Assembly: GCF_036785885.1 (NCBI RefSeq)
Contig: NC_092323.1
Location: 9,928,501 to 9,992,500 of the forward strand
Direction: 5' to 3'
Length of the DNA: 64,000 nucleotides
Source: Coffea arabica
Taxonomy: Eukaryota > Streptophyta > Magnoliopsida > Gentianales > Rubiaceae
Shown one piece after another: positions 1-64,000 of this stretch. The notes beneath the pieces are model-generated. The model saw only the letters and a list, made by a program, of their open reading frames with translations. It was not told the origin of the DNA and searched no databases. Position 1 is the first letter of the stretch; every line of letters begins with the position of its first letter. Both the position numbers and the translations under genes were made by a program.

Positions 1-430
1 GTATTCAGATTTGACACCTTTGCAAGCAGCTATAGGGGTTGTGCAGCAGGTATTTCATGTCTAATTCTGACTGAAGCATGCCAACCAAAGCTTTTTAAGG
101 TTGTAAAATAGCATCCGACCTTTCTTGTCTCTCAGGGTCTACGGCCTGCAATTCCTAAGCACACACATCCAAAATTAGTAGAGCTGCTTGAGAAGTGCTG
201 GCTGCAGGATCCTACTCACAGACCAAATTTCTCCCAAATTTTGGAAAATTTGCAGAGAATTGCCAAGGAGGTGGGCATTCTTGAGAGAATTTAGTCAATA
301 TATGATGTTGTTGGTTGAGTTGGACTGACATTAGCTATCTTGAAAACAGGTTGTAGATGAAGTAGAAGATCGGCAGAAGGACAAATCGATCGGTGGGTTT
401 TTCTCCTCTCTCAGGAAGGGCCATCATTGA
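1..430 (+). CDS. STY46/STY17-like (RAF-type MAPKKK-like) Ser/Thr/Tyr kinase, 3' end only
   Basis: C-terminal 87 codons of a protein kinase that begins upstream of the window. Three exons are visible: 1-49, 136-270 and 350-430 (stop TGA 428-430), joined by GT-AG introns in phase. The reading ends kinase subdomains X-XI: YSDLTPLQAAIGVVQQ, then GLRPAIPKHTHPKLVELLEK, then CWLQDPTHRPNFSQI, where the Arg of HRPNF is the invariant subdomain XI arginine. The tail ends GGFFSSLRKGHH, which closely resembles the ends of Arabidopsis STY8/STY17/STY46. Those cytosolic kinases phosphorylate chloroplast transit peptides. The family call is firm, but which paralogue it is remains unsure because the ACT domain and catalytic core are outside the window. 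Confidence 0.85.
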
Positions 431-1145
431 CAATTCGACGTTATGATTCTGTTGCATAGAATTTCATCATTTGTTGAGTACAGAATTTTTTTTTCCCCCT
501 CGTTATCGAAACACGTGTAATCCATCGGGTTAGTGAAAAGTTTCCTTTCAGCTATTAATGCAGCTTTGAACCACTTATCCAATCAAGGCTCAGTAACCTT
601 TTACAGGTACTATTTTCAACTCGTTTCGTCAAGGGCTGTGCCTGTTTTTGTTTTATCATGTATGCTTCATTCCCTCTTTTCCGGATCAAAGTGCTTATGA
701 ACTCGTGAGTTGGAAGTAATGGTCGAATTTGGACGGCTTGTGGGCATTATTACATTGGAGAAACATTCCATGCTCCGGATTGTGAGGATAACAAGTAAAA
801 TTCGTTCCATACAACAACCAAATTCTTTTTCCCAGTTTTTTTCCCCCAACTAAAAGTAGGAGAATCAGAGTAGACAAAAAGAATTCAGGGAGGTGAATTG
901 GATAGGCTTGTTAAAGTACGCATAGGATGTGTCGAGTTCTGAAAATTAGTGCATTATTCAATGCGAATGGTAAAGTCACTCGCGAAACCAAATAGAAAAT
1001 GACCGTGAAGAGTGAAGCAGAATCATAAACAAAAGAACCCTTGAAACCGAAGACTGATGTTGAATCATAAACATAGGAACCCCTTATGATTGATGGGATT
1101 GTTGATGTTTTGTGGCTTCCGAAGTCGATCATCCGCATCTACCGA
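431..1145. other. Shared 3' region of convergent kinase and IQD genes
   Basis: No coding exon was found. The stretch lies between the stop of the kinase (+) and the stop of the IQD gene (-), so it should hold both 3' UTRs and terminators. Around 1020-1080 a short sequence containing GAATCATAAACA is imperfectly repeated. Open frames here carry no family signature. Confidence 0.6.
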
Positions 1146-1628
1146 TCATTGCAAAAGGAGCTGTCGAGCTCGAATAGTGACCTGCAACCTTGCAAGCGCA
1201 TGCATGCAGTGCAAAGCAATTCGAGCCTGTCTTCTCACACACACCCCACGAACAGCCGCTTGCAGCTTCACAAGGCTTCTAAGTGCTCGAAATGCCCGTC
1301 TTGCCTGATGAAAATATAAAGAACAAAGTTTCCAAATTGAGCAAGAAGGCTTATCAGATTGAGAAATTTTAACGTAAACGAAGAAAAGTTGTTACGAATA
1401 AAATACAAGGTGCCCCCTGAAGCAGGCTTGGATCTGAATTGCTGCGAGTTCTTCTTTAGACAGAGAAATTCTGATATCCTCGCTGAGTCTCGTTGTTGTT
1501 GTTGTTGCTTCACTAAAGCAACTGCGGCTTGTATTGTTGTTGTGAAGAACGATTAGTGTTTCGCGGGGAGCTGATCGGAAGAGTTTTCTTCGGGCAACAC
1601 GGAACCATTTCTTTCCGGGCATTCCCAT
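1146..1628 (-). CDS. IQD20: Small IQ67-domain (IQD20-like) calmodulin-binding protein
   Basis: Two exons on the minus strand: 1407-1628 (ATG at 1628-1626) and 1146-1304 (stop TGA 1148-1146), with a 102-bp intron. They encode 126 residues. A basic N-terminus ([17 protein letters not shown]) is followed from about residue 59 by an IQ67 domain: [16 protein letters not shown], then [20 protein letters not shown], then [18 protein letters not shown]. It stops soon after RARQLLLQ. Most IQD proteins are 300-600 residues long. This one has only the calmodulin-binding module and matches the Arabidopsis IQD20 type (about 100 residues). The intron falls inside IQ67 between HL and ARR, the position conserved in the family. 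Likely role: a calmodulin/Ca2+-regulated scaffold at microtubules or nucleus, inferred from family. Confidence 0.88.
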
Positions 1629-2731
1629 TTTCTACCATTGATCAGGCGTCTACTTCTTTGCCAGAGCTTCTCTCTTGGCTTGTCCTTTCGATGATATAGC
1701 GAGCAAGTACGCAGACGTATGCGCAACACGTTCTGTTGAATAGGGACGACTCCTCATATTTTTGGGAAGTTTGAACGTGGAGGGATGAATATTTTTTTTC
1801 TGTGGCTTCGGTTGTTGGGATTTCAAGCTTTCTGATCCAAGAAGCCAAGAGCCGATACACAGGACCACCTAATCAGCAGGCCTGGTGATTAAATAATTCT
1901 ATTTCGATCCCTTCTTGAGGACGCGCACCATTTTTTTCCCCTCCCCTCCCCTTTGATGTAAAGGCAAATCTTATATTGGAAGCTTGAAAACACCGATTCC
2001 CATTTCTATAACTGACGCTTCCTTTCAACGGGTTCTCTTAGAATTGAAAAAATGAACATAATAGGAAACAATTCGACCTTGATGTTCCAAAACATTGCTT
2101 TGTATTGCCTACTGCAAAACAGAGCTTTTAGACTGTCACTCGTGCAGTTGTGGTTCATAAGTGAAGGATTTTGCGCCTTACTCTGTGGAGGAAGTCAACT
2201 GACACCCTTCACCTAATAGACCCCAGCAACCTTTAGATTCAAGCTCAGCAACCAGAGTTAGTGAGCACTTGCCTTTTTGATGGATTGATCACTTCTATCC
2301 CTCACCATTAACGTCAGTGGTAAATGGTGGCTCATTGCTATTTTATACCTATAACTAAAAGACTAAGCAAATCCAGCACATACAAATACAATTGAACAAT
2401 TACAAAGACTTCTTGTTAATCTCAGATCATCCAGATTACAAGACAAACTACATTCAAAGGATCAGCGCCATGCATCTATTATCCATAGTCAAATGCACAT
2501 CAGAAGAAAAATGACCAGCAACTTATAATTCATACGACATAATCCCAGTAAATTGCTGTACAACTTCCATTCTAATTGTTTGACATTGGCTTTTCTCCCT
2601 GCTTGTAAAGTCAGTACACAGCCAGTTTTTATTTTTTTTTATTTTTTTAAAAAATTATTTTGCATAATCTAACGCTGTACATAGCCTGTGTTATTAAGCG
2701 TCACAACCCGTGTTCCCCTCCTCCATAGTCA
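1629..2731. other. Spacer: upstream of IQD gene, downstream of STR16
   Basis: No supported exon. It contains the promoter side of the minus-strand IQD gene (1629 upward) and the 3' UTR side of STR16 (below 2731). A T-rich block at 2625-2650 is low complexity. Open frames at 1642-1868 lack any family signature. Confidence 0.55.
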
Positions 2732-4648
2732 TCACGACTCTGTCGGAAGTTCATTCTGTACCCAGGCAGCATATCCGCCTGCAATGTCTGTAATGCCAGT
2801 AAACCCCTGCAGAATAAGCGCTTAATTAGTCCATGGAGAGAAATAGATATCACAGGGATGTTTGAGTTGGTTGCATGAAATGCGTATTCACAGCACGAAT
2901 GCAAGTATCTGGAACTTCTTGCTGGACCTATTTTACAAGCCACATGAAGCTGAACTCGAAATTAATCAACAGGAACAGGGAATGTGATATCTTTAAGTTG
3001 GACTTACCACATACTCACATAGATACATATAAACCAGAAAACTAAGTTTAAAGCTCCAATCTTCACTGAAACTCAGTTTAAAGCATCAATCTTCACTGGG
3101 TACGTGTCGAATTATAAGACTGTAGACTAATAAACACAAAGAACTCACAGCAGATATAAGATCAGTTGCAGCCATCAATGACCTTTTCCCCAATTGGCAG
3201 CCCTATAAAAACAGAGCAAGTTGAAATGAATAGTAAGGAATTAGGAAGCAAATCTCAGTAAACAAAAGCACCTCAGCCCACCCTTCCCCCTGTCCAGCCC
3301 ATCTCAGGGACAAAGGAAAAGGCAAGACCGGAATTAAAGGGATGCATTTTTGAAACTTACAACAATAATTTCGTCATCTTTCCCAAAAATTGCTAAAACT
3401 TCGTCCACAAAGTTCAGGTTTTTAGTCATACCTGTGTTTATATACCAAAAAGGCAACATCAGGAAGAAGCTAAATTGCATAAGATCCATAAGATAGTATA
3501 TTCTGTTCTTTTAAAAGTCAATGCTTTCCCGACTTTTCTTGCTTATGTTTTACGTTTATTATACCAAGGGTTCTAATCAGACAATTTACACTACATATCC
3601 CAGAGGCACGAATAGATATGCATGATATAGTGAGCCTACACAAATTCCATTCCCATTATGCATCCTGATTACACTGGTCTTTCTCCACAGTAAGGTCAAA
3701 TGGAGACATAATTCATGTATCCACTGTACTTATCCCTCGGAACTCAAAGTGGAATTAGGCATATGCATATTAATTTAGGGGTAATACCTAAACGACAATA
3801 CGATATCCCCTGCAACTGCATTAAGCTAAAGCAGATAAAATGCAAATTTCACTTTTAATCATCATACACTTGAGAACAAGAGTTTGCTTAAATTAAAAAA
3901 CACTGGCAAGATAAATTAATTCAGAACTAAATTTTAGTGGTGCAAAACCTGATCCAACTCTAAACATGTAAGGCACATTGACAGCCCCAGCAGCATGACC
4001 AGCACTGAATTCTTCAGCAGTCCTGCACAGCACCACTACATAAACATCTCGTGGCTATGACAGTCTGAATTGACTCAATTTTCATAATCCCTTTTCTAAA
4101 ATTGATTGATATTAAGCAGAATACTGAAACAGCCACCTGACATCTAAATAACGATGGCCTGCCTGAAGCAGCTCCTGAGCTACACGAACCGGGACTGATG
4201 TTGGTGGTGGTGCTGCTGCTGATGCGTTTGATTGAACATTCTCTCCAACAGTAGCCATCCAACTGTCACAGCATCCATACACACAAAAGTCATCAGTGCC
4301 ACAGATGATGAAAGATTCAGCAAAAAGATACAAACAAGAAAACAAAATGAATTAGAAGCCAACCTGAAGCTGGGATTTCTGTGGCCAGTGCTGAACTTGC
4401 GTTGTTTCGGGAGTTGAAACTTAGCCTTGGCCATTGATAGCGCTGAGACTGAGGCATAGCTACAAAACAGGATTTTTACTTTTATTTTTTTTAGATTACG
4501 CATGATACTACAATGAATAGTAAATAAAGGGGAGGAAACAGATGATGGCCAGATGATAGGTTTGTCACCTTTTCCTGAAATGGTGCGGAAGATTACGCAG
4601 AAATGTTGACAAGGTAGCGGAGGAGGAAACCGAGAGAGCCCCCATCAT
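2732..4648 (-). CDS. STR16: Chloroplast single-domain rhodanese (thiosulfate sulfurtransferase 16-like)
   Basis: Seven exons: 4569-4648, 4364-4459, 4137-4262, 3949-4022, 3361-3431, 3149-3202 and 2732-2806. All junctions are in phase and give 191 residues. The first ~70 residues are Ser/Arg-rich (start MMGALSVSSSATLSTFLRN), fitting a plastid transit peptide. The rhodanese domain follows: VRVAQELLQAGHRYLDVR, EEFSAGHAAGAVNVPYM, FGKDDEIIVGCQLGKRS with the persulfide-forming Cys at 151, and GFTGITDIAGGYAAWVQ. The protein ends NELPTES. The family (STR16, SEN1/DIN1-type) transfers sulfane sulfur to thiols. The active loop reads CQLGKRS where relatives I recall have CQSG(G/K)RS. The gene is divergent from LTO1 across about 1 kb. 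Confidence 0.92.
3041..3099. repeat. 30-bp tandem duplication in STR16 intron
   Basis: Two adjacent 29-30 bp copies (3041-3069 and 3071-3099) share AGTTTAAAGC and CAATCTTCACTG. The repeat is inside the intron between exons 5 and 6 and is not predicted to affect coding. Confidence 0.75.
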
Positions 4649-5332
4649 GGGTTTGAAGTTTACGAGGAAGTTCAAATGCTGAACAAACTATCTGTCTTGT
4701 GACTCTGGGGGTTTTTCTTTGCTCTTTTCACCAGCGTTTTGTTTTACTCTGTTTAGTCTAGCTTGGAGAAGAGACCCTGTAGAAAGAAGATGAGCATGCG
4801 CATATACTGAAAGGCATGGATATTTATTTACGACAAAAAAATTTTTATTTTTGGCGTGGGAAACAGACTAGGGGTACCGAAACATCATAGGATGATGGAT
4901 TTTTGTTTTGGTTGCCACGATAGTTGTGGTGGAATCAGGTAAGGGGATATTTATCAATTGTCATCATTTACTAAGAATATGAATAACAAGGAGAAGTTGG
5001 AATTGGATAAAATCTAGTAACATGATGGAGTGGAGATCCTAACTCGGGACGTGGCAGTGGTGTGGAGATAAGTCCCAAAAATTGTCACCTGGAGCTGGAG
5101 GTTTTATCTCCGATCACGCTTCTCAATGCCCACACAATTAAGGACGTGTATTTTTCCTTCTTTCTTTTCTTTTTTTTTTTTTGGTAGTAAATAAGGACAG
5201 TTGTGGAGTTCTGGACCTTCTGGTTTTGGGCCCCTGACGTTTTCGACTCATGTTTTTTCATTCACTTCTAAAGCACAGGCTAGGGTTGGATTTGACTAAC
5301 AGGAATGAAAGAGAGTGCTAAGGTTTTACTTC

Positions 5333-5398
<66 letters not shown>

Positions 5399-5676
5399 AA
5401 TACTAGATCTATCCATCATTCCATTCATTTTCAGGGACCAGTAAATAAAAAAAAATATTAATTTGAGATTTTAATATTAATTTGCGGGTGGCAGGGCCGA
5501 CGCGTGAAGGCCCGGCTGGAAAGGGCCTTCACCACCTGAAAAGAAATTTTGTATCCACGGCCCAATTCTAGTAAGTCACAGAACTTGAGCTGCCTCGTAC
5601 CTGCCACTACCGGCGGTTGTGCCGTTAGTTGGCTGTATACTGTATACTTCCCGGAGGAGGAGTAGTAAAGCTGAAG
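4649..5676. promoter_or_regulatory. Divergent promoter region between STR16 and LTO1
   Basis: 1028 bp separate the start codons of STR16 (-) and LTO1 (+), so both promoters must lie here. No coding exon was found. It contains a (TC)n-(TA)n microsatellite at 5339-5397, about 280 bp before the LTO1 ATG. CT-rich tracts near plant start sites can act as core promoter (Y-patch) elements, but no defined box is claimed. Confidence 0.55.
5339..5397. repeat. Compound (TC)n-(TA)n microsatellite
   Basis: About 20 uninterrupted TC units (5339-5379) run directly into about 9 TA units (to 5397). It lies upstream of the LTO1 coding start and is likely length-polymorphic. Confidence 0.95.
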
Positions 5677-8600
5677 ATGGCGAAGGCGGCGAGCTGCGTA
5701 AGCAGCCTATCAGCTTCTCCTGTGTTCTTTCAAGCTCCTCTTCTCTCCCCTTCCCCGCCTCATTCCATTTCTACACATGTCCTCCACCACCAATCTAAGG
5801 TGCCCGCCCTATCCCGGTCTCTCTCTCTCTCACTCAAGTATCTGACTTGTAATCATCGAATGAAGAGTGGTTGCGCTCGGAGATTATCGTTGCTTCGGGT
5901 TAATTGCTTGCCGGAGCAGACCACCAGAGAAACTGAAGAAAACTCTGAGGCTAAAACGCCGACGTCAGCGTCAGCCTCAACGTCAACGTCGTCTTCTTAT
6001 TCTTCTGATAACGAAAGCGGAGTTACGGCATTGAATTGGGTCGCAGGACTCGGAGGATTAGGATTTCTGGAGACTTCCTACTTGACCTATCTCAAGCTCA
6101 CTGACTCCGATGCCTTTTGCCCTGTTGGAGGTGGTGGTGGCGGTGGCGGTTGCGGCAGCGTCCTTAATAGCGATTACTCTGTCGTTTTTGGTACAGAATG
6201 ATGCTACTACAGTTCTAGTTGATTTTGTTTCTTACTATTTTGTGTACTAAGTTTATAACTGAGGCACAAAATGATTCTCTTGGGCCATAACGGAGTTTAA
6301 AATGTTGATGGTGCATTACACATTCTGTTCCATAATAATAAATTTACGATCTTTCCTTTTGAAATTGAGCTACCTAAACATGCATACTCTGTTGAAGTGG
6401 TTTGATAAGCTGAATTGCTGATTGGATCAGTCGCAAAGCCATTGAAAGACTCCAGTATTTATTTGTTGACGTTGGGTTAAGTAAATTACTAAGCTATACT
6501 GAGTTTTTTTTTTTAACGATCCTTGATTTTTAAAATTAGGAACGCCTCGAGAGAAAAATATGATGTGTACTAGCTTAATTTTTATGCGTGCATGTATTTG
6601 TAAAAGCTATGCAGCTTACAGACATTAAAACCTTTCAGGTGTTCCTCTTCCATTGATTGGTATGCTTGCATATGGAGCGGTTGCAACGCTTGGCCTACAA
6701 TTGGGTTCAAAGAAATTGCCTTTTGGAATTGGTGAAACAGATGCCCGTTCAGTATTGCTTGTGACAACTACTTCCATGGCGCTTGCTAGTGCCTACTTTT
6801 TGTATATTCTGACCACAAAATTTTCGGGGGAATCGTGTTTGTATTGCTTAACTTCAGCTTTCTTATCCTCCTGCTTGTTCTTCATCACTCTAAAGGTTCT
6901 TTCCAACATGACTCTCCCATTTTCTTAACTTGAATGCCTTCTCTATGCCATTAATTTTAGTGAATTTGAATGCTGCAGGATTTTGGTTTAAAGGAGTTAC
7001 AAAAAGAAGTTGTTTTGCAGCTATGCGTAGCTGTCCTGGTTGTTATTACCTTAAATTCCTCCTATAATGCTTTGCAACCCGTCTCAACAAGGTAATTAAG
7101 TCAGACGTCAATGTCGCATTGACTAGGGGGAAAGTATGTTGCATCTCTGCTCCCTTTTTTTCCTGGGAACTGCTTAAGCTCAATCATGTACCAATTTGGT
7201 CATTCCATGTCTGACTATATAATCATGTTGGAGTTAACCAATTTTAATGAGTAAATGAATTGAAAAAGTGGGACAAGTTAAGGCTTGAACTGTGAGAAAG
7301 GAAAAGGAAAAACTTAGGTGATTGCAAATAAAATATACAGTACCCACACCAAAGGGAATTAATACAATTGTTTTTTGCTTTCTGACATTCTTAATAACTG
7401 CACTTGTTGACGGGGCTTCATATTTTTCATAATATTAAGTGGCTCGCTGTTATCCTTTAATCTGAGTTTCCACATTCAACATCTCTAAGTTCCTTTTCAA
7501 CTGAAGGTTATCAGACAAAGAAATCTTTTATTTTCTTTAGCTTGCCTGAGGCACGTTTCTGATATTTTGACTAATTACTTTTAGTTATTACCTCTTATTA
7601 CAGTCTAGCGGAGGTTGACCTGCCATTTGTAAAAACTGAGGTCACAACCAAATCAAGTCCTTTGGCTGTTTCCCTTGCAAGGCATTTACATGCAATAGGA
7701 GCGAAAATGTATGGAGCTTTCTGGTGTTCACATTGTTTAGAACAGAAAGAGGTATTCACGTTTACATACTCTGCTTTAATTTGTTCCAAATATAAGTTGA
7801 GAATCATGATTTGTAAATATCTTACGTGTAAAAGCTCTCCATCCTATTTCGACTAGGAATACACATTTGAAAATTCTATCATAGAAAACATGGTGCCTCT
7901 GCTGTGAACTTTTTGACAGTATCTATTTTCTTGTTCTCTTGCAAGATGTTTGGACGTGAGGCATCAGATATATTGGATTATGTAGAATGCTTCCCTAATG
8001 GCTACAGAAAAGGAACTATAATGGCCAAGGCATGTACAGATGTTAAGATTGAAGGGTTTCCAACATGGGTGATTAATGGAGAGGTGAGCAAGCCTTAACT
8101 TTTAGTTGCAGTTTCTTCTTCTTTTCCTCCCCACCATTGTCTTTGGAAATGAATTTTTGGTTTGTTTTGAAAAGATAAAACCCTTCTCAGTATTATGTGG
8201 CATTTGGTCGGTTTGCTTTCTTCAGCCTGGTTTAAGGTGATGCTGAATTTGGCTCTATGTACAACTCTTATTTACTAAAACTACTGCATAAGAGTGATGG
8301 TTGTGCTTCTCCTCAAAAGGGTCTGTCTACACATTGTGCATTTGAAACCTTGCACAATCACATTCATGGTGAAAGACATTTAAAAAAAAAATGAAGTTGG
8401 AACAACATAATTTGGGTCAATGCATATTCATGAGGTTGAGATGGCGGCAACTTATAACATTTCGGTTTGATCTGTTTCTTTGTCCACAAGGATTATTCTA
8501 ATTGAATGAATTTTTAGTTGGTATGGGGACTCGTTTCTTACCAGCCTTCCCCTTTGAGCTTTGACCAGAGGACAGAAAAGATTAAGAGACTATCTCCTTG

Positions 8601-8733
8601 GGTTACATACTTGTACTGCAAACTTATGATGATGCTTTTTCACTTTTTGCAGGTTTTGAGTGGAGAATTAGATTTCTCAGAGCTTGCTAAAGCCTCCGGA
8701 ATTAAACTTGAAGATCTCAGTCAAGCTAACTAG
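5677..8733 (+). CDS. LTO1: Thiol-disulfide oxidoreductase LTO1 (VKOR-thioredoxin fusion), chloroplastic
   Basis: Six exons: 5677-6190, 6639-6895, 6979-7091, 7604-7751, 7946-8083 and 8653-8733, giving 416 residues. An N-terminal Ser-rich plastid transit region of about 110 residues is followed by the VKOR membrane domain: LNWVAGLGGLGFLETSYLTY, Cys148 and Cys159 of the loop pair, NSDYSVVFGVPLPLIGML, and the active-site pair C238-L-Y-C241 in SGESCLYCLTSAF. A C-terminal thioredoxin-like domain carries W335-C-S-H-C339 and GFPTWVING. In Arabidopsis LTO1 forms disulfides in the thylakoid lumen (FKBP13, PsbO) and is needed for photosystem II assembly. Oddity: eight Gly (residues 151-158) sit between the loop cysteines. 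The start at 5677 is the first ATG of the frame, and the next upstream in-frame start-like codon is only TTG. Confidence 0.95.
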
Positions 8734-9869
8734 GGGGATTTTTGTGTTGTTCTTGAACAGCTTCTACGTGATGGCTTAGTGATTACACAAGTACAGGATC
8801 CATTCATCTTTCTTTGCATATGTCGCAGTGTCTCATAGTTGTATAGCCCGACAAAAGAAAGCTGCTCAAGGGTGCTTCAAATCATTTGGATGGCAGTACG
8901 AGAAATTTAAGAGGTGCCTCACCCCCCCCCCCCCCTCCTCCTCCTCCTCCTCCTCCCGCTTAAGTTTGTATGTAAGAGTCTTGAGAGAATGCTTAGGTAG
9001 ATTTTGGAAAGGGATTTTCTATCAGTAAACATATTTCTTAATCACCTTTTTATCTCACATATATCAAATCGCTACAGTACATCTTCTACAAAAACTTCAG
9101 AAAATTGCGATCCAAACTGTGAATCTTGTTATAAAATCAATAGGCACGTTAGTAGTGTTGTATTATCAAATCTCGCCCACCAGTTCTTCTTTATGCTTAA
9201 CTACTACTTTTGTGCATGTGCACCCAACCTGTCGACTTTAGCTTCCTTGGGCGTTTTTTAAGATAAAGAATTAGTATTTTACGCTTTATTGCAAAAGGTT
9301 ACATAGCGGTCAAAGGCAAAACAAAACATGACAACCCGAAACAAATTGAAATTCTCATACCAGCTATCTAAAGTTAGTCTACCCAGATTAACATCAGGGA
9401 TTGAGAAAAGAGGAGATAAATAAGCTAAAAGAGGGAGGTCTTGGCATAGGATGCAAACTGTGGCATAACGAGATTACCGTCGCATTGGCAGCTTAAGGCG
9501 TAATACATGATGCTAACATATCAACCACGCTTTCTTGAGCTCTCTCTCTCTCTCGGGGTATTTCGAGGCGTGGGATTTGAATGAAGCTAGAGCTAGAACT
9601 TTTCCCTCGACGCTAAAAACGCGACATTTTCCGCTCCATACAGACAACGCCTTCTACCCGTTCTTCCCAGGGCCGCTGTGTTCCTGAAAATTGAAAACCC
9701 ATTAGCCATTCCATGCTCAGAACTCTAACCCGGAACATTTCCCAGCTGTTGCCGGAAACACATAACTATTTGACCAAAACGACGTGTTACGAGCAAGTCA
9801 AGGCGAAACTAGCAACGACGTCGTTTTTTCAACTTTAGCTTATTTCTGAGGTTTCAATTCAGGCGAAGA
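8734..9869. other. LTO1 3' region and spacer to PIG-M
   Basis: No exon supported. It holds the LTO1 3' UTR, a (C)n-(TCC)n microsatellite near 8922-8957, and a degraded MITE-like stretch at about 8985-9120 ending in GCGATCCAAACT (see the related element at 19389-19560). The GC-richer part from 9540 to 9870 is probably the promoter and leader of PIG-M. Confidence 0.5.
8922..8957. repeat. (C)n-(TCC)n microsatellite
   Basis: A run of about 14 C is followed by about seven TCC units, 190 bp past the LTO1 stop. Confidence 0.9.
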
Positions 9870-9929
9870 ATGGCAGATCTCATTCCATATGTCCGGGATC
9901 CCCTTTCCATACCAAGTCAAGAAATATAA
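9870..9929 (+). other. Possible uORF in PIG-M 5' leader exon
   Basis: ATG at 9870 opens a 19-codon frame (MADLIPYVRDPLSIPSQEI) closed by TAA 9927-9929, and AG|GTACG follows at once as a good splice donor (cut after 9930). Read as an untranslated first exon spliced to an acceptor shortly before 10560, this would be an upstream ORF on the PIG-M mRNA. The leader exon is inferred and not proven. Confidence 0.35.
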
Positions 9930-10559
9930 AGGTACGATTTATTATTATTTTTGTTTTCCAATAGCTGGTTATTACTTATTTGGTACTCGCATTTGCTTCC
10001 TACTTTAATGTCATTGTCGTCTAATCAATGCTTCTCAAAAAAAAAAAAAAAAAAATCAAACTTGGGCTTGTAGCTTCTTTCTGCTTTGAAGATCATGTTT
10101 TGTTCTACTTGCAATGATTGAGATGCCTTTAGTTTTCAATCGGTACTGAGTTTTAGTTACGTGATTACTTGCGTATGGCCCATTTGACAAAATGCCGATA
10201 TGGCATTGTTTTTCTTATGCTCCACTCGAGCTGGTAGTGTTTTGGTTTCGCATTTATAGAGCGTGCTGTTTTTGCAATATGCTATCCCTTTATTATAAAG
10301 CGTTGATCTTTAAGCTTGCAAATTATGTTTGCACATCTCTTCTTTTACTCTAAAAATAAATAAATGCTGTCGTGTCTCTGCAACTCATGCTGATTTTGTA
10401 CTGCCTAGCAGATGCAGTCGAACAAAATTTACTCAAACAGTTGAGCACTAGTTCCAGTATGTGGAATGCTTGAAAATGAAGAGTATATAATTAGTCAAGG
10501 AGCAGTTACTGTATGTGACACAGAAAAAGATAGTTTCTTCAAGTGGTATTTCTATAAGA

Positions 10560-12811
10560 ATGGTGGCAATTAATTTTCGCTCGTTGCTCCTGTTCTCGGC
10601 ATTTCTTCGTATCTTTTTAATTATGTATGGAGAATGGCAAGACAACCATATGGATGTTAGATACACTGATGTTGACTACCTTGTCTTCTCTGATGCTGCT
10701 TCTTTAATGGCATCGGGAAGGTCTCCGTATGAAAGATCGACATATCGCTATTCACCTCTCATAGCATTTTTCCTTATCCCGAATTCCTTTATACATCCTT
10801 CATGGGGAAAGTTTCTCTTCTCAGCTTCAGGTACAATATGTCAATTAATTTGATGAACCTCACATATAACATTGGTTAAATAACAATAACAAGTGGAATA
10901 TGATTGATGGTGATCCACTCTTTTTCAGCTTAATTTCAAATCAGTACATAAGTTGATCTATGTAACTAGATTTACTTGTTTGTGTTGTGCTACTATCTGG
11001 AATCTTGAGCTATAGTCAGTTGCTGTTTATTGTATACATTACATGTCTTATTTCATTTTGTTGCTGATTCATCGAAAATGGTGATTTTTTATGGTAAAAG
11101 ATTGTTGCCCAAGCTTTGGCCATAAACTCTTTAAGCATGTTTTGACAAGGTAAGAGTTGAGAGTAATGGAACACTGATATATTGCATGTTTAGATTAGAA
11201 ATGGAATGCTTTTTGAATGCAATTGGTTCTTTTGCACAAATCGCATAACTTTCTTCTTTCAGATTTTTGAAATATCATTAGCAGGCCAAAACACCTAAGC
11301 TGATAGTTTTCTTGAGTTCGGAAATAGACATTATGTGTCATTTATTCTTGTTGCATGCTATGTTTAATCAATTGCCATATACCTGAAACTTATGTCATCT
11401 TCACATGGCAGATCTACTTGTCGGTTTGTTTATACATGCCATTTTGAAGCTACGTGGGGTTCCTGAAAAACTGTGCACCTATGCAAGCATGGTATGGCTT
11501 TTTAACCCATTCACCTTTACCATTGGAACTCGTGGGAACTGTGAGCCCATTGTTTGTGCCATGATCCTGTGGATCATTCACTGTCTCATGAATGGTAAAC
11601 CATCTAACTTATACGTATGCAATTGTGTTGTTTTCCGACACTTGTGCTTTTACTTTTTTCTTTTTATTTGTAAGCAACTTATGATTTACCTACTAATAAA
11701 TAAACGTTAAAGACAGAATTGGAATTTCTTTCTATTTGGATAATGCTTACAGTATTCGAAACTTAGAATTTTAAAATTTTGGCATCTCTAACACACAAGC
11801 TATTTATTCCTCTTGGCATGCAGGTAACGTATGTCAAGCTGCAGTCTGGTATGGACTTGTTGTCCACCTGAGAATCTATCCCATAATTTATGCACTTCCA
11901 ATAATCTTGATGCTTGATCCTCTTTGCTTCAAATTTGGGAAGAAGCCTAACCTTATATCTTGGGTTCCTGGGGGAAAACAGTTCTCCCAGAGCTCATTCA
12001 GCACCAAAGTTACTGATCAAAACTCTATTTGGTTAATTGTGACGAGTTTGTTTACATGGAGGAGAATTGTCTTTGGTCTGCTTTCTGGATTTATGTTCTT
12101 CATCTGTACTGGATTTGCTTTTTATTTGTATGGCTGGCAGTTCTTGCATGAAGCACTGCTATATCATCTCACACGCACAGACCCAAGACACAACTTCTCT
12201 ATATACTTTTACCATCTATATCTCCATTATGAACGTGAATTTACTACCACGGAAAAGCTCATTTCATTTCTTCCCCAAATTATAGTGCAGTTGGTACTCA
12301 TTTTCCAATTTTCACAGGATTTTCCATTCTGTTTCTTTGTCCAGACACTTGCTTTTGTGGCATTCAATAAGGTTGGTGAATTATGCTTATCAACATATTT
12401 CACATGCTTCAAGATAGTGTTGGTTAAGCTGTAAAATGTCTGTAGCAGAATAATTCCTCTTTTCAATAATCATTTTGTTTGGTTACTGTTATGCAGGTCA
12501 TGACAGCACAATACTTTGTCTGGTTCTTCTGTCTGTTGCCTCTCATATTGCCATGGAGTAATATGAAGCTTAAATGGAAAGGCTTAGCCAGCACTCTGTT
12601 GTGGATGGGAGCTCAAACCCATTGGCTGATGTGGGGTTACTTGCTTGAGTTCAAAGGCAAGAACGTCTTCATGCAGCTCTGGTTGGCGAGTGTGTTGTTC
12701 TTGGCTGCTAATACTTTTGTTCTAATCAGCATCATTCGCCACCATAGATACTCTTCCGTATTCAGACGAGTGGAGCTTGCAGCTTCTGAAAAACCTGGAA
12801 AGAGCGATTGA
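10560..12811 (+). CDS. PNT1: GPI mannosyltransferase 1 (PIG-M; Arabidopsis PEANUT1 type)
   Basis: Four exons: 10560-10830, 11412-11594, 11824-12371 and 12497-12811, giving 438 residues. The start is [20 protein letters not shown], a hydrophobic first segment. The luminal loop follows with [20 protein letters not shown], whose DxD (D37, D39) is the catalytic motif of this Dol-P-Man-dependent GT-C family. Further family blocks are [85 protein letters not shown], and [19 protein letters not shown]. It adds the first mannose to GlcN-(acyl)PI on the luminal side of the ER during GPI-anchor synthesis. Length and hydrophobic profile are normal. The coding start is taken at the ATG giving the conserved N-terminus. 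Confidence 0.95.
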
Positions 12812-14686
12812 GTAAAAATCAGATTTAGAGAACCCTGCTAGGTTTTCTTTATGGTATCAAATTCTGAAGGGCAAGATCTGAACCTGATACTTGGCAGTAC
12901 GAGCATTAGATCTCGACGTGTTAATTTGCAATGGGGATAAATACTCTTATACTTCTTGCTTAGTTTTCTCTAGCAAACTGACAAATAGCTGAAATAGGCT
13001 CCCGTTTCCTTTTTGTTGCTAACAGATGTAAAACAAGATTTTTTGAGTTTGAGAAGTGGCAGTGTTATGATGATCTTGTGCTTCAGCTGTCGTGCTTTCA
13101 TTGTTGTCTCTCTGAACTTGGTGTGGTGATTAGGTTGAGTTTAGTCAATTAACTGCATATGCGTGATAGCATCGTATCAGCAGCTAAGCACTATACTTCG
13201 ACTTCAATCGAGTGCGCTATAATACTGGTTGTTAGCCAATGACAGTATCTACACTTGAGCAGATGATCGTACGCAACCTCAGAATTAGAACTTTTTCTCA
13301 ATATTGTTTAGCATTCCTATTGAAGACTAAACATCAACGGATGAGATTGTCTGAAGAAAAATTTAAACTAGTATTGTAGGGCTTTACCCCGGAGGGAGCC
13401 CTTCCAGAAATTCTCGATGGCCTAGGCCAAACCCAGGCCAAAGAGGGGGTTTGGAAATAGTTTTCAACCAGCAATAGACGCGCCTCGGTTAGAACCTCAC
13501 TAGCTGCGTCATTGCCCCAAGCGCAAAGATGCAAATGACGGAGTCCCCAGGCCGCCTTTTATACCACGCTGCTCTCTTGCGTCTCCTATACCAAGTCGAT
13601 GTGGGATGTAGACAATTCCTCTAGTGGTTGAGCTCCCAGCTATAAGCCTACAACTGCAAGGCAGTTCACAATTCAACTCCTAGGATGATTAGACTTCCAA
13701 TTAGCAAGAACTAAGTACTTTCCCTTTTTGGCACTCTATGTCAAGTAGATATGCGGAACGAAATTTACAGCTCCTAATTTGTTTGCAAAAAAGAAAAAGA
13801 ATAATTATTGCTCTAGATTTTAGAATCATCCACATCCATAAAACCAAAAACATACCACATATATATATATATTATCATTTGAAAAGTAAAAGTATCATAA
13901 TTTGTATGATAAAATAATGATTTGATTATTTTTAATTTACCTGAATTTTTTCATACAATGAAAACAAATGTGACAATTATAAATTTAACATCGCTATTAA
14001 ACATATAATCGTGAATTCAGAAGATCAAATAGGTTTTTAACCTTGATTTCACATTAAATATTTAGTTAAATTCTAAAAGAATGATTTACATAATTGTTGT
14101 TGATATTATATACTATGTAGATAAATAATGTCAAAAATAAAAAAAATTATTATAATCAGCCAATTACGGAGACCCCCGTAATGGTATATTTTTGGGATGG
14201 ATAAGGAAGCGAGGGAGTGGAACTGTGGAAGGAGAGATTTTAGACGGGGCGACGGGGACGGTTTCCCAGCTCCAACTAAAACCTGCCCCGTTGACAATAA
14301 CACCCGAAGGGAAATACTACAGGGACGAGTGAGAGTAGCCCACGGGTGAGGGAGCCGTTCCCATAATTCACTCACAAGTCACCCCACTGCACACCCAAAG
14401 AAACCGAAGATTCTTGAGAATATTCCCTCCCTCCCCCACCAGGATCCAAATCCTGACGTCCTGATCCTCCTCCGGCCGACCCCACTCCGACCCTCTTTCG
14501 CTTTCGCTTTGGGCCCTCTCGCCATCATCATCATCGTCCCGCCTCATCCTTGATCCTTTGATCCTATCCCGCCTGTCTCACTCCTACTACTCGCTAGTAG
14601 TACTATTTAAGTGCTCCATCGCCCCCTCTCCCCTTTCCCATCCAATTCCCACCACTCTGCAAAAACAAAAGGAGAAAAATAAAAAG
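12812..14686. other. Spacer between PIG-M and the CRAL-TRIO gene
   Basis: PIG-M 3' UTR, then a GC-richer repeat block (13340-13690), then a very AT-rich part (13740-14160). From 14400 comes a CT-rich promoter and leader for the CRAL-TRIO gene. No coding exon was found. Confidence 0.5.
13340..13690 (-). mobile_element. Unclassified repeat, LTR-like remnant
   Basis: A GC-rich island in AT-rich surroundings. Read on the minus strand it has the look of an LTR or TRIM promoter region: CCCACATCGACTTGG, then GGTATAAAAGGCGGCC about 30 bases on. No internal coding region or second terminal repeat is seen, so at most it is a solo or fragmentary old copy. The identification is weak. Confidence 0.3.
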
Positions 14687-15673
14687 ATGCCTCTAGACAT
14701 CGATCAAGCTGTGGAACACATCCAACACCTCAACCTCTTCGAGATCCGCGGACGGGATAATGACCAGCGCAAAATCCTCCGCATCGTCGGCAAATACTTC
14801 CCTGGTAAATCATTCGTATATGAAACGCTTGTGCAATTTGAATTGTCAATCCTACATGCTCTGTTCTTTTTCTGTTTATTGATGTTTTTCTTTTTTCTTT
14901 TTGTGGTTTTGGTTTCCGCTTCTGAATTTGCAGCTAAGGTTGTGAGTGTTGAAAGCGTGAAAAAGTACTTGGAGAAGTATATCTTTCCTGAGCTGGAAGA
15001 GGAGCCCTTCTCCATCGTGTATTTCAACGCCCGAGTGGAGAAAAAAGAGAACTTCCCCGGAATCTCTGCTCTCAAATCAATCAACGACGCTATTCCGGTC
15101 AACGTTCGGAATAATCTTCAGGCCGTTTATTTCGTCCATCCTGGCCTTCACTCCAGGCTCTTCCTCGCCACCTTCGGCCGCTTCATCTTCACCGGAGGGT
15201 AAAAGCTCGTCTCTAAAAAACAAAAACAAAAACAAAAAATTTCTGCAGTTTTTTCCGTAAACTGCTAACTCTAGCGGTCCAAAATTCTGTGGACTCTCTC
15301 TCTCAAATCAAATCACGCACGTTTTTTGAATTCAAACGCAGTTTTGGTGACCCTTTCTAAATTTAGCATATTAATCCACTCCCTTTTTCTTTTTCAATTT
15401 TGGGCGCATCTAATGAGTGTGTTTTTTTTCTCCCCCTCTATCAATCTTAGGTTGTATGGGAAATTCAAGTACATAAGTTGGCTGACTTATCTCCGGCAAC
15501 ATGTGAGGCGGAATCAAATTGAGATCCCTGAATTTGTTCAAGATCATGATCGACACTTGGAGCTCCGTCCGACGATTGAATATTGTCTGGAGATTGAGCA
15601 TCCGAGGCCCCGTTGTTCTCTCATCCAATCCGATTCTGCTTTCGATGTTTACTCCATGAGGTGCATTGCCTGA
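14687..15673 (+). CDS. CRAL-TRIO_2 (Sec14/GDAP2-like) domain protein
   Basis: Three exons: 14687-14804, 14934-15198 and 15451-15673, giving 201 residues. It starts MPLDIDQAVEHIQHLNLFEI, continues with GRDNDQRKILRIVGKYFPAK, KYIFPELEEEPFSIVYFNAR, NFPGISALKSINDAIP, LQAVYFVHPGLHSRLFLATF and GGLYGKFKYISWLTYLRQHV, and ends near IEIPEFVQDHDRHLELRPT. Length and order match the plant single-domain divergent CRAL-TRIO proteins (Arabidopsis At4g35750 type, about 200 residues). These are related to the C-terminal half of animal GDAP2, without a macrodomain. Role: presumed lipid or small-ligand binding in the cytosol. The plant function is not established. Exon 1 is preceded by a long CT-rich leader. Confidence 0.88.
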
Positions 15674-17045
15674 TAATAAACAGTCCAGGCGACATTCTGT
15701 GTCTAGATATAAATATTATTGTGAGATAGATGAAGGGGAAAAAAAAAAAGAGAGAACTTTTAGTAATCTTTAGCATAGGAGGGCGATGATCTTTTTTTTT
15801 TTTTTTGGTTAAGTTTTTGCCTTTTTCGCTTTTGCTTTATGGTCTGTTTTCGGATGAGGAGTTGTCATCGCCTTCAATGTTTTGCGTGTTTGTGTAGTTG
15901 TACAGATGTCTCAATGAGAGGTAGGTATGGTCGAAATATTAGTGTTGATCACTTCCCGTGCAAAACATTTCTTTGCAACTACCACTTTATTTTTAAAAAA
16001 TGCTTAAAAATCCATGTGCCATGGAAGAAAAACCTCAAGGTAGAAAATGTACCACTGAATTGATTGGCATTTGGGGCCGCCTTCAACCGGTCCAGGACGC
16101 AAAAATTAACTGCAATGCTCCTTAACAGACCCCGAGTTCTTTCAAGCAAAGTGGCCAAACCTCACCACAAAAAGTGAAAGGACGCTGCGCCGCCGTCAAT
16201 TATCACCTTCTCCCTGCGTTAATTGAGCACTGCCTCAACTGTATATAGGGTACGGGTCTCATCCAGTTGAGTTTAGCTTGAACAGTGCATTATTTGAGCT
16301 CGAGTTTCAGAGTTCAAACTCGAATCACGTCAAGCTCAATTCTAGTTCAATTTAGTTTAATTGAATTCAATCAAGTTTAAACAAGGAACAAGATAGATGT
16401 TTTATATTAATAATAAAAATTTTAAAAAAAATATATATATATACATATGTGTGAATTTCGATTAAACTTGATGAGAACTTCGTATGTTAAAGTCGAAGTC
16501 GAACTTGAAACTTCGTATACTAAAGTCGAAATCGAGTTCGAACTCAAGAAACAGTTTGAATGGCTTGAACTCAAGCTCGCATGATCGAGATCGAACTCAA
16601 ATCTTGACCGAATAATCTCGCAAGTTATTTAATTTAAATTCGACTTATTTGCGCCCTTACAAGAGTTTTTGATCCCTAGCATTCTTTGTCATTTATGTCC
16701 AACCTAGAAATATTCGTCTCCTTGCCATTATTTGGAACCCCCAACTACCGCCCTCCAACTCCTGTAGTTACAGTACTACTAGTCCATTTAGACGCTTCTC
16801 TCTCTCTCTCTCTTTGGGCCGAATGATGCAATGAAGTGTGCCGCATGTGAAAGTTGGGCAGTAGGCGTTACAAATTTATTTCTTTTTACTCAACCGTTAC
16901 AAGTTCTTTTCCAGGGAAAGAACAAGTTCAGGTCCCGCGGCTGATCTCATTGAGCGTTAGATACATGGCGCTGTATTTATTTATTTGGATTTTTTTGGGG
17001 ATTTTGGGAAGGAAGAGAGGGGGTGGTTAATGGAAACATCGATCT
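15674..17045. other. Spacer with repeat DNA
   Basis: CRAL-TRIO 3' UTR (T-rich 15790-15810), then a repeat at 16250-16660, then sequence upstream of 17045 with a short (CT)n near 16797-16812. No exon is supported. Confidence 0.5.
16250..16660. repeat. Fold-back-like repeat rich in GAGTTCGA/TCGAACTC
   Basis: Many short complementary words (TTGAGCTCGAGTTTC, TCAAACTCGAATCACG, CGAGTTCGAACTCAAG, GATCGAACTCAAATC) occur on both sides of an AT-rich centre with a short (AT)n at about 16430-16442. This pattern is typical of plant fold-back or hAT-like MITEs. No exact termini or target duplication could be set. Confidence 0.45.
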
Positions 17046-18346
17046 CTATATAGAAGCCAGCTGATTGAAGTTGATAGGGGTAACATACTCATCAGCCTCT
17101 CCTCCATAAACTAGTTTATTGGCCGCCAAATAAGAAACATTTTGAGTGGGATGATACCAGTCCCAGAAGAAGAAATCTTTTCGCTTCTGGCAAAGCTTGG
17201 ATTGCGGGGTGCATTTGTCTTCTCCATTGAAGGGCTCCTGTCCCGCAGCAGGCTTCTTTTACGTTTTTAAACCCTGAATTAATATTTAACAACTTGATTT
17301 GAGTAATTAACTCCAGTTATTAATTAATTCTTATGCATAATTATTAATATATAAGTAACGCTACCAGTTCATAAATCCAGAAGATGATATTTTTTGTACC
17401 ATGTGAAAGAGGATTGCCGATAATAGATATCCGTGGCTATGTCGTACGCATTTCCAAGCGAAAACTTCACTCCACCGAGTGAAGAGCTGAAGTTTCACAA
17501 AAGGTCGAGAGTTGATGCGTAGAATACTTAGAGCAAGGCGGTGAAGAGCAAATGATTTGTTCTTGAAGTCGTAGCGAACATATTCAAGCAGATCATTGCT
17601 TCCCACCCTTATGATGTACAACAAGGAGTTAGCCAGCAGAGATTCAGTTTTTGCTTCACCTAGCAACTCCGTCATATTTCCACGAACTGTTGCGAATTGT
17701 TCAATTTGTTTCCCTAGAGGGACAACATTTGTCTGTTCATTTGCAACAAAATTTAGTTAGTGAGATGTGATGCTCGTCTCGTCTTTCCAGCTTCATTTTT
17801 ACGCATGATAAGTGTAAGAACTCAAGTAGACTGACTAATCATGCTAGCCTTTGTTCGTAACTGAATAAGATCAGGGGTTAATCAAGAGTCTTACAAATGG
17901 CCTAGATCCAGTTTCTCTGCAAATTCCAGATCCTCCAGAAGCAAAATTCACACCATGCATGCAGTGTATTGCTTTTGAAACAAGACATGCTCTGCACCAG
18001 ATAGAGAAAAGCTGGCGGGCTCTCCTCGAAATCACCCAATTGCCTCACTGAATCAAAAAAAAAAAAAATCATTCATGAAGTTCATCATTTAGCCAAACGT
18101 TAATGGTCATTGGATTGACACGAAAACAATTTTTACCAACTAAATCAATGGTGTTAAAGCCATTGCTGGCTGAATCTCCCAGTTGGTTTCGAGTGAGGGT
18201 AATCAATTCCATAATAACGGTTGTCAGCTCCAGCTTTAAATAATTGTTAGTCCCAACATCAGCAGTTGAATCACCAAAGATAAAAATGGCTGGCACTTCT
18301 GCACTGCCGAAATCAGCTGCAATAATCAACCCTAAGAGCAGAAACC
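17046..18346 (-). pseudogene. Decayed GDSL esterase/lipase
   Basis: Pieces of a secreted GDSL lipase in order on the minus strand. Block I is EVPAIFIFGDSTADVGTNNY (about 18240-18300, catalytic Ser in GDS). Next come NGFNTIDLV (about 18140-18165), HGVNFASGGSGICRETGS (about 17905-17960), LGKQIEQFA (17690-17720) with ELLGEAKTESLLANSL and VGSNDLLEYV (about 17570-17670), KFSLGNAYDIATDIYY (about 17425-17475), and the last block FFFWDWYHPTQNVSYLAANK (about 17110-17170) with the Asp-His pair, ending at TAG 17046. It is broken. A 1-base loss and a 2-base gain bracket the segment after block I, and further frame breaks occur in exon 2 and after VGSNDLLEYV. Part of the central domain is missing. The signal peptide lacks an ATG and has an in-frame TAG just upstream. 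Confidence 0.88.
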
Positions 18347-18611
18347 CCTAAATAGGCTAGACAGGAATACTTTTCGCACATCGATCCTAGAAAGCATCTG
18401 ATAAAACATAGGCAGATCAACCTCGGTATCATCCACGCTCATACAGATAAACGGACACGAAAATGCACGACGGATTTTTTCTGCGGACAATATATAAGAA
18501 GCAATATAAAATGGAAATTTGGCATTTCCAAATTTCTCTGTAATTGGACTTAATTAGGAGGCCTCCCAATAGACCAAGCACCTTTTAAGTCTATATCGAT
18601 CGATCCGGATG

Positions 18612-18614
<3 letters not shown>

Positions 18615-18657
<43 letters not shown>
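18615..18657. repeat. (AT)n microsatellite
   Basis: About 21 uninterrupted AT units. They produce artefactual Ile-Tyr open frames on both strands. Confidence 0.95.
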
Positions 18658-18659
<2 letters not shown>

Positions 18660-19167
18660 AAAATGGTGTATACAACGAAATTTGAAAAAATACTTACTAG
18701 TAGTTGATTTTTTTGCGCAAAAATAAAATTGTTGAGAAAAAACTGGATGGTTTGCATAGTTAAATGCCATGTTAACTTTCACTAGTATTAATACTAAGTC
18801 ATGTTTTATTTCTAACGTAATAAGTACAAAATATCGATATTTTAGGGTACTTGTAACATATTTAATTACCCAAATCTTTCAACCAGCTGTTTTCCATGTT
18901 TTCTTTATGCATTTCATTCCCTGCATTTTTCAAGTACCATATGCTTTCATGCGTGATATGAGACAGATTCAATCATATTACGTGATTGCAAACTAGTTAC
19001 TGTAACATTAAAAGTACGATGATTAATTGCACTTTTTCCCTTGTTCCAACAATTTTGCATTAACATTTTTTCCCGGAGGAGAGAGGATGGGGGGCGGGGG
19101 TGGAGAGAGTTGGGTGGGGTTGGCCTTGTTTAATATTTATACGCGACAATGTCTAATGATGTTAATT

Positions 19168-19337
19168 TTTTTTTTTTTTTTTGGTCAACCCAGGGAGTAT
19201 CCCAGCTTTGTCAGACTAATCTCCCTGGACCTGGAGTACCCCGCGCCCCTAAGAGCACCATATGTGAAACCAGACTCGAACCGCACCCCACGAGGAATAC
19301 CCCCGAGGATTCACCGGCTGAGCTGACCCCGATGGGC
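19168..19337 (-). mobile_element. tRNA-derived SINE, minus orientation, with target duplication
   Basis: On the minus strand the 170-bp body starts with an A-box-like GGGTCAGCTCAGCCGGTG, then about 45 bp later a B-box-like GCGGTTCGAGTCTGG, and ends in poly-A (poly-T at 19168-19182 on the plus strand). It is flanked by 16-bp direct repeats TCTAATGATGTTAATT (19152-19167) and TCTAATGACGTTAATT (19338-19353), which differ at one base. This is a clear retroposed SINE of moderate age. The exact family is unknown. Confidence 0.85.
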
Positions 19338-19388
19338 TCTAATGACGTTAATTCCCGTGGCACAAATCGAACTAAGAAAGGTTTTTCC

Positions 19389-19560
19389 CCGTTTGGATTG
19401 TACTTTTTGTAGAAAAAAAAAATTTAGGTTTCTGTGAGAATATTTCTTGTCATATTTTTTAATCATTTTTTATCTCATTTATTTCACGTTCTATAGGAAA
19501 AAATGATTATATATAATCATTTTTTCCCCAAAAACTTCCCAAAAAATGCAATCCAAACGG
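19389..19560. mobile_element. MITE with CCGTTTGGATTG terminal inverted repeats
   Basis: 172 bp, very AT-rich, opening with CCGTTTGGATTG and closing with CAATCCAAACGG, a 12-bp perfect inverted repeat. There is no coding capacity. Related degraded copies sit near 8985-9120 and 42395-42615. Confidence 0.75.
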
Positions 19561-20743
19561 ATTACATTGTTCAGAAAATGAAAAGTACTTCTCCAATTGT
19601 TGGCAATTATCCAATTGAAGCTACGTCCAAAGTACCAAATTCCTATGAGAATTATTTTTGAATATCCACTTTTATCGTACTGTCGTTTTAATGAAAAAAA
19701 AAAAAAGGAAGGGAAATGTGAGTGAAAGTTTAGGTGTCACGGGACAAAACTTAAGGAGTTCAGTTTAATACGACTTTAATTTTGATTCCTAGAATTGCCA
19801 TCTTCGTCATGCCACCATAACAAGGTATTTTAAGAATGACTTGTTAGAGCAAGTCATTCTTTTTTTTGTACCTCATTTTTTTCCCCTTGAAAAAAGTTCA
19901 ACAGGTTTGCTGTGGATTGATTTTGATACTATTCCTAAACCCTATCCATGTCTGTACCAAACGTAAAGCAGCATGGAAAACAAAATGCAGCCGGATAAAA
20001 CATCAAAAATTTTCACAGAACAGTCTGAAATGTTAGCACTTAATGTGTCATTGTTTCTTTTTCTTTTTTTTTTTTTCTCTTTTTGATGCTTAATATGTCG
20101 CATTTTTGTAGCTCTCAGTTAATATGTATTACAAAATTTGGATCTAACAGCTTCTAGGAACAGATTGCCTAATGAGTCTGAAAGAGTTCAGTTGGTAGCC
20201 TAAGATTAGAAAGGGGAGAAAATAATTTGGCTTTGTATTACTTCTAGACTCCCGGTACAAAATTAAAAGAACTAACCTCTTCGCACCCTAGCCTTTGTCC
20301 TATTCTATCCTTTAAAAGAAGAAAATACCCAAAAAAAAAAAAAAGTGCAAACCATGTCCTACAATTTCAATTTACCTGGAAAGCTTTTCATCCTGCACTG
20401 ATGCTAATACTTTACAGTAAATTCTACACCACTGATCACTCATCTCTCCCAATGGCAAGGCAACATCCCATAAGAACCTCCTTTTCACTGCGTCCTGTCC
20501 TGTTCCTGTTCTTCAGCTACAAAAACTTCTTCTCTATGGCAATCTGAATCAGGTGTAATAAGAGTCATGGACACCCAAAAGAGGATTCAAATTGGTTTCA
20601 GCATCATCCATGACCATCAATGGTTTGGACTTCATTCTTCTAGAACAGAATCTTGCAAGAACTTTCTTCCAACTCATGTCATAATATATGGTAAAGCTGT
20701 AGATAGAAGTAGTCCGTCGTGACAAACTCTTGATCAGCAACTG

Positions 20744-23700
20744 TTAAGGATCGTTCTTCTCACTCTTTGAGGGCCTAAATTGTTGAACAACTAAAACTGA
20801 ACCACTGAGATCAAACTCTGGAGAGGCCAAGAAATCACCAACTGTACCAAGCTCAGGACACTCTTCCCAGTCACTCAATCCAATTGTTGGAGGTGATTGC
20901 GCTCGCCCACCCTTCCCTACTATAAACATTGCATACATGTCTGCCATGTCCCTTAAAGCTGATGCGGTTTCTGCACCATTTTCGACATACTTCTCTACAT
21001 ATCCTATTCGTCCAGATGTTACATACCTAATAATGTCGGATACCATAGAAATCATGAGTAATATAAAGCAACTCATCAGCATTATCTTGAAGTGATAACA
21101 ATAAAGCAAACAGCAAAATCCCAATACATTATCCATGACCAGTGAAAAATTTTTCGTCATTTTTAATCGGGAACAAAACAGATAAGAAGATTCTTTTATA
21201 CATGTAAGCATTTCTTGAAAACCAGACAAGACTTTCAACCGTGGAGGCAACATGAACAAAAAAATAGAACTATGCTCAACATCTATTCAATTGAAAGACA
21301 TGCAAGTATCTGAAACGAAGCTGATGAACTTACTAAACCTCAGAATTTATTTCAAGTACCGACACAGGTGGAGAACAATTATGTTCATAAACAAACTGAA
21401 ATTATGATTAGTCAAGAGAACAAAATCGATTAGTGAAGTAGAATAATAAACCAATATTTAGTCCGCTAAAATTACCAGGGATGTGAAGAGCAGCATTGTT
21501 ATTAGTGCACCAGAATGAAGCTTAAGATTACCTATTGTAGAAGTCAGTCAAAACTCCTGCATCTGCATCATTCTCGCTATCTGGTATTGCCATCAAAATG
21601 TCTTTCTCCTTGGTATCAAAATTGACACCTACAAGTTCCCTTCTAGCAGGTGTTGGAAGAAATCTAATAATAGTGAGGTTTATATGATGATGCATGCCAA
21701 GACGTTTACTAAATCCCAGTGCCTCACGATCATCAGGACCACCAAAAAACAAAGTTGCAACATGCTGCAAAGATTCAGAGCCTGACACATGAGAGGCCCC
21801 AGCTGTCAGTCCTCGATCCACAAGAATGGCAACTGAGCACGGGGCATGGCGAAGAATTTTCTGATTCGTGGTCCTTAAGCCTTCCTTTCCACTCTCCAAT
21901 TTTCCATCTATTCTCTGGTACTTGTGGAAGGGTAGGATAATGATAGATGCTCTTGTATCTTCAGCCCATTCGCACACATCTGAATACATGCTGACTAAAG
22001 GTGATACCACTTTAACTTGATGTATCATAATTCCTGTCTCAGCAGTAAATATATCTACTGCCTCATTAATTTCTACCACGTCATTACCCCCGTACTCATC
22101 ATCATCACTAATCTCATCAATTTCTTTCTGGTGATACATCAAGTTGGTATTAGTTTTCTCAGGTAGCTCAATTAGGTGCATCAGGTGGGCAGCCACAGGA
22201 ATGCTTTCGGAACTTTTTGATGCAGCAATTAGCCCTACCATGGTACCTACTGACCGAGGTCCATGAACACAGGTCAGTAGTCGTAGCTCAGAGTCCGGAC
22301 TTTGTGATTCAAAAGCTATGTGCCTGTATCCTAGGATATCACTTTCTCTTCTTACCATAAATGTTATAATTAGTCCCCAGATCAATGAGTTGAGGACAAT
22401 GGCTGATATCATCAAGTTGCAGAATAGAGGATTTGCCTTCTGCAAAAGAAAAAAAAAAAAAAGAAAGTTATCTCAAATTAGATAGTGGTTTTGGTCCCAA
22501 CCAGACGGAGAAATATCTGAACACACTCTATCTGTTAAAGGAGAGGGTGGATGGTTCTTTATGCTTACAGGGAAGCAATAATGGCTCATGCGGTTTCTTT
22601 GAACCAGCTCTACTTATGTCTTTGGTGCAATCTAGCTTGATGAAAGCTTCAAGACAATCTTTACAAGCTATTAGCCATTAAGTTTATTTTACACCTTAAA
22701 TACCTCCCTGTCTGGAGATAAACAAGGGACGACTGAAATTTATCACTAGTCATTAGTAGGGTCTATTGGTCTTTATGTATTGCAAGCATAGAGAAAAAAA
22801 GCCATTAGCTTTCCTAAAATACTAGTCAAAATCCGCTTGGATTTGTCAGATACAAATGCACTGTAATAGGAAATATGTGTTAAAAGAACAAAAGGAAGTA
22901 TGTGTTAAAGGAACTTACTCTATCTTGAGCTGCAATACCTATTGTCAAGATGTCAACATGACCTTTCAAGTTCATCAGAAAAGCTATGAGGACTCCCTCA
23001 TTCAAAGGAATCTTCAGGTGGGAGCAAGCAGCAAGTGTGCCAGTAATCTTGCCACCAAAGCTCAACAGTATTACCACAAAAACAACAAAGAATTTGGCTA
23101 AAGAGTCAATGGAAGTCAAATCAGCCCTGAAACCTGAGTAGCCAAAGTAAACTGGAAGTATAAAGTTATGAACTGCATAGGTGAGCTTGATCAACAATGT
23201 ACGAGTGGCTTTGCCTCCTCTAGGAAACATTAGTCCAATGAGGAAACAAGCAACTATGCTACTGAATCCCATAGTTTCAAGCCCTGTGGCAGTAACAAAG
23301 ACAATTGCCAACAGACAAAGTACTTCGGTGTTTCTCAGGTACTTCTGATTCCTATTCCTCCTGTTAAGCCATTTTGCTAGATGTGCATTGAGAATGATAA
23401 CTGCTATAACAATGATGAAATATAGGATCCCTAGTAATACCCACCTCATGCCTGAATAATGCTTCCTACTCGCTGTAACTATAACCAACAATATCACTGC
23501 ATAAAAGTCACCAAGCAAGGAAGAAGATATGGCCATTCGCCCAACATCTGATGTTGAAATCTTCAAATCAGCTGCTAATCGGACCACAATAGGAGAGGAA
23601 GTATTAGCTAAGACTACTGTGATAATTGTGCCCATAATTACTGCATGGTCATGGGAATCAGTCACATCATATATAAAGGAGGTCATAGCGATTGCAAAGA

Positions 23701-24918
23701 ATGTACACATTAGGCAACTGCTACCAGCGATAATGCTCACAGGACGCAGGTTACGAATTAGATAAGGAAAATCCATCTCCAGCCCGATCAAGAACATGAT
23801 AACTATTCTAGCTTGCATAGCCATTATTTCATAGTAGTCACCAGCAACAGAAGGAAAGAAGAATTCATTGACTTTAGGGATCATCGACAACCCTGAGGGA
23901 CCTATCACAAACCCAGCCTGTCCAATGAAACCAAATGCAATGAACCTAGTGTAAGATATGAGTCTTATCAAATAATCCAAAAGGGGTTTCACTCAAATAA
24001 GGAAAGGAACAATTTAAACAGCACCTCATTCTTGGCACCTTGTTATCTAGAAGAAAAAATCATTATCTGACAAATTAGGTATCTCTCAGAAACAGAAAAT
24101 CATAGGCACTTAATATCAAGTGACTATTATTCACAATCCGACCCGGTGCAGTAGCGCTTTAACTTTTTTAGTGGGATGCAGATGTACAAATTTAATCATT
24201 TTGATTTTTCGAAGTATCTTAAGAAGTGGAAAAGTTTACTTACTCTAATCAGATGTTCATGCCAATGAATTCTCTAAACGTTGTAAAAACATAGTAAATT
24301 AACAGCTCCAATAGTAAAACTGGCAAAAAAAGAAAAAGAAAAAGAAAATCCCATTAACATCGTTGTTTCTTGGATATCCAGTTCAGAGAAGAAACATGCA
24401 AAAGGTACACGTTACAACAATGTTCATGACAACAGCTACATTGTTTTTCTAGCACGAAATCAAAATCAACAAGCTCATTGTATCTCAAACTAGAAAATTT
24501 TTTGCCATTTCACCTAAATTTGGAGCTTAATTATACTGGCTTCTGTTAATTCCAACAGAAATGAACCAAAGCCGTGATCAAGATATGGCCTTTTTTCAGA
24601 ATTAACTCTGCTAACAACAAAACTTCCCGGCCAATGCTTCAATCAGTCAATCACTAATGCTTTATAAACATTTTAACAATTCTCAATCAATTGAACTAAA
24701 AAATGCTGATTATATGCATTCATTCATAAAATAAATACGATGCCTATAGATGACATACTTACGAGAATTTGGGCAACCGGTCCTGGTTGGCCTAAAGGCT
24801 TGAGCAAAAGGTGAAAGAAGTGAGAGATAACAAGAATGCATGAAACCTGCATACTCATAGAAATAATGGGATTGACAGCAAATATGACCTGACAGGCCCC
24901 CGGCCGTGGATCACTCAT
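20744..24918 (-). CDS. CHX28: Cation/H+ exchanger, CHX28-like (CPA2)
   Basis: Four exons: 24763-24918, 22919-23917, 21532-22439 and 20744-21026, giving 781 residues with all phases consistent. The N-terminus is MSDPRPGACQVIFAVNPIIS. Residues about 15-400 form the multi-spanning Na+/H+-exchanger domain: AGFVIGPSGLSMIPKVNEFF, MFLIGLEMDFPYLIRNLRP, SPIVVRLAADLKISTSDVGR, GFSSIVACFLIGLMFPRGG, MNLKGHVDILTIGIAAQDRK. The C-terminal half is soluble and Usp-like, with LRLLTCVHGPRSVGTMVGLI, ILRHAPCSVAILVDRGL and TLFFGGPDDREALGFSKRLG, ending FRPSKSEKNDP. Members of this family exchange K+ or Na+ for H+ in endomembranes or plasma membrane. The 28-type assignment is by overall resemblance (usual length about 800). 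Intron 1 (23918-24762) follows the first membrane segment. Confidence 0.88.
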
Positions 24919-25722
24919 TTTTCAACAAATATATATGAATTATGAGGGAGAAACTTTTGGGTTATGATCTATAAGGTAAACCATGAAGAACCAAGATCTA
25001 GTTATCTTTTGTAAAGGTGGTGATCAAATTAGTGTCTTGTAAGATGTTGGAGAAGGGCAGGGAGGATGTTGGGATGTTGGGATGGGAAAAAAAAATCTTT
25101 AGGATCCTCCCTGCTATTTGCCTCACTATTCTGTGAATTCTTGATGCTATGCTTTTTCTGAGACAATGGACACTGTCATAGGAATTGGACCAAACGGAAA
25201 AGGAAGAGGCTGCTGACACAAGTTTCCAATAGCTTCTTCACACATGTTTCTTGGGGATGGAGGGCCGTGTATAGCGGGCAAATGGCCCTTCAATTTGATA
25301 ACAGAAGTGTCTTACAACTCAAGTACTCTAATATCACTTCTTGCATAAAGTAGCTGGTTTTTGTAAAACACAACAAACTGATTTTTTTGTAGAATTAACG
25401 CAAGAAACATACGATGTCCGTGAACCTTTTTTTTTTTTTTGACATTTAAGGATAGACTACCCTGATAGAGTGTAAGTAAATACATACCTTCACAAATTAT
25501 TTGTCGCCCTACATAAACATGTCAATTTCAACTGTATTGTAAGTTGTAACCATTGAATTTGATGCCCTTAGCATGTTACATGCTTACTAACATCTGTTAG
25601 AGGTAGAATTAGAGTAGCAGCTGTAATGATTAATTATTAGGTGTGACAACTGCTCAATTTACACCGATTCGAGTTGACTTATGTAGTTTACATTATCCAA
25701 TATCAAAATGGCTTTGACAAAA

Positions 25723-25726
<4 letters not shown>

Positions 25727-25779
<53 letters not shown>
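25727..25779. repeat. (AT)n microsatellite
   Basis: About 26 uninterrupted AT units, ending about 20 bp before the left target duplication of the SINE at 25815. Confidence 0.95.
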
Positions 25780-25787
<8 letters not shown>

Positions 25788-25814
25788 CAAGATGGCTCAT
25801 CTCATAGCTTAGTT

Positions 25815-25994
25815 TTTTTTTTTTTTTTTTCAGTTGGAGGGTATCCGGACCACACCCGACTAGTCCCACCAATCCGAGGAGAGCGGGCCCCACCGATCCT
25901 CGGAAAATTCCGCCAGGTTACCAAGTTCGGAATCGAACTCAAGCCGTCTCACACTAACGAGGGCTACACGACCGCCCGAGCAACCCGTCGAGGG
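25815..25994 (-). mobile_element. tRNA-derived SINE with perfect 17-bp target duplication
   Basis: On the minus strand, an A-box-like region (GGGTTGCTCGGGCGGTCG) is followed by a B-box-like GAGTTCGATTCCGAAC and a 3' poly-A (poly-T on plus at 25815-25830). It is flanked by identical direct repeats CATCTCATAGCTTAGTT at 25798-25814 and 25995-26011. The perfect duplication indicates a younger insertion than the SINE at 19168. The two bodies are different in sequence. Confidence 0.88.
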
Positions 25995-26300
25995 CATCTC
26001 ATAGCTTAGTTGGATGTAGATTTATATCTTGTAACTGTTCCGTCCATCTTGCTCATTTGTCATTTAATTAATGTAAAAGATGACGAAAAATTCATAAAAT
26101 TTCATAATCAAATATGATTATATTATATCCAACACATTATACGCATAATAATAATTATACGTTGTAAAGCATATTAATTCACATTTGCAAACCATTTGAA
26201 TGCCTTTTATAACATCCAGAGCGGAAATTCCTCGTACCTAACAACTTTGGTGGACTTGATGTGTGAACAGAAGTGGCCAAAAATGTGAAACCACTTTTTA

Positions 26301-27013
26301 GATTCGATTTGATAATATAAAAAAGTGCTAAAATTGAATTTTTTCAGATATTCAGAAGTTTTGAGTGTTTGATAAATAAAAATTCATCTGCTGAACTTGT
26401 TAAGCGGTGCTGAATTTGTATGTATTTTTTTCAGCACAAGAATCGTAACTCAATGCTTAATTTTAATAAGAATCAACAGATTTACTTCAAATACCTTATT
26501 TTATCTATCAAATTTACCCTTATTTGTTAATTACGATCAAAATTCTTATCTAATTAAATGACTTGATATTTTCTATTTAAAATCCTTATATAATTAAATA
26601 ACCTAATATTCTCTATTCAAAATCATTATCAAATTAAAATCCTTATCCAATTCTGGAATTTCTATTAAAAATATTAGATGTTATATGAATTGTTGGATTG
26701 TAATGTTTTCCATAATGTATTTCATCTTTTATATTAATTTGATTTAAAAATAAATGTTATTGGCTTCATATCTACCATTTTAAACTAATTAAATCATAGA
26801 TTCTATTTCTTTTTTGGATGAAAAAAAGAAGGAAAAAATTATACAATTTAGCTTATTAAGCATTCAGTTATAAATATTTATCAAACATCATAGATATCTT
26901 CAGCATTGAAATTTAGACATTCATATATTTCTTTTCTGTATTTAAAATTTAACAAATTAATTATTTCAATGTTCAGATTTCAAAATTTAGATTCAATCTT
27001 ATCAAACGGAATA
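26301..27013. mobile_element. AT-rich MITE, about 0.71 kb, with long imperfect terminal inverted repeats
   Basis: It opens GATTCGATTTGATAATATAA and closes with a segment whose complement is ATTCCGTTTGATAAGATTGA. Both ends continue with GTTTGATAAAT-like and CTGAA-rich words. There is no coding capacity. A second copy of its left part starts at about 63795 in the same orientation. Ends are approximate and no target duplication was resolved. Confidence 0.6.
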
Positions 27014-27335
27014 ATAATCAACTATTTCTCATTTGTACACACTGTTAAAGAAAACAAAAACAAGTACACGCTATTAAGAAAACAAAAACCGGTTAATCAT
27101 CGATTAACTTATTAAATGCCTGGTAATCTCCTTCTGTCCGTCCCCATGGGTCGTCGCATTTATGAGTATTGCAGCCATTTTTTCTGCAAGACCCCTCCAG
27201 TCTCTTCTTCTCCTTCCTCCTACTAAACCGAGTTAAATTAATTCCCAAGTTTGAATTTGATTCTCTGAAATTTTCACCATTATTTAATCAGAGGTTGAAG
27301 AAAATGACAATGTTTTGAATGCGAGGGAGATAATA

Positions 27336-30300
27336 ATGGCTGTACCATGCGGTGGTTCCCTCCGCGACACATGGGATCGTTTCTTCGACCGGTGCTCTCG
27401 GTTTTTTCCCTGTCTTTCCGATCCTGGTAATAAGATACTTTGAAATTATTATGGGTTTTTCTTATTGGGTTTAGTCGAAGCTGAATTTAGTAGTGATTTT
27501 GAGACTTTTTTTTGGGGTATCTTCTGGGGTGGAAAAAACTAGCTCGAAGATCTGCTTTGTGTTTGAAGGTGGCGTTGGTGGTGCTGCACTTGATCTATGT
27601 TAGCATTCTTTTTATTTTCGACAAAGATTTCATTGAGAAGACCAAGCAACAACCTTGGTAAGCTTCTTGTTATGGATTTATGTTAGTCTGCTTACTTAAT
27701 TTTGTTTTTGTTGCTCAGTTGTTTCAGTATTTAGTTATTCTGAGAAATTGGACGAATGAAATTCTAAAAGTCGTGGAAGCTGAAAAAAATCTGAAAAAGT
27801 TACGCAAGAATAGGAGATAAAATGGGAGAAGGAAGAGATTGGTTGGGTACACGCTGGAAAAACAAGAGTTTCAATTTTGTGGTTTCAGTATGGTGAGACT
27901 GTATTCCGAATTGCGTTTTTGGCCAGTGGCAGAATGTGGAACTGCAAGGAAGTTTATCATCTCTGTTCTTCAATTTTGTTAGGCTAATATGGGTGGAGCT
28001 TCAGGCTTGCTCGGTGGTGCATTTAGTATCTATTTAGGCATAGCCCTATTGCCTATTACAGGCTAAAATGAGGAGTATCTTGGAGGTTATTAGAAGGGCT
28101 TTAAGTTGTCTAACCTCAAGTACCAGAAGAAGACATTATTTATGATGATTGGTTCACGTGCTGCGTTACGTGTTTGCTTGTTGTACTGTTAAGTAGTTAA
28201 CTGATATGATCTCAGTTATATCCTCTTCAAATTTGATGCAGGTATACTGCAATATATTTGTCATTATTGGTGGCTACACTGGCTCAATATTTCCTCACCT
28301 CTAATACTTCTCCAGGGTATTTTTTTCATCAACTATGAGCTTTTGATCCACCAGAACTTGTGCTCAACTGTCATTCTTAGCTTTCTTTCTTACTGGAAAT
28401 TTCTTTTAAAATACAGTTATGTTCTTGAAGCAATGAGGGTCGTTAACGAGACTGATGCTTTAGTAAGGAGAAAATCAGTGGCTTCAAAGTAAAACACCGT
28501 TCCTTTGATTCTAAACGTATGGGAGAAATTTAGAGATTGGAGAATAATTTTATATTGCTTTTTTATTGGTTTATGGAAGTACTATGAGTTTCTAGAATTC
28601 ATCTTAGTATGCATTCTGCTTCTCTAATTGCTGTCTGTTTTGCCTTTTTTTGATGTTTCAATGATCAAGCAAAGACAACCTGCTTCAAGCAACAATGGCA
28701 GTTTAGTTATTACTGTGGATGCGGACCAGCTCGGAAGAAACCTTTTAGGGAGTAATGCAACATCTTGGACAAAAGTAGTGATGGATATGTATCCTCCTGG
28801 AACCTCAGTTAGGTAGGAAAGCTTCGTGTTATTGGCTGCTAATACTTTTATCTTGCAGATTTTCCACTTCGTTAGTTCCCCATGTCTTTGATTAAGAAAG
28901 AGAGACAGGGAGGTTGTAAGTTGGAATAAGTGCTAGACCACCTCTTCCAATTGTGACTTTCATTTTAATAGTTATTTTGTCTAACTTTGATCCCGTCTTC
29001 CTTTCATTTTAGAATTTTTTGTTTATTTATTTATTTGTTTCCCCTTTACCCCTTCTTTTTGGTGGTTTTGGGGTGTTTGTGGCGGATGGAATTGCTGTCA
29101 AAAGCCACACCAATTTCCCAACTGATTGTTGTTTTTTACTTTTTCAGAACCTGGACTTGCTCCTACTGCAATGTTGTGCAGGTAGATTGTTTTAGATTTT
29201 CTCTGACTTTCTAATTCGGAATATAGCTTATCTTAAGATTATAGGTTGCTGGAGTGTCCATCGGTTGGCGAAAGTTGTACGTTGGTCATTTGATAGCTGT
29301 TGATGTTTCCTGCTGCTTCTCTGTTGGCAAATGTTGATGGAGCATGAATATAAACTGATATGACATTGCAAGGAGAGAAAATTGGTCACATAGTCAAATA
29401 TTATTTTTTTTTTCATTTTACTCAATTTCATGCGATTAACCTCCAAAATCAAAAGCATTCTGATGCCATTAGAATCTGATTATTTAGATTGACTTTGCCT
29501 TTGGACATTTTGTCCTAGACTGGTAAAATTTCTCTAGAACATGCTTGCTCCTTTTAGCAAAGCCAATGCAGCCTCTCTCTCTCTCTGTGTGTTGTCTGTG
29601 TCTCTGAGAGAGAGAGAGAGAGAGGAGGCTGCATTGGCTTTGCTGACATTCCCAGCTGTACTTTGCAAAGATACAGCTCGTAGTATAGCTTTGGTAATTG
29701 ATAAATCCAATCGCATTTCTGTTATGCATTCATATTAACTGAGAGATGAGGAGTCACAATTGTTCACTTGCTTTTCTGACTTAAAAAATTTGTTGTCATC
29801 TCCTTCTCATGGTTGGGTTAGTTGAAAGTCAGGATGGTGGTACAGTTGTGTTATTAGTAGGTTGTATTTTTATTTTATTTTTGTTTACTTATTATTATTT
29901 TTTTTTTTTGGTGCTCTGAAGTTGTTACCTTTAGATATCCAACAAATAGTTTTAGCTTGACAGTGGATATTAATCGATTTTTCCAACTTCTGTACTGATT
30001 CTTGTAGTTGATGTGGTATGAAGTTACAACTGATGCGAGAAATCATCGCAGTCTCACACTTTGCCGCTATTTTTTTTCCTTCTCTGTAAGCCAATGGCTT
30101 CAGGATCCATGTTGATTAATCTTTAGATGGCTTTCAACAAATTTATTATATAAAATTTGGTTTAGTTAGCTAACTACAATGTACTAACTGTTAGGATTCT
30201 GCTAACTTTGATGCTTGGGCTGCAAAAATCAATTCTTGAGAACCTTTTATGGCAAATCCTCATGGTTGTTTATTTTTTGCAATGGTTAGTCCCATGAAAT

Positions 30301-32143
30301 TTGTAGTGCCTGATCTCTTTCTGATTGTAAAACTCTTGTAGCCCCCACGAGCTAAGCATTGCCATGATTGCGACAAATGTGTGCTTCAGTTTGATCATCA
30401 TTGTGTCTGGCTGGGGACATGCATAGGACAGAATAATCACTGTCGGTTTTGGTAAGTGTTCATTCTCTTTGTTACTTCTCTAGCTTCTTCTGTTGCTTAT
30501 CCTGATAAATTTTGCTTGTTTGTTTTACCAGGTGGTACATTTGTGAGGAGACAGCATTGTGCCTTTGGACCGGTATCTTATACATTTCATATCTCAAATC
30601 AAATATAACAAAGGCATGGTAAGAATCTGTCTAATGTGCTTCATACATCACTATGAATATTAATATATTTTTTCTTGTTTCTTATTTCTCTGTGTCTCTG
30701 TTTATTTGTTTATTATGTATGTTTCCTGTTTAAATTTGGGTCGGGGTTTTGTGTAGAGGAGGTTGTTTGATGTGCCATGGTGAAAATTCTTTTGACTTCC
30801 TTGTAAATGATAATGGCTTCTTTCAGGTGGGTCGATGTTATTATGATTTTGCTGTTGGCTACTTTATTTGTTTCGCTTATCTTCCTGGTTCTCCTCCTCC
30901 TGTTTCATAGGTAAGTGCTCTAATTTCTTTAGGATCAACAGTTCCTTGCATATTTATGCAATTTGTGGGTGCAATCTGTCTTCTTTAGGTGGAACATGCG
31001 AAATTAACGTCTGTGTAAAAGATTGTCTGGTTGTTCCTGTCACATGCTTATTGGGATGTTGAAAGTGTTGATCCCACTTTGAAATGGATCTACCATTTTC
31101 TTTTTTGAAAGTGCTGCTATTTTTTTGTCTAGTTAACATAGTGAAGAAACCTTAGCCTCTTCTGGTAAGGACTATCTGAAACATGGTGATGTAAGTTGGA
31201 ACTTCTTATGGCTAATTAAAGTAAGCGTACCTTAACATCAAAATTCTGTTACCACTATATATGAGGCATTGTTATACTCTTATGGTGTGTAAATATTTTC
31301 AGAATATGTGATGAAGTACAGCTTTTGGAAAATCAAATTCTGAATTTTTTAAGGTGGAAGTTGAGGTTAACAATTGAATTCAATGGACAATTAACTATTT
31401 CCCTGAAACTTTGTTTGTTGAACATGTTGCAAATATTGACACATTGACAACGCGAACCAAACCTGATAGTTATTTTTGGAATTGCCTGAATAAGTATCTT
31501 TGCCTTCATCTGCATTGTCTAAAAGGAAGTTCATTTTGAAAGGCTGCACTTTGTATGAGCTTTGGGAGCTTGGGTGAATTTGGATAGGCGTTAGGTTCAT
31601 CACATGCTTGTGCGGTGGTGTAATCAAGTGTAGTTTAGTTATCTAAGGTCCTGCTCCAAAACGTTCTTGGCATTGTGCATCTAAATTTTTCCTTATTTCC
31701 TTCAGATTAATGAATTGTGAAAATATTCTTGTCTTCTGAAACAGCTATCTCATTATGACAAATCAAACAACCTACGAACTTGTAAGGCGAAGGCGCATTC
31801 CTTACCTGAGGTCAGTTGGACGCTTCTGTATGCTTTTTAGTTTGGACAACACTTTGTACCATCTGCCTTCCTATGCAATCAGATTGATAGTTGTTCTTTA
31901 TAGCATGACTATACATCTGCATCGAGTCAGTTCTGGTTGACCTGAAACACTACTATGTTGAGCTGCAGGGGAATTCCTGAAAGAGTTTATCCATTTAGTC
32001 AAGGAGTATGCAGAAATTTGTACAACTTCTGTTTAGCCCGAAGCACGTATTACAAGATGGAGCGTTTGCCAACAGCACAGGAACTGGAGGAGAAGGCAAG
32101 GCCTTATACATGCTTGGATGCATTAACTTGTCGATGTTGTTGA
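27336..32143 (+). CDS. PAT10: DHHC protein S-acyltransferase PAT10 (TIP1-related)
   Basis: Eleven exons: 27336-27426, 27543-27657, 28242-28316, 28417-28488, 28675-28812, 29148-29181, 30342-30451, 30532-30618, 30827-30910, 31745-31810 and 31969-32143, giving 348 residues. Membrane segments I-II lie in [19 protein letters not shown] and [17 protein letters not shown]. The cysteine-rich domain reads [19 protein letters not shown] with the catalytic D193-H-H-C196, then [16 protein letters not shown]. Segments III-IV follow, then [18 protein letters not shown] (TTxE motif), the NLYNF region and a C-terminal [10 protein letters not shown]. It matches Arabidopsis PAT10 (about 340 residues), a Golgi/tonoplast acyltransferase for CBL Ca2+ sensors. 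The exon 5 acceptor (GCAAAG|A at 28674) is forced by phase and has a weak tract. Confidence 0.93.
29556..29644. ncRNA. Near-perfect intronic hairpin (candidate small-RNA precursor)
   Basis: Inside PAT10 intron 6 the 20-mer AGCAAAGCCAATGCAGCCTC (29556-29575) is exactly complementary to GAGGCTGCATTGGCTTTGCT (29625-29644). The stem continues through facing TCTCTC and GAGAGA runs to a loop of about 20 bases near 29590-29605. The 89-base fold-back is of pre-miRNA size. No similarity to a known miRNA family is claimed. Confidence 0.4.
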
Positions 32144-32710
32144 TGATTACTTGGCGTTGGGCCTTTAGTTTTCATTGTATACTTTTCCGTGTTGCAAAGA
32201 ATGGTCATCATTTTACAGTATGTCCTGCATTTGTTTATTCAACGCTGGAGATGGTGAAGTCAATTTACCAGTTTTGCTGGACCAAAACAAAATGTATTTT
32301 TCTTTTTTTCCATATGCAAACTCGTCTCATTCTTATTCTTGGCTCCTTATTTCAAAGAGTTTTCTTGAATATTTGCTGATCGAGAGTCGAGACGCAGAGG
32401 GTTTTGAAAGCATGGAACTCAAGTTGATAATAAAAAAAAGAAAAATCATCAGACGGGCATCAAATTTCTCAAAGTAATTTCATTTCCTTTGAAATTCCCA
32501 TTCCTTACAAGCTTTGATTAATTTCAGCAACTACGTCAGAGCTGTATACTCTACTGTGTAGCGGCTGGTCTATCCAACCTATCTAATTCTACAAAACTCA
32601 ATTGGAAAGGATAAAAATGTAAGCAAAACTCAATTCAACCGGGCAAGAAAGCCAAGGGAAAAAATGCTGTGCAACATGTGAATATACAATATGGCTGAAG
32701 CGTGTAAGCA
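32144..32710. other. Shared 3' region of convergent PAT10 and RNase E/G
   Basis: 567 bp between the two stop codons, so both 3' UTRs and poly-A signals lie here. Open frames on the plus strand here have no recognisable family. Confidence 0.6.
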
Positions 32711-35700
32711 TCACTTCCCGCCAGTCTTCCACTTTTTGGTAAAGAGAGTTACAGTTTTGGTGGGACTACGACTTCCTATCTCTGCTGGTCGTAGCATAGA
32801 GATAGGAGCTTGATGTTGCTTCTGATATTCCTTGTCATCCGTCAAGTGTTTCATCTCAAAGCTTCCCCTAGCAAGACCTCTGACAACCTGATGTATTACG
32901 CGTTAGAGAACAAAGGCAGGCATGCATATCTCAAAAATTTACAAAAGGAAACTGGATCCATGACAAGTATAATCAAAGATCAGATTTTGGATTTAGAATG
33001 CCAGTTTTTAACCAACATTCATCGTTTTTTATCTTCCGGCTGCAAAAAACTAACAAGTGCGAGTTGGTCCGTTTACTGCAAGAAACTAACCATGTATATT
33101 TGTTCGATCAACTGTTAAACTAGGTTTATTTAAGATCCTTTACTCACATAACAAACCCCCAAAAAAAACAGAAGAGGGAAAGGTAAAAATGTCCTGTTGA
33201 GCAGGAAAGTAGAAATACAGGCTAGTAGAGGATGATTGGCTTACCTTTAGAAGAATCCAGACCTTGAGAGAACTACTCAAGACTGCAAGCTTTGTCCTCT
33301 TTCCTGAAGTTAGATAATTACACATGTATCGATCAACTCTAAGAATAAATCTTGGCCATGAATTTGGTTTTTCAGGGTCTGCCTTCAGTTCCATCATTGA
33401 CTGAGTATACGGACAAAAATTAGATATGCCAATAACAACAGAAAGATCACATAAATGGTAAACCAATGGAAAACATGATTTGGCAGGATTGTAGTGATAG
33501 AATTTATAATCTAAAGAAGTTAGCTCCCATGTTCTGACCATCAGAAGCAGAGTGTATCTCCAAGGACAATACGTAGTGAAGAGACTCCATAAGGTCCAGA
33601 CTTACAGACTTCAATTCAACCGGTTGCCAAAAAATTAATATTTAGAAGTAATCCCCCACAATTTTATAATTTATGAACCAACCCAATACTGTCCAACCAA
33701 AAACACAGTCAGGCTACGCTCCGTGCCTAAATCTCTGATCGCTTCCTGTTTCTCCCTCCAACTCAGTTTCCACCATCAGCTTAAAGTTTATCAAAGCCTC
33801 AAGAGTCAAGACTTCAGTTTCCACCACATAAGTGGTGGCTTAGCCACACCCAACAATTCAAGCAACACAGATTTTCAATTTGGTACTACTATATTAGCTT
33901 TTTCTCCTGTATAAATTTGTTCAACTTTCAATAACTCCAATGGAAGACGAGTAAAAATTTAAAGCCCAGTAATAAACATACCAAATTTTGTATAAGCTCA
34001 CTAAAAGTTCAAGTGGAAGACTCAATTCAGGTGGAGAAGGGAGATGCAGAGAATTAAGATAAGAGGGAGATTTTGTTTGATAATATGGATTTCAGCATAA
34101 AAGTTTAATGGGCATACTGTTTGCAGGAGGAGAATGGAAGGAGGTGCGGAGTGCTTTAGCCATGGCGCTGAAGAGAAGAAAGACGGGGGTGGTAGCAGGG
34201 GTGAGATTGGAGGTTTGGGAGAGGTGAGGAAGATGAGACAGTTAAGAAGGTACTGATTAACTGGAGAAGTCGGTAGCCCATTTGTCTTGAGAATAAATGA
34301 ATAATTGTACAGATGAGACAGATCTGTAACTTGAATTAAAGTTACAGTTTGTAATTTAATCGTTTTTCCTATCTACAAATATTACCACTAACAGCTTTTC
34401 CTATATTATTATTCTGAATGCAGTAGGTTCTAAGGCGGCATAATATTTACTGATCACGGTATCCCCCCTTCCCCTTCCCCTTCCCCTTCCCCACAAGCCA
34501 AAAAGTAGGAGGAGAAAAGAAAAGAGAATGGTCTTACCAGCAGCCGGCAGATTTCACGTTCAACTTTAGAGAATGAAGTCTCTAAAGCTTCCACTCTACC
34601 AGTGCCACAACAGCATGTGCATGGTTCACTGATCATAAAAGTCACACTAGGTCTAACCTGAACACAGCAAATGTAAAAATGATAAATTAGGACTTAATCC
34701 TAATGAATAACTGATGTAGCAAATGCTTGCTCTTCATCAGTGAAAGAGAACCAAAAAGTTAATAAAATCAGAAAGAGAAAAGAAAATCTAAGTGGTCAAC
34801 TCACCCTCTTGCGAGTGATCTCCATAAGCCCGTGCCTTGACAACTCAGAAACTTTGACCATCGATCTATCTCTCTCGACAGCCTTTTTAACTTCTTCATA
34901 CACCAATCTTTTATTTGCTAGAAGTACAAGATAGGAGGTCAGCGCACATATTCACGTATATATTTTGATAACTGTAATGAAGCGAAAAAACTGGCAAAGA
35001 CATTCGCATTATGATCTTCAGCTTGTATTACATCACGTAAATATTATATCTTTTACTGTAGAGATAGCTTTCAACCATAGGACTGTAAGAAAAGAGAATT
35101 GTAATGGAAAAACGATTATATCCACTTGCAGGTTCAAGATACCACTTTCATAGGAGAGTCCAAGTCACAAGAAGATTTACCAATTAAATTAGGCCACAAA
35201 TTTATTCCAAGTACTAATTTACAGCTGTCGAACAAGTGTTTTCTGTCAGTAAATTAGATAAGATCCATATCATCTACAAATAATTATGTTCACAACATTC
35301 ACTTTCTTTTTCCATCAACAATTAGGTCCTCCCCCCCCCCAAAAAAATAAAAAAATCCCCCAGCAACCTTGATTTCTCCACCTCAACCACCAACAACACT
35401 AAAGAAACAGAAGAGGTGTTGGCAGGAGGGAAGGAAAAAGCTTAATATATGTTGTCCGTACTTGTTAATTGTTGCAATCCACCTTGAGATTTGATTATCC
35501 AATCAATGATCTATGAAGCAATTTTAATCTGTCCTTCAAAGCTGCTTTCTTTGCAGTTAAATATCATGTTCTACAAAGATGCTGCAGATTAATAATAAAT
35601 AGCTTAAAGACTTACAATCATCTTGCATGTCAATGAAATCAACGACAATAATGCCACCAATGTCTCTCAGCCTCAATTCCCTAGCAATCTGTAATAAATG

Positions 35701-38700
35701 AAATGCTCAGTTTAGTTATGAAGAACTAAACAGACCATCTAGTGATAGTAAAGCATGGTGGCTATGTCACACATAACCTAAATCAGAAGAGTACTACCAG
35801 CATAGCCCATATTTTGGCGACAGCACCACATCATGGAGGCAACCTTAGACTAAACCTTTATCAAAAACAATCATGGACACTATAATAAGGCAATACAATA
35901 TGGATTTCATTCAGGACCTTAGCCATGCACTTCAGTGAATGAGGTCAAAGTGGTTGATTAAAACTTCAGCTAACACATGAAAAGTACTGTCCTTTCCTGT
36001 AGCATCTTACTGATCAATCTAGTTCTTCACACAAAGTATTCAGTTTGAATAAATAGCACTTTTTTTTCTTCTTCTCTCCCCAACTTGGCACTTCTTGCCT
36101 AATATGGTACAAAAGCCATTTTTATCAGAAACAGAATGGGCAAGAAACTAAAAGTCTTCTATCCTTGTTGCTATTGTTGCTACATAGGCAAGTCAACCTT
36201 AGTTCGCTCATAATTTTCCTGCATTCAAGTTTTTCCATCAAGAATTGTGTCCATCAACCCTTCTTAGCTATGTCCAAAATTTGGGCCGTTATCTATACCA
36301 GACATCCTTTTGCAGTGAAAAAAACATCTAAAAGATAAAAAGCTTTGGAAGTTAGCTCTAGCAGTTCATTTTCCCTATTCAGTGCTCAATAAGCAGGTAG
36401 AGATGTAAAATGTAGTCCCCTAGCTAGTGAAAACTGGGTAAACAATTGTTTTTTCTTGCAGATATGACAAAATCCTTGAAAGAAGATCATATAAAAACTT
36501 CATAAGTCTGCAAGACAAACAAATTGCAAGATTCACATTATGTAGGGAAAGAAAAAGAAAATATTAAATTGATGAAGATACTTTACATGCACATAAGAGC
36601 AAGAGCTAGGAAAAGAAAATGTATTTCAAACACCCTCTCCAGCATATGAAGCATAAGTAGATGTTGAAGTAAAAAGAAAAATTAGTTTCTGTACTTGTTT
36701 GGCAGCTGCGAGGTTGACATCAAGAATAGCTTTTTCTTGGGAAGTCCCATGACCAAGCATACAATGCCCCCCATTCACATCAATGGACACTAATGCCTCA
36801 GTTTGTTCAATCACTAGATAACCTCCATTATCAAGTGGAACCCTGGAACCATGGGATTTTATTAGCACAATGTGGAAGAACATCATATTCATATCTGAGA
36901 CTAAGTCAATGGCAAAAGAATATGCAATAAAATAATTAGAAGAGACCAGGAAACACAAATTCTTATTCCCAGAAATGGTGTAAAAGAGAAGTAATGATAA
37001 GACCTATCTACCTCCCTTCACCCCCATACCCAAAAGGTTGATTAGTATAAAAGGTTTAATCCTTTCCGGGTTGATTAGTCACCAAAAAAGAAAAGGTTTA
37101 ATATAAAAAAGAAATAATCCTTTCCGGGTTGATTAGTCACTAAAAAATAAATCATTTGATCCCAAGTGGAAGATCCTTATCAGAAAAGCACGTTCAACAA
37201 GGTATGATAGACTTAGAAACGTCATCAAAAATAAGGAAAGTAAAACATCCAAGGGAATGCAAGTAAACTAAAATAAGCTCACAAAAACCAAGTTCTCTTT
37301 GCAAGATTCAAACTTATCAAGCCTAATGTCAAACAGTTGCTGCTTCAACTCTTATCTTCAATAAGAACCAAAAGGTGAAACGCAAGATTCAAGTTCTTTG
37401 AATGCTTATTCTTTTGACTGACAGCAGTAAAATAGTTTAGAAGCAAATTCTGTAACCTGATAGATATGCAGTTCAACAGGTGCAAGCCCCTGTCAGAAAA
37501 CCTAGCATGTGAAATCAGCTTATAATACAGCAACGATGCCCCCCAGTAAAGATTTTCATAACTGTCCACTCAACATAAAGACATCAGCTCTCGTTTTTCT
37601 TATACATCAACCTATTTGGTCTCCATAGACCATGATCACCAACATCATTCTTCCTTCTCCAGTGTTTGCTGATTCAATCATTAAGGAATTGTAAGGTTTA
37701 AATTGTGTTTTTAATTCTATACAGCAAAACTATCTTGACAAACAGACTTCTGTTTCACTTGTATGGAAACATGATGTTTATTAGTCATATGTCTCCATAG
37801 AGAATGATTGTATTACGTTAGTCGTTGCATAAGTCAGATACAGCAAGTTTTTTGATGACATATTATCAACTTAAAATTTACTTTTGTATTACAGCTAAAA
37901 AGCCAATGACATGTATTTTGACACAATAACATACTAAAAAGTATCTGCATTGTTAATAGGAGGTTTTCCCACCTTTTACTCAAGATGTTATCTATTTCTT
38001 CCTCAAGTTTATATTCATCAAAAAGTGGAGAACTTTTGCTGTATAACTCAACTCTGTCACAAAGATTAGGAGCTATTTCCTGGAGATAGTTTGTAACCTG
38101 CATAATGAAACTAGAAAAGTGAACCTCAGTAATTGGATGTAGATAAAAGTATATTGATCAGAAGAACAGTATCACATGATCTCCCAAAAGCTATTCACTA
38201 AGAAGCACAATGCGAAATTAAATATTCATTCTCCAAAAGATGAGGACATGCAGCCAAGTTGCAACATTGTAACATGCTGTTCCTGAATATGTTATGCCGT
38301 ATCATTGGGATTCACATGCAAAATATTACATGGGAACATATTCAAAAGCTAATCAATTCCACTTTCAGACTGATCCCAGTGACAGCATGAACAACCTCAA
38401 TCAACGTCTAGTAACATTATTTCCTTTCTACTTCCACCTATTTGTACAAATTGTTAAACCATGAGCCCTCATCATTTGTCTGTACTTTCTAGATTTGTGA
38501 AGAAACATTTAGGTCCCTTTACATCAAGCTGTCTTAACTCACATACTGTGGTATCTGAGGCAAGGGAGCAGAAATTTGAATTCATTAAATCAGACAACCT
38601 ATACTATATGGTAAGGAAGTTACATCACAAACTATCCATTCCCTGGACAAATGTCATACCTCATGATATGTCCTTGGAGAATCAACTATCATGCTCTCCA

Positions 38701-40844
38701 CCTGAAACATGTCAAAAAGAGTAAACAAAAAGATCACTTATTCCAGAGATCATGAGTGCCGGCAATCAGATCTCCCGACCTACTAAAATAAACCACTTGA
38801 ACTACAATAAACGACAGCTAGGAATGAGCTCACCTTCTCACTGAAGTAGTCCTGGACAACTGAGAGCGTTTGACCCATTGCCCGATGCAACAGAATTGGC
38901 ACTGCTCCATCTACACCTTCGTCTGCAGCAAGGGCAGCAGACTTAGCATGTTCAACTATACTCTTCCAGGTTGAAAGCAAGCCCTCTAAATCCTTCTGTA
39001 ATTCCTCTAGTGAACGACCAGCGGCAACAGTCCTTACAGTAAGACCAAATCCTGGAGGCTGCAGAGTTTTTGCCATGACTCTCAATCGTGTTCGCTCAAC
39101 ACCAGAAATTTTCTTTGAAATTCCAATTGTATTGCAGCGAGCAATCAAGATCTGCAAGAGAACAATGACAGATCAATAAACTAGACGTTTTGCACAAATT
39201 GAGCATGAAGCACAAAACCAATATATAAATAAATAAACATATATTTGGAATACCCAGAATCTGCTTCTTAGCTTTGGATAAGCAGTCAGTGTGGGGCCTT
39301 TGGTACCCAATCCTTCTTTGACAACTTGTACAATTATCTTTGTGCCCTTTTGTACCTGAGTCCACTTGGTTCCATCCGGACTTTCAACTTTACAATGATC
39401 AGCTTTTTGGTCTATAGTTGCACCTGGTGTTTGGTAGCCATTTCCACTTAATTTCTCCAAATACCTCTCAGAATTAACTTCAAAAGCATCACCAGCACTA
39501 CCATTACAGTTTTCCTTCAGGACTTGCAGAATCTCGCCATCCTCATCATTTTCATGCTCCCCAATGTCATCATCCATGAACTCTTCTGAATCAACCTCGC
39601 TTTCGTCATCCTCAACAAAGTCAATTTCTTCAATTTCATCAGAAATGGTTTTGTTATCAGGAACACCTGCATTCTCTCCAAGCCCGGCAACAACAGATCC
39701 ATTTACATTTTTGTCCTTTCTTTGATGGCAAAATGGAGGAACTATAAATGGTTCTCTCTTTGGCTTTATATCCATAAGAGAGGGTCGTGGACCACCAATA
39801 TTTACAAATGCACCACCCATGTGGGGAACCAGTTTTGTGACTACTCCTAGATATACACTATCACACTGCACATTATTTTTTACAGGTTCCAGCAACAACT
39901 CAACCAATTTCCCATTTTCCAACACAGCAATTCTTTGCATGGTGCATATAGAAGAGTTAATCAATATCATTGTGGTAACTGAATCCTCCTCAGAGATCAC
40001 AGGGTCTTCATCATCAGCAAGGAGCTTCTCTGGAATTTGTCCATGTTCATCAACAATACATGGTGGAGTTTCCCTATCTTCTGAACACTCTTCATTTTCA
40101 GGGAAATTGCTAACTGTTTTGACATCAGAACTACAAGAGTGAAATGTTTGGAGCAGCCAGGGCTCCTCAATGGGTTGGTCAACCTCATAAAATGTTCCAT
40201 TAGGATTAAAGCTTTCATTTGCTGGACTAACAGTGCCCTCAGCATTAGGATAAAAGTTCTTTTTTGTGGATTGAGACAAGAGCTCCGAACCTATAGTTTC
40301 ACAATTAAGGTCCTGTCTTATCTCACTTTCACTCCTCGGAACACCTGCAGCATCTGAATCCACAAAAGGATAAGAAAGTTGAGAAGACAACCAAGGTTCC
40401 TCTATAAACTCATAATCAACTGAAAAATTTTCTCTAAAGTCTGGAGACTTTCTGGATATAGTTTTAATGGCCTTGCAGAAAAACTTATGATCTTGAAGCT
40501 CTTGATGCGAGACTGAGGAATCACTTCTCAAACATTTCATAGTGTTGCATTTATCTGTCAAAGCACTGAAAGCATTTGAGTGTTCAGCAACATATTTCAC
40601 AGAGTGCGTCAATAAGAAAGCCATTGTTTGAAATAGTACCTCTAGTTGGAAGGCATAGAGGGAGCCAACTTTCCATGACACTCGACCTAATTACATGTGC
40701 TTGTGGCTTTCTGCTACGACATCGAGCTAATGAGTTCTCCACTAGAACTTTTCTGATACGTTTATTAGGTGAATACAGTGAAATGGAGAAGATAAGTTCA
40801 GGTTTCCAGAGGATATCACATGAAGTCCACATTTCTCCTTTCAT
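32711..40844 (-). CDS. RNE: Ribonuclease E/G-like protein, chloroplastic
   Basis: Eleven exons: 40640-40844, 39254-40554, 38834-39151, 38660-38701, 37973-38097, 36695-36842, 35616-35688, 34805-34917, 34538-34657, 33245-33400 and 32711-32887, giving 925 residues from ATG 40844. The catalytic part is very conserved: SSICTMQRIAVLENGKLVEL, VTKLVPHMGGAFVNIG (S1-like, split by a long acidic insert), VERTRLRVMAKTLQPPGFGL, and ALVSIDVNGG with metal Asp685. IGGIIVVDFIDM carries Asp730, and MISEPCTCCCGTGRVEAL is the Zn-link region. The end is KKWKTGGK. It processes plastid mRNA and rRNA. Residues 1-55 look like the second half of the family's CBM20 (SCDILWKPELIFSISL). The first half and a transit peptide were not found, so the true start may lie further upstream. 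Confidence 0.9.
37057..37140. repeat. Direct repeat in RNase E/G intron
   Basis: The 26-base word beginning TAATCCTTTCCGGGTTGATT occurs at 37057-37082 and again at 37115-37140, inside the intron between exons 5 and 6. A partial copy of its end (GGTTGATTAGT) lies at about 37036-37046. Confidence 0.8.
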
Positions 40845-42989
40845 CAAGCAATTACAAGTACTGTTTCCGACCCTGGGTATCTGCTATAACCAAGACAGTA
40901 ACATGCTTATGAGCACAACGTATTACCGGACTAACACAGTAAGGAAGGCAGTGTCTTTAATGAAAATTTTCCAACTGAAAAGTACTCTTCAAGGGGTTAA
41001 AAAATTGCTATAGTTTTAATATCAAAACAAGAATTTTCCAATATATATAATCACCCTTGACAGAAATGATGGATTCTATTGACTTTGTTCAATAGATGAC
41101 TAATCAATTAATCATAATAGTTCTGAAAAATGAAGAAAAAAGTACCTTCCTTGTACTATACAGGCCACTGCAATCTGCAGAAGACAAGAGAATAACCATC
41201 TCCAAATGTTGACCATGAGCTGAAACGACTTTTCCGAGCCAAAGTATGTCAATTGATCCTTTGGAAATAACTCGGTCTCTTGAGAAATCATAATGAAGTT
41301 CATTAATCATCCATCACCACTGAGGATAGCAAGTTTTCTGGGGGGAAATGAAGAATATCAATCTGAGTCTGCAAAACATCCACTCTTGTGAAAATACTAG
41401 TACAGTAGCTTATGCAATGTTGTTTTAAAGCCTAGAAAAGCTGCCGCTAAATAACCCCCTTACTCAAGCAGATAAGCTCTATGCATTACAGTTTATTCTA
41501 AAACCAGCAAGAGCGCAGTTGATTAGAGCAAACTTTCTGGCACCAAACAAAGTATAAGCGCAGCCCCACATCTATTTAAATGCGGTAACTTCAACTTATG
41601 CATACAACACAATCTTAATAAATAGCATTATGGCGCAAAAAAGCAAGAAATCATCAAAGTTAGAAACTTCGTGACTTAATTTCAGCGTTATGCCCTGGAA
41701 AATCCAAACAAGCACATAGCAATCGAAGAAAATAAACCACTGACCAAAAACAACAAACAACATATAACCCTATAAAGGCACTCATTATTGAAAACCCAGA
41801 AGCCTATTCCTTCAAGAAACATGAATACATGCTAAAAATAGCAGCTTGTCAAATAATTCAGTACAAGACTAGAGTTTCACGCCAGCCAATACAAATAGAT
41901 GGTTGGCTGGCTTTGCATGGAAAAACAACCTGCTGATAATCCAAGAATATTAAGCTGGAACGAAGGAGAAGACCAAGGATTTTTTATGGAGTTTTATCAG
42001 CTTTTGTCCAAAGGGGTACTACTAAGTACTAATTCGCACTCAACTGCAGGGAGCTATGGAAACGGCTAGCTCCATTTATACGACCGCGAAGATAAGGCAG
42101 AGATGGAGATGGGGTACATATGTATTTTAGATCAGAATGCGTGGACAAAACGGTCTTTCCATTCCATTGTTTTTCCTCTCTTGGACCTATTTCATACTAA
42201 AAAAATTTACGTTTGAAAAAAAAAAGGGTTCTACGTTTGCTTTTCCATTTTTAATCTGCACTTTTTCCTTTCTTTTATTTTCCGTTCAAGCTCTAAACTA
42301 TTCGATCAGATCACTATTCGGAATGTTTGCTCTTTTTTTTTTTTTTATGTCACTCTCCCATTCAATGATGAAATGATTCTAAACGTAAAATGTTTCCAAA
42401 ATTTTTCTTCAGGATGTGATAAATCTACTAAAGTTAGGGTAGGATTGCATTTTACTAGTTGATATGCTTTTATCATTTCATGAAAATAAAACATTTTGAA
42501 AAAATTTTGAAATATTTCCTTGACATATTTTTTAATTATCTTATTTCACAAATCACATATAATTACAGTATATTTTTCTATAAAACTCTTAAAAATTGCA
42601 ATTTCAGACCGGTTGAATTATTTTGCTCCCAATTAATATTGTAATTTTTTAACGGATATGTCTTTTCTTTTCTATTCTTTTTTTCCGATTTGAAGTTATA
42701 GTGACACAATATTTTAATTGTACAACTAGGAAAAATTATCCATGATTAATTTACTGGATGACATTAGAGAAGGAAAACTACAAAAGTGACGGCTAATTTT
42801 ATTCTTTAATGCATTATATTAGTATATCCATTAGAATGGACGAGTGAGTACAAAATGTTGCAAATATAGTAGCAGCAGCTATTCTTTAAACTTCATACTA
42901 CGATCTACTATAACCTCTGTAATGAATTGACTACAACATACCCCAAAAATAGAAGCAGATAAATCCAGCCTTGTATCAACCATAACTAT
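40845..42989. other. Upstream region of RNE and 3' region of the IST1-like gene
   Basis: It may hold a 5' exon of RNE. At 41150-41310 the minus strand is open in two frames and ends AAGG|GTACTT as a donor, with ATG candidates at 41303 and nearby. Neither frame resembles CBM20. AT-rich DNA from 42120 to 42900 includes a degraded MITE-like stretch (42395-42615). The IST1-like 3' UTR should lie just below 42990. Confidence 0.45.
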
Positions 42990-45900
42990 CTAAGACTTGC
43001 GGTATTTGAGAGCTTCAAAACGTGCAGCAAGAGTATCATAGTCTGGTAATCTAGGGTGAACTCGAGGAAATGAATCCTGTTTCCCTTGCATTCCAGGTGC
43101 CTGTGGTGCAGGCCTGTGAGGTGGCTGGTTCATTCCTTGTCCAGGTTTCTCCATCTCAATTTCCTCATCAACATCTGATTCATCAAATTTGACATCTGAC
43201 TTTGCAGGAGGGACAGTGTAGCTGTGCCTTCTAAGATTTAAAGGTGGTTCTTCCACGTCAATTTCTTCGTCGCAATCTGAGTCATCAAATTTGATATCAG
43301 AACGAGCAGATGGAACATTATAGCTATGCCTTCGATAAACCTTTGGTGTGTCGAAATTGTTATGTTCAGCACTTGAGGAATGAGAATTTTCAGAACTCCG
43401 CCGCTTGATGCTCTTCTGGACCTTGTATTCATCACCCATCATTTCATCATCTTGGGCCATGTCATGAGGCATATAAATGCCAGTAGAATTGGACCTCACA
43501 GAACTGAATTTATTCATGTTTGCGCCATTCTTACCGTTGTGAAAACCAGATGCATGCGTCTCTTTACCAACCAGATAGGCAGCAGCTTCTGCAGCAGCAA
43601 TTGCTTCCGTCGCAGACTTAGCAGCAGCTTCAGCAGCTGATGCTGAGTCTTGAAAATGCAAGGTTTTGCTTTCTCCAACACCTGGATGCCTTTTTTGTTT
43701 CATATTTTTCAAATTGTATGTAGGGAATACATATTAGCCAAAGTTGATATAAATTAAACAGAAAAAAAAAATGTTGACTAGATTTTTCACACTGGCAATG
43801 CCACATAAAGGATAAGAAGTTTGACATGTCAATTTAGCAATTATGCGGCAGACAAATGTTTATTATCTTCCCATGTCTACACCTGACGGACTTATCAGGA
43901 ATAGGCATACATGCCCAATGAAAAACAAGAAACCCGAAGTCATAGAAGCCAGTCTCTGACACATCAAATTTACAAGGAAATCTGGTATTTCTGTTGCTTC
44001 TACACGTTTCTTTTTTACCCGAAATGATATCATAATCAGTATGTTGGTGCCTTACTTGCTGGTCAGAGGGGGTTCTGGTGCCACTGAATGATTCATGACT
44101 GGCTTGACAGGTAAGCTGGAAGCACTTGCAAAAGTAGTTGGTCCTTCCTGGTAAAATGGGAGAGCAAAGCTTGATAAAAGGGCAAATAGAAATTCTTTTA
44201 GCTTGAAATAAACTTGGACAGAGTAAGAGAGAAAAAGAGCCAGAAACATACTATACGCTCTTCTGGAGGCTTGAGCAGCTCCATCTCAGATTCTGTTGTA
44301 TCCCAATCAACCTGGTATTCCTTTGCTATCTCTTTCATAACTTTCAATTTTACTTCACCAGATGGTGTTCTAACAGAAAGCTTTTCAATAAGCTGGCAAA
44401 GAAAGCAAGATTTCAATTTTTCCTTTCCCATTTAGAGCTCACAAAGGGAAAAGAACTTGGCATTCTTCAATATGAATTTGTAATGTAGTCTGTCTAACAT
44501 GTGCTAAGAAGATAAACAGTAAAGACAGTATACGATCATTTCCAACCAAAGAAGTATGAATGCACTGGAAAACAAGTTAATTAGAAAGCAAACTTCCATG
44601 AAAAAACAACTTAATTACCATCCGGTTCACTCCAGCATTGGGTCGTAGATCAGTAGCTGCAGATACAAAATCTTTTCCATATTTTTTCTCAAAAACATCC
44701 CGAATAGCCAAGAGTTCTGGAATCTCTGAGCAACGAGGGCCAGCAAAGATCAAACTTGATATCCCTTCTTTCAGGTCAGCAGGGCAATCCCTGAAATAAA
44801 TGCAGGCAAGCACTAAAAGTCTTCTTTAACTCGATCATTTGTACTTTTTTCAGTAATATGAAAAGGTAAATTTCCTACAAACCTTCGCTTTGCAATAATC
44901 TGAAGTCGGGCCACAATGAGTTCACAGAAAAGCTCAATGAACTCATTTGCAGCCATAATGTTCTGTTCTCTTATTACATGTTCAACCTGAAACGGTGAAA
45001 AAGAGTGTGTTAAGGACTAGTTAGAGCTTATTACGTAGTCTCATCAGAGTCCTTCAGTTTAACTTAAATTAACAAGTACGAAAAAATATAGCCAAAAAGC
45101 TATATATATTAAGATTCACTCTTTTCCCTTCTCTTGTTCACACTCACATCCACACAAGTAGTCAAGGACTTTTTTTTTTTTTTGTTTTTTGGAGGAAAAG
45201 AGGGGGGGTGTTTAAATTTCGAGTAAGACTATCACAATTATTGTAAATAACCCTTCACATACTCATCCCAATGAAGCACGAACTACTCCTAATATAGAAT
45301 CATACTAATGAGACAACAAGACAAAGTCATCCAACAAAATCCAACCTATACCTTCAATAGATAACTACTTAACTGAAATCACAAACTAAAACTAAGTTTA
45401 TACTCTTTCACAACGAAACCCAAGTTTATGACTAAAATAACAGAACCAGAAAAGGAAAAAATGGAATCAATTAGCCAAGAAACGAACTTTTCCAGGGTTC
45501 CATATGAAATAATTAAATATCCAAAAAATTGAACAAAGAAAGGGATATCATGGGGGTTCAAGAAGCTTTCAGCAAAGAAAAGAAGAAGGTGATTAGGGAA
45601 AATTACCCTGACTCGAGCAGTAGCATCCTGTTTTTTCTCAAGCAGCATAGCTATGTCTCTCCTCATTTGCCTAATCACCACCTCCCTCTTATTCCTCAGT
45701 AGCTTTATTCTTGCCACCGCCATCTTCGCCATCGTCTTGCTATCCCATTAATAAAACGCAAATGTATGTACCAAAAAAAAATTAGAAACCTTAGAATTGG
45801 GGGACGCACAACTACTAACAGAAGCCAACATGGGTTCTACAAGGAAAAAAAAAGTGAAATTTTAAAGATCAAAACCCATTTGAGAGAAAAAAAAAAATTA

Positions 45901-46192
45901 CATAAAAAGAAAAGAAAAGAAAAAACGAGGCTTTTCTATTAGGAAAAAAAATAGAAATTTAGGAATGATAGCACACCTGAAAGTGCACAACTATAAACAA
46001 AGAAAAGATGGGTATTTAAGGGGAAAAAGGAAGAAAATTTAGAAAATAAAGACCCATTTGGCAATGCAAAGCTATTAGCAGAAACTAACATGGGTTTGGC
46101 AACAAAAAGATTGGAAATTTTGCAAATTATAAAACTATATACCATTTGGAGGAGTTGAAACGTCTGCCGAAGAGAGAAAGCCCGATCTTCAT
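42990..46192 (-). CDS. IST1-like protein (ESCRT-III associated)
   Basis: Seven exons: 46143-46192, 45607-45739, 44883-44986, 44619-44790, 44252-44392, 44056-44147 and 42990-43689, giving 463 residues. The N-terminal ~170 residues are the helical Ist1 domain: MKIGLSLFGRRFNSSKCKTM, KMAVARIKLLRNKREVVIRQ, RRDIAMLLEKKQDATARVR, VEHVIREQNIMAANEFIELF, DCPADLKEGISSLIFAGPRC, EIPELLAIRDVFEKKYGKDF, NAGVNRMLIEKLSVRTPSG. The long C-terminus is low complexity: an Ala-rich stretch (SAAEAAAKSATEAIAAAEAA), then two tandem acidic RRHSY repeats, then a Pro-rich tail ending ALKYRKS. The family acts with VPS4/LIP5 in multivesicular-body sorting. The exon 7 acceptor (AAAAAAG|G) is forced by phase and has a poor tract, so that junction is less sure. 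Confidence 0.88.
43143..43334 (-). repeat. In-frame 34-codon tandem repeat within the IST1-like gene
   Basis: RRHSYNVPSARSDIKFDDSD is followed exactly 34 codons later by RRHSYTVPPAKSDVKFDESD, each continuing into an acidic CDEEIDVEEP or VDEEIEMEKP stretch. The copies differ at several codons, so the duplication is old enough to have diverged but keeps charge and the RRHSY core. Confidence 0.85.
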
Positions 46193-47750
46193 GGCCTTCT
46201 TGCACTGTTCAGTCGCTGCGCCTGCAATAGTCATTGCTCCACCACTGTGTGACTGCGTGCTGTGGCCTCTGCGTGTGTGTCAGTCTGAGCAAGTATGGAC
46301 TATGAAGTAAGCCAGGAGAGGAGATGTTGGCACGCAAGTATAACGGTCGTCTAATAGGGAAACAGATTAAAAATATAAATATAATTGTGAATGGGTTAGT
46401 GACGTGGCGTTCAGTGGTGGGCCCAACGACAAAAGAGTGAGCCACCGACTAGATTAATTTTCCATCTTCCGGCGCGAGCCAGGGTACGTCCAAGGAGCCG
46501 TTAACTGATTTGACGGCCGGCAAAGGGTCAATGCCTTAATGTGGATGTAACTCGGACCTTTTAGGATCCAATGCAAAATGATAGAAAAAATTTCTAATTT
46601 TTACTTTGCCTTTTGTTTTGGCTTTTGGGAACTAGTATAGTGGGATAAGATTCATTTGCTTGACTTCACATTTGTACATGCATTTCTTCTTTTGTATTTT
46701 TTTTTTTAAATTAGAGTATCACAACCTTTCATCCAAACTAATTTTCTAAAATTGTATACAATCTTGTTCCAAAAATATACAGCGAGGTAACACGAGAATC
46801 GATCACCGGATCTGCTGGTAATGGAGTCAGTCATACTAGCCACGGGGATGGCTCTAGCCAAAGACTAGGAAAAAAAAAAAAGAAAGAGACAAGGAAAAAT
46901 TGCTTCATCAAGAATTCTGCATCAAGAAAAATTGGGATTAGGTTTAATTAACTAATTTCAAAAGTCTGATAAAAAAAAAAAAGAATTCTGCATTCCTGAC
47001 TGACAAATAACGAAAATTGCATCCTATTTTTGGCAAGAGACATTTCATACCTATAACTTGGGCCCTTACGAATGTGACAAAAAGTTTTCCCTTTGTTGGA
47101 CTTTCAATTTGGACTGGCATACGTTCCGAGCTTCTTTTTACAAAACCGAATTCAATAGTCATCGTTAAGCCCACCACACAACTTCCCCAAACTTTTTTTT
47201 TCAATAAAATATAATATTTCAGAAATTTACACTAATAGCAAAAAATATATTGAACCGTCAAATTTACGTTAATAGTAAAAATTCTCTTGCACATTCTATT
47301 CCTTGAAAATTTGAGCTTCAGCTTTCTTTTTTCCTTTTCTATTCTATTGAGGGTACCAAATTGCAGAGAAGCCAGGGCGAAAACTGATCTCAAAGTAAAG
47401 GAACATCCATTAAAAAAACGAATTGGTTAATCAAGTGTATCTCCTATACTCGCTTATATTCTGATAATATAAGAGGTTTTTGTAGGCTATTGATACTACA
47501 TTACAGATTATATTTTTCGGGGTCGTTATATTTTGGCATCCGTAGCATACATTTCTACAGTTTCTTGAACAAGACCAAACAAAGAAAAAGGGTGGACAGG
47601 GTAGGCAGATTGAACTGAAATTTCTTCTTCAGATTCAGTTTCTTTCTGTTGCTATACAATTTTTTTCTCGAACAATCAATTCTGTGCGTCATGGCTTTTG
47701 TAACACCTAAGACTAGAGAATTTGAGATACCATATGATAAATTTGGCACC
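46193..47750. other. Spacer upstream of the IST1-like gene
   Basis: 46193-46520 is GC-richer and is probably the IST1-like promoter and leader. The remainder is AT-rich with several homopolymer runs. No exon is supported. The DUF241 gene's 3' UTR lies directly below 47751. Confidence 0.5.
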
Positions 47751-48677
47751 TTAAGATGTTCCTGCTGAGAGTATGTTCAGAAGAGATACTCTTGTGCGGA
47801 TCAAATGTCTAAACAAAAGCTCTAATCCATTTTCAAGGCTCTCAAGTATAGTTTCCAAGGCTTCCAACTTTCTTTGAGCTGATTCAATCCTCTCGGTTCC
47901 ATCATCTTTGCAGGAATCATCAATGAGTAAATTGCCAAGGGCAATATCTACATCTTCCAGCTCATTCAAATTATTCCTTTCACCTTCACATGCCAATCCT
48001 CCTTTGTAAATAAAATTTGAAACCAATGTCCATCGAGTAGGTTTTAATTTCATCACTGGAACTGACAGAAATAACAGCAGAGATGAGAAAGTTGAGATGT
48101 TCAAGAGACTCGCTTCAGTCAGGGCTCTGAGCACAATTGACAGCTGATCGTCTTCAGAATTTGACAGATGCAGAGGGACCATTTTGTTATCTACATGCTT
48201 CAGCTTTGCAAGAGACCTTGAGATCTCCTTCTGTAAGCTTTTTCTGGAGCACATAAAAGATGCTACATCAGTTTCAGTTCTCAATTCTCGCAGCTTGCTT
48301 CGTCGAAGAGATGATTGGAGCCCTTTAATGCCTTCTTTCATTTGCATGACTGTATCTCTTGCGTTGCTACAAACATCTATGTATCTCACAGATTCCTCAA
48401 CTAACTCATTGACCATGTGATCTTGCTGATGCTGTGAAAGGGCTTGTTGAGACAGTGGCAACGCAAGAAGTTCCTCTATGCCTTCATGCAATTCTTTAAG
48501 GCCTGACAAAGACAGGCAAATCTTATCCGCCTTGGAGAAGGAAGAAGAGGATGTCTCCCAAGTCTTTAGCTTGTTCACCGCTTGCTCAATCCTGATTGTG
48601 CTCGGATGTGATCTTGTAGGCAAGCTGACAGAACGAACTCTGTAATGGTTCTTGGATTTTGGATTGAACGCAGCCAT
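47751..48677 (-). CDS. DUF241 / BPS1-family protein (copy A)
   Basis: A single-exon gene of 308 residues, starting MAAFNPKSKNHYRVRSVSLP. An in-frame ATG 60 bases upstream (48737) exists, but the family begins at the MA(A/S)-K-S site. Family features: SLPTRSHPSTIRIEQAVNKL near the N-terminus, then helical repeats including GLKELHEGIEELLALPLSQ, SVRYIDVCSNARDTVMQMKE, GLQSSLRR, FLSVPVMKLKPTRWTLVSNF and ENGLELLFRHLIRTRVSLLN at the C-terminus. Members are plant-specific, intronless and clustered. Some (BPS1) limit a mobile growth-inhibiting signal from roots, but most have no known function. This is the most divergent of the three copies in the window. Confidence 0.9.
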   Translation of the reverse strand: MAAFNPKSKNHYRVRSVSLPTRSHPSTIRIEQAVNKLKTWETSSSSFSKADKICLSLSGLKELHEGIEELLALPLSQQALSQHQQDHMVNELVEESVRYIDVCSNARDTVMQMKEGIKGLQSSLRRSKLRELRTETDVASFMCSRKSLQKEISRSLAKLKHVDNKMVPLHLSNSEDDQLSIVLRALTEASLLNISTFSSLLLFLSVPVMKLKPTRWTLVSNFIYKGGLACEGERNNLNELEDVDIALGNLLIDDSCKDDGTERIESAQRKLEALETILESLENGLELLFRHLIRTRVSLLNILSAGTS

Positions 48678-51600
48678 TTTTTCTTTTCTGATAGTATAGA
48701 TTGGTTCAATACTCCAATTAACTCCCTGATTCATCATCTGCTCTATTTATACTATTATAACACTCGAAAGAAAACAGGAGGTTGGGCAGGTTAGTATTCA
48801 TTATTATGTCTTTAATTATATCAATGTGATAAGCATCTTCAACATTATGTTGGTTTTTTGTTGTCCTGCCCTCAACCAACAAAAGCATTAACAACCAAAA
48901 TATTATATTGATCCTAAGCTAGGTATTCGGACAGGGTACATTCATTTTAGGCAAAATTTTCATGCACCAATGCCACCGGCAAAAGGGCTCATGAATCCAG
49001 AAGAGTCGGTTAGGCATGTAAAAGAGAATGGTGCCTTCCAAAGTTGTCTAGATTGGGCGAACCTCCATTATAGACATAATTGTAGTGCCCTACAAGGATG
49101 GCTTTTTAGATATTGAGATCTAAGAGGGATCATAAATTATCATAATGATTGAATTGCCGACGAATATGGATTGTGAAGGCAAATACAATGTCATAAATTT
49201 TGTGCACGAGTGGCAAGTTATTGCACTGTTTGCGCTGAGGTTTCAACCTGCTAATGGTGATGGAAATGACAGCTGGTATGTTTTGTTCTTGATGCCTGGT
49301 TGCCTAATGCAAAATTGACCAAGGGTTGCAACTAAAGAATTTTGTCTAAATAAATAAATTAAAGAAATTCTCAAGGGTTGAGATTTTGCTCTACAAAATG
49401 GGATAAGTTGAGAAAACAACCATTCGGGTCAATAGCACATACTGCAAAATACCATTGGAACTTTGATGATCAACTGATGCATGTGTAGTTAACTCCAGGG
49501 GAAATATTTTCAGGAAAAGAAAGTGGACAGAAAACAAAGATTACTTCTAGGCTGAATTCTCAGAGTCTCAACAATGCTAAAGACTTGAATGGCGAATTTT
49601 ACCCAAATTCTGTGGATGATTTAATTAGATTAAATTGCATATATTACTTGAGATGGTTATCTAATGTAATTGTCTTCTTTTGTTTTTAATTTTTCCCATA
49701 CTTAGCTTACTCTATACTAGAATTTGTCCCGGATTGTTACTTTCCTTTGAGTGTACGATTGAATAATAATACATAACATCACCTTTTACGAACGTGGTGC
49801 ATCCCATCTATCAGTTATTTTAAACATTTCAACTTTAAACGATTAGGCAATAATACGTTCTCAAAACCTGTCGAGAAGGATAGAGAATAATTTTTACCAC
49901 AGGTGAAAACAAAAGAACAGTTGAAGAACTTGTCAGCACATTTCTCATGCCTATGTTCAGACGTTGGACAGGGCTTAATGGGTTTGGAGAAGATTGAAGA
50001 GATTATTTAGGCATTCACATAATGCTGCAGTCCTGTTAACTTGCTGCAGGATTCCTTGGCTGTTGGTACAGATGTACACCCTATATTGTCTGAAGTTTGT
50101 TGAGGTCTTAATCATCCATTCTAGTCATTATCTTAATGAAACCAGAGTTCAGGGTTCGACAAGGCCTTGCTATTTTCACATTGAGAAAAGTGTAACAAGA
50201 GAAATTGATTTGTGTCTTGTTCCTTTAACAATGTGTAGAGAGCATCAGAGCATGTGATGCTACCCTGGCTCTCCTCTTATGTTTGATATTTGGCCAACAA
50301 TGACTAATAATTTGCCATTTCTTCTGCTCTCGTGTTCATGAAATTCTTCAGGTAGCAAGTGCAGTCTTGCCCATATATGGAAATTCTTTTCAAGTTTTAG
50401 GAAGATGGGGCGGTGGGTGGTCTTCTGGCGCAATAATTGCCACCTTGGCCTAACGTTAGCAACTGGGATGTTGCATATGTTATCTCTTCATACTTAGATG
50501 AATGGTGGGGTAGTATTAGATGGAGACATACAAGAGACATCTGTCCTTTTACAACATCTTGAGCTTGCTATCCAAACATCTGTCCTATGTTGACCATTCA
50601 ATCCAATTGTGCTGTTCATTATAGTGATTAAGAAACCACATTATCTGAGTGCGACGATACGATGGATATGGTGGTTAGACATTCATAATACATAGAGATA
50701 ATCTTCCTACAAATTTCAGAGTTCACACGCGAATGGCTTCTTGTGCTGATCCAAACATATAATGAGGGTGTAGATTACTGACATTGAAGCAGATTCGAGC
50801 TGTGCACGAGTGGCTTCTTGTCACAATGTTTTCAGGGTTGGTGGCAATGGACAACCTGGAATACGTTTGCAGCACCATTTCTGTGATTCTAAGTCAATAC
50901 AGATAATAATTTGCTTAGTTTACTGCCAGAACCATTGGCTTACGGTTTAATTAAATCAATAAGTAGAATAATTATAGACCAGTAGTTTCGTTTCGTAATA
51001 CCTATGAGGAGTGATCATATTCTCATTCTGATCTCTTCATCGTTCTTGCGTCTATTAATGAGATTTACCATCCTCGATTGTAAGAAAGTTTGATAACCGT
51101 AAATTCAACATAAAGAAATTGATTGTTCTAAAGTGAGGCAAAAGTAATAGAGACATCAGAGTTTAATCCAAGTTTTCACAGCTTCGGCAGGCAAACGAAT
51201 AAACAATGACTGAGCAAGTTTTCAAGCTCAAATCTACCAACCACACGTGCGATCTCCTCAGCGTTCTTGACACCTTCAACATGTGGAGGGAGACAACCAA
51301 GTACAATTTCACAATTCAAAAAAATAGAGGCTTCGCTTGCAATTAATTGCAGGTTGGATTTTCTATATCTGAAGATAATTAAGCCACAAGAATTGTCAAA
51401 AGTTTGATCCTGATCTTCGATCTACCCATACATAAAAACACGAGGTACACCTTGATAGAACAGAACAATGAAAATTTGCAGATACAGGTAGGAGGAGTTG
51501 TAGTTCTTCCTGAACAGACTAAAGCTTTATTTGAAAATTCATTAAGACAATAAAGATAAGTTTTTTCTTTGTTTTTGTAGAGTGGAAATTAACCTGCTTT

Positions 51601-52243
51601 CTGGCAGGCCGGAAACCCAAATCACATACGTTATTCTAGAAAGAACGCTGAAATTGACACTGAAGCATAGCATGCATGAATAGAAACCATAGCATGCATG
51701 TTAGCATTCAGGCATTTAATTAATGAGAGATCAAGGCTCTTTCCATTCCACAGTTCATGGTTTGAAAAGAGATTGACAAGATAGCACGATATGATGCAGG
51801 GTAATTCTCATTGGTAGCGAAAAGAATGACTAATTTTTAAGCTCAAGAAACGCTGACTATTTTGAGTACACCATATATATGTGTTCTCAAATTCAATGTG
51901 ATGCAAGAGGCACACAGATAGATATAAATCAAATTAATTTCAAGTCTTTTTTTCTATATTTTATATTTTTTTCCCCTTTCCCTTTTTCCTTTTGATCCTT
52001 CCAAGTATGTTATGAATGTAAAGATCAGGGCCAATGTGAGAATTGAGAGTAGAAATGACAGAGAAAAGTAAATGCACAATAACTCTGGAGGATGTGGAGT
52101 ACAAAGTCTAGAATTATATTGTATTTGTTGTATCAAATGCGCAGAACTGTATACAATTTCATATACATTTGATTTCATAAGCATATCCTCTAAAATTCGG
52201 AAGCCTATACAGGATTTGTGATCAACGATCCATTTGCAGAGGA
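48678..52243. other. Spacer between DUF241 copies A and B
   Basis: No exon is supported in 3.6 kb. From about 50630 the sequence is the 3' flank of copy B and resembles the 3' flank of copy C (around 54545). Marker words are ATGGCTTCTTGT and TGCACGAGTGGCTTCTT at 50732-50822 and 54648-54727. At 50285-50325 a fragment (TTTGGCCAACAATGACTAAT, then TTTGCCATTTCTT) resembles the promoter flanks of copies B and C. Confidence 0.5.
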
Positions 52244-53740
52244 TTAGCATGAGATGATGTTTAGCAGAGAGGTCCTTGATCTGATTAGGCACCTAAACAA
52301 GCCCTCCAATCCATTCTCAAGACCCTCAATGCTAGCCTCCAAGGTCTCCAATCTGTTTTGCACCGACTGGATCTTTTCATTTTCACTTTGATCATTTCTG
52401 CAAAGGCTGTGTAGGGCTGAATCTACACTTTCGAACTCATTCTCAACTTCTTGTTGATCTTCAAATCCCACCTTTTTCTTGTTTACTAGTCTTGAAACCA
52501 GTGACCATTTGCTTGGCTTTGACTTGGGTGATTGAGAAGTCAAGAAAAGCAAGACATTTTGGAAAATGGCGATGCTGGTTGTGTTAACTTCTCTTAGTAC
52601 TCTAATCACTGAAGAAATATGTTGATCATCAAGATCCATGATTGCTGAAGCACTGATCTCATGATCTATTTGTTTCAATGCTGCAATTGATCTTTTGGCA
52701 TCTTTCTTCATCTTCTTTCTGAAGTAAGTGTATTTGGTAACGCTTGTTTCCGTGCTTGAATCTCCTTTTCTTCTCCTTAAAGAAGACTGGAGATCTTTAA
52801 CATTTTCCTTGAATTGTGAAACAATCTCCCTGGTAATGCCACAGATATCCAAGATTCTGACTGAATTATCCAACAACTGCTCACCCCATTTTTGCTTTTG
52901 ATGTTGAGACAGTGATTGAATGTTCAGAGGCAAGTTGAGAACATCATCCATGCATTTATACAACTCAGCCAATCTGCATAAATCTTTGCAGATTGCCTCT
53001 GAAGTTGATGATGCTTCCCATGATGCGAACCTGTTCAACTCCTCTTCAACAGCAAGAGTTGTAGGATGTGATCTGCAAGGCAAACTAATTGATCTAATGT
53101 GATAAGTAGATTTTGAGGCCATATTTTTTTTCTCTTGATGACTTAGATTAGCAAATACAAGTTTGCTTATGATGAATTGATGAAGAGGAAGAGTTGAAGA
53201 CCACCATATATAGATGAAGAGACAAAGAAGAAGACAGGATGAGCAATTTTTTCAATATAAAATTCTGGGCAACATGTGCTGGCATTGTTGGCAGTCCTTC
53301 GAGCTAAGCAAATTTGCAAGACAATCGGCAAACAAAGTTCTAATCATTTGCCATTTCTTTAATACCTCATGGCTATGGGGTGGATATGAGGTGTTACATT
53401 TTCCTGTTCTTGATCAAGAGGCTTTGCGCTGCTTCTGCCACATAGCTTCTCTATAGCTAAACTGAGGTGGCTAGTCACCTCTAAGTACGTGGCTTGTTGA
53501 GATTGTCTCGTTTCGAGGAGCCTTAATTCATCAGAAACAAGGACAAAGCACATCTTTGAAGATCATAATACAGTGATTACGACACATTAACAAAAGGGAT
53601 TTGGATAGTTTAAAAATAGAGGCGTTGGAACTCGGAATGGCAGATTGAAATTAATGAACGCAAATGGGGCCATTAATTAAATATGTGCACGTATGGCTTG
53701 TTGATCCTGTGTCTCCGCTGAATTAATTATTGTTTAATGC
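50630..53740. repeat. Duplicated block 1 (DUF241 copy B with both flanks)
   Basis: Its partner is at 54545-57315. Similar segments include the 3' flank (AATGGCTTCTTGT, GCACGAGTGGCTTCTT), the whole coding region, and the 5' flank (CAACATGTGCTGGCA, AATCATTTGCCATTTCTTT, ACGTATGGCTTGTTG). The limits are approximate. Confidence 0.75.
52244..53122 (-). CDS. DUF241 / BPS1-family protein (copy B)
   Basis: A single exon of 292 residues, from ATG 53122 (MASKSTYHIRSISLPCRSHP) to the stop at 52244. It has the same architecture as copy A: N-terminal basic SLPCRSHPTT, helical middle (LAELYKCMDDVLNLPLNIQS, NVKDLQSSLRRRKGD), hydrophobic FQNVLLFLTSQSPKSKPSKW, and a C-terminal coiled region EGLENGLEGLFRCLIRSRTS. 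The frame is intact with no sign of decay. It is the likely functional member of the B/C pair. A 5' flank of about 600 bp is shared with copy C. Confidence 0.9.
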   Translation of the reverse strand: MASKSTYHIRSISLPCRSHPTTLAVEEELNRFASWEASSTSEAICKDLCRLAELYKCMDDVLNLPLNIQSLSQHQKQKWGEQLLDNSVRILDICGITREIVSQFKENVKDLQSSLRRRKGDSSTETSVTKYTYFRKKMKKDAKRSIAALKQIDHEISASAIMDLDDQHISSVIRVLREVNTTSIAIFQNVLLFLTSQSPKSKPSKWSLVSRLVNKKKVGFEDQQEVENEFESVDSALHSLCRNDQSENEKIQSVQNRLETLEASIEGLENGLEGLFRCLIRSRTSLLNIISC

Positions 53741-55759
53741 TTCATAATTAGGTTGAGATGCCCCATAATCAGATGGGACAGGATAATTATAACTCCAAAA
53801 ACCAGTAGTTTTTGAACTCGTTGGGGGATGGTTACTCCAACATGTTGCTGTATAATGGAATGCATGTAAAAGATAATCTCTTTTTCTTTATTTAAGTGTT
53901 TGTCCTGCATATAAGTGGGGGAAAGTTTAAAACTAAACTAAAATATCTCATCTATATACGAACCAATTTAGCAGAGTGGTGTTTTCAGTATACTCAGGAT
54001 TGCTAGCTTTATTTTGGTTATTGATTGAGTTAAAACTATCATGCATATACACAGACATGTGTGTCATTTTCATAAATCAAAGGATAATCAATAAGAAACA
54101 ACATAATCCGAGCGGATGCTGTAAACATTTGGAATTTGAATTCCCTCAATTCAATCTCTATTATTTATTTATCCATTCACTTGTGAATTTTTTTTTTTAT
54201 TAAAAGACTTGCATAGGGGAAAAGCTACTTATTTCACACCGTATGCCACTTCAGATTCAGAGGGATTCTGAGACCATTTTAGTCAAATGAACAACGCTTG
54301 AATTTGTACTTCTCCTTCAGAAAATGCAGCATCATTCAATTCCCAGTTATAACAAGCTATCCAATATGAAAGGGGAAAAAACAGAAAGAATCATCAAGCA
54401 AGAAAAACCCACTAAAATTTCAGGATTGCGTCTAATAAGCGCAGAAGTGATCTTTTCCTGCAGACTCCCCATTTCAAAGTTTTCTTGGTTTGACAATTGA
54501 ATCTTAGATTACCGAGCATGATTACAGAGATACACGTCTGGTTCTAAGAAACCATATAATCTGAGCGTAGGAAATAGGGTGTGAAAGCTAAGGAATGCAC
54601 AAATTACAGAGATCATGTTACAATAGCTTGAGAGGTTACACACGAATGGCTTCTTGTCCTTGTTCAAACGTACAATCAATAATGAGGATTTATAGTTCTG
54701 ATTTCCAGATGTGCACGAGTGGCTTCTTAATTATCATGATGTTTCCCTGGGTGGTGACAATGTGAAGTATCTTTGCTGCATAATTTATGTGATTATTACT
54801 CAATCCAGCTAATAGTTTCATAATTAATTGGGAGTGCCATTAACGGACTTCTTAATTTAATCATCAAGTTTGATTATTCGAGGCCACAAGTGGGCTTAAA
54901 TCCCTACTTTGTTTGTTAATTCCATAAGAAGATATCATATCATGATCTTGTCAATATTCTTGTTTGAGATTGCCCAATTCTACATCAAAAATTTGCTAGC
55001 AGCAACATCAACAAAACAAAATTGATAGAGACATCAGAATTTCATATGTATGAGTTTTCACTTTTTTATTACTTTTTTTCCTACGCAGATAATTTTCTAG
55101 CTGTTTCACAAGGCAGATTTTGAACCCAAAAAATAATAATAATAATAATAATCCATACAGATGATTGCGAAAGGATGGATGAGAACTGTGATTTTGTGTT
55201 GAAACAGGTTGGTTCAAAGCAGGTTAACCAGAAAAGTATTCAAGCTCGAAGCTGCTAAGCACACCTGTGATGTTTTTAGTAAACCAGCAATTCTTGTTAT
55301 GGCGGGCTGAATCTTGTGCTTCCTCAAAATCTCTATATAATAGAACATTTGAGATGGTATATTAACAAAAACGGAAGAAAAAATGTATATTGCAAACACG
55401 ATAACAACCGAGGACTTTTTCTTTTATGAATGAAAAGCCATCTTAATTTATTATCGATATTGCTTTGCTATCACTGTTTGTGTATTTGAAGTAATGATAG
55501 TGAAGACTCTGTTTAATACCGTAAAGCTAAGGTCAATATGAAAATTGAGACTAGAAATCATAGGAACATAGTTTGCAAAAAAAGACTAGAGCGAGATATG
55601 GGAACCAAACTCTATATTTGAATTGTATCTGTTGTGTTAAGTACAAAACTGTTCATGATTTCATATTTACACATTGAAATTCATAAGCAGATCCTCTGAT
55701 ATCTGGATGCCTATGCAGGATTTGTAATAAAATATCCATGGAGGCAGAAGATTAGCATG
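53123..55759. other. Spacer between DUF241 copies B and C
   Basis: It contains the upstream region of copy B (53123-53740, part of the duplicated block), unique AT-rich sequence to about 54540, then the 3' flank of copy C. There is a short (AAT)n run near 55131-55152. No coding exon was found. Confidence 0.5.
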
Positions 55760-57315
55760 CAAGAATGTTTGAGGAGGGAGGTTCTTGATGTAATCAAGCA
55801 CCTAAACAAGCCCTCGAATCCATTCTCCAAAACTTCAGTGCGAGCCTCCAAAGTCTCCAATCTATTTTGCACCAACTGAATTTCTTTTCATTTTCGCTCT
55901 TTGTCATCTCTCCAAAGGCTACGTAGAGCCGAATCTACACTTGCCAATGCATTTTTAACTTCTTGTTGATCATTTTCACATCCCACTTTTCCCTTGTTTA
56001 CTAGTTTAGAAACTAATTAGGTTCATAAAGTATTGTACCCATGAAGCACCTTACACCAAATGCAGTAGGATAATTGCAACAATGTACTATATATTTGTGA
56101 TGTATAGTGGAATAGGGAATTGTTATTATAACAAATTCAGCGTAACAAAAGTCACAATGCCTAATACTACTATACAAGTTTATAAGGTAAAATAAGTAGT
56201 AGTTTTATTTATCGTTTTTAGAAGAGGTTTCGTTTCAATATCAATACGTGCAAAGTATGTGCACTTTCCCAGTTTTAACATGATCTTTGGGCATCTTTCT
56301 TCGTCTTCCTTCTAAGAGATGTGTAGTTGGCAATGCTTGTTTCCGTGCTTGAATCTCCCTTTCTTCTCCTTAGAGAAGACTGAAAATCTCTTACATTTTC
56401 CTTAAGCTGAAAGATGATCTCCCTTGAAATGCCACAGATGTCTACAAGTCTCGATGATCCATCCAAGAACTCTTCACCCCATTTCTGATTTTGATGTTGT
56501 GAGAAGGCTTGGATGGTCAGAGGCAAGTTGAGAAGATCATCCATGCGCTTGTACAACTCTGCCAATCTGCAAAGGCCTGTGCAGATTGCCTCTGAAGTTG
56601 ATGATGTTTCCCATCTTTTGATCTTGTTTAACTCCTCTTCAATTCGAAGAGTTGTAGGATGTGATCTGCAAGGCAAGCTAATTGATCTAATATGGCAGAG
56701 AGCAGTGGATTTTGAGGCCATATATTTTCACTTTGTTGCTCTTCTCTTGATGATTCAGATTAGAACACTCAAGTTTACCTGTGATGAATTGATGATGAAC
56801 AAGAAGTTGACGCTAGTGTGTACAGATGAAGAGATAGGAGACCAGATGAGAGATGTTCTGAATATTAAACTTTGATCAACATGTGCTGGCAATGTGGCCA
56901 TTCCTCTGAGCAAGGCAACATTGTAAGACATTTGGCCAACAAAGTTGTAATCATTTGCCATTTCTTTGACATCTTGCAGGTGTGCAAGTGGAGCTGAGGT
57001 GTTATAATATCATGTACTTCCTGACACATTGCTTCTGTAGATCCAACTACTTGGCTTGTTGAGATTGTCTAGTTCGGAGGAGCCTTGATCCATCAAAAAC
57101 AAGGACACAGCACATCTTTTTAAAGACTAATTCTGGAGATTCCAACATGTAAATTAAGTGATTAGAACCATTAAAGTAGGCATTAAAGTAGACTTTTTTA
57201 TATCGAGGTGTTGGATGAATGGTCGATAGAAACAAATGAATGCAGGCAATGCCATTGAATGTGTGTGTGGTGTACGTATGGCTTGTTGGCCGGGTGTCTC
57301 CGGTGAATTAATCAG
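54545..57315. repeat. Duplicated block 2 (DUF241 copy C with both flanks)
   Basis: A direct-orientation partner of 50630-53740. It is shorter mainly because of differences in the 3' flank and the altered middle of copy C. Confidence 0.75.
55760..56721 (-). pseudogene. Broken DUF241 gene (copy C)
   Basis: The N-terminal half is intact: 148 codons from ATG 56721 (MASKSTALCHIRSISLPCRS) to a stop at 56275, very like copy B. After KKDAQRS the sequence matching copy B residues of about IAALKQ to PSKWS (roughly 62 codons) is gone. About 260 bp of unrelated AT-rich DNA (56015-56280) stands in its place. The C-terminal end resumes at about 56014 with KLVNKGKVGCENDQQEV, passes a frame break and in-frame TGA within the KERK segment, and fades after RCLITSRTSLL. 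A 148-residue truncated protein could still be made, but loss of the second half suggests a pseudogene. Confidence 0.85.
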
Positions 57316-57629
57316 TACTTCATAATTGTGCCGATTATCAGATAGGGAGATCTTAAAAGTAATTTTCCTATCTAATTGATTGCGTTACTCTTCTGAGGAT
57401 CTTACTCAGATGTTAGGATGATGCAGGAAGAATCACCAATTTTGTCTTTGAGCTAAGAAGTGGACGCCTAAGCCCATACTGGATCAAACAAGTGATATTA
57501 GTAACAACTCAAATCCCTCCAATCTTTGTATTTGGACATTATGGAACAATACTTTGAAATATACATCATGCGCAGTTGCAGAAACAACTTAAAAGGGTTG
57601 TAATGAACCAAGAACAGGACACCTTTGGA
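56722..57629. other. Upstream flank of DUF241 copy C
   Basis: 56722-57315 belongs to the duplicated block. After that, to 57629, no gene or repeat was recognised. Confidence 0.5.
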
Positions 57630-58128
57630 TCGATGGCTCATGTAAAATTGCGAGCACCTATTCTCAGAAGGACCAAATTGAATGCCGATTCTTGAGTCTT
57701 GGACAAAATTTCTTGTCGCATTTTCATGTCAGTTTATCAATCATATCTTTCCCTTGCATAGGTAGCCTAATTGAACTACATGCATGCTTGGCAGCAAATG
57801 TACAAACTTATTAGTATAAAAGTTAGGAAGGATAAGCATCTATAATATTGTCGACTAGAATGGGAGACATCAGGAATCTATATACTCCCTCCTCCTCATT
57901 TTGATAATCTTAATTTTTTTTCACACAGTTTAAGAAAAAATAGCTAATTTTATTTAAAAAAATAAATCTAATCTAATGTTTTCCTAAAATACTCTTAAAT
58001 TAATATTAGAAGTATCACTAATCACCATACCTTTACACTAATTATAACAACAATAATGACGGTATATTGCACCATTCGAAACATATATCAAAACCATTAT
58101 TGGTAGAAATTTTGACTATATTAAATAG

Positions 58129-58272
58129 AGTAAATCTTATATACGTTGACAGCGTATACACTATCACCGTTTGATTCATGACATGTGTGTAAAAAAATTG
58201 AATTTCAAATTCAAATTTTGCATAGTTGTCATTCATCCGACGCTGACAGTGTATAAATAAGGTAGAGTATAT
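58129..58272. mobile_element. About 145-bp insertion in unit 1, MITE-like
   Basis: The segment is absent at the matching place in unit 2 (about 62195). Its ends are partly inverted copies: GTAAATCTTATATACGTTGA at the left, and GTAAATATACTCTACCTTAT read as the complement from the right. Both carry a CACTGTCAGCGT or GACAGCGTATACAC-like word. Either a small MITE inserted in unit 1, or unit 2 lost it. Confidence 0.5.
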
Positions 58273-58530
58273 TTACTTATACCAAAGTATATTAAATAAG
58301 TGCATTCTAGAAAAATTAAAAATTAACTATATTCTTGAATTGTAAGGTGAACTATAATTTAAGATGAATGAAGAAGATAAAACAGACTATTAAAGTAGGA
58401 CAGAGAAAGTAGCATTATGTATAACAGTCTTCAGCAAGGAGGAATAAGAACACTCTGCTTCTCTTTGGAAATATAAAGAGAGAGATTAGTATTTGGTCGT
58501 TAAGAAAGTAACAGGTTTTAATTACTACTA

Positions 58531-60716
58531 CTAGGGAGGGACAGTCCGCGCGACGCGCGAGAATTTGGTGCTTGTGATTCAAGATAATTAATAATTATTG
58601 TTTAATATTTTGTAGTATAGAAACTGAAGTATGATGATTTTATCATGTGATTTTAATAGAAAAATCATAAGTTACATAGTGAGTCAATAAAAATAATGTG
58701 CAATGAAACATCCTTATCGTTATACTATATAAGAATCCGTTGTGATCAAAGGTTATGTTTGAATTTTAACTGCAAAGATAAGGGTAGTTTGAAAATGTAA
58801 GAATGTTTGAAGTGCAATTGAAAAGTATCCAAAGGTCTCTTCTAAAACTTATCCAAGATGATAAAACATTTTAAAGTATCAATTGGACCATTCATCTCTC
58901 GAATCTATATATGTTCGTGAAAGATCCCTCAAGCAATGCTTCTGATTTCTCCCTCGACTTAAGCTCAACCTGAATTATCAAGTCAAGTTTATCCATCAAT
59001 CACTTTGCGTCCAATCTAATCTAAAATAATTTTATTTTTGACTAACTATTTATATAATTTGGTGGGTATAATATGACTTAATCACATGTTTCTTACAGAG
59101 ATAATAATGCCCAAAAATGATAGATAGATAAGAAATTTAAGTGGTCTTTTTCAAAGTTTTGTAGAAATTATTCAGATTTGGTGTTTTTTGCTAGAGACAT
59201 TTCTTTGTAATCTCATAAATAAGTTCAAATCTGCATAATTGTTAAAGATCTGAATTGAAACCATCTTGATTATAAAAAATTGGTGCAAATAATATTTTCT
59301 AAATTTGAAATTGTAGAAAATGGTAACTAAAATCAGAAGAAATTCCTCATATGAATTCGAATTGCAAACTATAGGTAGAAACTGCTTAATGATATTTTTC
59401 AATATTTACTTATATAAGTATCCAATATAACATCTCTACTTAATTGACTCGTTTGAACTATGAATAATAGTTGTTTCAATCAAATCAAGAAACATTATTT
59501 ATCATTGTACAATATACAATTATGAGTAAATGAATTAATATAATGCAATCAAAATGGTGCTGTAGCTAAAGCATTTAAACTCATCAAGTTTCGCCACAAA
59601 TTCTTTTAGATAGCATAAAAAATCAATTTTTTTGTATTTGAAACTATATAAACAGTATAATACAAGAACGAGATCACATGGAAAGCAAATAGAGTGCAAA
59701 TGACATCTTAGTACTATGTAGCATGATTAATTTTCTTTTTTAGTTTCAATGAAGTACAAAATTCTAAGTTAATAAATTTTACAATCATAAAATTCCCAAT
59801 TAAAATAAACACAAGCTGAATTCCAAATCATATTACATGAAAAAATAACTACTTGAACCATAACTGCTGGAATGTAGTCAACAGATCCCTGGAGTCAAGA
59901 ATAATAGGAGAAAGTTCATGAGAAATAAGGTTATTTGACTTAAATAAAGAGATAATACCTTGGCTGAGGAGGAGAAGATGATAAAATTGCTTTTCTGATT
60001 ATTTTAGAAAGTGACAATGTTATCTCAAATTGTACTTTAACCAGAGATAGAATCTCTGGAATCTACTAAGAAAAACAATATAATTAGTCAGTTTTTGGAA
60101 TTAGAAGTATCAAAAGGCAAACTATATGAAGTTCTTGAATAAACCAATCATCAGAAAAAAAACTACAATCGAAGAAGACAAACCCAAAGAACTTGCCTCA
60201 ATTTAAAGGAAAAGCTATGCATTTCACCAAATATTTAATAGCCATAATAAAATCAAAGAGGTGAAACCGAAAAAGAAGAAAGGGTATCGGCTAAACATGG
60301 GAACATAAATATGATAATGATTGTTCAGATAATAATTAAGTTAATTAATTGTAATTAAAATCCAATTATGTAAACATCCAATTAATTCCTTAACCGATGA
60401 GAAAGGTTTCAGGAAATTGGAAGGCTTGGATGTTAGTATAATAAATGATTAAAAGGACTTTTATGTAATTCTATCAAAATACAAGCTTTATTCAGTTGTA
60501 TTTGATACTCAACTTGGCATCAAACATTGTAACATACCAAACCTGCCCCTAACCTTAAATGTCTGAAAGGTTATATGAATAATTATAGTGAAATTAAAGC
60601 TATAATGACTTGTACTCAGTGTTCCAATTACTCTTCAAACACTCTCACATTCCCAAAATAGCCTCGCCTCTGCGGTTGAAATCTAGTCCTAAACTCGTTC
60701 TTATATAGTATAAGGA
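58531..60716 (-). mobile_element. Non-autonomous Helitron, 2186 bp
   Basis: Read on the minus strand it starts TCCTTATACTATATAAGAAC and ends CGGACTGTCCCTCCCTAG. A palindromic CGCGCG-A-CGCGCG hairpin (58547-58559) lies about 12 bases before the terminal CTAG. The host bases are A on the 5' side and T on the 3' side, as the family requires (5'-TC, CTRR-3', no target duplication). The empty site survives in unit 2: TACTACTA|TATGG at 62466/62467. No RepHel coding was seen; its longest frames are short and featureless. Confidence 0.92.
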
Positions 60717-61148
60717 TATGGTATCCATCATGACTTGGAATTGAAGTTCATCAAATTTTAACCCATCGGCCTGAAGACATAGGGGCAACTTCATTAAATA
60801 TTATCAGGTGATTTGTCGTTTAATATTTTCCACTTAAAAATCTGATTACATGAATAAGTATATTAAAAAACTTGCATCTCGCATGAATTAAACTATTAAG
60901 TATGGTGAAGAATAACTAAGGGCTAAAAAAAAAACTAAGGTGGTTATTATTTAGTATTTCCTCTAATACTGAATATAACTCGAAGTAAATGAATGAAAAT
61001 GACCTTGGAAAAATCAATAGTGAAAATGTTAAATTTGTGGAGCTAAAGCAACGGGGCCTCATAAGGGTCCGGCTCTATTGGCATCCATTGCTGTTGGGCG
61101 GACCCAAGCTTTGAAAAGGATAAGATAAATAAAGACTTTCATCACCCA

Positions 61149-61232
61149 GTCAGGATGGCCGAGTGGTCTAAGGCGCCAGACTCAAGTTCTGGTCCTCGTG
61201 AGAGGGCGTGGGTGCAAATCCCACTTCTGACA
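61149..61232 (+). tRNA. tRNA-Leu (CAA), copy 1, with altered T-loop/B box
   Basis: 84 nt with cloverleaf features: acceptor GTCAGGA...TTCTGAC, D-arm with GGCCGAGTGGTCTAAGG, anticodon stem CCAGA/TCTGG with loop CTCAAGT (anticodon CAA), a long class II variable arm, then the T-arm. It differs from copy 2 at one base: G at 61214 where T (position 55, the pseudouridine of TΨC) is expected, giving GGTGCAAATCC in place of GGTTCAAATCC. This damages both the T-loop and the Pol III B box, so the copy may be silent. TTTT follows within 20 bp. No intron. Confidence 0.85.
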
Positions 61233-61320
61233 TGGCTTACTCCTTTTCAGCGTCTGTCTTTTTTTTGCAATTGTACAAGGCCCTTTAACAGGATCGATGG
61301 CTCATGTAAAATTGTGAGCA

Positions 61321-61716
61321 CCTCTCGAGACGGGATCTAGCAGCTTGACAGAAAAAAGATAAAATTGGCAATTTGTTGCACCTAACCAACAACACAATGA
61401 AAAGTATGATAAGGTAAACAAATCCTATTTGCACTTGCATGAATAAAGTTACTTGAAGAGGTAGGAAATATATGTAGTTATTAATAAGTGAGACTTCCAA
61501 ATTTTGTAGCTGATTAAATTCTCCATTAATTCATCATAACAAAGTGATGATGACCACCTTAGCTTAGCACAGCCTACTCATTCATGCCCTGCCCTTCCAG
61601 ATCAAATGGATCCTGCAAGGCATCTTTCGTTTTTCATCGACTACCGTCAATCTGGTACTTGTCCCTTGTACTGCATGATCATTCATCTCCTAGTGAAATG
61701 TAGCTATAGCATTCAT
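61321..61716. other. 395-bp segment present only in unit 2
   Basis: Unit 1 reads GAGCACCTATTCTCAGAAGG without interruption. Unit 2 has GAGCACCT, then this segment, then ATTCTCAGAAGG. No terminal repeats or coding were recognised. It is either an insertion in unit 2 or a deletion from unit 1. Confidence 0.6.
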
Positions 61717-62921
61717 CTATTCTCAGAAGGACCAAATTGAATGCTGATTCTGGAGTCTTGGACATAGTTTCTTGTCTCATTTTTTCAAGTCAGTTTATCA
61801 ATCATATCTTTGTCTTGCATGGGTAGCCTAATTGAACTACGTGCATGCTTGGCAGCAAATGTACAAACTTATTAGTATAAAAGAATAAGAAGGATAAGCA
61901 TCTACAATATTGTCGACTAGAATGGGAGACATCACAAATCTGTATACTTCCTCCATCCCATTTTGATAATTTTGATTTGTTCTCATACAGTTTAAAAAAA
62001 AATTAGTAAATTTTGTTGGAAACGTAAATCTAGTCTAATATTTTCCTAGAATACCCTTAAATTAATATTAGAAGTATCACTAATCACTAATCACTATACC
62101 TTTGCATTAATTATAACAACAACAATGACGTTATATTGCACCATTCAAAACGTATATCAAAACAATTATTAATAAGAAATTTGACTGTATTAAATAATAT
62201 ATGGTTTATTTACTGATAACAAATTATATTAAATAAGCATATTTTAGAAAAATTGAAAGTTAACTATATTCTTGAATTATAAGGTAAACTATAATTTAAG
62301 ATGGATGAACAAGTAAAAAAAGACTCTATTAAAGTAGGACGGAAGGAGTAGCATTATGTATAGTAGTCTTCAGCAGGGAGGAATAAGGAACACTGCTTCT
62401 CTTTGGAAATATAGAGAGAGAGATTAGTATTTGATCGACAAGAAAGCAAGGTTTTAATTACTACTATATGGTATCCATCATGACTTGGAATTGAAGTTCA
62501 TCAAATTTTAACCCATCGGCTTGAAGACATAGAGGCAAATTCATTAAATATTATCACGTGATTTGTCTTTTAATATTTTCCAATTAAAAATCTGGCTACA
62601 TGAATAAGTATATTAAAAAACTTGCATCTCGCATGAATTAAACTATTAAGTATGGTGAAGAATAACTAAGGGCCAAAAAAAAAAACTAAGGGGGTTATTA
62701 TTTAGTATTTCCTCCAATACTGAATATAATGATTTTCGCACTTGAAGTAAATGAATGAAAATGCGCTTCGAAAAATCAATAGTGCAAATGTTAAATTTGT
62801 GGAGCTAAAGCAATGGGGCCTCACAAGGGTCCGGCTCCATTGGCATCCATTGCTGTTGGGCCGACCCAAGTAGCCAAAGAATTTAGATAAATAAAGGACT
62901 CCAGTGTCCATCCGTCACCCA

Positions 62922-63005
62922 GTCAGGATGGCCGAGTGGTCTAAGGCGCCAGACTCAAGTTCTGGTCCTCGTGAGAGGGCGTGGGTTCAAATCCCACTTC
63001 TGACA
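62922..63005 (+). tRNA. tRNA-Leu (CAA), copy 2, canonical
   Basis: 84 nt, identical to copy 1 except for the standard TΨC (GGGTTCAAATCCC). Intact A-box region (TGGCCGAGTGGTC) and B box, anticodon loop CTCAAGT, class II variable arm, acceptor GTCAGGA/TTCTGAC with A as discriminator. A TTTT terminator lies about 14 bp downstream. Upstream ATAAATAAAGG is a TATA-like element of the kind common before plant tRNA genes. Likely functional. Confidence 0.95.
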
Positions 63006-63060
63006 TGACTACCCCCTTTTCAGTATCTGTCTATTTTTTCCAATCGTACAAGGCCCTTTA

Positions 63061-63510
63061 TTTTTTATTATTATGTAAAATCGGAATCCTAAGTAGGATC
63101 GATTTTAGTTTCACAGAATCGGATCGTAGGATCGTAAGATCCAAAAGCTCCTAATTGCAATTAAAGGCTGCAATTCTTTGATAAATTACAAATATACCAC
63201 AAATATTTTTATTTACTTGCAAAATGGAGTTTCGTATTTCATAAATTTACAAAAAATTGTAGGATCGTTAAAGGCTGCAATTCTTTGATAAATTACAAAT
63301 ATACTACAAATATTTTCATTTACTTGCAAAATGGAGTTTCGTATTTCATAAATTTACAAAAAATTGTAGGATCGTACGATCCTACCGATCCTGCTACGAT
63401 CCTACGCGATCTTACATAGATTAATATGATTTGCGACTCTGAATACGATCCGGATCGATTTTGGTTATCCGGATCGTAGGATTGTACGCGATTTTGACAA
63501 CTATGCTTCA
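63061..63510. repeat. GATC-rich repeat element with internal 107-bp tandem duplication
   Basis: Begins after the end of unit 2. Both flanks are dense in GGATCGTAGGATCG and its complement CGATCCTACGATCC. The core is a 107-bp unit (63161-63267) repeated at once (63268-63374), each copy beginning TTAAAGGCTGCAATTCTTTG and ending TTGTAGGATCG, with only a few differences. The inverted GATC-rich flanks suggest a non-autonomous DNA element, ending near TTTTGACAACTATG (63493-63506). No coding found. Confidence 0.65.
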
Positions 63511-63794
63511 GACTCAGCAATTTAAGCATAGTGCTTAATTAGTAGCCAACAAGATTCGGAGTATCGTAGTTGCTACTCTACACATTGTTGAGTTGTTTCT
63601 CCCAAAATTTTTTTTTAAAACAATTGATTCATTAAGTATATCATTTTAGTAGTATAAATATATCTTTAAAATTTTATGATATTTAACCCCACGAGGTTGT
63701 GGCTTAGTAGCATAAAAAAATTCAACAAAAACAGCTCGAAGGCATATACAAGCTCAAGATACAAGCAAATTGTTGTTCCAATGTTCATGAGATT

Positions 63795-64000
63795 TAGTTT
63801 AAGGGTCTGTTTGATAACATAAAAAAGTGTTGAATCTGAACTTTTTCAGACATTCAGATGTTTTGAGTGTTTGATAAATGAAAATCCATTTGCTGAACTT
63901 GTTAACTAGTGCTGAACTTGTGTGTATTTTTTTCAGTACAAGAATCCTAACTGAATGCTTAATTCTGATAAGAATCAATAGAATTACTTCAACTATCTTA
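63795..64000. mobile_element. MITE, left part, cut by window end
   Basis: Begins GGGTCTGTTTGATAACATAA and follows the same order as 26301-26500: TCAGATGTTTTGAGTGTTTG, TGCTGAACTTGTTAA, ATTTTTTTCAG, AATGCTTAATT. The element presumably continues beyond 64000. Confidence 0.65.

Follow-up and report, generated by a model that had tools for sequence, protein, structure and literature searches.

Organization of the locus

The window, i.e., the whole 64 kb stretch of plant DNA that was analysed (G000:C14:9928501-9992500), contains a tandem duplication with one tRNA-Leu(CAA) gene in each unit (61149-61232 and 62922-63005), and unit 1 also holds a Helitron-like insertion (Table 1). Elsewhere in the window there are three neighbouring frames of the BPS1 family (47751-48737, 52244-53122 and 56275-56721), the third of which is short, covers profile positions 1-101 of 238 and is possibly a pseudogene or an exon. 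Other features are a match to U4 snRNA on the minus strand (13380-13530, 113 bits), a 107 bp unit present as two head-to-tail copies with 98 % matches (63161-63375), and a 191 bp repeat with 87 % identity between its copies (63810-64000 and 26308-26498).

Table 1. Coordinates of the insertion, its parts and the tandem units in the window.
Feature	Position	Strand	Remarks
Non-autonomous Helitron, 2,186 bp	58531..60716	minus	5' end at 60716, 3' end at 58531; from sequence, empty-site alignment and 39 other copies
5' terminal region, element positions 1-95, TCCTTATACTATATAAGAACGAG...	60622..60716	minus	part repeated within the element; copies that retain it match
3' hairpin, CGCGCG-T-CGCGCG	58547..58559	minus	12 bases from CTAG
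3' terminal CTAG, host T next	58531..58534	minus	from sequence and other copies
Second, diverged Helitron 5' terminus, opposite orientation, starting TCGTTATACTATATAAGAATCCG after A	58717..58823	plus	element positions 1894-2000
Tandem unit 1, with the insertion and a tRNA-Leu gene	57655..61287		limits approximate
Tandem unit 2, empty, with a tRNA-Leu gene	61714..63060		limits approximate
Empty A-T target in unit 2	62466..62467		from alignment of the units

Once the element is removed, unit 1 aligns with unit 2 over 1,326 ungapped columns with 89.2 % identity (K2P distance of 0.117), and the junction is free of gaps. The sequence of unit 2 over the empty site is TTTTAATTACTACTA followed directly by TATGGTATCC, i.e., the uninterrupted A-T target at 62466/62467 that the first-pass annotation had described. 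A deletion scar at this site, which that annotation had named as evidence to the contrary, does not appear: the alignment of the units has a clean A-T junction, with neither extra TA repeats nor a scar. The insertion in the window, the only copy for which the empty site is known, thus lies between A and T without target duplication. The empty site had also been taken to fix the ends of the element to the base. The ends do lie at TC and CTAG, but the alignment of the units by itself allows two placements one base apart, because base 58530 is identical to base 60716, and it is the other copies, with their differing flanks, that set the ends at TC and CTAG. The units also differ by a second insertion, of fold-back, MITE-like structure (58155-58255, 74 % palindromic), which occurs in unit 1 only.

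Termini of the element

Canonical plant Helitrons have a TC 5' end and a CTRR 3' end, insert between A and T, and carry a GC-rich hairpin at a distance of 10-15 nt from their 3' terminus, as described in PMC6591975 and PMC3288121. The window element, with a GC content of 28.7 %, lies on the minus strand, where it reads TCCTTATACTATATAAG...CGCGCGTCGCGCGGACTGTCCCTCCCTAG between a host A and a host T. The TC start, the CTAG end and the CGCGCG hairpin about 12 bases inside that were noticed in the first pass are all present, on that strand; since the plus strand reads A, CTAGGGAGG...ATAAGGA and then TATGG across the element, a TC...CTAG reading is valid on the minus strand only. Both the TC terminus and the CTRR terminus, here CTAG, are found in the window copy and in other copies, and the 6 bp stem of the hairpin lies 12 nt from CTAG, within the range of the canonical elements.

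The hairpin is not informative by itself. GC-rich hairpins before CTRR-T occur twice in the window (58531, minus strand; 43125, plus strand), against 0.85 on average in 20 first-order Markov simulations, five of which also reached two. In comparison with shuffled sequences, its stability gave z values of -1.18 and -1.43, and each time 23 of 200 shuffles equalled or exceeded it. As stand-alone evidence, a hairpin before CTRR was hence rejected, since over 64 kb it is no more frequent than expected by chance. Six of the 23 CpG dinucleotides of the element are within its last 40 bases. A number of other copies have a longer stem, CCCGCGCG-T-CGCGCGGG, and the window copy is altered at the base of this stem. 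Within the last 45 nt, the longest perfect stem measured 8 bp in eight of the 40 copies, 7 bp in four, 6 bp in eight (including the window copy), 5 bp in four and 4 bp in four, and 12 copies had none of at least 4 bp; the perfect 3' stem has therefore often been lost in the family.

The element belongs to a dispersed and homogeneous family

A search of the host assembly (1.198 Gb in 131 contigs) with the element produced 48 matches: the window copy itself, 39 main matches at other places and 8 partial pieces. The copy number is a lower bound, because 40 of 931 first-look candidates were scored. All 39 other copies, taken with 500 bp flanks for comparison, had a main match with 92.5-98.5 % identity to the window copy. 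This match started at position 1 in 28 copies, including L047, where it is the inner part of a composite, and the preceding base was A in 22 and T in 6. It reached position 2186 in 37 copies, with a T next in every one of them (37/37). These neighbouring bases are those expected of canonical Helitrons, which enter A-T or T-T sites and leave no target duplication, as the empty site shows for the window copy. On the 5' side, the remaining copies have lost or altered from a few to several hundred bases (L048, L051, L060, L062, L075, L076 and L078) or represent the inner part of a composite (L054, L068, L071 and L074); on the 3' side, L066 and L077 differ in the last few bases. In 8 of the 39 copies, the 3' end is directly followed by ten bases of TA repeat, and the flanks average 70.6 % A+T.

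Copies L044 and L045 have identical flanks and zero distance in the tree, and are thus a duplicated region and not two insertions; they are the only pair with the same flanks among the 39 other copies, and both were counted in the tallies of 5' and 3' bases. They lie on opposite strands of G000:C4, ca. 380 kb apart, in a recent inverted duplication near the contig end.

The genomic copies sharing its termini that the first-pass annotation had proposed to look for therefore exist, at least 39 of them, as in a canonical Helitron family. It had also anticipated common ends with different interiors; the ends are indeed common, whereas the copies found share the interior too. These results support that the element is a member of a dispersed, homogeneous non-autonomous Helitron family with shared ends. 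The decisive evidence for a Helitron is the exact empty site together with this family with identical ends, the hairpin motif alone being weak.

A looser pattern of the 5' end matched 31 stretches in genome contigs (L001-L031), all from prokaryotes, which were set aside as chance matches, and the exact patterns of both ends had no match in viral contigs. No open-licence full text was found to contain both the letters of the 5' core and the word Helitron, and no title listed among open-licence papers on Helitron, Coffea and non-autonomous elements describes this family.

The tandem duplication preceded the insertion

The window copy and its nearest relative, L040, differ by 31 aligned substitutions, of which 15 are derived in the window copy (11 of them C>T or G>A), 15 in L040 and one in both. 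Only 4 bases are private to the window copy among the 40 copies, and its terminal branch in the FastTree phylogeny is 0.0096. Change on its own lineage therefore amounts to ca. 0.7-1 %, compared with a K2P distance of 0.117 between the units, or ca. 0.059 per lineage if rates are equal. Since the former is far below the latter, this settles that the tandem duplication occurred first and that the element entered unit 1 only, long afterwards.

The empty site had been considered sufficient to order these events. The duplication did come first, but a clean empty site alone leaves the order open, because precise somatic excision of Helitrons is reported for maize (PMC10095026), and it is the divergence that decides. 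The element might be older than the duplication and have been precisely excised from unit 2 later, and Helitron excision with footprints is also reported in maize and suspected in rice (PMC4683698). Such a history is nevertheless very improbable, because the units separated several times longer ago than the window copy arose, and the junction in unit 2 has neither extra TA repeats nor a scar.

An inverted 5' terminus inside the element

Positions 1894-2000 of the element are an inverted and diverged copy of positions 1-95, with 68 % identity over 107 aligned columns and a local score of 50, whereas 300 simulated sequences reached at most 31. This inner terminus begins 186 bp from the 3' end, in the window copy with TC preceded by A, as in a true 5' end. 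All 40 copies retain 100 or more of its 107 bases, and it is older than the dispersal of the copies compared. We considered and rejected a nested Helitron on the plus strand, with its start at 58717: a scan requiring a perfect GC-rich stem of at least 5 bp found no plus-strand hairpin-CTRR-T end inside the element or rightward in the window. Because of this, and because the segment occurs in all 40 copies, we read it as an inherited part of the family and not as a later nested insertion. That the inner terminus, kept in all 40 copies, is a working second Rep nick site on the opposite strand seems very unlikely; if true, transposition could begin on either strand, or the element could fold back. 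Descent from one founder would explain equally well that every copy has this terminus.

Helentrons, or Helitron2 elements, have terminal (asymmetric) inverted repeats and a T-T target. The inverted copy of the 5' end close to the 3' end, as well as the T that precedes 6 of the 28 copies, would suit an element of this type, or one with terminal inverted repeats, better than a canonical Helitron. We regard this assignment as extremely unlikely, given that the inverted copy begins 186 bp inside the element and is not terminal, that the element has TC at one end and CTAG, with a GC-rich hairpin, at the other, and that there is no target duplication. Additionally, no terminal inverted repeats were found at the element termini, in agreement with canonical Helitrons and not with Helentrons, and A precedes 22 of the 28 copies.

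Composite copies

Five of the 39 other copies (L047, L054, L068, L071 and L074) are clear composites, with a second outer 5' end before a full or nearly full copy. In L047 and L054, positions 1-346 precede the full or nearly full copy and the join comes after GGATGTTTA; one of the 40 copies has a T next, which creates an A-T site there. The tree of main copies does not group these two as sisters and so gives no support to a single origin for this type. In L068, L071 and L074, positions 1-516 are followed by positions 11-2186 with an identical join. Since they belong to one clade (support 0.99), share the join and have different flanks, this composite type appears to have spread. L048, with a separate 41-base piece of the 5' end situated 26 bases from the main match, is perhaps a sixth composite. 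The inner inverted 5' end and the composites show that Helitron ends recombine.

Coding capacity and search for an autonomous partner

The longest reading frame inside the element is of 77 aa, and 38 frames of at least 30 aa touch it. A Pfam scan of six of these 38 frames gave no match up to an E value of 1. On these six frames, the element would have no recognised coding capacity and would hence fall in the non-autonomous class; the Rep and helicase of an autonomous Helitron were not found, either by frame length or by Pfam in the six frames. A captured gene fragment was also considered, and rejected on the same six frames, within the range of Pfam families.

The host genome contains at least 150 matches to Helitron_like_N (150 of 150 scored were over the cut-off, from 763 first-look candidates), and many of those listed are in frames above 1,100 aa. 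Three of these Rep matches, L082, L083 and L084 (G000:C8; 523936, 540862 and 557788), have equal scores and an exact spacing of 16,926 bp, and perhaps a whole autonomous Helitron, or its region, is repeated in tandem there. In 20 Rep loci of 3.5 kb each, there was no match to the ends or the interior of the family at an E value of 0.1; on the 5' side of Rep, the comparison covered 3 kb for one lineage and ca. 1.5 kb for the 20 loci. In the 8 kb downstream of Rep, six of six lineages have, in the Rep sense, a hairpin-CTAG-T sequence that may be their 3' end; it was selected by eye among the hits listed, which in some stretches include other hairpins. The best of these six ends, from L101, agrees with L042 in 25 of 31 columns and with the window copy in 23 of 31; L101 shows no homology further inward, and its 3 kb upstream lack a matching 5' end. 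An autonomous element with both family ends was therefore not found among the few Rep loci examined, which on the 3' side represent six lineages.

Interpretation

The window element is almost certainly a recent insertion, into unit 1 and after the tandem duplication, of a member of a dispersed and homogeneous family of non-autonomous Helitrons, presumably with RepHel supplied from elsewhere. This reading draws on the direct observation of the ends, the A-T site, the lack of target duplication, the empty paralogous site and the dispersed copies, as well as on the Helitron Rep genes of the genome and the order of events given by divergence. The tandem duplication, with its two tRNA-Leu genes, came first. 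RepHel from an autonomous Helitron elsewhere in the genome would later recognise the TC 5' end and peel off one strand up to the 3' hairpin and CTAG, and this strand would be joined between the A and T of the new site in unit 1 only, without target duplication. We infer this rolling-circle, or peel-and-paste, mechanism and the mobilization by the RepHel of another element from established Helitron biology.

Counted against a recent Helitron insertion are that no autonomous partner with both ends appeared in the six Rep lineages examined on the 3' side, that the 5' end of the element recurs, inverted, in its interior although Helitrons lack terminal inverted repeats, and that the hairpin is at chance level, with 12 of 40 copies lacking a perfect stem of at least 4 bp in the last 45 bases. 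Although an insertion in one duplicate and a deletion in the other look alike, there is a practically negligible chance that no transposon is involved, i.e., that 2.2 kb were deleted from unit 2 or unrelated DNA was inserted in unit 1, because a 2.2 kb unit with identical ends occurs at other places with different flanks.

Comparison with known Helitrons

As far as tested, this is a well-resolved, young non-autonomous Helitron of a known kind, a clean but ordinary example. It is fully bounded, with exact ends and an exact empty site, and dated relative to a host duplication. Its family is young and homogeneous, and long Helitron Rep frames abound in the genome. It can be of use for annotation and as a source of presence/absence markers.

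Like the canonical plant Helitrons, in the features given in PMC6591975 and PMC3288121, the element has TC, CTRR, the hairpin and insertion between A and T; unlike them, it is without recognised coding sequence and has an internal inverted 5' terminus. Helitrons with multiple termini have already been described in maize, where they derive from nested Helitrons (PMC3288121). The extra outer 5' end of 5 of the 39 copies resembles these, except that both parts of the composites belong to one family. The element is also like Mothra in being a non-autonomous element of ca. 2 kb with TC and CTAG ends, a hairpin (13 bp from the end in Mothra), many copies and insertions between A and T that are visible as presence/absence, a likeness set by description and not by sequence. 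Whereas the subtypes of Mothra vary by blocs of tandem repeats, the 40 copies of the window family keep one interior, truncations and composites aside.
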